NCBI GenBank assembly: GCA_947455705.1
Contig: CANGPO010000012.1
Coordinates: 1-45,579, forward strand
Direction: 5' to 3'
Origin: Actinomycetota bacterium
Lineage (GTDB): Bacteria; Actinomycetota; Actinomycetes; S36-B12; CAIYMF01
Length of the DNA: 45,579 nt
Shown: positions 1 through 45,579 of the stretch, piece after piece
Layout of the letters: each line of letters opens with the position of its first letter
How positions within the stretch are numbered: the first letter of the stretch is position 1
Position numbers and translations under genes: made by a program
The notes under the pieces: generated by a model
Database searches by the model: none
What the model was told of the DNA's origin: nothing
The model's input: only the letters and a program-made list of their open reading frames with translations

Positions 1-389
1 GAGCCCCCGGCACAACATTCATCGGTGCCCACGTCGGCTGTGCAGCCGAGGATCTCGACTGGGTTTCCGCACTGATGGACGAATGCCCGAATTTCCATGC
101 CGATCTTGGCGGACGGCTAGGCGAACTCGGTCGTCAACCGCGGCGCTTCGCCCGGCTCGTGGAACGTCACCCAGATCGAATCCTGTTCGGGACGGACTGC
201 TTCCCACCCGAGGACGATGCGGTGGTCACCTACGCACGCTTCCTTGAGACAGACGACGAGTGCTTCGACTACTCGCCGGGCAGTGACATTCCGCCACAGG
301 GCCGTTGGGACATCAGCGGTGCCGCGCTCGCACCAGAACTCCTGCAGCAGGTCTATCGCGACAACGCCGTGCGCATTCTCGGTTTGTAA
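1..389 (+). CDS. Amidohydrolase family protein (amidohydrolase 2), C-terminal part
   Basis: The reading frame is open from the window edge to TAA at 387-389, so only the last ~128 residues are present. The visible protein has an AHVGC segment near the start and LFGTD-CFPP about 50 residues later. These fit the metal-binding His and the strand-8 GTD Asp of the TIM-barrel amidohydrolase_2 family (decarboxylases and hydrolases such as the ACMSD/LigY groups). The C-terminal helix ending VYRDNAVRILGL matches the family's usual end, where the 'N-A-x-R-l-l-g' block closes the barrel. The substrate cannot be told from this fragment. The next gene is convergent, 11 bases away, so no operon partner is visible on this side. 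Confidence 0.8.
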   Translation, partial: APGTTFIGAHVGCAAEDLDWVSALMDECPNFHADLGGRLGELGRQPRRFARLVERHPDRILFGTDCFPPEDDAVVTYARFLETDDECFDYSPGSDIPPQGRWDISGAALAPELLQQVYRDNAVRILGL

Positions 390-400
390 ATCGACGACGA

Positions 401-952
401 CTAGTCGGTCGACTCAGTTGAGCCTGAGGAACGTCGGCGCATGAATACGAATCCAGCAGCCGCGATCACCACAATGCCAAGGGTCACCAAGGCTGTACTC
501 ACCCACGACGATCCACCGGAATCGACGGGAGCGGGAGCCTGCGTAGGACCACTTGCTGATAGGTAATTGAAACCGAGTTCCTTTGTCACTGGATGACCGT
601 CAGCAGACACCACTCGGTAAAGAACTTGGTAGTGGCCCGGAACGGTAATCGGCGTAAGCGCCTGCGTCATGGTGTTGTTAAGGACCTGAGGCGTACCGTT
701 CTGAATTTGCTTACCCATCGGATCTATGACTGAGACCGCATCACCCAACGACTGCACATTCTCGTCAAACGTCAAGACCACCGCAGTGGGCGCAGTCATC
801 ACAAGTGATCCATCCGCCGGAGTCATCGAGATCAAAACCGAGTGCGCGCTTGCAGACGCCGCCAGACCGATGCTGGCCGCTACGCCGAAGACAATCACCG
901 CTATCCCTCGGGTGATGGCCCGAGGGATAGCGGTGATGAAAGGCCCGCTCAT
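401..952 (-). CDS. copC: CopC-like copper resistance/binding protein, membrane anchored
   Basis: About 183 residues. An N-terminal signal segment ends in ASASA, and the predicted mature protein starts with His (HSVLISMTPADGS), as in CopC where the N-terminal His binds Cu(II). A second ligand motif, SADGHPV, lies near residue 120. A Ser/Pro/Gly-rich linker, one transmembrane helix and a basic RRR tail follow, so the domain is probably held on the outer face of the membrane. Start: ATG at 952 is chosen because it overlaps the ycnI stop as ATGA, the same coupling seen between the two genes upstream; an in-frame ATG at 985 is possible. A perfect 19-bp inverted repeat covers the first codons after the start. 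It is the last gene of the PepSY-ycnI-copC operon. The CopC fold is well supported; the direction of copper flow is inferred. Confidence 0.85.
   Translation of the reverse strand: MSGPFITAIPRAITRGIAVIVFGVAASIGLAASASAHSVLISMTPADGSLVMTAPTAVVLTFDENVQSLGDAVSVIDPMGKQIQNGTPQVLNNTMTQALTPITVPGHYQVLYRVVSADGHPVTKELGFNYLSASGPTQAPAPVDSGGSSWVSTALVTLGIVVIAAAGFVFMRRRSSGSTESTD
894..937 (-). repeat. Perfect 19-bp inverted repeat inside the start of copC
   Basis: Arms at 894-912 and 919-937 are exact reverse complements, separated by 6 bases. On the mRNA (minus strand) the hairpin begins 12 bases after the copC ATG and encodes part of the signal peptide. Such a stable stem at this spot would be expected to limit translation or act as a processing or binding site. 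The function is inferred. Confidence 0.9.
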
Positions 953-1689
953 GAACGGCGACGGCTGATGAGAATGGCGAGACATGCCCCTGAGAGTAGG
1001 ACAGCAAAGCCAGCTAACCAGCGCGCGAGCGAATCATTGCTCGTGTCGGACCCCGCTGAAGCAGTTGGCAGCGGAGTCGCCGAGGCACTGATCACTGGGC
1101 TCGATGACGCATCCGCCGACGGACTGGTCGACGCATTCATATCCGCACCTTCGGTGGCAGCGGCCAGTGCGATCTCGGGTGATGGATGTTCGGCTTCTGA
1201 CCCATCTGCTGCCGGCGGTTCGCTCCAATCCACCACGGACCCATCGCTATAGGTCTGGTGCGCGGCGAACGTCATCACCGAAACCTCGGGCAGCGGGTCC
1301 GCGACGATTTCGAAGATCTGAAATTCGCCCGGTCCGATGCCAGTTCCTGATTGAGCGGTCCACGTGACTGTAGCCGGAACTGTGTCGACGTTGAAGTCGC
1401 CAATCTTGACGGGAGCGTCCAACTTCTTCGTGGTTGTGGTGGCCGTCCAGCCTGGAATTGCACGCGCCCACACGTTTGCAACGGGGGTATCAATCGGAAG
1501 ATCGATACTGACCTTCACCGTGCTAGCCGTCGGAGATTCATCGGGGACGCGGAACGACAGCAGCGACATCTCCGCACCCTGGATTGCATCTGGTGAACTA
1601 ATCGCAATATGCGCCGAAGCAGCAGTCGCAAGCAGCGGCACCGAGGCAACAACCAGTGCCGACATCAATGCGATTCGATTCTTCTTCAT
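949..1689 (-). CDS. ycnI: YcnI-like (DUF1775) copper-binding protein
   Basis: 246 residues. A signal peptide (MKKNRIALMSALVVASVPLLATAASA) is followed by a mature N-terminus HIAISSPDA. That leading His is typical of YcnI/DUF1775, which binds Cu(II) through a mono-histidine brace with a Glu and a Trp; a Trp is visible in VVDWSEPP. The DUF1775 beta-sandwich spans about residues 25-165. A long Ala/Ser/Thr-rich linker follows, then one C-terminal membrane helix with an RRRS tail. The start overlaps the stop of the PepSY gene as ATGA, and the stop overlaps the copC start the same way, so the three genes are translationally coupled. The role in extracytoplasmic copper handling rests on the family and the neighbours. 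Confidence 0.85.
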   Translation of the reverse strand: MKKNRIALMSALVVASVPLLATAASAHIAISSPDAIQGAEMSLLSFRVPDESPTASTVKVSIDLPIDTPVANVWARAIPGWTATTTTKKLDAPVKIGDFNVDTVPATVTWTAQSGTGIGPGEFQIFEIVADPLPEVSVMTFAAHQTYSDGSVVDWSEPPAADGSEAEHPSPEIALAAATEGADMNASTSPSADASSSPVISASATPLPTASAGSDTSNDSLARWLAGFAVLLSGACLAILISRRRS

Positions 1690-3248
1690 ACCTTCTCCTC
1701 TAGGGGGATCTCATCATCTGTCGTGCTTTGAATAACCGGACGTGACTTCTTTAGCCGTTGCCGAACGAGTTGAATGGCGCCATCGATCAGAAGTACGACG
1801 ATCAAGCTCGCACCCCAGAGCGGATACATCACCGCCAAGACCAACGCGATAATCCCGACGCCAAGAGTGGCCGACGACCGAGCCTGGCGTCTTGGTAACC
1901 CCGTGGTGCCCTTTGGTCGACGTTTCCACCACAGGATAATGCTCGTTACAAAACTCACGACCGTCAGAACGCATCCAAGAGTCATCAAAACCCTTGTAAA
2001 CAGGCCATATTGCGTACCCATGTGGTTTTGCACACCCCACTCGGCCACCTGCTGGATTGTGCCCCACTCAGCCGACGAGGACGTTGACAACGTTCGTCCA
2101 CTGAACTGATCGATGTACACAACCTTCTCGTCTTGAACTCGGCCAGGCCACGCGTTTGACAGGAGAAATGCGCCGTATTCCGGATTCGCTGGGTCAGACA
2201 GCGAATCGGTGGGTGGCAGGATCGAGTAGCCGGGCAGCATTCCTTCAGCAACAGCAACCTTGCTGATGTCCGACCACGACATCCGCGCGGGCTTGTCTGC
2301 GGTCGGCGCCCCAGAGACGGATTGTGGATCCTCTCGCGTCGCCCATGGAATTCGATGACCGAAGCGATCAACATCACCCGTCTTGACCGTTGCCGACGTG
2401 GGCGATTCAACCTCAGCATTGGGGGTGACCTTTGATGCCACGGTGGAGAGGTCCCCGCCCCAATAACGCGACCACGGCATCCCGCTGATGACGAAGAAAG
2501 CCAAAATCAGGGCCAACACCACGCCTACGCTCGAATGCAGATCACGCCAACGCAGCCGCCCACCCTTATTCCACCGCACCTTGAATAACGGCTTGTTGTG
2601 CTGCGACCTTCGAGGCCACCACAGGTAAACGCCGGACAAAGCGAGCACTAAACCCCAAATAGCTGCAATCTCGATGATGACGTCTCCGACAGCGATCTCA
2701 ACCGTCGATGGATTTTCGGGATTCACCAGGTGCGAAAGGGAGGGAAGTGTGACGGTGAGAGCTTCGTTGTTCAACCAGCCATGCAGTCGCGTCGAGATAC
2801 CGACGATGTCGGCACCAGATTCCTGCTCACCTAGAACTTTGCCTGTGTACGGGTTTACAAACACATCGAGTGTGTAGTCCGCTCCGTCAGTCAACTCAAC
2901 GATCGTTGAACGGTCACGTGCCTCCGGTGGAATCACCTGAGAGATCGATAGGTCACTGTGAACAGCCTGCGCCGCGCTGACCTGCGAGTCCAACGGGACG
3001 GACGAAATACTCGGCGTTACCAGACGCATTGACCCACCAAGTGAGTCATGGATCGGTTGCGTATAAAGAATTATCAATCCGGTGATGGCGAGCATCACTA
3101 GGAAGGGGCCGGCAAACAATGCAGAGTAGAAGTGGTAACGCCATATTCGCCTCAAAAGCAATCCCGCTCTTTGGCGCGTACGATCCGGCTTCTTCGCCGA
3201 TGGCATTGATGACAGTTGGCCACCAGATGCCTCAATAGCAGTGGTCAT
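1686..3248 (-). CDS. PepSY-associated TM helix domain membrane protein
   Basis: About 520 residues. The frame runs from 3275, but ATG at 3248 has an AAAGGA ribosome site at good distance and is chosen. The protein has the PepSY_TM layout. A basic N-terminus with RIWRYHFYSALFAGPFLVMLAITGLIILY is membrane helix 1. A periplasmic PepSY region follows, with YTLDVFVNPYTGKVLG around residue 130, then further helices (including the WGLVLALSGVYLWWPRR and LHSSVGVVLALILAFFVISG segments). A second large external region and C-terminal helices follow. These proteins are often metal-regulated membrane proteins (PiuB-like) and occur beside ycnI and copC in actinobacteria. Its exact activity is unknown; a part in copper or heme-iron reduction or transfer is inference. 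Confidence 0.85.
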   Translation of the reverse strand: MTTAIEASGGQLSSMPSAKKPDRTRQRAGLLLRRIWRYHFYSALFAGPFLVMLAITGLIILYTQPIHDSLGGSMRLVTPSISSVPLDSQVSAAQAVHSDLSISQVIPPEARDRSTIVELTDGADYTLDVFVNPYTGKVLGEQESGADIVGISTRLHGWLNNEALTVTLPSLSHLVNPENPSTVEIAVGDVIIEIAAIWGLVLALSGVYLWWPRRSQHNKPLFKVRWNKGGRLRWRDLHSSVGVVLALILAFFVISGMPWSRYWGGDLSTVASKVTPNAEVESPTSATVKTGDVDRFGHRIPWATREDPQSVSGAPTADKPARMSWSDISKVAVAEGMLPGYSILPPTDSLSDPANPEYGAFLLSNAWPGRVQDEKVVYIDQFSGRTLSTSSSAEWGTIQQVAEWGVQNHMGTQYGLFTRVLMTLGCVLTVVSFVTSIILWWKRRPKGTTGLPRRQARSSATLGVGIIALVLAVMYPLWGASLIVVLLIDGAIQLVRQRLKKSRPVIQSTTDDEIPLEEKV

Positions 3249-3372
3249 GGGAAGTCCTTTGTTTAACTCGCACAACTAGGTGCGTGCACTGGCCGCCGCA
3301 ATTGCGACAGACACCGATGCGGGGGACGAAAGTATGCAGCGCATTCGCGCGCAAAGAGCCGACCCGGTGGGT

Positions 3373-3456
3373 TCAAGCTCGAGGCTGTCGTTGCCGACGG
3401 ATCAGCATCGTGCAGATCACTGGCAAGACAAAAACGTAGGGCGACTTAGGCAGCAT
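3373..3456 (-). CDS. Candidate 27-residue membrane peptide between operon genes
   Basis: A short frame starts with ATG at 3456, inside the last codons of the upstream membrane protein gene, and ends at 3373. The peptide has a hydrophobic stretch YVFVLPVICTMLI and a basic end RRQRQPRA, as in single-helix small proteins. An AGGA sits directly against the ATG, closer than an ideal ribosome site; coupling to the upstream stop would compensate. It fills part of the 197-base gap before the PepSY gene. Weak support: it may be chance. Confidence 0.22.
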   Translation of the reverse strand: MLPKSPYVFVLPVICTMLIRRQRQPRA

Positions 3457-4030
3457 TCCTACAGGGGGGTCCACGTCGTTGCGCAGAGTTGAAGACAAAT
3501 TGCGATACCAGCTCGAGGGCAACGTATGAGGTACGCAACTGAACCGGGCGCGGTGTTGAGAGAGCAAGACTCGAATCGAAATGCAGCACGTTACGCACAT
3601 ATGCCGCTATCGCTTGGCTTCGCGCCTTGGTCCAGATGAGAGCTTCACGCCGACGCAGAATCGCGAGTGCGACTGCCGTTGCGAACGCGTGCCCCAGCGC
3701 CATCGACGTGCCGCTCGAGGTGTTGTTATGGCCGGTCAGCGAGGCCAGCATGTGCACCCATGATTGACCGAGAACGAGCGTCAACGCGATCAGCGTCGAA
3801 CTCAACTCTTTACGCGCACAAAACCTAGCCAGAATGAGCAGTGGGATAAACGCCGGGAGAAGAATGGCAGGCGAAACACTTGCGCCGCCGAGCACGTGGC
3901 CTGCGACGCCGAGGCCAACAGCAGTGGCCGCAAGTTCAACCGATCGCGGCATCGTACGTGGCGACGTTACGTGGACTCCGCGAAAGCTGGCGCGCGACGC
4001 AGCGCCATCATTCATCCGCAGCAGTCGCAT
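3446..4030 (-). CDS. Small multi-pass membrane protein of copper cluster
   Basis: About 194 residues; no family recognised with confidence. Hydrophobic segments suggest about four helices: ELAATAVGLGVAGHVLGG, SPAILLPAFIPLLILARF, LSSTLIALTLVLGQSW and MALGHAFATAVALAIL. His and Met residues cluster between and in the later helices (VHMLASLTGH, then SMALGHAF), which could bind a soft metal. The C-terminal ~50 residues look soluble and basic. Start: ATG at 4030 lies exactly six bases after TACAGT (4042-4037 on the minus strand), the leaderless pattern used elsewhere here; in-frame ATGs at 4063 and 4015 are alternatives. It leads the PepSY-ycnI-copC genes on the same strand, 197 bases ahead, so a role in copper handling is a reasonable inference. 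Confidence 0.6.
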   Translation of the reverse strand: MRLLRMNDGAASRASFRGVHVTSPRTMPRSVELAATAVGLGVAGHVLGGASVSPAILLPAFIPLLILARFCARKELSSTLIALTLVLGQSWVHMLASLTGHNNTSSGTSMALGHAFATAVALAILRRREALIWTKARSQAIAAYVRNVLHFDSSLALSTPRPVQLRTSYVALELVSQFVFNSAQRRGPPCRNAA

Positions 4031-4036
4031 AGCGCG

Positions 4037-4042
4037 ACTGTA
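4037..4042 (-). promoter_or_regulatory. -10 element, leaderless, small membrane protein
   Basis: TACAGT on the minus strand, six bases before ATG at 4030. The spacing places transcription start at or next to the A of the start codon. Confidence 0.5.
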
Positions 4043-4107
4043 TCGTCGATTGTGGCTACACACGATGCTGGCCGACGCAGAATTTACCCCGAAAAATCAG
4101 GGTCAAT

Positions 4108-4124
4108 CCCCCCATGTGCGGGGG
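4108..4124 (-). terminator. G/C hairpin after the aldolase gene
   Basis: Five C-G pairs (C-run 4108-4113, G-run 4120-4124) close a six-base loop, 16 bases past the aldolase stop. There is no good U-run next to it on the minus strand, so termination is only possible. Confidence 0.35.
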
Positions 4125-4139
4125 TTTGTCGTGACGACG

Positions 4140-4973
4140 TTAGCTCAGCACGCTAATGAAGTGCGCCACCACGTCGGCCATAGCGTCCCGGCCCTGGGCA
4201 ATGTACTTGCGCGGATCAACAACCTTGGGATCACTGACGAGGTATTCACGCACCGCGCCGGTAAAGCCGATGTTCAGCGCGGTTCCAATATTGACTTTCA
4301 CCATGCCGGCCTCGATTGCCTGTCGGAGTTCGTCATCCGGCACTCCCGAAGAGCCATGCAAGACCAAGGGAATTCCAACAGCTGCCGCAATCTCAGTAAT
4401 GAGCGGATGATCAAGGGCTGCGGATCGGTCGAGCATGGCATGTGAGCTTCCAACCGCAACGGCAAGTCCGTCCACACCCGTAGCGGTAACAAATGCAGCA
4501 GCCTCAGAGGGATTCGTTCGAACCCCAGGCGCATGTGCACCATCCTTACCGCCGACCTCGCCGAGTTCGCTTTCCACCCACAGGCCGTGAGAGTGACCCC
4601 ACTGAACAGCCTCACGAGTCGCCGCAACATTCTCGTCGTATGCCAGCGTCGACCCGTCGTACATCACCGAGCCAAACCCAAAATCCGCCGACTGGCGCAG
4701 TAGCTCCACATCTTCGACGTGGTCGAGGTGCAGTGCCAACGACGCCGATGAGCCTCGCGCAACCTGAGCACAGGCAACGGCAAGTGGGCCAAGCTGGCGT
4801 CGATGAAACTTCACCGCGTTTTCGCTGATCTGGATGATTGCTGACTGCCCTGCGGCCTCGGCTCCCATAGCGATCGCTTCAGCATGCTCAAGACAGATCG
4901 CATTAAAGGCGCCAACGCCACGGCCTTCAACTCGCGCCTGCGCAACAAGCTCACCGGTGGGGATCAGCGGCAT
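4140..4973 (-). CDS. Class II ketose-bisphosphate aldolase (FbaA/GatY/KbaY type)
   Basis: 277 residues, the usual length of the GatY/KbaY group and shorter than E. coli FbaA. Zinc and substrate motifs are in order: LHLDHVED (HxDH) near residue 81, ESELGEVGG near 132, the AVGSSHAM His near 175 and VLHGSSGVPD near 203, with NIGTALN near 228. The enzyme cleaves a ketose 1,6-bisphosphate (fructose or tagatose) to dihydroxyacetone phosphate and glyceraldehyde 3-phosphate, or a related reaction, in the cytosol with Zn2+. Start ATG at 4973 has an AGGAG site at correct distance. It lies 14 bases after the GH4 gene on the same strand, so the two probably form an operon for sugar use. Fructose versus tagatose specificity cannot be read here. 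Confidence 0.88.
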   Translation of the reverse strand: MPLIPTGELVAQARVEGRGVGAFNAICLEHAEAIAMGAEAAGQSAIIQISENAVKFHRRQLGPLAVACAQVARGSSASLALHLDHVEDVELLRQSADFGFGSVMYDGSTLAYDENVAATREAVQWGHSHGLWVESELGEVGGKDGAHAPGVRTNPSEAAAFVTATGVDGLAVAVGSSHAMLDRSAALDHPLITEIAAAVGIPLVLHGSSGVPDDELRQAIEAGMVKVNIGTALNIGFTGAVREYLVSDPKVVDPRKYIAQGRDAMADVVAHFISVLS

Positions 4974-4987
4974 TGGGACTCCTGGGA

Positions 4988-6301
4988 TTAGGTAAGGGTT
5001 GCGCGCAACGGCTCAGCGAGCAGATCGCCATGGGCCGTTGTCAGAGCATTGCACAGCTCCCAGATCTGATCGACGGTGAGCGTCGCAGCAGTATTCGGGT
5101 CAACCATCGCCGCATTGCGGATCAATGTCGGGTTGCCCGTCACCGCTGCCTGGACGGTCAGTTCACCAACGCTGACGAACGAACGATTAAGCGCCACACA
5201 CTGCAACGGCAGATCTCCCACATAGATGGGATGCGCACCCATCTCGTCGATTGCGGTTGGCACCTCGACGGCATAGTTGTTTGGAAGGTTCGTGATGTAT
5301 CCGTGGTTCGCGACGTTCGCAAAAATCGTCCGCTTGGTGCCCGTCTCCATAGAGTGAATCACCTGCGGCGCGTACTCGGTTGAATCACGGTCCATCGCCA
5401 AAGGTTCACCGGCGGCCAGTATGGCTCGCGTCTCTTGGTACTCACGAAGGTTGTCTTCGCTAATACCGATGTACCCGCTGACGGCAATGCGAAGTCGCTC
5501 CACCTCTTCGTCATGCTTCAGGTACCACGGCACATATTCGGATGAGTGCTCACTAGTTTCCGTCGGGTAGTAGCCGAGTTTGCGATACATATCCACCCGC
5601 ACCCGACGTCGCAGCTCCGGATCGCTAGCGATCTTCGCATCCAGTAATGGGTAGAGGCTTTCGCCATTGCGCTCCCAACGCAGCACCCACGCCTGATGGT
5701 TAACACCCGCCGACCAGTAAGACACCTCGTCGAACGGTACGTCGATCACATCGCAGAGCCCGCGAACGGTCCAATAGACCGAGTGACATAGGCCCAACAC
5801 CTTGAGCGACGGAGCAATCGCCTGAAGGTAGGCAATGTTCATGGCCATCGGGTTGGTGTAATTCAGCAGCCAGGCGTCAGGACAGATTTCAAGGATGTCG
5901 CGAGCAATACCTTCCAGGACGGGGAAGGTACGAAGTGCGCGGAAGATGCCACCGACGCCGATGGTGTCAGCGATGGTTTGACGAAGCCCAAAGCTCGCAG
6001 GGATCTCGATGTCACGAACGGTGGCCTCATGCATGCCCACCTGAATCGAGTTGATCACGTAATGCGCACCTACAAGGGCGGCGCGACGGTCGAGTGACGA
6101 TGTCACGGTGACCGTTCGACCGAGCTGCGATGCGGTGGCATTCGCGATCGCAACTGCCGTCTCCAACCGCTCAGGGTTGATGTCATGTAGCGAGATATGC
6201 AGCGGGCCTAAATCGGTGAATCCCAGCAGATCGCTCATGAGTTCACGGGTGAAGACGACGCTGCCCGCGCCCAGGAAGGTGATCGTTGTTATGCGTGACA
6301 T
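4988..6301 (-). CDS. Glycoside hydrolase family 4 (alpha-galactosidase/glucosidase, MelA-like)
   Basis: About 437 residues from the chosen ATG at 6301 (the frame extends to 6358). MSRITTITFLGAGSVVF places the Rossmann GxGS motif close to the N-terminus, as in other GH4 proteins. GH4 enzymes use NAD+ and Mn2+ with a redox-assisted elimination mechanism. Visible motifs are NYTNPMAMN (substrate/cofactor Asn) and LCHSVYWT and GVNHQAWV, which supply the metal-binding Cys and His. GH4 covers alpha-galactosidase, alpha-glucosidase, alpha-glucuronidase and 6-phospho-glucosidases; CHS and GVNH resemble the MelA/AglA side, but the substrate is uncertain. It leads the operon with the aldolase and is divergent from the DeoR regulator, which probably controls it through the inverted repeats between them. 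Confidence 0.88.
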   Translation of the reverse strand: MSRITTITFLGAGSVVFTRELMSDLLGFTDLGPLHISLHDINPERLETAVAIANATASQLGRTVTVTSSLDRRAALVGAHYVINSIQVGMHEATVRDIEIPASFGLRQTIADTIGVGGIFRALRTFPVLEGIARDILEICPDAWLLNYTNPMAMNIAYLQAIAPSLKVLGLCHSVYWTVRGLCDVIDVPFDEVSYWSAGVNHQAWVLRWERNGESLYPLLDAKIASDPELRRRVRVDMYRKLGYYPTETSEHSSEYVPWYLKHDEEVERLRIAVSGYIGISEDNLREYQETRAILAAGEPLAMDRDSTEYAPQVIHSMETGTKRTIFANVANHGYITNLPNNYAVEVPTAIDEMGAHPIYVGDLPLQCVALNRSFVSVGELTVQAAVTGNPTLIRNAAMVDPNTAATLTVDQIWELCNALTTAHGDLLAEPLRATLT

Positions 6302-6342
6302 GTCGCTAGTGTCGCGCTGAACATATGATTCACTCAACAAGG

Positions 6343-6357
6343 TGCGCGAAACGCGCA
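6343..6357. promoter_or_regulatory. Inverted repeat, candidate DeoR operator 1
   Basis: TGCGCG-AAA-CGCGCA is a perfect 15-base inverted repeat between the GH4 gene and the divergent DeoR gene. The core (GCG, short A/T centre, CGC) is shared with the second repeat 20 bases away. Confidence 0.5.
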
Positions 6358-6376
6358 TATACGAGCAATTGAGAGT

Positions 6377-6390
6377 GAGCGTTTACGCTC
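6377..6390. promoter_or_regulatory. Inverted repeat, candidate DeoR operator 2
   Basis: GAGCG-TTTA-CGCTC is a perfect inverted repeat with the same GCG-(A/T)-CGC core as 6343-6357. Two similar sites in a divergent promoter region fit cooperative binding by the DeoR-family regulator encoded next to them. Inference. Confidence 0.5.
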
Positions 6391-6454
6391 GCGAGTCGAT
6401 CACGACGCATGAGGGCCTCAACAATGAGGCCACGCGTTGAAGGGTGGTGGAACG

Positions 6455-7252
6455 GTGGCATCGGTATCGCTGCGTCGAGCAGCGCGAATCTCGGCAATCC
6501 TTGAACTTCTAGCGGAGAACCGGTCACTCAATGCCAGTGAGTTGGCCCTGGAGTTCGGTGTCTCCGCTGCCACGCTACGACGCGATCTGCAAATGCTCGA
6601 GGACCAAAAGCTTCTTTCTCGAACACATGGTGGAGCCCTAGCCCACGATGTCGCTTACGAACTTCCCATCCGGTATCGCGGTGGTCGCGAGCGGGACAAG
6701 AAGAGGCTCATCGCAGCCAAAGCTGCCAAACTCCTGCCGCATGGCCCGTTGACGGTCGGATTCAGTGGTGGCACGACAACCAGTGAAGTGGCCCGCATCA
6801 TCTCCGACCGCGTCGACGTCACCATTGTGACGAATGCCCTCAACATTGCTGCGGACTTAGCCCTTCGTCCCCGACTGAAAGTCATCTTGACCGGTGGAGT
6901 CACCCGGCCACAAAGTTACGAGCTCGTTGGCGCCCTCGCAGAGCAAACCCTGCGAGACCTTCACATTGAGGTCTTGGTGTGCGGAGTGGACGGAATCACC
7001 GCCTCGACCGGGCTCACCACGCACGATGAGGTCGAGGCGCACACCAACCGAACCATGATCCAACGATCAAAAAGAATCATCGTGGTTACCGATGGCTCAA
7101 AGGTCGGCCGAACTTTACTCGCCCGGATTTCACCGGTGGACGTCATCAATGATCTCGTCACTGATTCAAGTGCTGACGAAACCGAACTCGAATACCTTCG
7201 GGCCGCGGGGGTTCGGGTCCACATCGTCGCCGATCCAGGTGAATCCGACTAA
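6455..7252 (+). CDS. DeoR-family sugar-responsive transcription regulator
   Basis: About 265 residues. GTG at 6455 is chosen because a purine-rich GAAGGGTGGTGG stretch ends a few bases before it; a TTG at 6437 is the longer option. The N-terminus carries the DeoR winged helix (ISAILELLAENRSLNASELA, VSAATLRRDLQMLEDQ, LLSRTHGGAL). The C-terminus is the DeoRC sugar-phosphate sensor (GFSGGTTTSEVARII near 105; VCGVDGI; GLTTHDEVEAHTNR near 190; VTDGSKVGR). Members usually repress and are released by a phosphorylated sugar. It is divergent from the GH4-aldolase operon and ends 10 bases from the convergent class II aldolase gene, so it plausibly controls this carbohydrate locus. The inducer is unknown. 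Confidence 0.9.
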   Translation: MASVSLRRAARISAILELLAENRSLNASELALEFGVSAATLRRDLQMLEDQKLLSRTHGGALAHDVAYELPIRYRGGRERDKKRLIAAKAAKLLPHGPLTVGFSGGTTTSEVARIISDRVDVTIVTNALNIAADLALRPRLKVILTGGVTRPQSYELVGALAEQTLRDLHIEVLVCGVDGITASTGLTTHDEVEAHTNRTMIQRSKRIIVVTDGSKVGRTLLARISPVDVINDLVTDSSADETELEYLRAAGVRVHIVADPGESD

Positions 7253-7262
7253 GTCACCCCAG

Positions 7263-8009
7263 TTAGTCGAAATTAACGTCGAGCCAACCGAGTTGACGCT
7301 TTACCGCCGCGAATAACTGCGGCGCGTTTTGCGCTTCGCGGTGCCAAGAATCGGCGGTGAACTGAGCAACTTCTTCTGACACCTCGATCAGCGCACCGCC
7401 TGTCGACTGCGCGAGCACCTGTAAACGCGCGGCTTGCTCCAAGAAGTAGAGCTTGTGCCACGCATCGGCCACATTTTCACCGATCACGATCACGCCGTGG
7501 TTCTCAAGCATCACCAAGATCGCACCCTCGGTGACGGCACTAGCAATCCGGTCACCTTCTGATGCACCTTCTGCAAAGCCGCCGTATGCCAAGCGGGCCA
7601 TGCGATTATGAAAGTACATCGAGTTCTGGTGAATGCGAGTATTGAATCCATCCACCGTCATCGACAGGGCGCTCGCGTAGGGCATGTGCGTATGAAAAAC
7701 CGCCTGCGCATCGGGGCGCGCACGATGGCAGCCGCGATGGATCATGAACGCCGTCACTTCCCAGTGGCCATGCCCGTCAACGATATTGCCGTCGAAGTCG
7801 ACGGTGATGATGTCGTCCGACGTGATCTCTGACCAGTGCGGGCCAAAGCGATTGAGCAAGAACAGATCGGTACGTCCAGGCACGGCTAACGAGAAGTGGT
7901 TGTCGATCCCCTCGTTGTAGCCATGCATCGCTGCCGCTCGAAAGGCAGCCGCGAGATCATGCTTGGCGCGCGCGATCACATCATGTGAGACACCTAGGAC
8001 GTCTGTCAT
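7263..8009 (-). CDS. Class II aldolase/adducin family protein (fuculose-phosphate aldolase-like)
   Basis: 248 residues, typical for the family. The zinc ligands are visible: HTH in AVFHTHMPYAS near residue 108 and the later His in MLENHGVIVIGE near 172. Family members cleave or epimerise phosphorylated deoxy- or pentose sugars (FucA, RhaD, AraD); others are decarboxylases. NHFSLAVPG near residue 40 matches the usual N-x-S/G-x-R substrate loop only loosely (Ser kept, no following R in place), so substrate assignment is open. The ATG at 8009 is six bases after TACCCT, a leaderless start with its own promoter, although the preceding gene on this strand ends only 21 bases upstream. The context with GH4 and ketose-bisphosphate aldolase suggests sugar breakdown. 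Confidence 0.85.
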   Translation of the reverse strand: MTDVLGVSHDVIARAKHDLAAAFRAAAMHGYNEGIDNHFSLAVPGRTDLFLLNRFGPHWSEITSDDIITVDFDGNIVDGHGHWEVTAFMIHRGCHRARPDAQAVFHTHMPYASALSMTVDGFNTRIHQNSMYFHNRMARLAYGGFAEGASEGDRIASAVTEGAILVMLENHGVIVIGENVADAWHKLYFLEQAARLQVLAQSTGGALIEVSEEVAQFTADSWHREAQNAPQLFAAVKRQLGWLDVNFD

Positions 8010-8015
8010 AACAAC

Positions 8016-8021
8016 AGGGTA
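8016..8021 (-). promoter_or_regulatory. -10 element, leaderless, class II aldolase gene
   Basis: TACCCT on the minus strand, six bases before ATG at 8009. It lies in the 21-base gap after the D-serine-dehydratase-like gene, so the aldolase can be transcribed separately. Confidence 0.5.
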
Positions 8022-8030
8022 GGGCGTGGG

Positions 8031-9287
8031 TTAGAAGTACGTCGAGCAAACGCCAACGACAACATCGTTGTCGTCAACAACTGCGAGTACCTGCCAACTA
8101 TCGAAAGTCGTACAGGGGTGCGAGATGCCGAGACCGATCAGATCCCCCACGGACAATTCGCATCCATCGTCCAGACGCAACCAGGTGTGCTGATCACTCA
8201 GAGCAAATACCTCAACTCCGGTCACGTCATGTGCCTTGGCATCCGTGATGCGCTTTACCGCAACGGGTAAGCCCTGGTCATACGACAGGTCACGACGGCC
8301 TGCGTTGGCAATGGCCAGTGTTGGCTCATTGTGTGAGATCACTCGCGCCCACACTTCAATTCCAGGGCTCCACGACGGCATGGGCGTGGTGTGGCTGGCA
8401 GTCTCATACAAGCCGTGATCGTGGGTTAGATAGCAGCCACTTCGAACGGCGACCGGCAAACCCTGACCGGGCACATCGGCAAGCCGCTCCCGGACACGGT
8501 CGAGGTACATACTCCCGCCAACGGTGACGAAGCCGTCGTCACCGAGTAGCTCCATCGATGCCAACGCAGCATCACGTAACTCATCGAGGAAACCGTCCAC
8601 GCGCAACAAGCCCTCGTCGGTGCGAATACCGGGCACCGTTCCCTCGTAGCCAGCGATGCCTCGCAAGTGCACCAGTGGCTGCTCGTACGCAGCACGCGCA
8701 AGCTCGAGTGCAGCGTCTACACCACGGACTCCGGTTCGTCCGCCGAGGTGGCCGAGCTCAATCAGTACGTGCGCGCGGTAGTCGCCACCGATGACGGCAC
8801 TGGCAGCTGCGATGGCGTCAAGCGATTCGTTGGAGTCAACGAAGAACATCAGGTCGTCACACTGCCCTGCGTGATGCCGACGCATCAGGTCGACGAGAGC
8901 GTCGTGGTCTATGAGCTCGGCGGCGAGCATGATCCGTGACGCGCCGAAAGTGATCGCACGGCGAGCCTGATACGCAGTTGCCACTGCGAACGCCCACGCC
9001 CCCGACTGCGTTTGATACTCCATAAGTTCAGGAGACATCGTGGTCTTGGCATGTGGGGCGAGTAGGAACCCGGCACTGTCGCAATACTCACGCATACGAG
9101 CCGAGTTGTGGACGAGGGCTGACTCCCGAATGACAGCCAATGGCGTTTCGGCTGCGTCAACAAGTGACCAGCCGAGCCCATGGTTACCCTGCGGCCCCCA
9201 GGCCTGCGAGCCTTTGAACTCATAGGCAAGACGCGCGAGGGCGCGGGCTTGCCGCCAGGGCAGGAGGGGTTGGCTCATATCCGACAT
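8031..9287 (-). CDS. PLP-dependent D-serine dehydratase/D-threonine aldolase-like protein
   Basis: 418 residues. An alanine-racemase-type TIM barrel begins after ETPLAVIRESALVHN, and the PLP lysine is in LAPHAKTTMSPEL near residue 80. The C-terminal D-ser_dehydrat domain holds LSDQHTWLRLDDG and GLGISHPCTTFDSW, where a His and Cys bind zinc in eukaryotic-type D-serine dehydratase. The likely chemistry is removal of water or retro-aldol cleavage of a D-3-hydroxy amino acid; the dehydratase route yields 2-aminoacrylate. ATG at 9287 is used; ATG at 9278 is an equal alternative. It lies 13 bases after ridA on the same strand, which supports the dehydratase reading because RidA clears 2-aminoacrylate. 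The exact substrate is unproven. Confidence 0.82.
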   Translation of the reverse strand: MSDMSQPLLPWRQARALARLAYEFKGSQAWGPQGNHGLGWSLVDAAETPLAVIRESALVHNSARMREYCDSAGFLLAPHAKTTMSPELMEYQTQSGAWAFAVATAYQARRAITFGASRIMLAAELIDHDALVDLMRRHHAGQCDDLMFFVDSNESLDAIAAASAVIGGDYRAHVLIELGHLGGRTGVRGVDAALELARAAYEQPLVHLRGIAGYEGTVPGIRTDEGLLRVDGFLDELRDAALASMELLGDDGFVTVGGSMYLDRVRERLADVPGQGLPVAVRSGCYLTHDHGLYETASHTTPMPSWSPGIEVWARVISHNEPTLAIANAGRRDLSYDQGLPVAVKRITDAKAHDVTGVEVFALSDQHTWLRLDDGCELSVGDLIGLGISHPCTTFDSWQVLAVVDDNDVVVGVCSTYF

Positions 9288-9300
9288 ATCCGACTACTAC

Positions 9301-9687
9301 TCACGATCCGTCGTTGCTGAGCACGGCCATCGCGTCGATCTCCACGAGCAGGCCCGCTGGCAAGCCAACATAGATGGTGCTTCGTGCGGGATAGGGATCG
9401 GAAAAGAATTCGCGATACACCTCGTTCATCGCGTCGAAGTGCTCGACGTCGGTGAGAAAGACGCGAACTGAGATCACATCAGCCGCGCTCGCCCCAGCAC
9501 TTGCCAGATGGGCCAATAGATTCGTGAAGGCCTGACGAGTCTGCGCCGCAACACCATCGAGCACTAGGCCGTCAGCGGTGATCCCGACCTGACCTGATCC
9601 AGCCACGATCGAGCCGATGCGAACGGCCGGCGTGTAGGGGCCAGCGGGGGGTGGCGTACCCGGTGCACTTGAACCTTGCCGAGCCAT
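9301..9687 (-). CDS. ridA: RidA-family enamine/imine deaminase
   Basis: About 128 residues from ATG at 9687, which follows a clear GAGGAG ribosome site; the longer frame to 9732 is disregarded. The YjgF/YER057c/UK114 fold is evident from PAGPYTPAVRIGSIVAGSGQVG, then FTNLLAHLASAGAS, VRVFLTDVEHFDAMNEVYREFF, and the catalytic block PARSTIYVGLPAGLLVEIDAMAVL. The Arg of PARS corresponds to the RidA arginine needed for deaminase activity. RidA proteins hydrolyse reactive 2-aminoacrylate and related enamines to keto acids and ammonia in the cytosol. The next gene encodes a PLP enzyme expected to make that intermediate, so the pair forms a sensible production-and-clearance unit. A hairpin at 9712-9754 separates it from the SHOCT gene. 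Confidence 0.9.
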   Translation of the reverse strand: MARQGSSAPGTPPPAGPYTPAVRIGSIVAGSGQVGITADGLVLDGVAAQTRQAFTNLLAHLASAGASAADVISVRVFLTDVEHFDAMNEVYREFFSDPYPARSTIYVGLPAGLLVEIDAMAVLSNDGS

Positions 9688-9711
9688 CTGAGCTCCTCGG
9701 TAGACATGAAA

Positions 9712-9754
9712 TGGCCCGGACCATCGAATCACTGATGATTCGCGGCCCGGGCCA
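9712..9754 (-). terminator. Long hairpin between SHOCT gene and ridA
   Basis: Outer arms 9712-9722 and 9744-9754 pair over 11 bases with one wobble; inner arms 9725-9731 and 9736-9742 pair perfectly around the loop CTGA. On the minus strand it follows the SHOCT gene and is followed by a short TTTC, so it can end that transcript. It could also shape the ridA leader. Confidence 0.55.
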
Positions 9755-9768
9755 CAACGTTAGAACAA

Positions 9769-10152
9769 TTACGCGCTGGCGAGTGCCTTTGCCTTGATCT
9801 GGTCAAACTCGGCCTGCGAGATCGAGCCTGCAGCAAGCAGGTTCGAGGCGGTCTGAATCGTGTCAGCTGGCGAAGCGGTGCCGGCAAGCTTCTTCACGTA
9901 CTCAGCCTGGGCTGACTCCATCGCCTTTGCCGAAGCATTCTGACGCTCAGCCATGCCCTTGTGGTTGACGATGACGTACGCAAGAAGGGTCAGGAATGGG
10001 ATGAAGATCAAACCAATGATCCAGCCAGCCTTGGCCCAGCCACTTGAATTGTGGTTGCGGAACAAGTCACCAACGACGGTGAAAAGAACCATTAAGTAGC
10101 AGATCATAAAGAAGGTGATAAACAGGATCTGCAGGAATTGACCGAAGTTCAC
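9769..10152 (-). CDS. Membrane protein with PLDc_N-like helices and C-terminal SHOCT domain
   Basis: About 127 residues. GTG at 10152 follows a GGAGAG ribosome site; the frame to 10209 is discounted. Two membrane helices (FLQILFITFFMICYLMVLFTVVGDLF and AGWIIGLIFIPFLTLLAYVIV) with a short polar turn NHNSSGWAK resemble the PLDc_N region. A charged helix (AERQNASAKAMESAQAEYVKKLA) follows, and the C-terminal ~30 residues (TIQTASNLLAAGSISQAEFDQIKAKAL) are a SHOCT motif, a short oligomerisation element. Such proteins are common in actinobacteria and have no firm function. It stands alone, with a hairpin terminator behind it. Confidence 0.75.
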   Translation of the reverse strand: MNFGQFLQILFITFFMICYLMVLFTVVGDLFRNHNSSGWAKAGWIIGLIFIPFLTLLAYVIVNHKGMAERQNASAKAMESAQAEYVKKLAGTASPADTIQTASNLLAAGSISQAEFDQIKAKALASA

Positions 10153-10328
10153 TATCTCTCCATAACGTTGCCGGAATCCGCCCAGCCGACAGGCCCATAG
10201 TGCGGTCATCCGATGTCTTGTGACTCCGAGTCTGCCCGGAACCGCTCCTCAGTCTAGGGGCATATGCGCCCAAAACCCAATGTTCCGTGCCTAAAAGCCG
10301 GTCGGGGAATAAGTTCGGCGTCCGAACG

Positions 10329-10348
10329 ATTACATGATTACATGTAAT
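10329..10348. promoter_or_regulatory. Palindrome and direct repeat upstream of RHH gene
   Basis: ATTACATG occurs twice head to tail (10329-10336, 10337-10344), and the second copy begins the perfect 12-base palindrome ATTACATGTAAT (10337-10348). It lies 18 bases before the start codon, just ahead of the ribosome site CTGGAGG. An operator for the adjacent ribbon-helix-helix-like protein is a natural reading. Inference. Confidence 0.5.
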
Positions 10349-10366
10349 TATCTGGAGGTACACATC

Positions 10367-10978
10367 ATGAAACCCGATCACAATGATCACGAAGGACGGC
10401 CAAGCAACAGTCGAGGCCGCGGTGGCCGAGGCCCACGAAGGGATGGTCCGCGTGGCCGAAGCGCGGCCGAACCCGTCCCCACCAGCACTGATGAGGTCAA
10501 GGGCTGGCTCGCCGGTCGACTTCCCGATGCCTGGTTCACAGCGGTGCCGAACGTCGAAATCGATCGCGATGAAATCACGATCATCGGAGCGCTCGACCTC
10601 GCCGACATCCCCGCAGACGTAGACGCGACCACCGCCGCCCAAGGTCGGATCAGTCGATTCCGCGAGGAAACACGCGATGAACGCATCGCCATCGCCCAAG
10701 AATTAGAGCGTCGATTTGAGCGTTCCGTCGCCTGGGGAGCCGAGGCCGGGGGCATCAGCGCGGTATTCACCCACCAGGCAATTCCGGCGATGACTCGATT
10801 ACGTCAGCCCGAACGTCAGGTTCTCGACACTCTCGTCGACGCAGGAGTTGCTCGTTCGCGAGCAGAGGCACTCGCCTGGTGCGTCAAACTCGTAGGGCAG
10901 CATCAAAGCGAGTGGATCGAGGCACTACGTGGTGCCTTGAATTCCGTCGAAGATGTGCGCAAGGCCGGCCCGAAGTAA
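10367..10978 (+). CDS. Conserved actinobacterial protein with basic N-tail and RHH-like C-terminus
   Basis: About 203 residues from ATG at 10367, with CTGGAGG upstream. The N-terminus is Arg/Gly-rich (RGRGGRGPRRDGPRGR), as in nucleic-acid-binding tails. A middle domain (VKGWLAGRLPDAWFTAVPNVEIDRDEITIIGAL) is alpha/beta and unassigned, followed by a charged helix (REETRDERIAIAQELERRFER). The C-terminal part, MTRLRQPERQVLDTLVDAGV then ARSRAEALAWCVKLVG, closely resembles a ribbon-helix-helix unit (strand, then 'L-d-L-v-e-a-G-x-x-x-S-R-s-E-A'). Proteins of this kind occur in many actinobacteria, from memory, without a known role. The palindrome in front of the gene suggests self-regulation. DNA binding is inferred, not shown. 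Confidence 0.7.
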   Translation: MKPDHNDHEGRPSNSRGRGGRGPRRDGPRGRSAAEPVPTSTDEVKGWLAGRLPDAWFTAVPNVEIDRDEITIIGALDLADIPADVDATTAAQGRISRFREETRDERIAIAQELERRFERSVAWGAEAGGISAVFTHQAIPAMTRLRQPERQVLDTLVDAGVARSRAEALAWCVKLVGQHQSEWIEALRGALNSVEDVRKAGPK

Positions 10979-11004
10979 GGCAAACCTAAGCACGTGAACC
11001 ACGC

Positions 11005-11049
11005 GGCCGATCGTTTACACATTCAGTATCGAATGCGAAACGATCGGCC
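11005..11049. repeat. 12-bp perfect inverted repeat upstream of the pot operon
   Basis: GGCCGATCGTTT (11005-11016) and its exact complement AAACGATCGGCC (11038-11049) flank a 21-base spacer. It lies 94 bases before potA and 27 bases after the RHH gene stop. It may be a terminator for the upstream gene, an operator, or part of a leader structure; no U-run follows. Confidence 0.6.
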
Positions 11050-11096
11050 AAGTGCGTTGACCAATGCCTACTTCTCTGATTAGCCTCACGTGACTA

Positions 11097-11126
11097 CCAC
11101 TCAACGGGGAGTGGCCGATTTACGTT
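11097..11126 (+). promoter_or_regulatory. Small hairpin and possible -10 before potA
   Basis: CCACTC-AACGGG-GAGTGG (11097-11114) can form a 6-bp stem, and TACGTT (11121-11126) fits a -10 hexamer about 17 bases before the potA ATG. The promoter call is weak. Confidence 0.3.
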
Positions 11127-11142
11127 GATGGGGTCTCACTGA

Positions 11143-12291
11143 ATGTCGGACGCGAACGATTTTGACGTCGAGTTTCGTGGGATCACCAAGCGGTTTGGCG
11201 ATGTCGCTGCGGTTAACAATGTCGACCTTCAGGTGCGCAAGGGCGAGTTCCTTTCTCTACTTGGCCCCTCCGGATGCGGCAAGACCACCTCTCTGCGCAT
11301 GATCGCCGGATTCGAGCAGCCCGACGAAGGTGAACTGCTCATCGGCGGCAAGGATGCGGTCGGTATCCCGCCGTACAAGCGTGACGTCAACACGGTTTTC
11401 CAGAGCTACGCCCTCTTCCCGCACATGTCGATCATCGACAATGTCGCGTTCGGCTTGAAGCAGCGAGGCGTCAACAAGTCTGAGCGCCGCGCGAAGGCCA
11501 ACGAGGCGCTAGAGCTCGTCCAACTTTCGCATCGCGCAGACGACCGCCCAACGATGCTTTCCGGCGGTCAGCAGCAGCGCGTTGCATTGGCTCGGGCCTT
11601 GGTGATGAATCCCCGAGTACTACTACTCGATGAGCCACTCGGTGCCCTTGACCTGAAACTGCGCAAGGAAATGCAGTTTGAGCTTAAGCGAATCCAAGAG
11701 CATGTGGGCATCACCTTCATCTACGTCACCCATGACCAAGAAGAAGCGCTCTCGATGTCTGATCGCATCGCAGTCATGTCACATGGCGTCATCGAACAAC
11801 TCGACGAACCGCGCGCGATCTACGACAACCCAAAGACCGCATTCGTGGCAAGTTTCATCGGCGAGATGAACTTCCTGACCGGTACGGTCACCTCCGCGAA
11901 CGACGGCCATTGGACCGTCGACGCCGGAGTGGGTGTGCCAGTTCAAGGTGTCGGCGCCGCTCCACTCAACGAGCAGGTCAAGGTCGGACTGCGCCCCGAA
12001 CGGCTCGTCATCACGCCAAACAGCGATGAGGCGGGCACTAATCGGGTGCTCTCAACCGTTCTCAGCAAGATGTACCTCGGCGACCAGATCCAGTTCGTCG
12101 TCACTCTGCCCTCGGGCGCAACGATCGTTGCAATCGAGCAGCGAGCGAGCGTTGATCCGGCCACCGACAACATCAAGCCCGGCGACCGGGTCACCGTCAG
12201 TTGGGATGCGCATGCACCCTTACTGCTGGGAATGGTCGACGCCCAAACCGCGAACAACTCCGACACCTCAACCATCCAGGAGAAGCCATGA
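11143..12291 (+). CDS. potA: Polyamine-type ABC transporter ATP-binding protein (PotA-like)
   Basis: 382 residues, the usual PotA length. It shows Walker A GPSGCGKTT near residue 43, Q-loop region VFQSYALFPHM, signature LSGGQQQRVALARAL near 140, Walker B VLLLDEPLGALD near 163 and the switch His in VTHDQEEA near 195. A C-terminal TOBE domain (about 290-365) carries KVGLRPERL. It hydrolyses ATP at the inner membrane to drive uptake of spermidine, putrescine or a related cation or amino compound. It is the first of four tightly packed genes; its stop overlaps the binding-protein start as ATGA. The polyamine label comes from the whole gene set; opine or other PotABCD-like substrates remain possible. 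Confidence 0.92.
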   Translation: MSDANDFDVEFRGITKRFGDVAAVNNVDLQVRKGEFLSLLGPSGCGKTTSLRMIAGFEQPDEGELLIGGKDAVGIPPYKRDVNTVFQSYALFPHMSIIDNVAFGLKQRGVNKSERRAKANEALELVQLSHRADDRPTMLSGGQQQRVALARALVMNPRVLLLDEPLGALDLKLRKEMQFELKRIQEHVGITFIYVTHDQEEALSMSDRIAVMSHGVIEQLDEPRAIYDNPKTAFVASFIGEMNFLTGTVTSANDGHWTVDAGVGVPVQGVGAAPLNEQVKVGLRPERLVITPNSDEAGTNRVLSTVLSKMYLGDQIQFVVTLPSGATIVAIEQRASVDPATDNIKPGDRVTVSWDAHAPLLLGMVDAQTANNSDTSTIQEKP

Positions 12292-13550
12292 GCCAGAAGG
12301 AACCCAACCAAATTCGGATCCTTGCCCCGCGCGACGTCAAGCCGAAGCTCGACTATCTGGCGCGGGAAGTTCAGGAGGCAGTTGGTCAGCCGATCTCTCG
12401 ACGTCAGGCCTTGAGCCTCGGCGGTTTGGCCGTGCTTGGCCTCAGCGCCGCCGCTTGTGGAACAGCCAGCACCGGTACCGGTGGAGGTGGAAGCGCCGCT
12501 CCTTCGGGTAGCACCGGCGGAACCTCACTGGCAGGTAAGCCAATCGAGAACATGCTCGAGATCTTCAACTGGTCTGAGTACGACGACCCGTCAACATACG
12601 AGAACTTCAAGAAGCAGTCTGAGATCACCGCCGCAGGTACGCAGATTCACGAGACGTACTACTCGAGCAACGATGAACTCCTCGCCAAGATGAACGCGGG
12701 TGGCGCGGGTTACGACATCATCGTTCCTACGCAAAACGCCGTTGCGCAGCTTCTTCAAGAAAACAAGCTGATGAAGCTCGATATGTCACTTATCCCGAAC
12801 ATCTCCAACATCAACGCATCGTTCTTGAAGACCAACTTCGACCCCACTGGCGAGTACCACGTGGCGAAGGACTTCGGAACGACCGGCTTCTACTACAACA
12901 ACACCATCATCACCGAGAAGCTCGAGACGATGATGGACTTCTACAACGCACTCCCCAAGTACGTCAGCAAGGGCCGCACCAACGTGCTCGACGGTGCAGA
13001 GGAAGTCGTGCCGCTGGCCCTGCTCGCCCTCGGTCTCGATGCCAACACCGACAAGGATGAAGACTTCGCAGCTGCGAAGGACCTTCTCATGAAGATCCGT
13101 CCAGGTGTCACGACGATCGTTGCGTCGGACTACATCAACGATGCGAGTGCAGGAAAGATCATTCTTGGACAGGGCTGGAACGGCGATATGCGTCGCATCG
13201 TCCAGGCTCGCAAGGCACAGGGTGACATCACTGCCATTAACCCAACGGGTAAGTCTGAAATCTGGGCGGACTCATGGTGCATCCCATCAGATGCTCCTCA
13301 CCCCGTGGCCGCGCACCACTGGATCAACTGGCTCTGCACTCCGACTGTTGCTGTCAAGGAAATGGAGTACCACAACTACCCCATTCCCATGCAGTCAGCG
13401 ATCGATCAGCTCGGACCTGAGCTCAAGGACGACCCGCTGTTCAACGTACCCACCTCATTGACAGACAACTACGAGTACATCCTCAACGTCAGCCCCGAGG
13501 TCGTGCAGAAGCGCACCAAGATCTACACCGACTTCAAGGCCGCTGGATGA
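12288..13550 (+). CDS. potD: ABC transporter substrate-binding lipoprotein (PotD-like)
   Basis: About 420 residues from ATG at 12288, which has an AGGAG site and overlaps the potA stop; the longer frame from 12201 is not used. The N-terminus has an unusually long lead (about 37 residues) before a twin-arginine motif SRRQALSLGG and a lipobox SAAAC with Cys at 57, so a Tat-exported lipoprotein is likely. A Gly/Ser linker and the PotD/PotF fold follow (EIFNWSEYDDPSTYENF, AGGAGYDIIVPTQNAVAQLL, DFGTTGFYYNN, ILGQGWNGDMRRIVQA, SEIWADSWCIPSDAPHPVAAHHWINW). The W/Y-rich segments fit a pocket for a cationic amine. It would deliver ligand to PotB/PotC at the outer face of the membrane. Confidence 0.9.
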   Translation: MSQKEPNQIRILAPRDVKPKLDYLAREVQEAVGQPISRRQALSLGGLAVLGLSAAACGTASTGTGGGGSAAPSGSTGGTSLAGKPIENMLEIFNWSEYDDPSTYENFKKQSEITAAGTQIHETYYSSNDELLAKMNAGGAGYDIIVPTQNAVAQLLQENKLMKLDMSLIPNISNINASFLKTNFDPTGEYHVAKDFGTTGFYYNNTIITEKLETMMDFYNALPKYVSKGRTNVLDGAEEVVPLALLALGLDANTDKDEDFAAAKDLLMKIRPGVTTIVASDYINDASAGKIILGQGWNGDMRRIVQARKAQGDITAINPTGKSEIWADSWCIPSDAPHPVAAHHWINWLCTPTVAVKEMEYHNYPIPMQSAIDQLGPELKDDPLFNVPTSLTDNYEYILNVSPEVVQKRTKIYTDFKAAG

Positions 13551-14434
13551 CAGTCGATACCGCCGTTCCAACCCCCGAGGCCACCACCTCGGGGGTTGGG
13601 CGTCGTCGCTCCTTCAAGCCTCGCTACCCCGCCTGGCTGGCACTGCCATCGTTGGCGTACCAAATCATTTTCTTCATCGGCGCGATGTCAATCCTTGTAG
13701 CGTTCTCGTTCGCGACCCAGACAGGGTTCAACCAGATCACCTACGGATTCAGTCTTGAGCAATACAAGCAAGTGCTCGACCCGACATATCTTGGGATCTT
13801 TGCGCGAACGTTGGCGATGGCCGCGGGTGGAACCATACTGACGATCCTCGTTGGCTATCCAGTGGCCTACTGGATGGCTCGCTACCTCGGCAATAACAAG
13901 CTGATCGCCCTACTGCTCATCATCGTGCCCTTCTGGACCTCATTTCTGATCCGCACGTATGCGTTAAAGATCATCTTGGATTCGCACGGCTATCTGGCGC
14001 AGACGCTGCACGTCGATCTGATGTATTCCGCATGGGCAGTCGGCATCGGTCTTGTCTACAACTACCTGCCACTGTTCATTCTGCCAGTTTTCTCATCATT
14101 GGAACGCATGGATTGGACGTTGATCGAGGCCGCAAATGACCTCTCCGCCAAGCCGTTTAGTGCCTTCCGTCAAGTAACTCTGCCGCTAACGCTTCCCGGC
14201 TTCGTCACTGGAGCCCTGCTGGTCTTCATTCCGATGACGGGCGAATACGTCATTCCGGCCATCCTGGGCGGCGGAAAGTTCGTCTTCATCGGCAACGTCA
14301 TCGGCGATGCCTTCAACTCCGCACAGAACCCGCCATTCGGTAGTGCACTGGCTATCTCGCTCATGTTGGCGCTGTCGGTCTTCGTTGTGATTTACATCCT
14401 GGTCGCTACTAAGGAGGAGCGTTTTGGCTCCTAA
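13547..14434 (+). CDS. potB: Polyamine-type ABC transporter permease (PotB-like)
   Basis: 295 residues. The start ATG overlaps the potD stop (ATGA). A Pro/Thr-rich cytoplasmic lead is followed by six predicted helices: LPSLAYQIIFFIGAMSILVAFSF, TLAMAAGGTILTILVGYPVAYWMA, LIALLLIIVPFWTSFLIRTYA, WAVGIGLVYNYLPLFILPVF, VTLPLTLPGFVTGALLVFIPMTG and ISLMLALSVFVVIYILVA. The EAA loop coupling to the ATPase is visible as LIEAANDLSAKPFSAFRQVTLPLTLPGF. It forms the membrane channel with PotC. Confidence 0.92.
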   Translation: MTVDTAVPTPEATTSGVGRRRSFKPRYPAWLALPSLAYQIIFFIGAMSILVAFSFATQTGFNQITYGFSLEQYKQVLDPTYLGIFARTLAMAAGGTILTILVGYPVAYWMARYLGNNKLIALLLIIVPFWTSFLIRTYALKIILDSHGYLAQTLHVDLMYSAWAVGIGLVYNYLPLFILPVFSSLERMDWTLIEAANDLSAKPFSAFRQVTLPLTLPGFVTGALLVFIPMTGEYVIPAILGGGKFVFIGNVIGDAFNSAQNPPFGSALAISLMLALSVFVVIYILVATKEERFGS

Positions 14435-15335
14435 GTCGAACCGGAGTAAGACGGGATTCACCCTGTGGGCCGTCGTCGTCTTTGTCTTCCTTTACCTACC
14501 GATCGCTGTCATGGTGCTCTTCGCGTTTAACCAACCTGCACCCGAAGCAATTGCGAATAACCCGGGTATAAGCCCATGTGATATCCCGGCCACCCAAATC
14601 GGCAACGTCTCGGTGTGGAATGGGTTTGCCACGTGTTGGTTCAATAAGGGCCTTCACGACCCGACGTACATTCCGGCGATCATCACAAGCGCTCAGATTG
14701 CATTTATCGCTGCTGCCGTTTCGGTGATCCTTGGACTGATGGCTGCGCTCGCCTTGGCGCGTATGAAGCCGCGCGGCCGTATTCCCTTCGACATTCTCGT
14801 CTACCTGACACTTGTCGTTCCGGAAATTGTGATCGCAGTGGCCGCGCTCATCTTCTTTGTTCAGGCACACAACACCTTGCCGATCTTCCCCAAGCTGGGC
14901 TTCTGGACGATCGTGCTTGGCCAGATCATCTTCAACTCCTCGCTATCGATGCTCATCATTCGAGCTCGCTTCGTGGGTATGGGTGACACCCTTGAAGAGG
15001 CCTCGTTCGACCTCGGTGCCGGGCCCTTGGCAACCTTCCGTCAAGTGACGTTCCCCCGGCTGATTCCGGCTGTCTTATCAGCCTTCCTGTTGTCATTCAC
15101 GTTCTCCTTCGACGACTACGTGCTGCCTGCGTTCACTAACGGGACGACGAACACGTGGCCAATCGTGCTGTACTCCGCGGTTCGCTTCGGTATCACGCCA
15201 GCCGTTAACGCACTCGCCACGATGATGCTCCTGCTGACTGTCGGAGTCATCGCACTGACCGTCGTCATCCTTCGCCGCAGCCGCGGCGGATCCACCGACG
15301 GCGTAGCAAAGAACTTCGCAGCACTCGGCGTCTAG
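14424..15335 (+). CDS. potC: Polyamine-type ABC transporter permease (PotC-like)
   Basis: 303 residues. The start is TTG at 14424, placed just after AAGGAGGAG and overlapping the potB stop by 11 bases. Six helices are predicted, starting TLWAVVVFVFLYLPIAVMVLFAF. The large external loop after helix 1 (about 40 residues, with NPGISPCDIPATQIGNVSVWNGFATCWFNKGL) is longer than in E. coli PotC and holds two Cys that could form a disulfide. The EAA motif reads LEEASFDLGAGPLATFRQVTFPRLIPA, and FTFSFDDYVLPAFTNG is a family hallmark. It pairs with PotB. Confidence 0.92.
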   Translation: MAPKSNRSKTGFTLWAVVVFVFLYLPIAVMVLFAFNQPAPEAIANNPGISPCDIPATQIGNVSVWNGFATCWFNKGLHDPTYIPAIITSAQIAFIAAAVSVILGLMAALALARMKPRGRIPFDILVYLTLVVPEIVIAVAALIFFVQAHNTLPIFPKLGFWTIVLGQIIFNSSLSMLIIRARFVGMGDTLEEASFDLGAGPLATFRQVTFPRLIPAVLSAFLLSFTFSFDDYVLPAFTNGTTNTWPIVLYSAVRFGITPAVNALATMMLLLTVGVIALTVVILRRSRGGSTDGVAKNFAALGV

Positions 15336-15351
15336 TCGCTCAGCTAACCGC

Positions 15352-15357
15352 TAGGCT
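15352..15357 (+). promoter_or_regulatory. -10 element, leaderless, cupin gene
   Basis: TAGGCT six bases before ATG at 15364, in the 28-base gap after potC. The cupin gene thus probably has its own leaderless transcript. Confidence 0.55.
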
Positions 15358-15363
15358 GCACTC

Positions 15364-15699
15364 ATGATTCAGAGTTTTGATGCACTCGCAGTCGAGGTAA
15401 ACCACGAGCCCATGGCCGCCGAGGCTGCGCTCACTGATGGCGTTAGCACTGCCATCGCCGAGCTCACCAAGGACGTTGGTCTCGAGGTCGGAATCTGGGA
15501 GCACTCAGTTGGTAACTCGCACGCCTCGTACGGCTCAGAGGTTTTCGTAATTCTCGAAGGTCGTGGACGTATCACTGACACCAACGGTGGAGTTATCGAA
15601 CTCAAGCCTGGTGTTGTGGGCGTGCTGCACGAGGGTGACGACACCACGTGGGAAATCACCGAGAAGATCCGCAAGGTCTGGCTCGTCCGCGGCGAATAG
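15364..15699 (+). CDS. Single-domain cupin protein
   Basis: 111 residues. The cupin barrel is seen in VGIWEHSVGNSHASYGSEVFVILEGRGRITDTNGG (motif 1) followed by IELKPGVVGVLHEGDDTTWEITEKIRKVWLV (motif 2), as in the Cupin_3/EutQ-like group. Metal-ligand candidates are the His residues of motif 1, Glu in YGSEVFVI and His in VLHEGD. Many relatives act on small nitrogen compounds or have no known reaction. It follows the pot genes and precedes an isochorismatase-fold hydrolase, suggesting a link to breakdown of the imported amine, but that is inference. It has a leaderless promoter. Confidence 0.75.
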   Translation: MIQSFDALAVEVNHEPMAAEAALTDGVSTAIAELTKDVGLEVGIWEHSVGNSHASYGSEVFVILEGRGRITDTNGGVIELKPGVVGVLHEGDDTTWEITEKIRKVWLVRGE

Positions 15700-15746
15700 A
15701 TCGTTGTGCACTTCGGTTTCACCGGCATCAGTGATGGGGGTATGTC

Positions 15747-16301
15747 ATGTCGTTGTTTAGCGAGCGATCCGGTAAGGCGCTTCTCGTCATCGACGTGCAG
15801 GTAGACGTCGTCGCAGATGCGCATGAGCGTGGCACAGTGGTCGACAACATCAACTCACTCGTTGAAAAGGCTCGTCACAGTGACGTCCCGGTTGTGTGGG
15901 TTCAACACAACGACGCGTGGATGACGATCGGCAGCCCAGAATGGCAGTTGGTTCCTGAACTGGAGCCGTTGCCAGGTGAGCCACTCGTCAACAAGCAGTA
16001 CCGAAGTTCATTTGAGTCAACAGAACTTGAATCCGTACTCGCTGATCTGGACGTCGCACAACTCATCGTCACTGGAGCGCAGACGAATAACTGCATTCGT
16101 CACACGATTCACGCAGCCCTCGAGCGCGGGTATGACGTGACGCTCGTTGAGGATGCGCACACAACGTCCGACTTCGAGTGGGACAACGGGATCGTGACCG
16201 CTGCTTCGATCATCGACGAACAGAACGCCTCCTTGCAGCAGTACGAACTTCCTGGTCGCACCTGCACAATCGTTCCCGCCGCTGAAGCATTCGGTTCATA
16301 G
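15747..16301 (+). CDS. Isochorismatase-family cysteine hydrolase
   Basis: 184 residues, the standard length. The catalytic triad is visible: Asp in LLVIDVQVDVV near residue 16, Lys in VNKQYRSSF near 84, and Cys in IVTGAQTNNCIRHTIHAAL near 118, with the usual cis-peptide region before it. Members hydrolyse amides or C-N bonds of small molecules (nicotinamide, N-carbamoyl compounds, ureidoacrylate) or are isochorismatases; EDAHTTSDFEW near residue 135 is the common 'eDah-tt' element. The start has a G-rich GGGGGTATGTC in front. It sits between the cupin and DUF1697 genes downstream of the polyamine-type importer, so an amide hydrolase for nitrogen use fits best. Confidence 0.85.
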   Translation: MSLFSERSGKALLVIDVQVDVVADAHERGTVVDNINSLVEKARHSDVPVVWVQHNDAWMTIGSPEWQLVPELEPLPGEPLVNKQYRSSFESTELESVLADLDVAQLIVTGAQTNNCIRHTIHAALERGYDVTLVEDAHTTSDFEWDNGIVTAASIIDEQNASLQQYELPGRTCTIVPAAEAFGS

Positions 16302-16310
16302 GCAAGCGCC

Positions 16311-16856
16311 ATGGCTACATGGGTCTGCCTACTGCGGGCCGTCAACGTCGGTGGCCACAACAAGGTCCCGATGGCCCAACTTCGCGAAGTCCTCGCGGCG
16401 GAGGGCTTTTCGGACGTACGAACGTATGTGCAGAGCGGGAACGTTGTGCTCACATCATCCCTGAGATCACGTGACAAGGTCAGCACAGCTGTTCGCGAAG
16501 CCATTGCTCGCGAGTTCAGTGTCGATACACCGGTCGTTGTGCGAACCCCCGATGAGTTGAGGGCTATCGTCGAATGGGATCCGTTCCCAGAGGTAGCAGA
16601 CTCAGCACCCCAGCGTGTGCACGTCGTGCATTTCACCACCACCCCAAAGGCCGCTGCGGTAGATGGTTTACTGGCCACGGATTGGGAACCCGAAAAGATC
16701 GCTTTCAGAAACGATGAATTGGCCATCTGCTATTCCGAATCCATGCACAGCAGCAAACTTCAGTACTCAGGCGTGCTTAAGCGTCTAGGTGTGGATGGCA
16801 CCGCTCGCAATTGGCGCACCGTGTTAACCCTTGCCGACATGAGTGCAGGGCAGTAG
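16311..16856 (+). CDS. DUF1697 family protein
   Basis: 181 residues, matching the family. The typical N-terminus is clear (ATWVCLLRAVNVGGHNKVPMAQLREVLAAEGFSDVRTYVQSGNVVLTS, quoted in pieces: LLRAVNVGGHNKVPM; VRTYVQSGNVV). The C-terminal half contains MHSSKLQYSGVLKRLGVDGTARNWRT, close to the family's 'T-x-R-N-w-r-T' end. DUF1697 proteins are small cytosolic proteins of unknown function. The start lies 9 bases after the hydrolase stop, so co-transcription is likely. Confidence 0.85.
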   Translation: MATWVCLLRAVNVGGHNKVPMAQLREVLAAEGFSDVRTYVQSGNVVLTSSLRSRDKVSTAVREAIAREFSVDTPVVVRTPDELRAIVEWDPFPEVADSAPQRVHVVHFTTTPKAAAVDGLLATDWEPEKIAFRNDELAICYSESMHSSKLQYSGVLKRLGVDGTARNWRTVLTLADMSAGQ

Positions 16857-16874
16857 CGCCGCTCTCGGTAGGAA

Positions 16875-17912
16875 CTAGATCGTGCTGTTGTCGATCACGA
16901 AACGGTAGCGAACGTCGCCGGCGACGACGCGATTCCACGCATCGTCGATCTGCTGCGCCGCGATCACTTCGATGTCTGAACCGAAACCATGTTGGGCGCA
17001 GAAATCGAGCATCTCTTGCGTCTCACGAATACCGCCGATGTTAGATCCGGCAAGCCCGCGGTTGCCCATGATCAAGCTGCCAATATCCAGTGGCATCGGA
17101 TGCTCGGGAGCACCGACGTAAACCATCGTGCCGCAGTTGTCGAGCAGGCGTAGGTAGTCAGCAAGGTTGATCGACGCACTGATGCTGTTAAGAATCAGGT
17201 CGAAACTGTTGGAGTTTGTCTTGAACACGTCAGGATTTTCCGTGACGAGCGCGTGGTGCGCCCCAAGGCGAAGTGCATCCTGCGCCTTGGCTTCTGACCG
17301 GGTAATCACCGTGACATCCGCACCCATAGCAACAGCGATCTTCACGCCCATGTGACCGAGCCCACCGAGTCCCGCAACGGCGACGCGCTTGCCCGGGCCG
17401 GCCTGCCAGCGAGCGAGAGGTGAGTAGAGCGTGATGCCAGCGCAAAGCAAAGGAGCGGCAACATCGAGAGCGAGGGCTTGCGGGATACGCAGGACGTAGT
17501 TTTCGTCGACGACGATATGGCTGCTGTAGCCACCTTGAGTCTGGGTGCCATCGCGACCAGTGTCGTTGTAGGTGCCAACCGACTTCTTGCAGAACATCTC
17601 GTTGCCCGCCTTGCACTGATCGCACTCACGACATGAGTCCACAAGGCAACCAACACCAACACGATCGCCAACCGCGTACTTGGTGACCTCGCTTCCAACC
17701 GATTCCACAATGCCTGCGATTTCGTGCCCGGTCACCTGGGGATAGGGAACAGTGCCCCATTCACCACGTCCCGTGTGAATATCCGAGTGGCAGATACCGG
17801 CGTAGTGAATTTCGATGTTCACGTCATGTGGGCCCACTTCGCGACGTTCGATCATCGTGCGTTCGAACGAACCGTCGACTGAGTGCAGGGCGTAGGAGGC
17901 AACTGTTGGCAT
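16875..17912 (-). CDS. Zinc-dependent NAD(P) alcohol dehydrogenase (CAD/YahK-like)
   Basis: About 345 residues from ATG at 17912. Catalytic zinc ligands: Cys in [17 protein letters not shown] near 38, GHEIAG His near 60, and a Cys in [12 protein letters not shown]. The four-Cys structural zinc site is [15 protein letters not shown] near residue 93. The NAD(P) fold carries [21 protein letters not shown] near 175. This layout matches the cinnamyl-alcohol-dehydrogenase branch of medium-chain dehydrogenases (YahK/YjgB, AdhC), which reduce a wide range of aldehydes, mostly with NADPH. A TAGACT lies seven bases before the ATG on the minus strand. It is divergent from a TetR regulator, which may control it in response to an aldehyde. 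Confidence 0.92.
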
Positions 17913-17975
17913 GCGCCGAAGTCTACGACCGCAGCCCATCATCCGCCTCTCCACGGTGCGTTCCACGTGTGGATC

Positions 17976-17989
17976 ATGGTGTTTACCAT
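17976..17989. promoter_or_regulatory. Inverted repeat, candidate TetR operator
   Basis: ATGGT-GTTT-ACCAT lies between the divergent dehydrogenase and TetR genes, about 30 bases upstream of the TetR start and near its -35 region. A site for the TetR protein is inferred. Confidence 0.4.
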
Positions 17990-18006
17990 CAGGCCCAGTG
18001 ACAGAG

Positions 18007-18012
18007 TAGCCT
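18007..18012 (+). promoter_or_regulatory. -10 element, leaderless, TetR gene
   Basis: TAGCCT exactly six bases before GTG at 18019. Confidence 0.55.
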
Positions 18013-18018
18013 GCGACC

Positions 18019-18663
18019 GTGAAGGCAATCGAATCCCAACGCGGACGGCTTAGTCGTCAGTCGATTGCCCAGAGTGCCGCCGACATCATCGGAGCAGAAG
18101 GGCTCGCCGCGTTCAGCCTTCGGTCGCTCGCCAAATCGCTCGGAGTTGATCCGGCCGCGATCTACCGGCATTACGAGAACCTTGATGATCTGCTTCGCGA
18201 CGTCGCTGATCTTGCTCTGGCCCCGGTGACCCAAAAGTTCGTGACATCCGATGACCCTAAGGACGATGTGCGTCGACTACTCCTACGGTTGCGGCACGTA
18301 TTACTTACTAGCGGTGTCGCTCGACTTAACGCAGCGGGACCCAGTCGGCACGCACATGAACTGCGAATCACCGAGGTGATGCTCGACAGTTTCAGCAAGC
18401 TCGGCCTACCGACGAAAGACGCAGTCATGGCGTATCACGTCCTCATTGAGTTCACCGTTGGCAGCGCTTCACTCGATGCCCCGCTGGCCAGTAGCCCAGC
18501 CGATCGGCTGGACACTTACAAGCGCTGGCGCACCGACTACAAGACGGTGGACGCCGACACGTACCCGGCGATTGCCGCACACGCGAGTCGGCTCTATCCA
18601 AGTAGCGAACGGGTTTTCGCCACCGGCCTTGAAGCGTTGCTCAGTCAGCTCTTACCCGAGTAA
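18019..18663 (+). CDS. TetR/AcrR-family transcription regulator
   Basis: 214 residues, typical length. The N-terminal helix-turn-helix reads [45 protein letters not shown] (in pieces: [16 protein letters not shown]). The C-terminal ~150 residues are helical ligand-binding and dimer parts that resemble TetR_C-type domains and cannot be matched to a ligand. It starts at GTG 18019 with a leaderless -10. The divergent dehydrogenase is the likely target, with the ATGGT/ACCAT repeat as candidate operator. Its 3' end faces the alpha/beta hydrolase gene with 24 bases between. Confidence 0.88.
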
Positions 18664-18687
18664 AAGCACCTCGAGCATGTCCGGTCA

Positions 18688-19476
18688 CTATCGACGCCAA
18701 TGTGCCAGCACTGCCTCGTTAACGGCATCGGGGGCTTCGAGGTTGAGGAGGTGGCCGGCGCCGTCAATCACCTGCAGACGAGCATTAGGCATCAGATCAA
18801 CGATCGCCTGGGCATAAGCGACAGGCGTTTCATCATCCGCCGATCCAACGAGTACGAGGGTCGGCACATCAATGGTGGGCAGGATCGCCCGCGTGTCATG
18901 GGTGGTGATGGTGGCGATCGCATCAAGTAATCCCTGCATAGGGATTCTCTCCATTGCTTGGACAGCTTCTGGAACTACATGGGCACCATCCGGGCCGACG
19001 AGCGAGCCAAGTATCGCCGGGGCTGCCGCACCGGGTGAGCCAAAATGTTCGAGCCCGGAAAGCCGTGCATCTCGCCACTGCTGCGGATCCGTTCCGTCGA
19101 GACCGAAGGCAGGACTCGTGCACATCAACGTGAGCGAGCGGACACGTTCAGGGAATCGCGCAGCTGTGTATTGGGCAATCATTCCACCGAAAGATAGACC
19201 GACGAGTTCCACTGGAGCTTCAGGGGAAACGGCGCGGATCAAGGCAGCGGCACGGTCGGCGTATTGCGCGAAGGTGAGCTCGGTGATCGGAGCCGAAACT
19301 CCGTAACCGGGTGCATCCCATGCAACGATTCGACGTTCGGCACTCAACGGTGCGAGCTGTGGCCCCCATGAAATCCGTGATCCGCCCAGCCCATGAAGGA
19401 ATACCGACACATCCAAGGACGTGCCAGACTCGCGCCAACCGGTGGGTTGCTCGTCAACATCTAGGAAATTCGCCAC
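18688..19476 (-). CDS. Alpha/beta hydrolase (3-oxoadipate enol-lactonase-like fold)
   Basis: About 262 residues. The open frame runs back through the tRNA to 19644, which cannot be translated as one product. GTG at 19476 is chosen because TACGTT lies exactly six bases before it, as at other leaderless genes; GTG at 19503 is the alternative. Features: oxyanion loop FLHGLGGSRISWG near 28, AWDAPGYGVS near 55, nucleophile Ser in LVGLSFGGMIAQYTA near 97, an Asp in TLVLVGSADDETP, and the His in IDGAGHLLNLEAPDAVNEAV near the end. These make a complete Ser-Asp-His triad. The substrate is unknown; the overall form resembles the PcaD/BPHL-type hydrolases. Confidence 0.85.
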   Translation of the reverse strand: MANFLDVDEQPTGWRESGTSLDVSVFLHGLGGSRISWGPQLAPLSAERRIVAWDAPGYGVSAPITELTFAQYADRAAALIRAVSPEAPVELVGLSFGGMIAQYTAARFPERVRSLTLMCTSPAFGLDGTDPQQWRDARLSGLEHFGSPGAAAPAILGSLVGPDGAHVVPEAVQAMERIPMQGLLDAIATITTHDTRAILPTIDVPTLVLVGSADDETPVAYAQAIVDLMPNARLQVIDGAGHLLNLEAPDAVNEAVLAHWRR

Positions 19477-19482
19477 GACTGA

Positions 19483-19488
19483 AACGTA
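19483..19488 (-). promoter_or_regulatory. -10 element, leaderless, alpha/beta hydrolase gene
   Basis: TACGTT on the minus strand six bases before GTG at 19476. This decides the start of the hydrolase. Confidence 0.5.
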
Positions 19489-19527
19489 TGGCGATGCCAG
19501 CACCGAGTCAACGCCGTTGACATATGT

Positions 19528-19550
19528 CGCTTCGCGCGGAGGGCGTGGGA
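19528..19550. repeat. Direct repeat copy of the tRNA-Ser 3' end
   Basis: A 23-base stretch identical to 19589-19611, which spans the 3' acceptor strand and part of the T-arm of tRNA-Ser plus 9 flanking bases. The copies are 61 bases apart. Between them, CCCACGCC at 19575-19582 is an inverted partial copy that can pair with GGCGTGGG at 19542-19549. Confidence 0.85.
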
Positions 19551-19597
19551 CCCGTCGCTTCGCTCCTCCCGAACCCCACGCCTGATCGCGCTTCGCG

Positions 19598-19687
19598 CGG
19601 AGGGCGTGGGATTCGAACCCACGGTGACGGGGTCGCCGCCACAACGGTTTTCAAGACCGTCGCACTAGGCCACTATGCGAGCCCTCC
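19598..19687 (-). tRNA. tRNA-Ser (anticodon UGA)
   Basis: 90 bases on the minus strand. The acceptor arms GGAGGGC (5') and GCCCTCC (3') pair fully, followed by discriminator G as expected for serine. The anticodon stem ACGGT/ACCGT encloses loop CTTGAAA, giving anticodon TGA. A long variable arm with GGCGGCGACCCCGTC and the T-arm GTGGGTTCGAATCCCAC identify a class II tRNA. CCA is not encoded. The 3' end is partly duplicated downstream (19528-19550). Confidence 0.96.
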
Positions 19688-19745
19688 GCCGGATATCCTC
19701 CCACGACCGGTCGGAATCTTCATAACCCACCTCACCCATAAGAAC

Positions 19746-19783
19746 CTTCGCCTGAGCCCCCAGAAAAGTGGGCCCAGGCGAAG
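19746..19783 (-). terminator. Hairpin terminator after the monooxygenase gene
   Basis: CTTCGCCTGAGCCC (from 19746) pairs with GGGCCCAGGCGAAG (to 19783), with one mismatch, around a short loop containing AAAA. It stands 17 bases past the stop of the flavin monooxygenase on the minus strand. The following U-tract is short. Confidence 0.6.
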
Positions 19784-19800
19784 AGTTAATGGCAGAGCAA

Positions 19801-21594
19801 TTACGAGACGTGATGCGCTTCTTGGAGGCGATAAACCGGAGTCGGGATCCCCTCCATGCGCGCCTTCAACTGAAGCGACAGGAATTGCGAGTAATGCCGT
19901 GACTGGTGCAGGTTTCCACCGTGGAACCACAGCGCATCCTGCTGGGTCGGCTTCCACATATTGCGCTGCTCTCCCTCCCACGGGCCTGGGTCCTTCGGAG
20001 TGTTGGAGCCCAAGCCCCACACCTTGCCCACCTTGTCCGCCGTGTCCTGATCGACCAGATCAGCAACCCAGCCATTCATCGAGCCGTATCCCGTTGCGTA
20101 CACGATCACATCGGCCGGTAGCTCGGTGCCGTTGTCGAGGATCACTGAGTTCTCAGTCAGACGTTCGACTTGGCCATTCGCGAGCTTGATCTTGCCGTCG
20201 ATGATCAGCTGCGATGCACCGATATCGATGTAGTAGCCCGAGCCACGTCGCAGGTACTTCATGAACAGACCCGAATCATCCGCGCCGAAGTCCAGTCGGA
20301 AGCCGGCCTTTTCAAGGTCCGCGTAAAAGTCGGCGTCGACTTCACGGATCTTGTCGTAAACCGGCTTCTGGAAGTCCGCCAGAATCGCGTACGGCAGTGA
20401 AGCAAAAATCAGATCTGCCTTGGCAGTTGTCATTCCACTTTGAACTGCGCGCTCGGAGTACAGATCGCCGAGCCCGATCTCCATCAACGAATCAGATCGA
20501 ACGATGTGCGTCGTGGAACGCTGCACCATCGTGACGTCGACACCGGCCTCGTAGAGCGCGGCGCAGATATCGTGCGCCGAGTTGTTTGACCCCACAACGA
20601 CAACCTTCTTGCCGACGTAGCCGTCAGGGCCGGGATGCTGCGATGAGTGATGCTGCACGCCGGTGAAGATGTCGCTGCCGGGGAAGTTCGGCACATTCGC
20701 CTTGGCCGACATACCGGTAGCGAACACCAATTGCTTCGGGCGCAGCACAACCTTTTCGCCATCGCGATCAACGATCACCGTCCACTCGCCTGCGGCCTCG
20801 TCATAGGTCGCGCTCTTTACTTCGGACTTCGTCCAGTAGTTGAGCTCCATCACCTTGGTGTACATCTCAAGCCAGTCACCGATCTTGTCCTTCGGTGAGA
20901 ACACCGGCCAGTTCGCCGGGAAGTCAATGTACGGAAGGTGGTCGTACCAGACCGGATCATGCAGACACAGTGACTTGTAGCGCTTGCGCCACGAATCACC
21001 CGGACGTTCGTTCTTCTCCACGATGATGGACGGGATTCCCAGTTGACGCAGGCGCGCACCAAGTCCAATGCCGCCCTGGCCGCCACCGATCACCACGACA
21101 TAGGGCTGTGTGTCATAGCCAAGGGTGGCGAGCTCGTCCTCGCGCTCCTGTTTCCACGTCTTCGCGCCGACATTCTCACCATGCTTGGCGCCCAGCGGAC
21201 GAGTAAAGCCCTTCTTCTCCTCGTGACCCTTGAGTTCAACCATCGTCGTGAGCAACGTCCAGATAAGGCCATCGCGAACTCGGATCAATCCGAAACCACG
21301 AGCCACATCGGTTTCAAAACTGATCCAGCCTTCGAGAATGCCGCCTGCCTCGGTGGCCTGCTCGCCCTCGGCCACACGCCATCCCGATGGTTGCACCCGA
21401 GCCAGACACTCACCGAGCATGTCGCGAACCTGGTCTGGACCTTCCATCGTGACGATGTTCCACGTAAACGAAACGAGGTCCCGCCAGTAACAGTCGTCAG
21501 CGAACATCGATGTCGCCTTCTCGATCTCACCGGCGCTAAGTGCGGCGCCAAAGTCATCGAGAAAGGTTTCGAGTTTTTCGGTTGCCTCGGTCAT
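19801..21594 (-). CDS. SnoaL-like domain fused to flavin-containing monooxygenase
   Basis: 597 residues. Residues ~1-125 form an NTF2/SnoaL-like domain (ALSAGEIEKATSMFADDCYWRDLVSFTWN). The rest is a class B flavin monooxygenase: FAD motif VVVIGGGQGGIGLGARLRQLG near 168, NADPH motif VVVVGSNNSAHDICAAL near 335, and the YATGYG element near 490. The FMO fingerprint appears as FTGVQHHSSQH near 315, with His where Tyr or Phe is usual at the last place. Family members oxygenate N, S or ketone substrates with O2 and NADPH in the cytosol. The fusion is also found in other actinobacteria and fungi, from memory, without a settled substrate. It stands alone, with a hairpin terminator behind it. The start ATG at 21594 lacks a strong ribosome site. 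Confidence 0.9.
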   Translation of the reverse strand: MTEATEKLETFLDDFGAALSAGEIEKATSMFADDCYWRDLVSFTWNIVTMEGPDQVRDMLGECLARVQPSGWRVAEGEQATEAGGILEGWISFETDVARGFGLIRVRDGLIWTLLTTMVELKGHEEKKGFTRPLGAKHGENVGAKTWKQEREDELATLGYDTQPYVVVIGGGQGGIGLGARLRQLGIPSIIVEKNERPGDSWRKRYKSLCLHDPVWYDHLPYIDFPANWPVFSPKDKIGDWLEMYTKVMELNYWTKSEVKSATYDEAAGEWTVIVDRDGEKVVLRPKQLVFATGMSAKANVPNFPGSDIFTGVQHHSSQHPGPDGYVGKKVVVVGSNNSAHDICAALYEAGVDVTMVQRSTTHIVRSDSLMEIGLGDLYSERAVQSGMTTAKADLIFASLPYAILADFQKPVYDKIREVDADFYADLEKAGFRLDFGADDSGLFMKYLRRGSGYYIDIGASQLIIDGKIKLANGQVERLTENSVILDNGTELPADVIVYATGYGSMNGWVADLVDQDTADKVGKVWGLGSNTPKDPGPWEGEQRNMWKPTQQDALWFHGGNLHQSRHYSQFLSLQLKARMEGIPTPVYRLQEAHHVS

Positions 21595-21735
21595 CGCATT
21601 CCAATCGACGAAGAATGTCCCAACTCAGCGGATGGGGTTGCCATATTTCTCCCGTCAAATTGGTGGCGTCAATAGTTTTGACCCCGTTGCCTCACCAAAT
21701 AGTGAAAGTTTCCAGCCAGTCACGGGATTGGCACT

Positions 21736-21755
21736 ATTACATGTACGTTCCATGT
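21736..21755. promoter_or_regulatory. Inverted repeat in divergent promoter region
   Basis: ACATG-TACGTTC-CATGT (21739-21755) lies between the monooxygenase and the phosphodiester glycosidase genes. The ten bases ATTACATGTA at 21736-21745 repeat exactly at 10337-10346, in the operator-like site of the RHH gene. The role is unknown. Confidence 0.3.
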
Positions 21756-21843
21756 GATTGACGCTCGCTGACCACATTCGCGCAGCTGCACACACGGTCG
21801 CGGGTACTGTTGCTTCGTAAACCAGAAGATATGAGGGGTGGAT

Positions 21844-23082
21844 GTGACGAGTTCGACCGCGGCACCAGAGTCGACAGAGCCCACCCCCTCGTCACATGCT
21901 AAGAAGTCCTCTAAACCGTCGCAGGCCAGGTTCTGGTTTCGCCGAATCGCCGCTCTACTGCTCGCGCTGATAGTCGTAACGGGGATCTGGTTTACCGTCA
22001 CATTCGTTCCCTACATCCGGGATTCACAAGGTGAGCCGACCTCGGTGCTTCTCGCGACCTGGGGCCGTGATCATGGGCTTGGGTCTGTCGTGGCGGCAGC
22101 CGAGGATTTCTACTACGCGCACTTCGACACAACTCCGATCGGCGGCAAGCCCACGGAATCGGCTAACTTCGGCTCAGACACAACTCCCACCCCCGCGGCG
22201 ACCGGCAGTAACGCACCCAGCCCATCGCCGAGTGCCAACGCTCCAGCCCGAGCCCATCTCAACCCGCCGCCTACATTGGTTAGTCCGGTGAAGGATGGCG
22301 CGCTTCACGATGAGGGCGTTTGGCAGCCCGTCGCTTCGAAGGTCGACGGCCTCCATGCCATCTATGCCACCCGTGTGCGGCCAGACGCCATTCATACAAG
22401 CGTTTTGGCATCGCTCATGTGGATCGATACCAAGCTTGCGAAGTCCATGTACGTGCCCGGATATCTCGAACCTGGCGGACCAAATCCGTACGACGGTGCG
22501 CTCCCACAGAAGTTTTGGCCCGATGTCCTGGCCAACACCAACGGCGCTTTCCGAATTCAAGACTCGCAGGGCGGCTACATCTATGACGGTAAGAAGATCG
22601 TGCCCATGGTCGACGGGCAAGCAACCCTCGCGATTGACTCACATGGTCATATGACGGTTGGCACATGGGGACGGGACATAAGTCCGAATTCTGACATAGT
22701 CGTTGCTCGTCAGAACTTGGCACTCATTATCGATCACGGTCAATCACGCGTTAAGTCTGGCGACGGATTCCGCTGGGGAGCAACCACTCACGGCGAATCA
22801 GCCGCATGGCGCTCAGCGATCGGTGAACGCGCTGACGGAAGTTTGGTGTACATCGGTTCACCGGGGCTGACCGCTCAAGCTATGGCTGACACATTGATCT
22901 CCGCGGGCGTGCAACGCGCCATGGTTCTCGATATGAACAACTGGTGGGTGGCCGGGTTCTACTTCAGGCACGACGCTTCAGGCACCCCAAAGTGTCACAA
23001 ACTTGATCCCAATATCCAAGAGGGCTGCGATCGATTCCTGAATCGCTACAAGCGAGATAGCTTGCAATTCCTCGCGAACTAA
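21844..23082 (+). CDS. Membrane-anchored phosphodiester glycosidase (NAGPA-domain) family protein
   Basis: About 412 residues. GTG at 21844 is preferred to GTG at 21838 because GAGGGG then lies at ribosome-site distance. A short basic cytosolic tail leads into one helix (IAALLLALIVVTGIWFTVTFV). An external Pro/Thr/Ser/Ala linker follows (about 105-140), then a C-terminal domain. In that domain MYVPGYLEPGG, DVLANTNGAFRIQDSQGGYIYDGK, VGTWGRDIS, WRSAIGERADGSLVYIGSP and AMVLDMNNWWVAGFYF follow the NAGPA/phosphodiester glycosidase plan, with the 'N-g-g-f' region as NGAF. Family members cleave sugar-1-phosphodiesters or act on cell-wall glycopolymers. The substrate is unknown. It ends 32 bases from the convergent antiporter gene. 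Confidence 0.72.
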   Translation: MTSSTAAPESTEPTPSSHAKKSSKPSQARFWFRRIAALLLALIVVTGIWFTVTFVPYIRDSQGEPTSVLLATWGRDHGLGSVVAAAEDFYYAHFDTTPIGGKPTESANFGSDTTPTPAATGSNAPSPSPSANAPARAHLNPPPTLVSPVKDGALHDEGVWQPVASKVDGLHAIYATRVRPDAIHTSVLASLMWIDTKLAKSMYVPGYLEPGGPNPYDGALPQKFWPDVLANTNGAFRIQDSQGGYIYDGKKIVPMVDGQATLAIDSHGHMTVGTWGRDISPNSDIVVARQNLALIIDHGQSRVKSGDGFRWGATTHGESAAWRSAIGERADGSLVYIGSPGLTAQAMADTLISAGVQRAMVLDMNNWWVAGFYFRHDASGTPKCHKLDPNIQEGCDRFLNRYKRDSLQFLAN

Positions 23083-23114
23083 TCCCACGTCGTTGACGCA
23101 AAAATCTCGGCGGA

Positions 23115-24332
23115 TCAGCCAGCCATTTCCATGGTTGGTTGCTCGCGCTTGGCCCACGCACCGAACCGTTCAGCAAATGGCGGCGCGGTGATGCCATGGG
23201 CGAACACACACATCAGGACCGTGACGCCCATGACACCCCACACCTCGCGGGGCAGGTCGGTGCCGAACTCCTCAAAAGCGATCAACGCGAAGACGACAGA
23301 CGCAAGTCCGCGCGGGCCGAACCATGCGATGAACCACTTTGTCGGCTCGCGTAGTCCCGAACCGGCAAGTGAGAGCCATATGGGCACCATGCGAACGGGG
23401 ATCAGGGCAAGCAGGGCAAAGATCACGCAAGGCCACGTGACGTAGTCGGCTAAATGGCTCACGAAGAGCATGCCAAACAGTGCCCAGACCGCGAATCCCA
23501 TCAGGGTATTCATTTCTTCAGCAAGCATGATGTCGTGATCGAGTTGTTCCCCCGCGGCACCTGCATAGGCGGTTCCGGCGATGAACGCGGCAATGAATCC
23601 GTTTCCGTGAAGGAGTTCCGCACCGAAGAATGCAAGTAGCGGGATCACCACGACGCCGATCTGCGCCATCGTCGGATCAGCCCAGCCGCGAAGCTCCGCT
23701 CTTCGTAGAAGCCAACCGAAGACAAATCCAAGCACTATTCCGAACAGGGCCCCGATCAGGATTTCAGTGGCAGCGTGCAGGAATGCCGACATGACCGAGA
23801 TAGAAGTACTGGAACCGTGTGCAAGGGTCAGGGCGAAGAGCACCACCGGGGTAGCAAGGCCATCATTCAGGCCACTTTCCCCATTAAGCAGTCGACGAAC
23901 TCGGGTGGGGACGATCGGGTTAAGAATGGTTGGAGCCCCAAGGCCGGCATCGGTTGGCGCGAGTGCCGACGCGATGAAGAGCACGAAAGCAACGGACAAC
24001 TCCGGGAACAGCCATTGAGCGGCGAAAAAGCCGATCGCGATCGAGATGGGAAGCGCGATGAACAGCATCCGCGCCAGAAGCTTCCAGTCACCGAGGAGTT
24101 CACGCGGGTGCGCCTGGGCTGCATCATGAAACAGGATCAGAGCTAGCGTCGCCTCTGCCAAGAGCTTGATCGAATCACTACCAGCCGGAACGATGAATCG
24201 AGCAAGGCCAAGTAGCGCGCCAACCAAAGTGAAGACAATGGGCGGACTGACGTAGAACTGCTTCGCGCGACCAGACACGAGCGTGTACCCCATCACGATG
24301 ATGGCGAAGATGGCGATCGCGCCTTCCCCCAC
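23115..24332 (-). CDS. Sodium/proton antiporter of the CPA1 family
   Basis: 405 residues from GTG at 24332 with AAGGTGGTG upstream. About 12 hydrophobic helices are visible. SALAPTDAGLGAP near 130 and LLNGESGLNDGLATPVVLFALT near 150 match the unwound-helix Thr-Asp and the ND motif of CPA1 exchangers, with the Asp at the transport site. WFGPRGLASVVFALIAFEEFG near 345 fits the conserved Arg-containing helix ('GpRG-s') of this family. It exchanges Na+ or K+ for H+ at the inner membrane for pH and salt control. There is no long C-terminal regulatory tail. It stands alone, facing the phosphodiester glycosidase gene. Confidence 0.92.
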   Translation of the reverse strand: MGEGAIAIFAIIVMGYTLVSGRAKQFYVSPPIVFTLVGALLGLARFIVPAGSDSIKLLAEATLALILFHDAAQAHPRELLGDWKLLARMLFIALPISIAIGFFAAQWLFPELSVAFVLFIASALAPTDAGLGAPTILNPIVPTRVRRLLNGESGLNDGLATPVVLFALTLAHGSSTSISVMSAFLHAATEILIGALFGIVLGFVFGWLLRRAELRGWADPTMAQIGVVVIPLLAFFGAELLHGNGFIAAFIAGTAYAGAAGEQLDHDIMLAEEMNTLMGFAVWALFGMLFVSHLADYVTWPCVIFALLALIPVRMVPIWLSLAGSGLREPTKWFIAWFGPRGLASVVFALIAFEEFGTDLPREVWGVMGVTVLMCVFAHGITAPPFAERFGAWAKREQPTMEMAG

Positions 24333-24468
24333 TCGGATACACCACCTTCATTGCAGTCGGCACACGGTCAGTCAGCGGTCGGCGCTGGCCACTATCACCT
24401 AGTCGCCGGCTTCTCCGCGCATCGCAGTCTGTCATGCCGCAACACCTAAAGCACGAAAGACGTCCGAC

Positions 24469-25071
24469 TTAGAGCCCGCCGGGGATAGTGACATAGGCGA
24501 ACAACAGGAACCGTGCGCTACGACCAATGAATACTGCGGGAAGGAAGATACGCAACGGAATCTTAAGCGTGCCCGCGGCTAGACCGGCCATGTCGAAGAT
24601 GGGATTCGGTGGCGCAGAAAACACCATCAAGAACAGGAAGGATCGCACCGGTGTACTCATCTGTTCCGTGGTCCAGGTAACTGCCTTCGATTTACCCAAG
24701 ACTTGCCGGCCGGCTCGGCCTGCGTAGTAGCCACTGAGCTCACCCAAGACAGATCCCGCCGCAGCGAGCAATGCCGCCAGCCAAGGCAAGCTGGCCTTGC
24801 CAAGGATCGCCAGCATGATTCCGTTGTATGGAATCGGGATAAGCACCGTGACGTTAGCGACGAACGCCAGGACGAACGCGCCCGGATAAATGACGTTGAC
24901 GAGGCTGTTCAGCCAATCTGTGACGGCTGGCCTCGTTAGCAACCAATAGGCCGCGTAGTTGAGAGCCAGCATCGCCGCGATGCCTAGAACGGTCAGAATA
25001 ATCCGGCGCTTAGACCACGTGCTGATCCCTACAACCTCTGGCTCAGTAGGTTGGCCAATCTCATGACTCAC
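24469..25071 (-). CDS. VTT-domain (DedA/TVP38-like) membrane protein
   Basis: 200 residues from GTG at 25071, which overlaps the stop of the Lgt-family gene as GTGA. Helices include LTVLGIAAMLALNYAAYWLL, VIYPGAFVLAFVANVTVLIPIPYNGIMLAIL and LAALLAAAGSVLGELSGYYAGRAG. The G-x-x-x-G region with SGYYAGRAGRQVLG and the later FSAPPNPIFDMAGLAAGTLKIPLRIFLPAVFIGR are typical of VTT/SNARE-associated proteins. DedA relatives are lipid scramblases or proton-dependent transporters. Coupling to an Lgt-family gene suggests a role in membrane lipids or lipoproteins, but that is inference. Confidence 0.85.
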   Translation of the reverse strand: MSHEIGQPTEPEVVGISTWSKRRIILTVLGIAAMLALNYAAYWLLTRPAVTDWLNSLVNVIYPGAFVLAFVANVTVLIPIPYNGIMLAILGKASLPWLAALLAAAGSVLGELSGYYAGRAGRQVLGKSKAVTWTTEQMSTPVRSFLFLMVFSAPPNPIFDMAGLAAGTLKIPLRIFLPAVFIGRSARFLLFAYVTIPGGL

Positions 25072-26039
25072 GAGGACGAGGGACCCTCAAGTTCGCTTGC
25101 ACCATCCAGTACATCGGCCACATCTGCGGTGACCGCATCGTCTTGACGCGAGTCACTCGCATCCGCAGCAACGGCGGCAACCGCGTCCGAGCTGTCATTG
25201 GAAGAAGCGTCCTCGACTACCAACTGCTCCGCGGCAACAGGACGATACGCGGTCCACAGAACCCATAGGCCGAATGGGATCAATACCAAGCACATGTACT
25301 GCGCTCCGGTCAGACCCTTCACGCGTTCGTCATGGGTGCGCAAGATGTCGGTCAGGAAGCGAAGCACTCCATACGAGATCAAGAAAGTCGCGCTGATGAC
25401 GCCCGGTCGTGCGCCGCGTCGATCCAGCCAGAACAGAACCGCAATCACCGGGATCAGCCAGAGCACTTCGTAGATCGCCGTGCTGTGATATGTCTGCCCA
25501 ACAACGAGCGGCCCCTCAACAGTTACGCCGCCGAGGTAATGCATACCCAGGAAAAAGTTCGTTGGGCCGCCGAGATGCTCACCGACCGCGATGCACCCAA
25601 AGCGCCCGATCAACTGACCGACCGCCAGGCCCATGATGGCCCCATCCAACAATGCCCACTTTTGAGTTCGGGGCCATTTGCGGGTGACGAAGGGTGCAAT
25701 CAAAACCGCGGAGATCAGACCTCCGCTGAACTGCAAGCCACCCTTCCACACTGCGAACACGTCCAGCGGGCCAGTGAGCTGCTCGATATGGGTGGCTGCC
25801 CATAGAAGCCGTGCCCCGATCAACCCTGCGGCAACGAGAATGAAGCCGACTCGCTCGGTGTCTCGAGACGGAATTCCGTACCGTTCATTACGGCGAGCAG
25901 CGATAGTGATGCCGACGAGAATTCCGACCGCTACGAACAGGCCGAAGGTCCGAATATGAATCGGTCCCAGCGTGATCATCGGGAATGAGTAATACGGGAT
26001 TCCAGTAGCAAGAAGTGACCCGGAAACCAGTGACATCAT
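25068..26039 (-). CDS. Lgt-family (prolipoprotein diacylglyceryl transferase) membrane protein, divergent
   Basis: 323 residues. The family layout is clear: IHIRTFGLFVAVGILVG (28-44), LQFSGGLISAVLIAP (102-116), GQLIGRFGCIAVGEHLGGPTN (141-160), STAIYEVLW, RPGVISATFLISYGVLRFLTDILR and GLTGAQYMC. Against E. coli Lgt as I recall it, Tyr26 is Phe32, His103 is Ser105 and Asn146 is Cys149, whereas Arg143 (R146) and Glu151 (E154) remain. A long acidic Ala/Asp/Ser tail (about 265-323) follows. It may be a paralog with altered chemistry and not the housekeeping transferase. ATG at 26039 follows TACGAT by six bases, so it is leaderless; it is coupled to the VTT gene. Confidence 0.85.
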   Translation of the reverse strand: MMSLVSGSLLATGIPYYSFPMITLGPIHIRTFGLFVAVGILVGITIAARRNERYGIPSRDTERVGFILVAAGLIGARLLWAATHIEQLTGPLDVFAVWKGGLQFSGGLISAVLIAPFVTRKWPRTQKWALLDGAIMGLAVGQLIGRFGCIAVGEHLGGPTNFFLGMHYLGGVTVEGPLVVGQTYHSTAIYEVLWLIPVIAVLFWLDRRGARPGVISATFLISYGVLRFLTDILRTHDERVKGLTGAQYMCLVLIPFGLWVLWTAYRPVAAEQLVVEDASSNDSSDAVAAVAADASDSRQDDAVTADVADVLDGASELEGPSSS

Positions 26040-26045
26040 GACCTC

Positions 26046-26051
26046 ATCGTA
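26046..26051 (-). promoter_or_regulatory. -10 element, leaderless, Lgt-family gene
   Basis: TACGAT on the minus strand six bases before ATG at 26039; this favours the first of the two adjacent ATGs. Confidence 0.5.
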
Positions 26052-26150
26052 GGCGGCAGCGGCGCAGTCACCACAACAGGGACGACGACTGGCATTGCGT
26101 AAACGATCAGTAGCGTTGGCATCGTTCCCGGAATACGCACCGAACGCGCA

Positions 26151-28235
26151 CTAGGCGCTAACGCTGATCCATTCATCAAGCTCGCTGGGCTTGCCAAACA
26201 GGTAGCCCTGGCCGTGTGTCCAGCCCATACCGCGCAGGAAGGCCGACTGCACCGGAGTCTCGATTCCCTCGGCAACCCCAATCAGCCCGATCGCGAAGGC
26301 CAAACTAGCCAGACCTTCGGCGAGTGCATAGGACGGCGAATCTGGCTCAGATAGCGACGATACAAACGATTGGTCGAGTTTGACCCCGGAGACGGGCAGA
26401 TCGCGCAGCAGCGAAATGGACGAGTAGCCGGTGCCAAAGTCGTCGACGTGAAGACCGATGCCCAAGTCTCGCAGGCGTGTTAGATCTGCGCGCAGATCTC
26501 GCCTCGTTGACATGACGGCTGTTTCAGTCAATTCGATGATGAGTCGAGTCGGATCAATACCTGAGTCATTAATCGTGCCAATCGTCCTATCGATCCATTC
26601 GGCGTGTGCCAACTCAATCGCAGAAACGTTGACCGCAACGTGCTCGGTCATGTTTGGGGTATTCGCGATATCGCGACAAACGCGGGCCAAAACCTTCTCG
26701 CCAATCACTGTGATCAATGAAGACTCTTCAGCTACCGCGAGGAAGGAACCGGGTGTGAGCAGACCGTGCTGAGGGTGATTCCAACGAACCAACGCTTCAA
26801 ACCCGACTCGGCTGTTATCCGCAAGTTGATGTACGGGCTGATAGAAGACGGTCAATTCATCGTTGTCGAGCGCATCCCTTAAAGCACCCTCTGTCTCAAG
26901 ACGAGCCATCGCTGCATCGGCCATACTCAGATCGAAGATTCGCCACCGAGCCTTTCCGTCGCGTTTTGCTTCAGACAGGGCGACGTCGGCATCCTGAAGC
27001 AGGCCCGTAGCCGTGGACCCAGGCCGAGATAAAGCCGCGCCCACCGACGTGGTCATGACAACGCGACGACCAGCGATCATGAAGTCGTCCTTCAGTGATT
27101 GCGTCATCAGGTGCGCGTAGTACGTCAGCAATGATTCATCGGCAGGTTGTGGCGCCACGATCACGAACTCGTCACCACCGAACCGACCCACGATCGCGTC
27201 GCGGCCAAGATACGTCGTGAAGCGATCGGCGACGGCCTTGAGCAGTTCATCACCGGCTATGTGGCCGAGAGTTTCGTTGATCAGTTTGAAATTGTCGAGG
27301 TCTGCGAACAGCACCCCGACGCGGCCAACGTCAAGATGCGATGGATCCAGTGACCTCTCAATCGCCTGCATGACGGTGCTGCGGTTAGACAGCGAGGTCA
27401 GGGGATCGCGAGCTGCGAGGTCCGCAAGCCGACGACGGGAGGTTGTTTGTTCGGTGATATCAACAACCTGCTTGGTTAAAAGGACGACGGAGCCGTCGTC
27501 ATCTCGCGCCGCTGCGACGGTGACGTCACCGTAGAGCATGTTCCCGGATGCATCAGTGAACCGTTGAACCCTGCGGAAGGTATCGAGATCTCCGTGAACA
27601 ACGCGATCAAGGAGTTCGGATTCCACTTCGAGGTCATCGCCGTTAGTGACCAGCGCCCACGATCCACCTATGAGTTCGTCCTCCGTGCGTCCAACAAATT
27701 CACACAACGCTTCGTTCACATTGACGATCTCGAATTTGGGGTTGATCAGGGCCATGCCGACGCCAGCATGTTGCATAGCCGATCGATAGCGCTTCTCCGA
27801 CAGCAGCAGCGCTCGACGCGATAAACGCTGCTCATGTACGTCATGAAGGCCAACCATGAATCCGCCGACCGCATCACCTTCGCGCATCATCGGCCGCGCG
27901 CGACCTTCAAACCAACGCTTAGTTCCGTCTCGATGGATCAGTTCCATCTCCTGAACGACGCTATGCCCTGCGAGCAACTGATCGCGATTGCCGGTCACCC
28001 ACGAAAGGTCTTGATCCGGCGCGAGCAAACTCAGTGCTGGAGCGCCGATCAGTTCATAGGGTTGCCATCCAAGCCACTGGGTGACCGATGGTGAGATCCA
28101 CTGAATGATCAAGCCGTTGGTTTGATAGACGATGTCCGAGGAGTTTTCCGCTAACAGGCGGTATCGCTCTTCACTCGTGAGTTCCAGGTGCGCGTCAGAG
28201 GCACGCCGCTGCTGCGGTACAACCTCTGATTCCAT
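26151..28235 (-). CDS. PAS-PAS-GGDEF-EAL cyclic di-GMP turnover protein
   Basis: 694 residues without membrane helices. PAS 1 covers about 22-140 (YRLLAENSSDIVYQTNGLIIQWISPSVT); PAS 2 covers about 150-265 (YRSAMQHAGVGMALINPKFEIVNVNEAL). The GGDEF domain follows (about 275-430), with an intact GRFGGDEFVIVAP, and then EAL (about 440-690), with GFEALVRWNHP, ELTETAVM, DDFGTGYSS, KLDQSF and AEGIET. Both active sites look complete, so it may make and cleave c-di-GMP. No RxxD inhibitory site is seen in the place before GGDEF (the residues there read GRDA). Sensing by PAS is likely; the ligand is unknown. The start ATG has GGGGGTG upstream. No obvious operon partner. Confidence 0.93.
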   Translation of the reverse strand: MESEVVPQQRRASDAHLELTSEERYRLLAENSSDIVYQTNGLIIQWISPSVTQWLGWQPYELIGAPALSLLAPDQDLSWVTGNRDQLLAGHSVVQEMELIHRDGTKRWFEGRARPMMREGDAVGGFMVGLHDVHEQRLSRRALLLSEKRYRSAMQHAGVGMALINPKFEIVNVNEALCEFVGRTEDELIGGSWALVTNGDDLEVESELLDRVVHGDLDTFRRVQRFTDASGNMLYGDVTVAAARDDDGSVVLLTKQVVDITEQTTSRRRLADLAARDPLTSLSNRSTVMQAIERSLDPSHLDVGRVGVLFADLDNFKLINETLGHIAGDELLKAVADRFTTYLGRDAIVGRFGGDEFVIVAPQPADESLLTYYAHLMTQSLKDDFMIAGRRVVMTTSVGAALSRPGSTATGLLQDADVALSEAKRDGKARWRIFDLSMADAAMARLETEGALRDALDNDELTVFYQPVHQLADNSRVGFEALVRWNHPQHGLLTPGSFLAVAEESSLITVIGEKVLARVCRDIANTPNMTEHVAVNVSAIELAHAEWIDRTIGTINDSGIDPTRLIIELTETAVMSTRRDLRADLTRLRDLGIGLHVDDFGTGYSSISLLRDLPVSGVKLDQSFVSSLSEPDSPSYALAEGLASLAFAIGLIGVAEGIETPVQSAFLRGMGWTHGQGYLFGKPSELDEWISVSA

Positions 28236-28391
28236 GCGCCACCCCCGACACAGCTCGGTGCGGCCTCATAGGCCCCACGTTCACATAGTCGCAAGGTTTG
28301 TCTATCTTCGGAAGGCCGAATTTCTGGCTGGACGCCCGAATGGGTGTCTGTTGCGCGTTTCTTGCGTTAGTGGACGCGTGAAAAGTGGCTC

Positions 28392-28397
28392 TACCCT
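28392..28397 (+). promoter_or_regulatory. -10 element, leaderless, HSL esterase gene
   Basis: TACCCT exactly six bases before ATG at 28404. Confidence 0.55.
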
Positions 28398-28403
28398 CTC
28401 CCT

Positions 28404-29462
28404 ATGCGCATTTCTCGTGACGAAGTCTCAGCACTGGCCCAGCATCGGTTGGCACGCATGCTCGACGCTCTGCCTGATGCGGCGGCCACCCGATTGGCAG
28501 GTGGGCCACGCTCAGTCGACGGCCAACTTCTTGATCCACACTTGGCAATGCTGTTGGCCGTTGATGAGCGAATAAGGCCGGCAGAGGCAAACACATCTGT
28601 CGAGCAACAGCGCGCGATCAATCTGTCCGCTGCGCGGATCGCTGCTGGCGCACCCATCGACGTCGGCCCCGTCCGCGACCTCATGATCGACGGAGCTAAC
28701 GGTCCACTTCGGGCTCGTCACTACACCCCACCCTCGTTGGGTCCAGACCGCCCACTGGTTGTTTTCTTCCACGGCGGTGGCTGGGTGGTCGGCAGCGTCG
28801 ACAGCCACGATCAACCGTGCAGGCTACTGAGCCGCTACGCCAATGTTCACGTCCTGTCCGTCGACTACCGCCTCGCACCTGAGCACCCATTCCCGGCGGC
28901 GGTTGACGATGGCGTCGCGGCGTTTCAATGGGCCCAGACCAATGCGGAAACCCTCGGTGTGACATCAGGAAGGATCGCCGTTGCTGGTGACAGCGCTGGC
29001 GGCAACATCGCCGCCGTCGTATGTCACACGGCCCGGGATCACGGATTCGCGGCGCCGGTCGCTCAACTCCTGATCTACCCCGCAACCGATGGCAGCCAAG
29101 ATAGGCCGTCGAAAGATCTATTCGGTGAAGGGTTCTTCCTCAGCCGTCCTCAAATGGACACCTACTGGGATACCTATCGGGTCGAAGCACCACACGACGA
29201 TCCCCGACTGTCGCCACTGCGGTCAGCCAGTTTTCAAGGGCTCGCGCCCGCAGTTATCTCTACCGCTGCCCTTGATCCACTTCGCGATGAAGGTGAGGCC
29301 TACGCCACCGCGCTGCGGGCCGCGGGCGTGCCGGTGTCACTTCGTCGTGCGACCGGACTCGTGCACGGATTCTTCAGCATGACCGGTATTCATCGCGCAT
29401 CACTAGAAGAGGCCATCGCTGTTGCCGGTGCTTTCGGCGCGCTACTCGATATCACGGCCTAG
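28404..29462 (+). CDS. Alpha/beta hydrolase, hormone-sensitive-lipase family esterase
   Basis: 352 residues. The HSL family fingerprint is present: oxyanion HGGGWVVGS near residue 118, VDYRLAPEHPFPAAVDD near 155, nucleophile Ser in AVAGDSAGGNIAAVV near 195, the Asp in ALDPLRDEGEAYATALRAAGV near 292 and the His in GLVHGFFSM near 322. These enzymes hydrolyse short-to-medium esters in the cytosol. The N-terminal ~90 residues (ALAQHRLARMLDALPDAA) form the cap. The gene is leaderless. It converges on the DinB-like gene with 8 bases between. Confidence 0.92.
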   Translation: MRISRDEVSALAQHRLARMLDALPDAAATRLAGGPRSVDGQLLDPHLAMLLAVDERIRPAEANTSVEQQRAINLSAARIAAGAPIDVGPVRDLMIDGANGPLRARHYTPPSLGPDRPLVVFFHGGGWVVGSVDSHDQPCRLLSRYANVHVLSVDYRLAPEHPFPAAVDDGVAAFQWAQTNAETLGVTSGRIAVAGDSAGGNIAAVVCHTARDHGFAAPVAQLLIYPATDGSQDRPSKDLFGEGFFLSRPQMDTYWDTYRVEAPHDDPRLSPLRSASFQGLAPAVISTAALDPLRDEGEAYATALRAAGVPVSLRRATGLVHGFFSMTGIHRASLEEAIAVAGAFGALLDITA

Positions 29463-29470
29463 CCCACCCG

Positions 29471-29932
29471 TCAGGCTTGGTGCGAATAGACCAGTGAAGC
29501 TCGATGCTCCTCGTCATGGGCAAGGACTTCGATCACCATTGCGCGCACATCGATCTCACCGAATGTTTCGTGGATCGCACTCGCCGCCCAGTCGCTTTCG
29601 GCGAGATCGCGAAGAGCGGTAAGCAACGTAATGCGCTGTGCCATCAGTCGTGCCGACGCATCCTCGACCGTCCATGACTCATAGGTCTCGGCTGTACGCC
29701 GAGCATCCGGCTCCCACCACTCATATGTGGGTGGCACGTCACCAGCTCTATGTGCGGTAACCATCTGGTCCAGTCGTACCAACCAGACCTGCTCATCCAC
29801 CTCGGACACATGTCCAAGGATGGTCGCGGGTGGCCACTGCTCGGCCACAGCGGACGCCTTCTTGGCTGACTCGATCATGCGATCGACACTCATCAGCAAC
29901 TCGACCAGCAGCACCGAGATCGGATTCGTCAC
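29471..29932 (-). CDS. DinB/maleylpyruvate isomerase-like four-helix protein
   Basis: 153 residues from GTG at 29932, leaderless (TACGCT six bases before). The predicted four-helix bundle has WPPATILGHVSEVDEQVWLVRLDQMV near residue 35 and ALRDLAESDWAASAIHETFG and VLAHDEEHRASLVYSHQA near the C-terminus. The His in LGHVSE and the AHDEEH cluster fit the DinB metal site (three His). The family includes mycothiol-dependent enzymes and stress proteins. Its specific role is unknown. Confidence 0.75.
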   Translation of the reverse strand: MTNPISVLLVELLMSVDRMIESAKKASAVAEQWPPATILGHVSEVDEQVWLVRLDQMVTAHRAGDVPPTYEWWEPDARRTAETYESWTVEDASARLMAQRITLLTALRDLAESDWAASAIHETFGEIDVRAMVIEVLAHDEEHRASLVYSHQA

Positions 29933-29938
29933 GGCGCC

Positions 29939-29944
29939 AGCGTA
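29939..29944 (-). promoter_or_regulatory. -10 element, leaderless, DinB-like gene
   Basis: TACGCT on the minus strand six bases before GTG at 29932. Confidence 0.5.
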
Positions 29945-30019
29945 TTACCCTCCTGAGCGTCGCGTAGATCTGGTCATAATGACGGGAGGGTCAAACCAGA
30001 TCACAGAACAGGAGGTCCC

Positions 30020-30943
30020 ATGAGTTCTGGTAGTCGAGGTGTGGTCATCGTCTCTGGCGGTGGAGCCATCAGCCCTTTCACAACCGCCGATTTCGCCGCT
30101 TCCACAGGTTTCGCTGCGGGAAGCACCGATACAGCCTTGCGCGAGCATCTGCTCGCCGCCGGCTATCGCACGTTCACCGCACCTGCGACGATCGGGCCTG
30201 GCCAGGCTGATCGCGATTCCGGCTTCGGCGGCTTTGCTGATGTGCCCGTCCTCTTACCTAGCGAGATGACGATCAACTCAGCGGGCGACATCGACGAAGC
30301 CGGCGCATGTCTGGTTCGCTTCTTGCACCATCTCCATCAGGAATGGGGTATCGATACGTTCGACGTGGTCGCCCATTCAATGGGTGGGTTGTTCAGTCGA
30401 GCGGCCTATCGGATCTTGAAGCAGGCCGTTTCACCACTTCGCTATCGGTCGCTGACAACACTGGGCACTCCATGGGAAGGCGCCTTCTTCGCTGACTACG
30501 CCCTTGGGGACATCGATCTAAGTCTGGCTCGCGAATCGGAATTCACTCGCGCGGTGATGGCCCAGGGCAAGTCCTATGAAAGTGCTGTGTCCCAGGGTGC
30601 CGGTGATCAAGTAACTCATCGCTACCTGATGGGAGCCGATGGGTGGAACGAGCAGCAAGCCGGGGTCTTAGACGATGTTCCCGTCGTACTCATGGCCGGC
30701 GGGTACTTCACCGACGACGACGCCGATCCCCGCGTCTGGCCACATGACGGGCTCGTCTCCGCAACGAGTGCGCTCGCCGTTGACGTACCGTCCACGGTCT
30801 TGCCTATTCGTACTAGTCACACCTTTGACGACGTGCACAGCATTTTCTTCACCGATCACCTAGGTCTGCCAATGGAACGCGCGATCACCTGGGATCCAGA
30901 CGTTTTGAGCGCCGTTGTAGCCGCCATAGAAAGTGCGCAGTAG
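30020..30943 (+). CDS. Alpha/beta hydrolase, lipase-like (GHSMGG type)
   Basis: 307 residues. ATG at 30020 follows a strong ACAGGAGG site. VVIVSGGGAISPF opens the protein, and the nucleophile elbow is DVVAHSMGGLFSRAAYRIL near residue 118. PLRYRSLTTLGTPWEG follows, as in triacylglycerol lipases and PGAP1-like proteins. WPHDGLVSATSAL near 238 and SHTFDDVHSIFFTDHLG near 270 give candidate Asp and His. There is no signal peptide, so it is probably cytosolic. The substrate is unknown. Confidence 0.82.
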   Translation: MSSGSRGVVIVSGGGAISPFTTADFAASTGFAAGSTDTALREHLLAAGYRTFTAPATIGPGQADRDSGFGGFADVPVLLPSEMTINSAGDIDEAGACLVRFLHHLHQEWGIDTFDVVAHSMGGLFSRAAYRILKQAVSPLRYRSLTTLGTPWEGAFFADYALGDIDLSLARESEFTRAVMAQGKSYESAVSQGAGDQVTHRYLMGADGWNEQQAGVLDDVPVVLMAGGYFTDDDADPRVWPHDGLVSATSALAVDVPSTVLPIRTSHTFDDVHSIFFTDHLGLPMERAITWDPDVLSAVVAAIESAQ

Positions 30944-31003
30944 CGACGCACCATCAGCCGTCCGAGATTTCGCAGCTGATGCGCGCGTGCAGTTTCATCG
31001 CGC

Positions 31004-31009
31004 TAACGT
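31004..31009 (+). promoter_or_regulatory. -10 element, leaderless, MobA-like gene
   Basis: TAACGT exactly six bases before ATG at 31016. A 7-bp inverted repeat (CATCAGC at 30952, GCTGATG at 30975) lies upstream and may end the lipase transcript. Confidence 0.5.
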
Positions 31010-31015
31010 CAGTCC

Positions 31016-31570
31016 ATGGCAATTCACGGGGTCGTTGTAGCTGGTGGCTCGAGTAAGCGCTTTGGGCGAAACAAACTCGTCGAAGTCGTCAACGGTGCAC
31101 CTCTACGCAATCATGCGATCGAGGCTGCGACGTCCACGTGCGACACCGTCGTGGTCGTCGGCTTCGAACTCGACGCCGCGTGGCCACTAGTAACGGTCGT
31201 ACGCGAGAATCCGGCCGGCAGCGGCCCGTTCTCGGCCGTTGCCGCGGGAGTCGCGCACCTTCAGCCAGCACCAGATGATGTCGTCGTGCTGTTAGCCGGC
31301 GATCTCGTATCACCCCACGACGCAATCCCAGCACTGATCGAGACACTCAATAGTTCTGGCGCAGACGCCTGCGTCATCGTCGACAATCACCACCGTCGTC
31401 AACCACTACTGGCTTGCTACCGCGCCAGCGCACTGCTCACGCTGTTCGCGAGCACTGACCCCGTAAACCGCCCGGCCATGCAATTACTCGACGGTCTACA
31501 CGTGGTGGAAGTGCCAGACGGCGGCAACTGGTCGCGTGACATAGATACGCCGGACGATCTGGACTCCTAG
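31016..31570 (+). CDS. mobA: Molybdenum cofactor guanylyltransferase-like nucleotidyltransferase
   Basis: 184 residues. The nucleotide-binding motif GVVVAGGSSKRFGRNKLVEVVNG matches the MobA/NTP_transf_3 pattern (GGxSxRxGxxK) at residues ~5-25, and VVLLAGDLVSPHDAIPALI supplies the Mg-binding Asp near 99. MobA transfers GMP from GTP to molybdopterin. The next gene is moeA, 56 bases on, which supports this role; a MocA-type cytidylyltransferase is the alternative. The start is leaderless. Confidence 0.82.
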   Translation: MAIHGVVVAGGSSKRFGRNKLVEVVNGAPLRNHAIEAATSTCDTVVVVGFELDAAWPLVTVVRENPAGSGPFSAVAAGVAHLQPAPDDVVVLLAGDLVSPHDAIPALIETLNSSGADACVIVDNHHRRQPLLACYRASALLTLFASTDPVNRPAMQLLDGLHVVEVPDGGNWSRDIDTPDDLDS

Positions 31571-31626
31571 CCTGATCATCGGCGGGTCGCATAGCGGCCA
31601 CGACCGCAGACGGTCAGGATCAAGAC

Positions 31627-32850
31627 ATGGCCATTCCGGAACTCTCGTGGATGCAGGCCCGCCGTGCCGCACGCGAGTGCGCTCGCCCAGGTCCGATCGT
31701 TGAGTCGACGTTAGAAGATGCCATCGGAGCAGTCCTAGCCGAGCCCCTAGAGGCTCTCAGTGCACTTCCACCGTTTGATGTGTCAGCCATGGACGGTTTC
31801 GCTGTCGCTGGGCCAGGGCCGTGGCTCGTGGTCGGCGATCTGCGGGCGGGATCAATCGGTGACCGCCTCGCCGATGGAACGGCCGTACGTATCGCCACCG
31901 GTGCTGCGATGCCGATCGGGGCCGATGCAGTTCTCCGTCGAGAACATTCGCTGATCGCCCACGACAGTGACGGAGAGCGGCTCTTCGTCGGTGATGCATC
32001 AACCGGAAACACAGCACCCCATCCGGGTTTCGTTGAATGTGGCGCTGACATTCGTCCCCGTGGTCAAGAGTGCGCGGTGGGTGAGCCACTCCTGGACCCG
32101 GGCGGTGTGGTTACCCCCGCCGTCGCCGGCATGGCAGCGGCGGCAGGCTACGACGTGATCCGCGTTGTTCGTCCTCCTAGTGTCGCCATCCTGATTCTCG
32201 GCGACGAGCTACTTCACCGCGGTGTCGCTCGCGATGGACGAATCCGAGACGCGCTCGGCCCCATGCTCCCCGGTTGGATCTCATGGGCTGGTGGGCGAGC
32301 GTTTCCGCCACAACACGTTCCGGACACCATCGACGAGCTCGTCGCCCACATCGACGATGCCAACGCCGACGTGATCGTTACAACCGGCTCAACTGCCGCC
32401 GGGCCGGCAGATCATTTGCATACGGCGCTCAACTTCCTCGGTGCGAAGTGGCACGTAGACGGAGTTCACGTCCGCCCCGGTCATCCGATGTGCTTGGCCA
32501 CACTGCCCGATGGCCGTCACGTCGTGGGCCTGCCCGGCAATCCGCTTGCCGCAATATCGGCTGTCATGACGCTGGTCGTGCCGATGTTTGCAACATTGCG
32601 CGGAGAGCACGGAGCCGACGAATCCACCATTCTCGAGGCAGTACTCACCACGGATGTGCGACCACACCCCGACAGCACTCGCCTATTGCCGGTACGTCGC
32701 GGCTTTAGCGGCCCTGAAATCACCGCCACTCCGACGATGCATGTGGGCCCGGCGATGCTACGAGGGCTATCTCTGGCAGACGGAATTGCCGTCATCCCTC
32801 CCGGCGGCGGAGACATCGGATCATTCGTAAAAGTTCTTCCACTGCCCTAA
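31627..32850 (+). CDS. moeA: Molybdopterin molybdotransferase (MoeA)
   Basis: 407 residues, the standard length. Motifs run in order: PPFDVSAMDGFAVAG near 50, IATGAAMPIGADAVLRREH near 90, DIRPRGQECAVGEPLL near 140, then VIVTTGSTAAGPADHLHTAL near 253. HVDGVHVRPGHPMCLATLPDGRHVVGLPGNPLAA follows near 285, and a C-terminal barrel ends at GSFVKVLPLP. MoeA inserts molybdate into adenylated molybdopterin. TGSTAAGPADH departs from the more usual 'TGG-S-G..D', which may reflect lineage. The start lies six bases after CAGGAT, which could be an imperfect -10 or an AGGA ribosome site. Paired with the MobA-like gene. Confidence 0.9.
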   Translation: MAIPELSWMQARRAARECARPGPIVESTLEDAIGAVLAEPLEALSALPPFDVSAMDGFAVAGPGPWLVVGDLRAGSIGDRLADGTAVRIATGAAMPIGADAVLRREHSLIAHDSDGERLFVGDASTGNTAPHPGFVECGADIRPRGQECAVGEPLLDPGGVVTPAVAGMAAAAGYDVIRVVRPPSVAILILGDELLHRGVARDGRIRDALGPMLPGWISWAGGRAFPPQHVPDTIDELVAHIDDANADVIVTTGSTAAGPADHLHTALNFLGAKWHVDGVHVRPGHPMCLATLPDGRHVVGLPGNPLAAISAVMTLVVPMFATLRGEHGADESTILEAVLTTDVRPHPDSTRLLPVRRGFSGPEITATPTMHVGPAMLRGLSLADGIAVIPPGGGDIGSFVKVLPLP

Positions 32851-32883
32851 CGATCGGCGCCTGCCCACCCGGTCGCTGGTCAT

Positions 32884-33936
32884 ATGAACCCCGAGTCGAT
32901 AGCGTCCGTGCTTGTGAGTTCCGATGTGACGTTGAGCTGGCCCCGGGTAAGCCGGCGGCCGATCACCCTGTTCTTGCGTCGGGTTGCCATCGCCACAGCA
33001 TGCCTCTTAATCACTGCATTTCTGGTTTACATCGAGCGCGACGGCTACAACGACGCAAACGGTCATCCGATCACGATGATTGATGCGCTGTACTACGCAA
33101 CTGTCTCCCTATCGACCACTGGGTACGGCGATATCGCTCCGTACAGTGAGTCAGCTCGGCTTGTGAACATCTTTCTGATCACCCCACTACGTTTCATTTT
33201 CCTGATCACTCTGGTTAGCACGACGGTGGAGATCCTCACCGAGCGGACCCGTGATGAATGGCGCACCCGCCGCTGGAGGTCAACTGTGAACAACCACACC
33301 GTCATCATTGGCTACGGAGTGAAGGGGCGAAGCGCCGCACAAAGTCTCACGGGCGCCGGAGTGGACGCGAGCACCATCGTCGTTGTCGACCCGTCGGCCG
33401 CCGTGATCGAGCAAGCCAACGAGAGCGGACACTTGGGAGTCATTGGAGATGCTGGTCGCGAAGAGATCATGCGCGCCGCCTCCGTCGACAAGGCACGTCA
33501 GGTCATCGTTGCTCTCGATCGCGATGACGCATCGGTGCTCGCAGTATTGACGGCTCGACGGTTGGCTCCGCAGGCTCGCATCGTGGCCGCCGTCCGCGAG
33601 TCCACAAACAGCCCGTTACTTCGTCAGAGCGGAGCCGACGTTGTAGTGCTAACGGCCGAGTCCGCGGGGCATCTGATGGGTCTGTCACTCAATTCCCCGG
33701 CTGCAGGCGACTTCGTTGAGGATCTCCTCGAAACACGTGATGGTCTCACCATCGTCGAGAGAGCCGCCACGTCCGATGATGTCGGCGGCACCAGCCAGGA
33801 CCTGCTATCTCGAGGTGAGCTTCTCGTCGCCGTCGTACGTCGAGGAGTAACCCATCGCTTTGATAGCGGAACGATCTCCGCCATCGAACCTGGCGACACA
33901 CTTCTTGTCATCCATCAAGGTCGGGGGGCGCAGTAA
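32884..33936 (+). CDS. Two-helix potassium channel with RCK (TrkA-N) domain
   Basis: 350 residues. Helix 1 is FLRRVAIATACLLITAFLVYI; the pore loop gives the K+ selectivity filter in LSTTGYGDIAPYSE near residue 80; helix 2 is ITPLRFIFLITLVSTTVEIL. A cytosolic RCK domain follows (about 140-350), with VIIGYGVKGRSAAQSLTGAGV near 142 and an Asp for NAD or ligand binding in VVVDPSAAVIEQAN. TrkA-C-like residues close it. Such channels are gated by Ca2+, nucleotides or ligand. The stop TAA shares its last base with the ATG of the next gene (TAATG), implying coupling. Confidence 0.92.
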   Translation: MNPESIASVLVSSDVTLSWPRVSRRPITLFLRRVAIATACLLITAFLVYIERDGYNDANGHPITMIDALYYATVSLSTTGYGDIAPYSESARLVNIFLITPLRFIFLITLVSTTVEILTERTRDEWRTRRWRSTVNNHTVIIGYGVKGRSAAQSLTGAGVDASTIVVVDPSAAVIEQANESGHLGVIGDAGREEIMRAASVDKARQVIVALDRDDASVLAVLTARRLAPQARIVAAVRESTNSPLLRQSGADVVVLTAESAGHLMGLSLNSPAAGDFVEDLLETRDGLTIVERAATSDDVGGTSQDLLSRGELLVAVVRRGVTHRFDSGTISAIEPGDTLLVIHQGRGAQ

Positions 33937-34913
33937 TGCATGCCATCGCAATTACCGAGTTTGGCGCTCCGGAGGTTTTGGTCTGGACTGAAGTGCCCGA
34001 CCCGGTACCCGCATCCGATGAAGTCGTCATTCGCATCACCGCCAGCGCCGTGAATCGTGCGGATTTACTTCAGCGCCAAGGATTTTACGAGCCTCCCCCC
34101 GGTTCCTCGCCCTACCCTGGGCTCGAATGCAGTGGTGTCATCGCACAGGTTGGGTCTGACGTGACGGGTTGGACGATCGGTGACGAATGCTGCGCATTAC
34201 TTTCCGGTGGTGGCTATGCCGAGTTCGTCGCCGTACCCGCAGGTCAAGTTATGCCACTGCCACCTGGGACAGATGTTGTAACTGCTGCAGCACTTCCTGA
34301 GGTTGCCTGCACCGTTTGGTCGAATCTGATCGATACTGCACGACTCAGCAGTGGCGACACAGTTCTGATTCATGGCGGCGGTAGTGGAATCGGCACCTTT
34401 GCAATTCAGTTTGCTCGCGCGCGTGGAGCGCGCGTCGCGGTGACGGCGGGATCGGCAGAGAAACTAGAAGCATGCGCCGCCCTAGGCGCCGACATTCTGA
34501 TCAACTACCGCGAGCAGGATTTCGTCGAAGCCATCCGCGCTGCGACGGACGGCCGTGGTGCGGACGTGATTTTGGACAACATGGGTGCCGAATATCTCGC
34601 TCGCAATATTGCTGCATTAGCTACCAATGGACGAATAGCAGTGATCGGGCTGCAGGGTGGCGTCAAAGCAGAGTTAGACCTGGGCAAACTTATGGCAACC
34701 CGCGGATCTGTTGCCGCCACCTCACTGCGCGCGCGCCCAACAGCCGATAAGGCGCGCATATGCTCGGCCGTCATAGACAACGTGTGGCCATTGCTAGCAA
34801 CTGGTGCCATCAAGCCCATCATCGACCGAAGCATCCCGATGTCAGATGCAGCCGAAGCCCATCGAGTTGTGACGGCAAGTGATCATGTAGGCAAGGTGCT
34901 GTTACGCACCTGA
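33936..34913 (+). CDS. NAD(P)H quinone oxidoreductase (PIG3/QOR family)
   Basis: 325 residues. An MDR-type protein without catalytic zinc: NRADLLQRQGFYEPPPGSSPYPGLECSGVIA near 45, then LIHGGGSGIGTFAIQFARARGARVAVTAGS near 145, GADILINYREQDFVEA, GGRGADVILDNMGAEY-like DGRGADVILDNMGAEYLARNI, and the PIG3-type C-terminal helix IIDRSIPMSDAAEAHRVVTASDHVGKVLL. It reduces quinones or enones with NADPH in the cytosol. It is translationally coupled to the K+ channel gene and converges on the SET gene. Function by family only. Confidence 0.9.
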   Translation: MHAIAITEFGAPEVLVWTEVPDPVPASDEVVIRITASAVNRADLLQRQGFYEPPPGSSPYPGLECSGVIAQVGSDVTGWTIGDECCALLSGGGYAEFVAVPAGQVMPLPPGTDVVTAAALPEVACTVWSNLIDTARLSSGDTVLIHGGGSGIGTFAIQFARARGARVAVTAGSAEKLEACAALGADILINYREQDFVEAIRAATDGRGADVILDNMGAEYLARNIAALATNGRIAVIGLQGGVKAELDLGKLMATRGSVAATSLRARPTADKARICSAVIDNVWPLLATGAIKPIIDRSIPMSDAAEAHRVVTASDHVGKVLLRT

Positions 34914-34941
34914 CCTCCCCGGCAAGAACTCCCGTAACCAG

Positions 34942-35445
34942 TTACGAAGCGGGCAGTGCGGCAATTCGGCGGGTGAGGTACGGAGAGAACCATCCATTGT
35001 ACTTCTGCTGAAGCTCTGGTTTGGTCCAGTCGAGACCGGTCACGATGCCGCGACACGTCGGCTCACCGCACAGGCAGGTGAATTCGTCGTAGTCGCTTGA
35101 ATCGCAGGTGGCGTAGTCGAATGTGAGTTCTTCGCCCACCTCGATGTCGCGCATCGCGACCAGGACATTGGCACCGACCAAGCCACAGGACGGCTCACAT
35201 GAGTGGTTCAGGAAGTCGCCTGGTTCAGGGGTGTCGCCGGACACGAGGTACAGATCCTGATCAACCTGAATCGATCGACTCTGCCGATCGTGGCTGAAGG
35301 TTTCGAGAGTGTCATGGGTTACAACCCAGCCACCGAATCCAGCAACGGTTGTGCCTTCGGGAATCCGCTCGATCGCGAATGATCCCCAGCCCTTTGCGCC
35401 TACGGGGCGGGCTTCCGCACCCGGGAACAGCCAGTTGTAGTCCAC
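34942..35445 (-). CDS. SET-domain protein with post-SET zinc motif
   Basis: 167 residues from GTG at 35445, with an AAGGAGA site. The SET core runs from KGWGSFAIERIPEGTTVAGFGG (18-39) through FLNHSCEPSCGLVGANVLVAMRDI (78-101) to EELTFDYAT (105-113). NHSC (80-83) and the Tyr of FDY (111) are the usual S-adenosylmethionine and catalytic residues. CLCGEPTC (124-131) is a CxCx4C post-SET zinc cluster that would join Cys83. SET proteins methylate lysines; bacterial ones are rarer and their targets mostly unknown. It is small, so substrate choice must lie in the SET core itself. It is divergent from bpa. Confidence 0.88.
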   Translation of the reverse strand: MDYNWLFPGAEARPVGAKGWGSFAIERIPEGTTVAGFGGWVVTHDTLETFSHDRQSRSIQVDQDLYLVSGDTPEPGDFLNHSCEPSCGLVGANVLVAMRDIEVGEELTFDYATCDSSDYDEFTCLCGEPTCRGIVTGLDWTKPELQQKYNGWFSPYLTRRIAALPAS

Positions 35446-35700
35446 GTGCCGTCTCCTTGACGATCGCGTAGCCCGGTGCCCCAGCGGGTCCGGTGCCTCT
35501 CACCCCTCACGGGCTTACTAGTAGTTTTCGTTGGCCGATACGCACCGAGTGGTGCGCCGTGCATCGCATATTTCAGCACAGATTAGTGAACAACCTGTAT
35601 TCCTGAATCGTACAAAGGGCAAAACGCACGATAAGTACCCGTTCACAGTGCGCGTGGATCACTTCTGTCTGCGGGTTCAGGATCATGCTTTGATGGAGCC

Positions 35701-36273
35701 ATGACCAATCCCGTTGAGCCAGGCGCGATCACGCCTCCAGATGCACACGTCATCATCGTTGGACCAGATGGCCAACCCGTAGATGCCAGCGGTGTCACAC
35801 CTCATGGATCCGGTGATGTCGAGACATCGACGACGTCGATCACCGATCTCATCGAGCAACCGGCCAAGGTGATGCGGATCGGAAGCATGATCAAGCAGCT
35901 ACTTGAGGAAGTGAAGAGCGCACCACTTGATGAGGATGCGCGGGTTCGGCTACGTGAAATCCATCGTCGCTCTATAACCGAGTTAGAGGATGGCCTGGCC
36001 CCGGAGCTGGTGGACGAGCTCGAGCGCCTTTCGCTTCCATTCACCGAGGACCGCGTGCCAAGTGAGTCAGAGTTACGGATCGCGCAGGCACAACTCGTCG
36101 GTTGGCTTGAAGGTCTGTTCCATGGGATTCAAACCGCTCTATTCGCCCAGCAGATGATGGCTCAGTCACAGGTTGAACAATTGCGGCAACGCGCCATCGG
36201 TGGAGGCGACGGTGGCGTCGGGCCAGGGCAGACACCTGACGATCCCGGACGCAATGCCGGGCTATACCTCTAG
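35701..36273 (+). CDS. bpa: Bacterial proteasome activator Bpa (DUF2587)
   Basis: 190 residues. The four-helix region (TDLIEQPAKVMRIGSMIKQLLEEVKSAPLDEDARVRLREIHRRS, quoted in parts: EQPAKVMRIGSMIKQLLEEV; ELVDELERLSLPF; QAQLVGWLEGLFHGIQTALFAQQM) matches the Bpa/PafE core. The flexible C-terminus ends GLYL, close to the GQYL end that docks into the 20S proteasome alpha ring in mycobacteria. Bpa forms a ring that feeds unfolded proteins to the proteasome without ATP. Its presence implies a 20S proteasome elsewhere in the genome. A TTTGAT lies six bases before the ATG, an imperfect match to the leaderless pattern. Confidence 0.92.
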   Translation: MTNPVEPGAITPPDAHVIIVGPDGQPVDASGVTPHGSGDVETSTTSITDLIEQPAKVMRIGSMIKQLLEEVKSAPLDEDARVRLREIHRRSITELEDGLAPELVDELERLSLPFTEDRVPSESELRIAQAQLVGWLEGLFHGIQTALFAQQMMAQSQVEQLRQRAIGGGDGGVGPGQTPDDPGRNAGLYL

Positions 36274-36377
36274 CACCGGCAATGAACATCCCTTCGCACA
36301 GCGCGTTGGGTTTATGCGAACGACCTGAAAGTCGCGCCTCTGGGTTAACCACATCACCGCTGGAAGCCTTCGAGCAC

Positions 36378-36383
36378 TAGGCT
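36378..36383 (+). promoter_or_regulatory. -10 element, leaderless, serS
   Basis: TAGGCT exactly six bases before GTG at 36390; identical hexamer and spacing to the cupin gene promoter at 15352. Confidence 0.6.
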
Positions 36384-36389
36384 GAGGCC

Positions 36390-37706
36390 GTGATCGATCT
36401 CAAACTGATTCGTGATGAACCCGAACGCGTACGCACTTCTCAGCGTTCCCGGGGTGAAGATCCGAGCATCGTTGATCGCGTGCTGGCCGCCGATGAGCGT
36501 CGTCGCGCGGCTGAACTCGCGTTCGGTACCTTGCGCAACGAGCAAAAGGAACTCGGTAAGCAGATCGGTCCACTACAGGGTCAACTCAAAAAAGCCAGTG
36601 ACGACGAGCGGGCCTCAATCCAGAGCCAACTCGATGGGTTGATGACTACCGCAACCGAACTATCGGATCGGGTTAAAGCCGCCGAAGATGAGCGCGCTGC
36701 CGCGGACGCAGATGCTGCCGCACTCGTGGCCCTGCTATCCAATGTGGTTGAAACCGCTGCCCCCATCGGCGGTGAAGACGATTTCGTCGTACTCGAGCAC
36801 GTCGGTACACCACGAGATTTCGCAGCCGAGGGAATCACCGTTCGCGATCACGTTGAGCTCGGTGAAATGCTGGGAGCCATCGACATCGAACGCGGAGCCA
36901 AGGTTTCCGGTTCACGCTTTTACTACCTCACCGGCGTGGGTGCGCTGCTGGAACTGGCGTTGGTTAACCACGCCATTGCGTTGGCCTGCGGTAACGGTTT
37001 CACGCCCGTGATCCCTCCTGCACTCGTCAAGCCCGCAGCGATGGAGGGCACCGGCTTCCTTGGCCAAGCAGCAGAGAATGTTTATCGTCTCGAGCAAGAC
37101 GACATGTATCTCGTGGGTACGGCTGAGGTTCCGCTTGCTGCGTATCACTCCGATGAGATCTTGGATGCAGAGTCTTTGCCGCGCCGTTACGTCGGGTACT
37201 CACCCTGTTTCCGTCGCGAAGCAGGCTCACATGGCAAGGACACCCGTGGCATCTTCCGTGTTCACTGGTTCGACAAGGTTGAGATGTTCTCGTACTGCAA
37301 TCCCGAGGATGCGACGAATGAGCATCAACGACTACTTGGCTGGGAGCGCCAATTCCTCGACTCCCTTGAAGTCCCCTACCGCGTGATCGACGTAGCCACG
37401 GGTGACCTCGGATCGTCCGCCGCGCGCAAGTTCGATATCGAGGCGTGGGTGCCGTCGCAGGAGCGCTATCGCGAAGTCACCTCAACATCTAACTGCACCG
37501 AGTTTCAAGCCCGACGACTTCGCGTTCGCATGCGCGATGCTGATGGCGTACGTCCGTTGGCAACCCTGAATGGAACGCTCGTTGCCATCACCCGCACCAT
37601 CGTCACCCTTTTGGAAAACCACCAGCAGGCCGATGGATCGGTACGCGTTCCCGTGGCGCTGAGGCCATACCTCGGCGGTCGAGAAACTCTCGATCCCATC
37701 GGTTAG
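36390..37706 (+). CDS. serS: Seryl-tRNA synthetase
   Basis: 438 residues from GTG at 36390. The N-terminal coiled-coil arm (about 30-105: [28 protein letters not shown], in part [16 protein letters not shown]) grips the long variable arm of tRNA-Ser. The class II core has motif 2 [21 protein letters not shown] near 275, [14 protein letters not shown] near 370, and motif 3 [19 protein letters not shown] near 393. It charges tRNA-Ser with serine in the cytosol. A tRNA-Ser(UGA) gene is also in this window at 19.6 kb. The leaderless promoter is clear. A HAD hydrolase follows 49 bases on. Confidence 0.97.
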
Positions 37707-37755
37707 TACGCAGGTCCACGTCGCGCGGTTGCATGCCATCGGCAAGGATGGGCAC

Positions 37756-38610
37756 ATGTCGCATCAGGATTGGCACGAGCTCACGTCCGGTATCCAACTC
37801 ATGGCAACTGATCTCGACGGAACTCTGATTCGCGCCGATCAAACCGTCTCGGACTTCACGGTTGAAACTTTTCGACGTGCTCGCGCGATGGACTTTCCGA
37901 TCATTTTTGTTACCGGTCGGCCACCCCGATGGATCGGGCCAGTTGCCGAGGTAACGCAGCACCACGGTTTGGCCGTGTGTGCCAATGGCGCCCTCGTGGT
38001 CGACCTCGTCACGCAACGCGTGGTCGAGTCTGATCCGATCGCCCCTGAGGTTGTCGAGGAGATCGTGTCGATTCTGCGTGCCGAGGTGCCAGGGGTGGCC
38101 TTTGCAGCCGAGTGGGTTGGGCTAACACCTGATGAGGAGCCCTTCGGATATGAGCCCACGTACGTCACCCGGTACGAGAACATGGCCGCACGACGCGACA
38201 CGGATGTACGCGAGTTCACCCGCGGTAAGTCCGTCGTCAAACTCCTTGCTCGAACCAGTGAGCCTCAGGACCATGTTGATACGTTCCTAGGCCTCGCCGC
38301 TGAGCACATTGAGCACCTGGCTGACATCACCCATTCCGACTCCACCGACACCCTGCTTGAAATGAGTGCCTTCGGCGTCAGCAAGGGAGCCACCTTGGCC
38401 CGCCTCGCCGGTGAGCTCGGAATTCCGGCGCCAGCAGTGGCTGCGGCCGGCGATATGCCCAACGACGTCTCGATGATCTCGTGGGCTGGGGTCGGGCTCG
38501 GGGTTGATGGGGGTCACGAGTGGGTCATGAAGGCCGCTGACGCGATCATTCCAGGGCCGCAGGACGACGGAATTGGCCAGTTTGTAGCGGCCGTTCTCGA
38601 CCAGATGTAG
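37756..38610 (+). CDS. HAD hydrolase, Cof-type (class IIB) sugar-phosphate phosphatase
   Basis: About 284 residues. ATG at 37756 is chosen, with AAGGATGGG upstream; ATG at 37729 is the longer option. HAD motif I is LMATDLDGTLIRADQTVS near 17, motif II IIFVTGRPPRW near 56, motif III Lys in SKGATLARLAGELG near 212, and motif IV AAGDMPNDVSMISWAG near 236. The large cap between 85 and 185 is the IIB (Cof) type. These enzymes remove phosphate from sugar phosphates or cofactors such as pyridoxal phosphate. Likely co-transcribed with serS. The substrate is unknown. Confidence 0.9.
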   Translation: MSHQDWHELTSGIQLMATDLDGTLIRADQTVSDFTVETFRRARAMDFPIIFVTGRPPRWIGPVAEVTQHHGLAVCANGALVVDLVTQRVVESDPIAPEVVEEIVSILRAEVPGVAFAAEWVGLTPDEEPFGYEPTYVTRYENMAARRDTDVREFTRGKSVVKLLARTSEPQDHVDTFLGLAAEHIEHLADITHSDSTDTLLEMSAFGVSKGATLARLAGELGIPAPAVAAAGDMPNDVSMISWAGVGLGVDGGHEWVMKAADAIIPGPQDDGIGQFVAAVLDQM

Positions 38611-38814
38611 GCGTCACTGAGTCACACCAGTCACATGCGTCCCACCTGTGACACTCCTGTACGTAGGCTCAAGCCGATCTTGAGGGGCCTGTGAAGCACG
38701 TCACAACCCCTGCGGAGCGTCGTCCCCATTCGGCCTGTCGCGTTGGACCTTCGGCCTATTTCATGGTTACGGTGAATCTGTTAGCCGCCACAGTACGGAC
38801 TTCGTACACGGTTA
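38611..38814. other. Intergenic region before the c-di-AMP riboswitch
   Basis: About 200 bases between the HAD stop and the riboswitch. It includes TCACATGCGTCCCACCTGTGA-like inverted half sites near 38631-38652 and should hold the promoter of the NlpC/P60 gene; I cannot place it firmly. No credible gene is seen. Confidence 0.4.
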
Positions 38815-38952
38815 ACACGCCTAATCGTCGGGCTCTCTCGCCTGACGAACCGGGGACCCACAGCACGTGGGGCGAATCACCGGGTCGAGCAATCGACTTG
38901 GAGTAGGGCACCTCTTCTGGCCCGAGCCCGTCAGCTAACCCGGTCGGCGACG
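38815..38952 (+). promoter_or_regulatory. c-di-AMP riboswitch (ydaO-yuaA type)
   Basis: The conserved ydaO blocks are visible in order: CGCCTAATC (38818), GAACCGGGGACCCACAG (38847), GTGGGGCGAATC (38867), and CCCGAGCCCGTCAGCTAACC (38921-38940), then CGGTCGGCG closing the P1 stem with CGCC. These match the class as I know it. In actinobacteria this class precedes genes for cell-wall hydrolases (Rpf, NlpC/P60) and usually turns them off when c-di-AMP binds. The ribosome site GAGAGGAG at 38951 lies immediately after the aptamer, so control of translation or early termination is possible. Confidence 0.9.
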
Positions 38953-38966
38953 AGAGGAGCCATCTG

Positions 38967-39575
38967 GTGCTGTCTATTTCGCGACGCCGTTTTTTGCCTG
39001 CGTCATTCCTGCTTGCGACTGCTCTCACTCTTGGAGTCGCAGCCACCCCCGCACAAGCCGCACAATCCACGACGACGTCGGTACGAGCTGCCGCGGCGTC
39101 ACCAACCACCTCCAGCGTGGCCAAAGCCACCTCTAGGCCGGTCAACAGGGCTGCGTTGGCCAAGGCCACCGCGGCGAAGGCTGCTGCAACCCAAGCCGCT
39201 CGAGTGGCGCGAATTCGATCCTCCATCGTCTCCATCGCGCTGTCCAAGGTTGGTTCGGCTTATGTGGCCGGTCATGCTGGCCCGCACTCCTTCGACTGCT
39301 CTGGCTTAGCCATGTACGTCTACGCCAAGGCCGCCGGCATCTCACTGCCCCACTACTCGCGGGCGCAGTACAGCATGACCACGCATATCTCAGCCAAGAG
39401 TCTGCGGGCAGGTGACCTCGTCTTCTTCTTCCGCAACGGTGCCCACCACGTGGCCATCTACATCGGCGGCGGAAAAATGGTTGGCGCTGCCAACCCGCGT
39501 CACGGTGTCCGCATCGACTCGGTGTTCGGACCCTGGTACGGATCACACTTCAGTGGAGCGGGCCGCCTGATCTAA
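38967..39575 (+). CDS. Secreted NlpC/P60 peptidoglycan endopeptidase (C40)
   Basis: About 202 residues from GTG at 38967, with GAGAGGAG upstream. A signal peptide (RRRFLPASFLLATALTLGVAATPAQA) is followed by an Ala/Lys/Thr-rich stretch to about 85. The C-terminal NlpC/P60 domain follows: ALSKVGSAYVAGHAGPHSFDCSGLAMYVYAKAAGISLPHYSRAQYS, in part HSFDCSGLAMYVY with catalytic Cys near 112. RAGDLVFFFRNGAHHVAIYIGGGKMVGAAN has the catalytic His near 160. It cuts peptide cross-links in the cell wall. The c-di-AMP riboswitch before it and the terminator after it make a one-gene unit. The lack of an extra coiled coil suggests a small soluble hydrolase. Confidence 0.93.
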   Translation: MLSISRRRFLPASFLLATALTLGVAATPAQAAQSTTTSVRAAAASPTTSSVAKATSRPVNRAALAKATAAKAAATQAARVARIRSSIVSIALSKVGSAYVAGHAGPHSFDCSGLAMYVYAKAAGISLPHYSRAQYSMTTHISAKSLRAGDLVFFFRNGAHHVAIYIGGGKMVGAANPRHGVRIDSVFGPWYGSHFSGAGRLI

Positions 39576-39605
39576 GGCTCGGCGGCACGCTACGCACCAA
39601 CACCA

Positions 39606-39644
39606 AAGACCGGGATCTTCGTCAGGAGGATCCCGGTCTTTTTT
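39606..39644 (+). terminator. Rho-independent terminator after NlpC/P60 gene
   Basis: AAGACCGGGATC (39606-39617) pairs exactly with GATCCCGGTCTT (39629-39640), a 12-bp stem, followed by TTTT to 39644. Confidence 0.9.
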
Positions 39645-39655
39645 GGTTTATGGGA

Positions 39656-39672
39656 ATACCCCCTAGGGGTAT
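39656..39672. promoter_or_regulatory. CsoR operator overlapping the csoR -10 element
   Basis: ATACCCC-CTA-GGGGTAT is a perfect inverted repeat of the G/C-tract type bound by CsoR. Its last bases form the first part of TATGCT (39670-39675), a good -10. Bound CsoR would therefore block polymerase until Cu(I) releases it. Confidence 0.8.
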
Positions 39673-39700
39673 GCTGTTTGCAGAGTCGAGGGAGGAAACC

Positions 39701-39985
39701 ATGGAACACGGTTACAACGCAGACAAAGACAAGGTGTTAGCGCGCCTAAGCCGCATCGAGGGACAGGTTCGAGGAATCGGCCGAATGGTCGAGGACGACA
39801 CCTACTGCATCGACATCCTGACTCAGGTGTCAGCAGCGACCAGAGCCCTGGAAAACGTGGCACTGCTCCTGCTCGACGATCACCTTGATCATTGCGTTCG
39901 CAACGCAGCGGCAAGCGGAGGGCCTGAAGCAGACGAGAAGTTGCGTGAGGCCTCGCAGGCCATCGCGCGCCTCGTCCGCTCTTAA
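39701..39985 (+). CDS. csoR: CsoR copper-sensing repressor
   Basis: 94 residues. ATG at 39701 follows GAGGGAGGAAACC; the longer frame from 39650 would include the operator and is rejected. The CsoR/RcnR helical fold is clear: KVLARLSRIEGQVRGIGRMVEDDTYCIDILTQVSAATRAL, in part RLSRIEGQVRGIGRMV. The Cu(I) ligands Cys36, His61 and Cys65 fall at the same positions as in M. tuberculosis CsoR. It represses until copper binds. It heads the csoR-copZ-copA operon; copZ starts 30 bases later. Confidence 0.95.
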   Translation: MEHGYNADKDKVLARLSRIEGQVRGIGRMVEDDTYCIDILTQVSAATRALENVALLLLDDHLDHCVRNAAASGGPEADEKLREASQAIARLVRS

Positions 39986-40015
39986 CAACTACCAGCACAC
40001 AACGAGGAGACAGAG

Positions 40016-40225
40016 ATGAACACCACCACATGGTCCGTCGAAGGTATGACCTGTCAGCACTGCGTCAACGCGGTGACCGAGGAAGTCACTGCCATCCACG
40101 GAGTTACCGCAGTCGTCGTCGATCTTGAAGCCGGTCAGGTAACCGTGACCTCCGAGGACGCACTCACAGTTTCCGACGTGGCGGCAGCCATTGACGAAGC
40201 CGGTTACGTCCTGATCACAAGCTAG
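40016..40225 (+). CDS. copZ: CopZ-like copper chaperone (HMA domain)
   Basis: 69 residues, one heavy-metal-associated domain. The Cu(I) motif GMTCQHC is at residues 10-16, followed by VNAVTEEVTAIHGVTAVVVDLEAGQVTV and ending AAIDEAGYVL, the usual ferredoxin-like pattern. It carries Cu(I) in the cytosol to CopA or CsoR. The ribosome site is AACGAGGAGACAG. Genes before and after are csoR and copA on the same strand with short gaps. Confidence 0.95.
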   Translation: MNTTTWSVEGMTCQHCVNAVTEEVTAIHGVTAVVVDLEAGQVTVTSEDALTVSDVAAAIDEAGYVLITS

Positions 40226-40247
40226 TCACGCAACGAGGGGAGCAAAC

Positions 40248-42422
40248 ATGAGCACGTCAGAACTTACGTCGGTCGACCTAGCCGTCACCGGAATGACGTG
40301 TGCATCATGTGCCGCTCGAGTTGAGAAGAAGCTCAACAAGATTCCAGGGGTCGTGGCTACCGTCAATTACGCGACGGAGACTGCGCGAGTCCACGTGCCC
40401 ACCGGTGTTACTCGTGACGAGCTCGTAGCAGTCGTCGAAGCCACCGGCTACGGCGTCGCCGAACCTGATGAGGTCAGAGACCCCGATCCGGATCAACTTG
40501 AGCGCCGTTGGAAAATCTCGGCGATTCTGTCCATCCCCGTTCTAGCGATGGCGATGATCCCCGCGTTGCAGATCGACTGGTGGCAGTGGATCTCGTTCCT
40601 GCTCGCCTCGATCGTTGTGCTCTGGGGCGGTGCGCCATTCCATCGAGCTGCGTTCCTCAACGCACGTCACGGCATGACGACCATGGACACTCTGGTGTCG
40701 CTTGGCACGTTGGCTGCCTACCTCTGGTCAACCTTCGCAATCCTGTTCACAGCTGCTGGGGCCGTCGGCATGCACATGGACATGTCGTGGCTACCCAGCC
40801 ACAGCGTCACGTCGGCTGATCATCCCGATCTGTACTTTGAATCAGCTGCTCTCGTAACCACATTCCTGCTTATTGGGCGATGGTTGGAGAACAGGGCCAA
40901 GCAAAGCTCCGGGCAAGCACTTCGAGCACTACTTGATCTCGCTCCCAAGACGGCCACGATTCGGGACGGCGATAAGGAAACCCTGATTCCGGCCGCGCAC
41001 ATTAAGGTCGGCGACCTCGTCGTCGTTCGATCCGGCGAGCGAATCGCAGCTGATGGTGTCGTCGTAGAAGGTGCTTCAGCTGTCGATGCAAGCATGCTCA
41101 CCGGCGAGTCCGTGCCGATCGACGTCGCCGTCGGCGACAACGTTGCGGGTGGCACCGTCGTTCAGGATGGGCGACTCGTCATCACGGCCACGCGCGTTGG
41201 CGGTGACACGTCGTTGGCACACATCACCGCGCTGGTCACCTCAGCGCAGGCCGGAAAGGCGCAGATCCAGCGGCTTGCTGATCGAGTATCGACGGTGTTT
41301 GTACCGGTGGTTCTCGCTATCGCCGCGTTGACCTTGCTCGGATGGGGATTCACCTCTGGCTGGCAACAGGGATTCACCGCGGCCGTCGCCGTGTTGGTGA
41401 TCGCCTGTCCGTGTGCCCTGGGCCTAGCAACACCAACCGCCCTACTCGTGGGCACTGGACGCGGTGCGCAGCTGGGCGTTCTGGTGCGTGGGCCTGAGGT
41501 TCTTGAATCAACCCACACCGTCAACACCGTCGTCCTCGACAAGACCGGCACGCTCACCACAGGTGTGATGTCCGTCGTTGATGTGTGGGGTGATGACGAG
41601 GCGATTCGATTGGCTGGGGCACTTGAACATGCTTCGAGTCATCCCATCGCCCGTGCCATTGCCTCGTACGCAGCTAGCCGCGGCCCACTTCCGTCCGCCA
41701 TCGACGTTGAGTCGTCGCGCGGCGACGGGGTGAGTGGGCTCGTTGAGGGGCGTCACGTTCAGGCTGGTCGACCTGCATGGATCAACAGCGCGCAGGAATG
41801 GCCAAACGCGCTCAGCACGTGGCAGGCAGGCAACAACACGGTGATCGGAGTTGCCATCAACGGGCTGCCTCGTGCAATCTTCGTCGTCGCTGACGTGATC
41901 CGACCGACGACGGCCGCAGCTATTGATTCACTACGTTCACTCGGGATCGAACCCATCATGGTGACGGGTGACAACTCGGCCACGGCACATCTGATCGCTG
42001 AACAATTGGGAATTGTCACGGTGTTTGCCGATTCGCGACCCGAGGACAAGTTGGAGATCGTCCACTCGCTTCAACAACAAGGTCGCGTCGTTGCCGTCAT
42101 CGGCGACGGTGTCAACGATGCGGCTGCACTTGCCGCTGCCGACCTTGGCATCGCTATGGGCAACGGGACGGACGCTGCGATCGAGGCCGCCGACATCACA
42201 CTTCTGCGCGAAGATCTCACCAGCGCTGGAGATGCCGTACGGCTCGCGCGGGCGACACTGCGAACGATCAAAGAAAATCTCGCGTGGGCCTTCGGATACA
42301 ACATTGCAGCCATTCCGTTGGCAGCCGTCGGCCTCTTGACACCGCTGATCGCGGGCCTAGCGATGGCACTGTCGAGTGTGTGCGTCGTGGCAAATAGTCT
42401 GCGGCTCAAGCGATTTCGCTAG
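40248..42422 (+). CDS. copA: Copper-exporting P1B-type ATPase
   Basis: 724 residues. A single N-terminal HMA domain has GMTCASCAAR near 16-24. Eight helices are expected, with TGES (MLTGESVPID) near 283, the CPC ion site in IACPCALGLATPTA near 386, the phosphorylation motif VLDKTGTLTTG near 430, HP in SSHPIARAIA near 465 and GDGVNDAAALAAADLGIAMG near 619. WAFGYNIAAIPLAA and the MALSSVCVVANSLRL end give the P1B-1 Asn/Tyr/Met/Ser signature for Cu(I). It pumps Cu(I) out of the cytosol. Controlled with copZ by CsoR. Confidence 0.96.
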   Translation: MSTSELTSVDLAVTGMTCASCAARVEKKLNKIPGVVATVNYATETARVHVPTGVTRDELVAVVEATGYGVAEPDEVRDPDPDQLERRWKISAILSIPVLAMAMIPALQIDWWQWISFLLASIVVLWGGAPFHRAAFLNARHGMTTMDTLVSLGTLAAYLWSTFAILFTAAGAVGMHMDMSWLPSHSVTSADHPDLYFESAALVTTFLLIGRWLENRAKQSSGQALRALLDLAPKTATIRDGDKETLIPAAHIKVGDLVVVRSGERIAADGVVVEGASAVDASMLTGESVPIDVAVGDNVAGGTVVQDGRLVITATRVGGDTSLAHITALVTSAQAGKAQIQRLADRVSTVFVPVVLAIAALTLLGWGFTSGWQQGFTAAVAVLVIACPCALGLATPTALLVGTGRGAQLGVLVRGPEVLESTHTVNTVVLDKTGTLTTGVMSVVDVWGDDEAIRLAGALEHASSHPIARAIASYAASRGPLPSAIDVESSRGDGVSGLVEGRHVQAGRPAWINSAQEWPNALSTWQAGNNTVIGVAINGLPRAIFVVADVIRPTTAAAIDSLRSLGIEPIMVTGDNSATAHLIAEQLGIVTVFADSRPEDKLEIVHSLQQQGRVVAVIGDGVNDAAALAAADLGIAMGNGTDAAIEAADITLLREDLTSAGDAVRLARATLRTIKENLAWAFGYNIAAIPLAAVGLLTPLIAGLAMALSSVCVVANSLRLKRFR

Positions 42423-42457
42423 CCAACGTGGGCGCCCCGATAGTCCGGGCTCAGGAG

Positions 42458-43381
42458 TTAAACGTCACCGCGGATCGTGCGAAGCCAGTGGTCAGCCTCA
42501 CGGAAATCAGCATCCGTCACACCCTCACGAACAAGTGGTTGGCGACCATCGTGACGAGGGTACGAGCCCAGGAATCGCACGTCGGCACAAATTCGATGCA
42601 GCCCAGCAAGAGCCTCACCCACGCGAGCATCGTTTACGTGACCTTCACAATCGACCGAGAAGAAATAGTCGCCCAACGCCTTACGGGTGGGACGTGATTC
42701 AATGCGAGTGAGGTTGACCCCACGCACGGAAAACTCGGTCAAGATTTCCATCAGCGCACCAGGGTGATCCGCGCGCATGAACAGCGTCAACGTCGTCTTA
42801 TCAGCACCACTTGGGGCCGTTAGTCGTCCTTCGCGTGCCAACAGCACGAAGCGCGTCCATGCCTCATCGTTGTCGCCGATATCGTCTGCGAGAACGCTGA
42901 GTCCATAAATATCGGCCGCGATGCGCGGAGCAATGGCCGCCTCAAATCCCGCATTACCGGCCGCCAACTCAGCAGCGGCAGCCGAGGTAGACGACAGTGG
43001 AACCACATGCGCGAGAGGCAGGTTCGTTCGCACCCAACCACTGCACTGAGCTGACGCATGGGGGTGAGTGCCTACCGTGCGAATGTCGCTCAGGGTCGTA
43101 CCCGCTCGAGCCATAAGCGTGAATGACACCGGGATCACTTGTTCTGCCACGATCACCAGCGGATCGCCCGCCGAGAGCCCGTCGAGCGTGGTGGCGACAG
43201 AACCTTCGATCGAATTCTCAATAGGTACGAGAGCTCGGTCCGCAGTTCCAGCGCGAAGTGACGCCAACGCCTCGGCCACGGAGCCGCCTGGGATCAAGAC
43301 AGCGTCCCGGCTTTCCGCGAGTTCGTGCAGGGCCGCTTCAGAGAATGATCCGCGCGGACCAAGGAACACGATCGAGGTCAT
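42458..43381 (-). CDS. pheA: Prephenate dehydratase
   Basis: 307 residues. The N-terminal PDT domain starts IVFLGPRGSFSEAALHELAES and contains ALVPIENSIEGSVATTLDGLS near 55 and the catalytic TRF motif in DEAWTRFVLLAREG near 170. A C-terminal ACT domain (about 195-275) with HPGALMEILTEFSVRGVNLTRIESRP is the site of phenylalanine feedback control. It makes phenylpyruvate from prephenate in the phenylalanine pathway. The start overlaps the stop of the DUF4446 gene as ATGA. Confidence 0.95.
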   Translation of the reverse strand: MTSIVFLGPRGSFSEAALHELAESRDAVLIPGGSVAEALASLRAGTADRALVPIENSIEGSVATTLDGLSAGDPLVIVAEQVIPVSFTLMARAGTTLSDIRTVGTHPHASAQCSGWVRTNLPLAHVVPLSSTSAAAAELAAGNAGFEAAIAPRIAADIYGLSVLADDIGDNDEAWTRFVLLAREGRLTAPSGADKTTLTLFMRADHPGALMEILTEFSVRGVNLTRIESRPTRKALGDYFFSVDCEGHVNDARVGEALAGLHRICADVRFLGSYPRHDGRQPLVREGVTDADFREADHWLRTIRGDV

Positions 43382-43872
43382 GAGGCTCGTCCCTTCACCG
43401 CATACGCAACGGCCTGTAACTCCTCGGGCGATAGCGGCGCATCGCTCTTGCCCGCCTTGATGCCCTTCATGTACGACCGCGTCTCGGATCGACCATGAAT
43501 TGATGTCAACACCAAGCCGTCGCCGCCATCGTCCAAAAGTGCCGCGCTGAACGAGAGTCGACCACCCATGTCGCCGAATGCGTCGTACCGAACCACGCTG
43601 ACGTGGCGTACGGCATCAGCAAGCTCCATGCGAGTCTTTGACAGTAGAGCGGATAGATCGTCGACCTCACCCCGAAGGGCGTAGACCTGATCGGCCTGTC
43701 GAGCCACGGCTTCGACGAAGGATGGAGCCTGATCATCGGCGGCGAGCAGCACCAGATCGCGCTTCATGCGACGCTGTCCACGAAGGGCTAGTGCCCCAAG
43801 GATCGCGGCGACTCCGGCGACAACAACGCCAACAATGACGAGTGCATCGCGTACTGAAGGATCGAGGGCCAC
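43378..43872 (-). CDS. DUF4446 family membrane-anchored protein
   Basis: 164 residues from GTG at 43872, leaderless. One N-terminal helix (ALVIVGVVVAGVAAILGALAL) is followed by a basic stretch, a coiled-coil-like helix (SFVEAVARQADQVYALRGEVDDLSALLSKTRMEL), and the domain VSVVRYDAFGDMGGRLSFSAALLDDGGDGLVLTSIHGRSETRSYMKGI, in part RYDAFGDMGGRLSFS. That block is the DUF4446 signature, often found next to pheA or serS in actinobacteria and firmicutes. Function unknown. Coupled to pheA by ATGA. Confidence 0.88.
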   Translation of the reverse strand: MALDPSVRDALVIVGVVVAGVAAILGALALRGQRRMKRDLVLLAADDQAPSFVEAVARQADQVYALRGEVDDLSALLSKTRMELADAVRHVSVVRYDAFGDMGGRLSFSAALLDDGGDGLVLTSIHGRSETRSYMKGIKAGKSDAPLSPEELQAVAYAVKGRAS

Positions 43873-43878
43873 AGGGCA

Positions 43879-43884
43879 AGGGTA
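43879..43884 (-). promoter_or_regulatory. -10 element, leaderless, DUF4446-pheA operon
   Basis: TACCCT on the minus strand six bases before GTG at 43872. Confidence 0.55.
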
Positions 43885-44265
43885 GTGGGCGCCGCTTCTG
43901 ATCTCGCACGCATATTCCCATAGCGCCGTTATTGCCAGAGTGCAGTTACCGCCATAGTGCCGTTATCGCGGCAGTGCCGTCCGCGTAAAGCCCGACCACG
44001 AGCGCTGATGACCCTCAACGGCGATGTGGGCCCGGCAAACGAGCCAGGCCCACATCCGCAGCACGTGCGTCGTTGATTCATTGCGAACCCGACGTGACGT
44101 GATGAGGTACTCCCCCGCGGTTCCTCAGTGCTACAACAGGCAGATACCCAGTACGTACCCGGTTCACACCTACCTGCGGCGTGGGGAACAACACAATCGC
44201 GATGACGACCACCCAAGAGCCATCGCCGGGGTCGCACGAGGGCGTATGAGGGCATAAAAAATGAC
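43885..44265. other. Gene-poor region with a long hairpin
   Basis: No reading frame here has convincing coding character. The region has short near-repeats of GCCGTTAT and AGTGCCG between 43922 and 43982. It also has a perfect 10-bp stem: GATGTGGGCC at 44023-44032 with GGCCCACATC at 44047-44056. It could hold a small RNA or only untranslated and decayed sequence. Confidence 0.45.
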
Positions 44266-44299
44266 CGGACGCCGCCGACGGGGGATGCAGCGGCGTCCG
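44266..44299 (-). terminator. Rho-independent terminator after SEC-C gene
   Basis: CGGACGCCGC (44266-44275) and GCGGCGTCCG (44290-44299) form a perfect 10-bp stem. On the minus strand it is followed within a few bases by six U (A-run at 44256-44261). It lies about 150 bases past the stop of the SEC-C gene. Confidence 0.75.
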
Positions 44300-44446
44300 A
44301 TCTGACATCACCGTAAGTAGTGGAGACACTTCAAGCAACATCAACGGTGCTGGTAGAGCCCATATTTAGCAAAAATTGAGTTTTCGTCAGGTTGGACCGA
44401 ACAGTTCAGAGTAACAACTCTCATTACTTAGGGTGACGATGGCGTC
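44300..44446. other. AT-richer 3' flank of SEC-C gene
   Basis: About 147 bases between the terminator and the SEC-C stop, notably richer in A/T than the neighbours (CATATTTAGCAAAAATTGAG near 44361). It includes AGAGT-AACA-ACTCT at 44407. No gene is seen; it may be a 3' UTR. Confidence 0.4.
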
Positions 44447-45409
44447 CTAGCGCAGGGTCACCTGACGGTGCGCCAAACTTGATCGTGCGCGACGCTCGTC
44501 GGTGGTGAGCTCATCGGTTTGAGCAAGCGCAGCATCAAGGCGCACCTTCAGTGCTGCTGCCGGCTCTTCGATGGAGTCGGCCTCCGCACCAGGAACCAAG
44601 TCCCACACCGGGACAAGTAAGCCGTGAGCACGGAACGTACCGATGAGTTTCGTTTCGGGCCCGAGGTCAGCCTCATCGCGTGCCAACAATCGGCCAAGTG
44701 CTGTCAAGAGAGCTTCCTCTTCGTGGGGTTGCGCCCAGCGCAGATGCTCCTTCGCGCCCACCCGACACCAGTAACCAGCATCAATCGAGGTGAGCTTACG
44801 GGTGGGAATGATCGATTCGCTGGCTCGCTCAAGTGAGGCCTGTACTTCGCCGGTCACCTCCGCGGTCGCATCCATCCAGAAGTCGAAGTTGTCGTGAACG
44901 GTTACATCGAGTGGAACCGAAACGTCCAGGACATCCTGCAGGCGCGGCCCATCGGTCACTCTGGCCGGTGGCACCGGATTACCGGGCTCGGTGTCGAGCG
45001 CTCGAATGAGTGCGTCGGCGAGATCACGACTTGGATCACCCGACCCAGTCTGGGTTTGCAGGCCCAACAAGATGTGGCCATCAGCGCGAACGATCGCCGG
45101 CCAAGCCATCGGGAGCACCGTGGCCAACGTCACCTGTCGACCAGCGGCGCGCGTCGCATACTCACCGGCCAGCGTCAACGGCGCAGTTGCCGACGGCACA
45201 ATCTCGCGCAGACAGATCCAATCGGTCTCACTGGCCAGACCCTCAAACGGTCGACGCACGAGTACCGCGGATGCGTCGGCTACAGAGCGGCCGTGACAGG
45301 CCTTGTATCGACGGCCACTGCCACATGGGCATGGTTCGCGCAGTCCCACTACTGGAACATCGAGCTCACTGGTCGCAACAGACGGGGATTCCTGCTTCTT
45401 CTTAGCCAT
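44447..45409 (-). CDS. SEC-C motif protein of the DUF5926 family
   Basis: 320 residues. After a Lys-rich start (MAKKKQESP), the SEC-C zinc motif EPCPCGSGRRYKACHGRS lies at residues 25-42, with Cys27, Cys29, Cys38 and His39 as zinc ligands. The remaining part (FEGLASETDWICLREIVPSATAPLTLAG, in part LASETDWICLREIVPSA, and HDNFDFWMDATAEV, YWCRVGAKEHLRWAQPHEEEALLTALGRL) is the actinobacterial DUF5926 region. SEC-C motifs bind zinc and often the ribosome or partner proteins. The role is unknown. ATG at 45409 is six bases after TAGGCT, so leaderless. Confidence 0.85.
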   Translation of the reverse strand: MAKKKQESPSVATSELDVPVVGLREPCPCGSGRRYKACHGRSVADASAVLVRRPFEGLASETDWICLREIVPSATAPLTLAGEYATRAAGRQVTLATVLPMAWPAIVRADGHILLGLQTQTGSGDPSRDLADALIRALDTEPGNPVPPARVTDGPRLQDVLDVSVPLDVTVHDNFDFWMDATAEVTGEVQASLERASESIIPTRKLTSIDAGYWCRVGAKEHLRWAQPHEEEALLTALGRLLARDEADLGPETKLIGTFRAHGLLVPVWDLVPGAEADSIEEPAAALKVRLDAALAQTDELTTDERRARSSLAHRQVTLR

Positions 45410-45415
45410 GACGCG

Positions 45416-45421
45416 AGCCTA
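45416..45421 (-). promoter_or_regulatory. -10 element, leaderless, SEC-C gene
   Basis: TAGGCT on the minus strand six bases before ATG at 45409. It is between the SEC-C gene and the end of the glycerophosphodiesterase gene, 20 bases away. Confidence 0.55.
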
Positions 45422-45440
45422 CGCGACGCTCACATCCGGA

Positions 45441-45579
45441 TCACGAGTGACGTGAACTCTCCAGCCACAGCCGCACATCACTGGGTCGATTAGTGATGAT
45501 CGCGTCAACGCCATGTTCAGCGCAGAGCAATGCATCTTCACGTTCGTCTACCGTCCACACATGCACCTGTCGTCCTGCA
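45441..45579 (-). CDS. Glycerophosphodiester phosphodiesterase, C-terminal end
   Basis: The last 45 residues of a gene that continues past the window edge. The visible end VHVWTVDEREDALLCAEHGVDAIITNRPSDVRLWL is given here by key parts: VHVWTVDE, GVDAIITNRP. This is the classic final block of GDPD family enzymes (GlpQ/UgpQ), where W-T and the I-x-T-x-x-P loop close the TIM barrel. These enzymes release glycerol 3-phosphate from glycerophosphodiesters. Only the tail can be judged. It precedes the SEC-C gene on the same strand. Confidence 0.88.
   Translation of the reverse strand, partial: AGRQVHVWTVDEREDALLCAEHGVDAIITNRPSDVRLWLESSRHS

Follow-up and report, generated by a model that had tools for sequence, protein, structure and literature searches.

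The window examined here, the whole 45,579-nucleotide stretch of an actinobacterial contig, contains on its minus strand a gene for a short SET-domain methyltransferase (34942–35445) that is divergent from bpa, the gene for the bacterial proteasome activator (35701–36273, plus strand). The locus raises the question of what such an enzyme would methylate in a bacterium, and whether its neighbor points to the substrate. Bacterial SET proteins in the papers surveyed are mostly effectors acting on host chromatin, and BurB is a metabolic enzyme; a short SET protein in lineages for which the present data give no sign of a host offers a clean case for a role of the SET domain in the bacterium itself. 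The reading we prefer, with a probability of roughly 55%, is that the gene encodes a free-standing, chromosomal class V (SET) SAM methyltransferase whose target is most likely a lysine of one of the cell's own conserved housekeeping proteins.

The SET gene and its predicted enzyme

The open reading frame starts with GTG, has an AGGAGA box 6 bases upstream, and encodes 167 amino acids; GTG also stands at the matching start codon in three relatives (loci L028, L007, and L037). SET is the one Pfam domain in the protein (PF00856, 46 bits against a cut-off of 22.4, E = 7.6e-12, profile positions 1–104 of 105), NCBIfam models match neither this protein nor Bpa, and the window's own genome, which is 97.7% complete, contains no second SET match. 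Comparison with L028, the nearest relative within the genome collection, gives 37 synonymous and 4 non-synonymous codon differences, with 39 of the 43 base differences in third codon positions. This excess of synonymous over non-synonymous differences shows that the open reading frame is a genuine gene and that purifying selection acts on it.

The initial annotation had described a 167-residue SET protein with NHSC, FDY, and CxCx4C motifs and had judged it likely active. All three motifs are found, as N80-H81-S82-C83, F109-D110-Y111, and C124-L-C126-x4-C131, and they are mostly invariant in relatives. In an alignment of 30 rows drawn from two phyla (the window, 27 of 50 homologue loci, and two loci from order-level genomes), N80, H81, C83, D110, Y111, C124, C126, and C131 do not vary, while S82 and F109 are each replaced once, by Ala and Tyr, respectively. 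The cysteines characteristic of post-SET protein lysine methyltransferases, namely CxCx4C together with the Cys of NHxC, are thus present as C83, C124, C126, and C131 in all 30 rows. The presence of canonical SAM-binding and zinc residues suggests that the protein is intact and probably active.

An AlphaFold model built from the 30-row alignment has a mean pLDDT of 93.6 and a pTM of 0.86, and the SET fold is predicted with confidence. Among profile matches to solved structures, the Set1/MLL and ASH1/NSD groups rank first (MLL1, E = 9.6e-20; ASH1L, E = 5.1e-18), and the MLL1 profile alignments pair NHSC, DY, and the post-SET cysteines with those of the window protein. In the VIA structure alignment the best 50 rows have Z scores of 12.1–14.5 and identities of 21–29%, with ASH1L first (4ypu_A, Z = 14.5, rmsd 2.3, 133 residues aligned) and SETD2, NSD, and MLL also present. 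Most VIA matches end near residue 137, two of the best 50 reaching residue 167, and the aligned bacterial relatives have in common a C-terminal extension with the consensus VTGxDWxxPELQxKYxGxFSPYL. Part of the lysine channel appears non-canonical at R57–I59, because the HMMER alignment leaves the MLL1 strand bearing two aromatics, which we take to be lysine-channel residues, as an insertion opposite R57-S58-I59, and because every one of the 30 rows has R or H at position 57 and I or L at position 59. Aromatic residues at candidate lysine-channel sites are F37, which is F or W in relatives, and F109.

In the mechanism proposed here, SAM would be bound by the NHSC/GEE..FDY core, and a post-SET zinc held by C83, C124, C126, and C131 would close off the active site. 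Y111 would lie between the cofactor and the acceptor, the latter most likely being a lysine amine on a single conserved housekeeping protein made by the same cell. In eukaryotic SET enzymes a Phe at the F/Y-switch position goes with more than monomethylation, and F109 at this position may accordingly favor di- or trimethylation. Zinc binding, catalysis, the lysine acceptor, and the number of methyl groups added are all predictions for the window protein.

Distribution, gene order, and independence from the proteasome

At 55–97% identity, relatives of the SET protein occur in 32 of the 60 genomes drawn from the same genus, family, and order, a count that includes the genome of the window itself. 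Among the close loci are records titled Candidatus Nanopelagicales and others titled as unclassified actinobacteria. More distant relatives (46–55%) are found in Anaerolineae and Acidimicrobiales-type bacteria; one of them, at 55%, is L042 from the named strain Bellilinea caldifistulae. Of 396 genomes sampled evenly across the phylum, 30 have any SET match, one of which, the window's own genome aside, belongs to the same class. In the SET tree the sequences of the order group with one other actinobacterial row (L126) and then with more rows from actinobacteria, those from Chloroflexota falling outside; this tree is midpoint-rooted for drawing only, many of its deep forks are weak, and it carries no conclusion on transfer. 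Some species are represented both among the homologue-search loci and among the 60 order-level genomes; the two are not independent samples. No paper on this family was recognized by title or by the beginning of its abstract, and as far as literature searches reach the family is widely spread and uncharacterized. One homologue with 52% identity lies on an IMG/VR contig classed as viral (L168, 4842–5519), where it overlaps the next open reading frame, which is DUF488-like by eye.

The gene divergent from SET is securely assigned as bpa (PF10759, E = 2e-72; matching PDB chains carry the name bacterial proteasome activator, lowest E = 1.2e-58), and the divergent arrangement noted in the initial annotation is confirmed, with an intergenic stretch of 255 bp (35446–35700) that presumably contains the promoters of both genes. 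The C-terminal end of Bpa in the window is GLYL (36259–36270); the corresponding motif of mycobacterial Bpa is GQYL. Both SET and bpa are present in 16 of the 60 order-level genomes, SET without bpa in 16, bpa without SET in 19, and neither in 9, which gives an odds ratio of 0.47 and a Fisher p of 0.20 that serves as a guide only, since the genomes are related. Whole-genome searches detect no bpa in those 16 SET carriers, and nine SET carriers have no match to the 20S proteasome, eight of which, all of family f7, also lack bpa. The ninth is the window's own genome, which has bpa; its missing 20S is probably an assembly gap, because its two Pup_ligase-family matches sit at contig ends (C67:6–848 and C7:62–1333), and it is between these two genes that relatives such as G003 carry their 20S genes.

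Sister pairs in the SET tree differ in the presence of bpa at the locus: L013 has it and L076 does not (support 97/88), L021 has it and L075/L077 do not (100/99), and L027 has it and L068/L072 do not (94/83, just below the threshold of the tool). The genomes of these five bpa-less rows contain no bpa anywhere. Because three sister pairs differ in this way, bpa has been lost at least three times beside a retained SET gene, unless it was regained in place. The SET gene is independent of bpa and of the 20S proteasome, and bpa is not thought to be part of its function. Persistence of the SET–bpa adjacency across genomes, which had been put forward as a check on a functional link, holds within one order, where all 16 genomes with both genes have them as neighbors, but SET outlives bpa there and the adjacency is absent from 15 distant loci.

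As a separate observation, nine of the 11 f7 genomes (G022, G025, G029, G033, G037, G041, G049, G052, and G055) have two Pup_ligase-family matches of the PafA/Dop type and no 20S match, a pattern that reads as pupylation without a proteasome. Pupylation without a proteasome occurs in Corynebacterium.

Within the order, the lasting neighbor of SET is serS (36390–37706, plus strand), which encodes seryl-tRNA synthetase (TIGR00414, 430 bits) and is divergent from SET in all 32 SET-bearing genomes, either directly, at a distance of about 100–200 bases, or with bpa in between. Among the 33 genome-collection loci L007–L039, serS is near SET in 29 and 6–7 kb away in L020 and L038, with L019 and L030 undecided and L055 and L056, which have a partial SET gene, left out of the count. 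The other flank of the SET-containing block is a gene for a PIG3-type NAD(P)H quinone oxidoreductase (QOR; 33936–34913, plus strand; TIGR02824, 455.9 bits). In SET-lacking genomes bpa is closely followed by serS in 14 of 16 (the bpa loci of G035, G042, and G047 being left out); the arrangement is loose in G005, where serS starts roughly 1 kb past the end of bpa, and in G034 neither serS nor QOR is found at the bpa locus. QOR adjoins bpa on the other side in five SET-lacking genomes. Because the bpa–serS order is present in genomes that lack SET, SET lies inside an older QOR–bpa–serS block. Its nearness to bpa and serS can be explained by inherited position rather than function, and the proximity to bpa in particular looks accidental.

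Farther away the neighborhood is different. None of the 15 distant loci L040–L054 (Chloroflexota, Acidimicrobiales-type, and one unplaced) has bpa or serS in flanks of 1.2 to 8 kb, and clustering of the neighboring open reading frames reveals no family that the distant groups have in common beside SET, as expected if the enzyme works alone and its substrate is encoded elsewhere. Local associations do occur. One open reading frame family follows SET on the same strand in all five Bellilinea/Anaerolineaceae loci (L040–L043 and L049), its member in L040, the locus scanned, being a SAM hydroxide adenosyltransferase by Pfam; SURF1 lies near SET in Acidimicrobiales-type loci; and an aldehyde dehydrogenase gene lies downstream of SET in L054. 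A DMSP-type operon was considered for L054 and rejected: the aldehyde dehydrogenase fits, but the other four neighbors scanned (a peptidyl-arginine deiminase family protein, a Rossmann methyltransferase, a bactofilin, and one protein without a match) do not support it.

Candidate acceptors of the methyl group

The initial annotation had raised the possibility that the enzyme methylates a nucleoid protein or a component of the proteasome. Methylation of the proteasome or of Bpa itself is very improbable: it would account for the invariable adjacency of SET and bpa where both exist, but there is no positive association between the two genes, half of the SET carriers do without bpa, SET persists through the losses of bpa described above, and the bpa–serS pair is present without SET. 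In addition, at a threshold of 50% Lys the only Bpa positions that qualify are K56 and K65, and both are kept in the SET-carrying and the SET-lacking groups, in an exploratory comparison of 47 and 18 rows, some of which are copies of one genome. Setting the proteasome aside spares an experiment on the wrong target. Seryl-tRNA synthetase is a more constant companion within the order, yet as a substrate it too is highly unlikely, since serS is missing near SET in the distant loci and displaced in two of the closer ones, gene order in the region is conserved anyway, and no lysine of the synthetase is clearly specific to SET carriers; an exploratory comparison of 29 SET-carrying rows (window included) with 17 SET-lacking rows, restricted to positions where 80% or more of the SET carriers have Lys, gives its widest difference at K283 (0.93 versus 0.76). 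A nucleoid protein such as HU has a precedent in archaea, where Go1-SET of Methanosarcina mazei is reported to methylate the DNA-binding protein MC1-alpha (PMC3980110). Such a target is nonetheless improbable here; the nine window proteins scanned include none of the nucleoid. The neighbors of SET in that scan are MoeA, an ion channel/TrkA protein, QOR, Bpa, SerS, HAD, NlpC/P60, and a CsoR-like protein.

A different kind of acceptor is suggested by BurB, a 172-residue SET protein of Burkholderia thailandensis that is reported to methylate free methionine, with the main chain of M132 contacting the methionine and the side chain of R133 contacting the ribose (PMC12542666). The window protein would then be a small-molecule enzyme, transferring the methyl group to the sulfur of methionine or a related metabolite through proximity and desolvation. 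BurB (9l4t/9l4v) matches it in sequence (E = 4.9e-9) and by profile (E = 5.5e-15), and Foldseek places 9l4v at rank 22 (E = 1.2e-8, 158 columns), albeit at an rmsd of 8.8; BurB is not among the best 50 VIA rows, which is no evidence against the likeness. Both are compact single-domain bacterial SET proteins of comparable length with equal spacing from DY through CxCG to CR and TG, and the SAM hydroxide adenosyltransferase that follows SET in the Bellilinea-type loci hints at SAM metabolism. Because a methionine S-methyltransferase also matches with the same post-SET spacing, the SET fold does not fix the acceptor. However, BurB, compared here through one fragment, has L92-H93-S94-C95 and M122-D-Y124 against a family in which N80 is present in 30 of 30 rows and F109 in 29 of 30, and ahead of the post-SET cysteines its VLMR stands in place of the SDYD of the window protein. 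The nine window proteins scanned include no decarboxylase, aminotransferase, or aldehyde dehydrogenase, nor are the genes of an S-methylmethionine pathway represented. A metabolite as acceptor is therefore considered unlikely, although it is the chief alternative to a protein lysine.

Two further sequences bear a resemblance to BurB or its context. The L140 homologue, for which BurB ranks first among PDB matches, retains the Asn of NHS. On a plasmid of Paraburkholderia phenoliruptrix (L211, 5872–7416), a SET-like stretch lies within a gene annotated as a HAD-IA hydrolase, adjoins aminotransferase and DMT transporter genes, and has Arg in place of the NHS Asn. BurB and L211 are two cases without the Asn, too few for a rule. 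A SET homologue on a Streptomyces plasmid was considered as a reference methionine S-methyltransferase and dropped, its record being without annotation; a literature search for SET-domain methionine S-methyltransferases in Streptomyces found no paper.

Methylation of a lysine in the cell's own protein agrees best with the resemblance to the Set1/MLL and ASH1/NSD/SETD2 lysine methyltransferases of eukaryotes, the kind of enzyme that acts on histones there; these are like the window protein in fold, NHSC, (F/Y)DY, and CxCx4C. They differ from it in that the window protein has no accessory domains, has a C-terminal extension of its own, and departs from them in part of the lysine channel. Go1-SET is a parallel as a prokaryotic SET protein acting on a protein of its own cell, albeit in another domain of life. 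The chlamydial NUE, in contrast, is described in the same source as a secreted bacterial SET effector acting in the host (PMC3980110). Effectors of this type share the bacterial SET domain; the window gene instead has housekeeping genes as neighbors, and the nine window proteins scanned include none for secretion. The broader proposal, that a widely spread bacterial family carries out native SET lysine methylation of one conserved housekeeping protein and is not directed at a host, is put forward tentatively. If it is correct, such methylation would have been kept even in genomes of 1.3–1.8 Mb in which no proteasome is detected.

Other features of the window

Downstream of serS, two further features of the window may be recorded in their own right. 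Positions 39650–42422 contain a gene for a CsoR/RicR-like repressor, which scores below the cut-off of the RicR model, followed by an open reading frame that by eye resembles heavy-metal P-type ATPases. A c-di-AMP (ydaO/yuaA) riboswitch is found at 38808–38964 on the plus strand (77.4 bits), directly 5′ of the NlpC/P60 open reading frame that begins at 38967.
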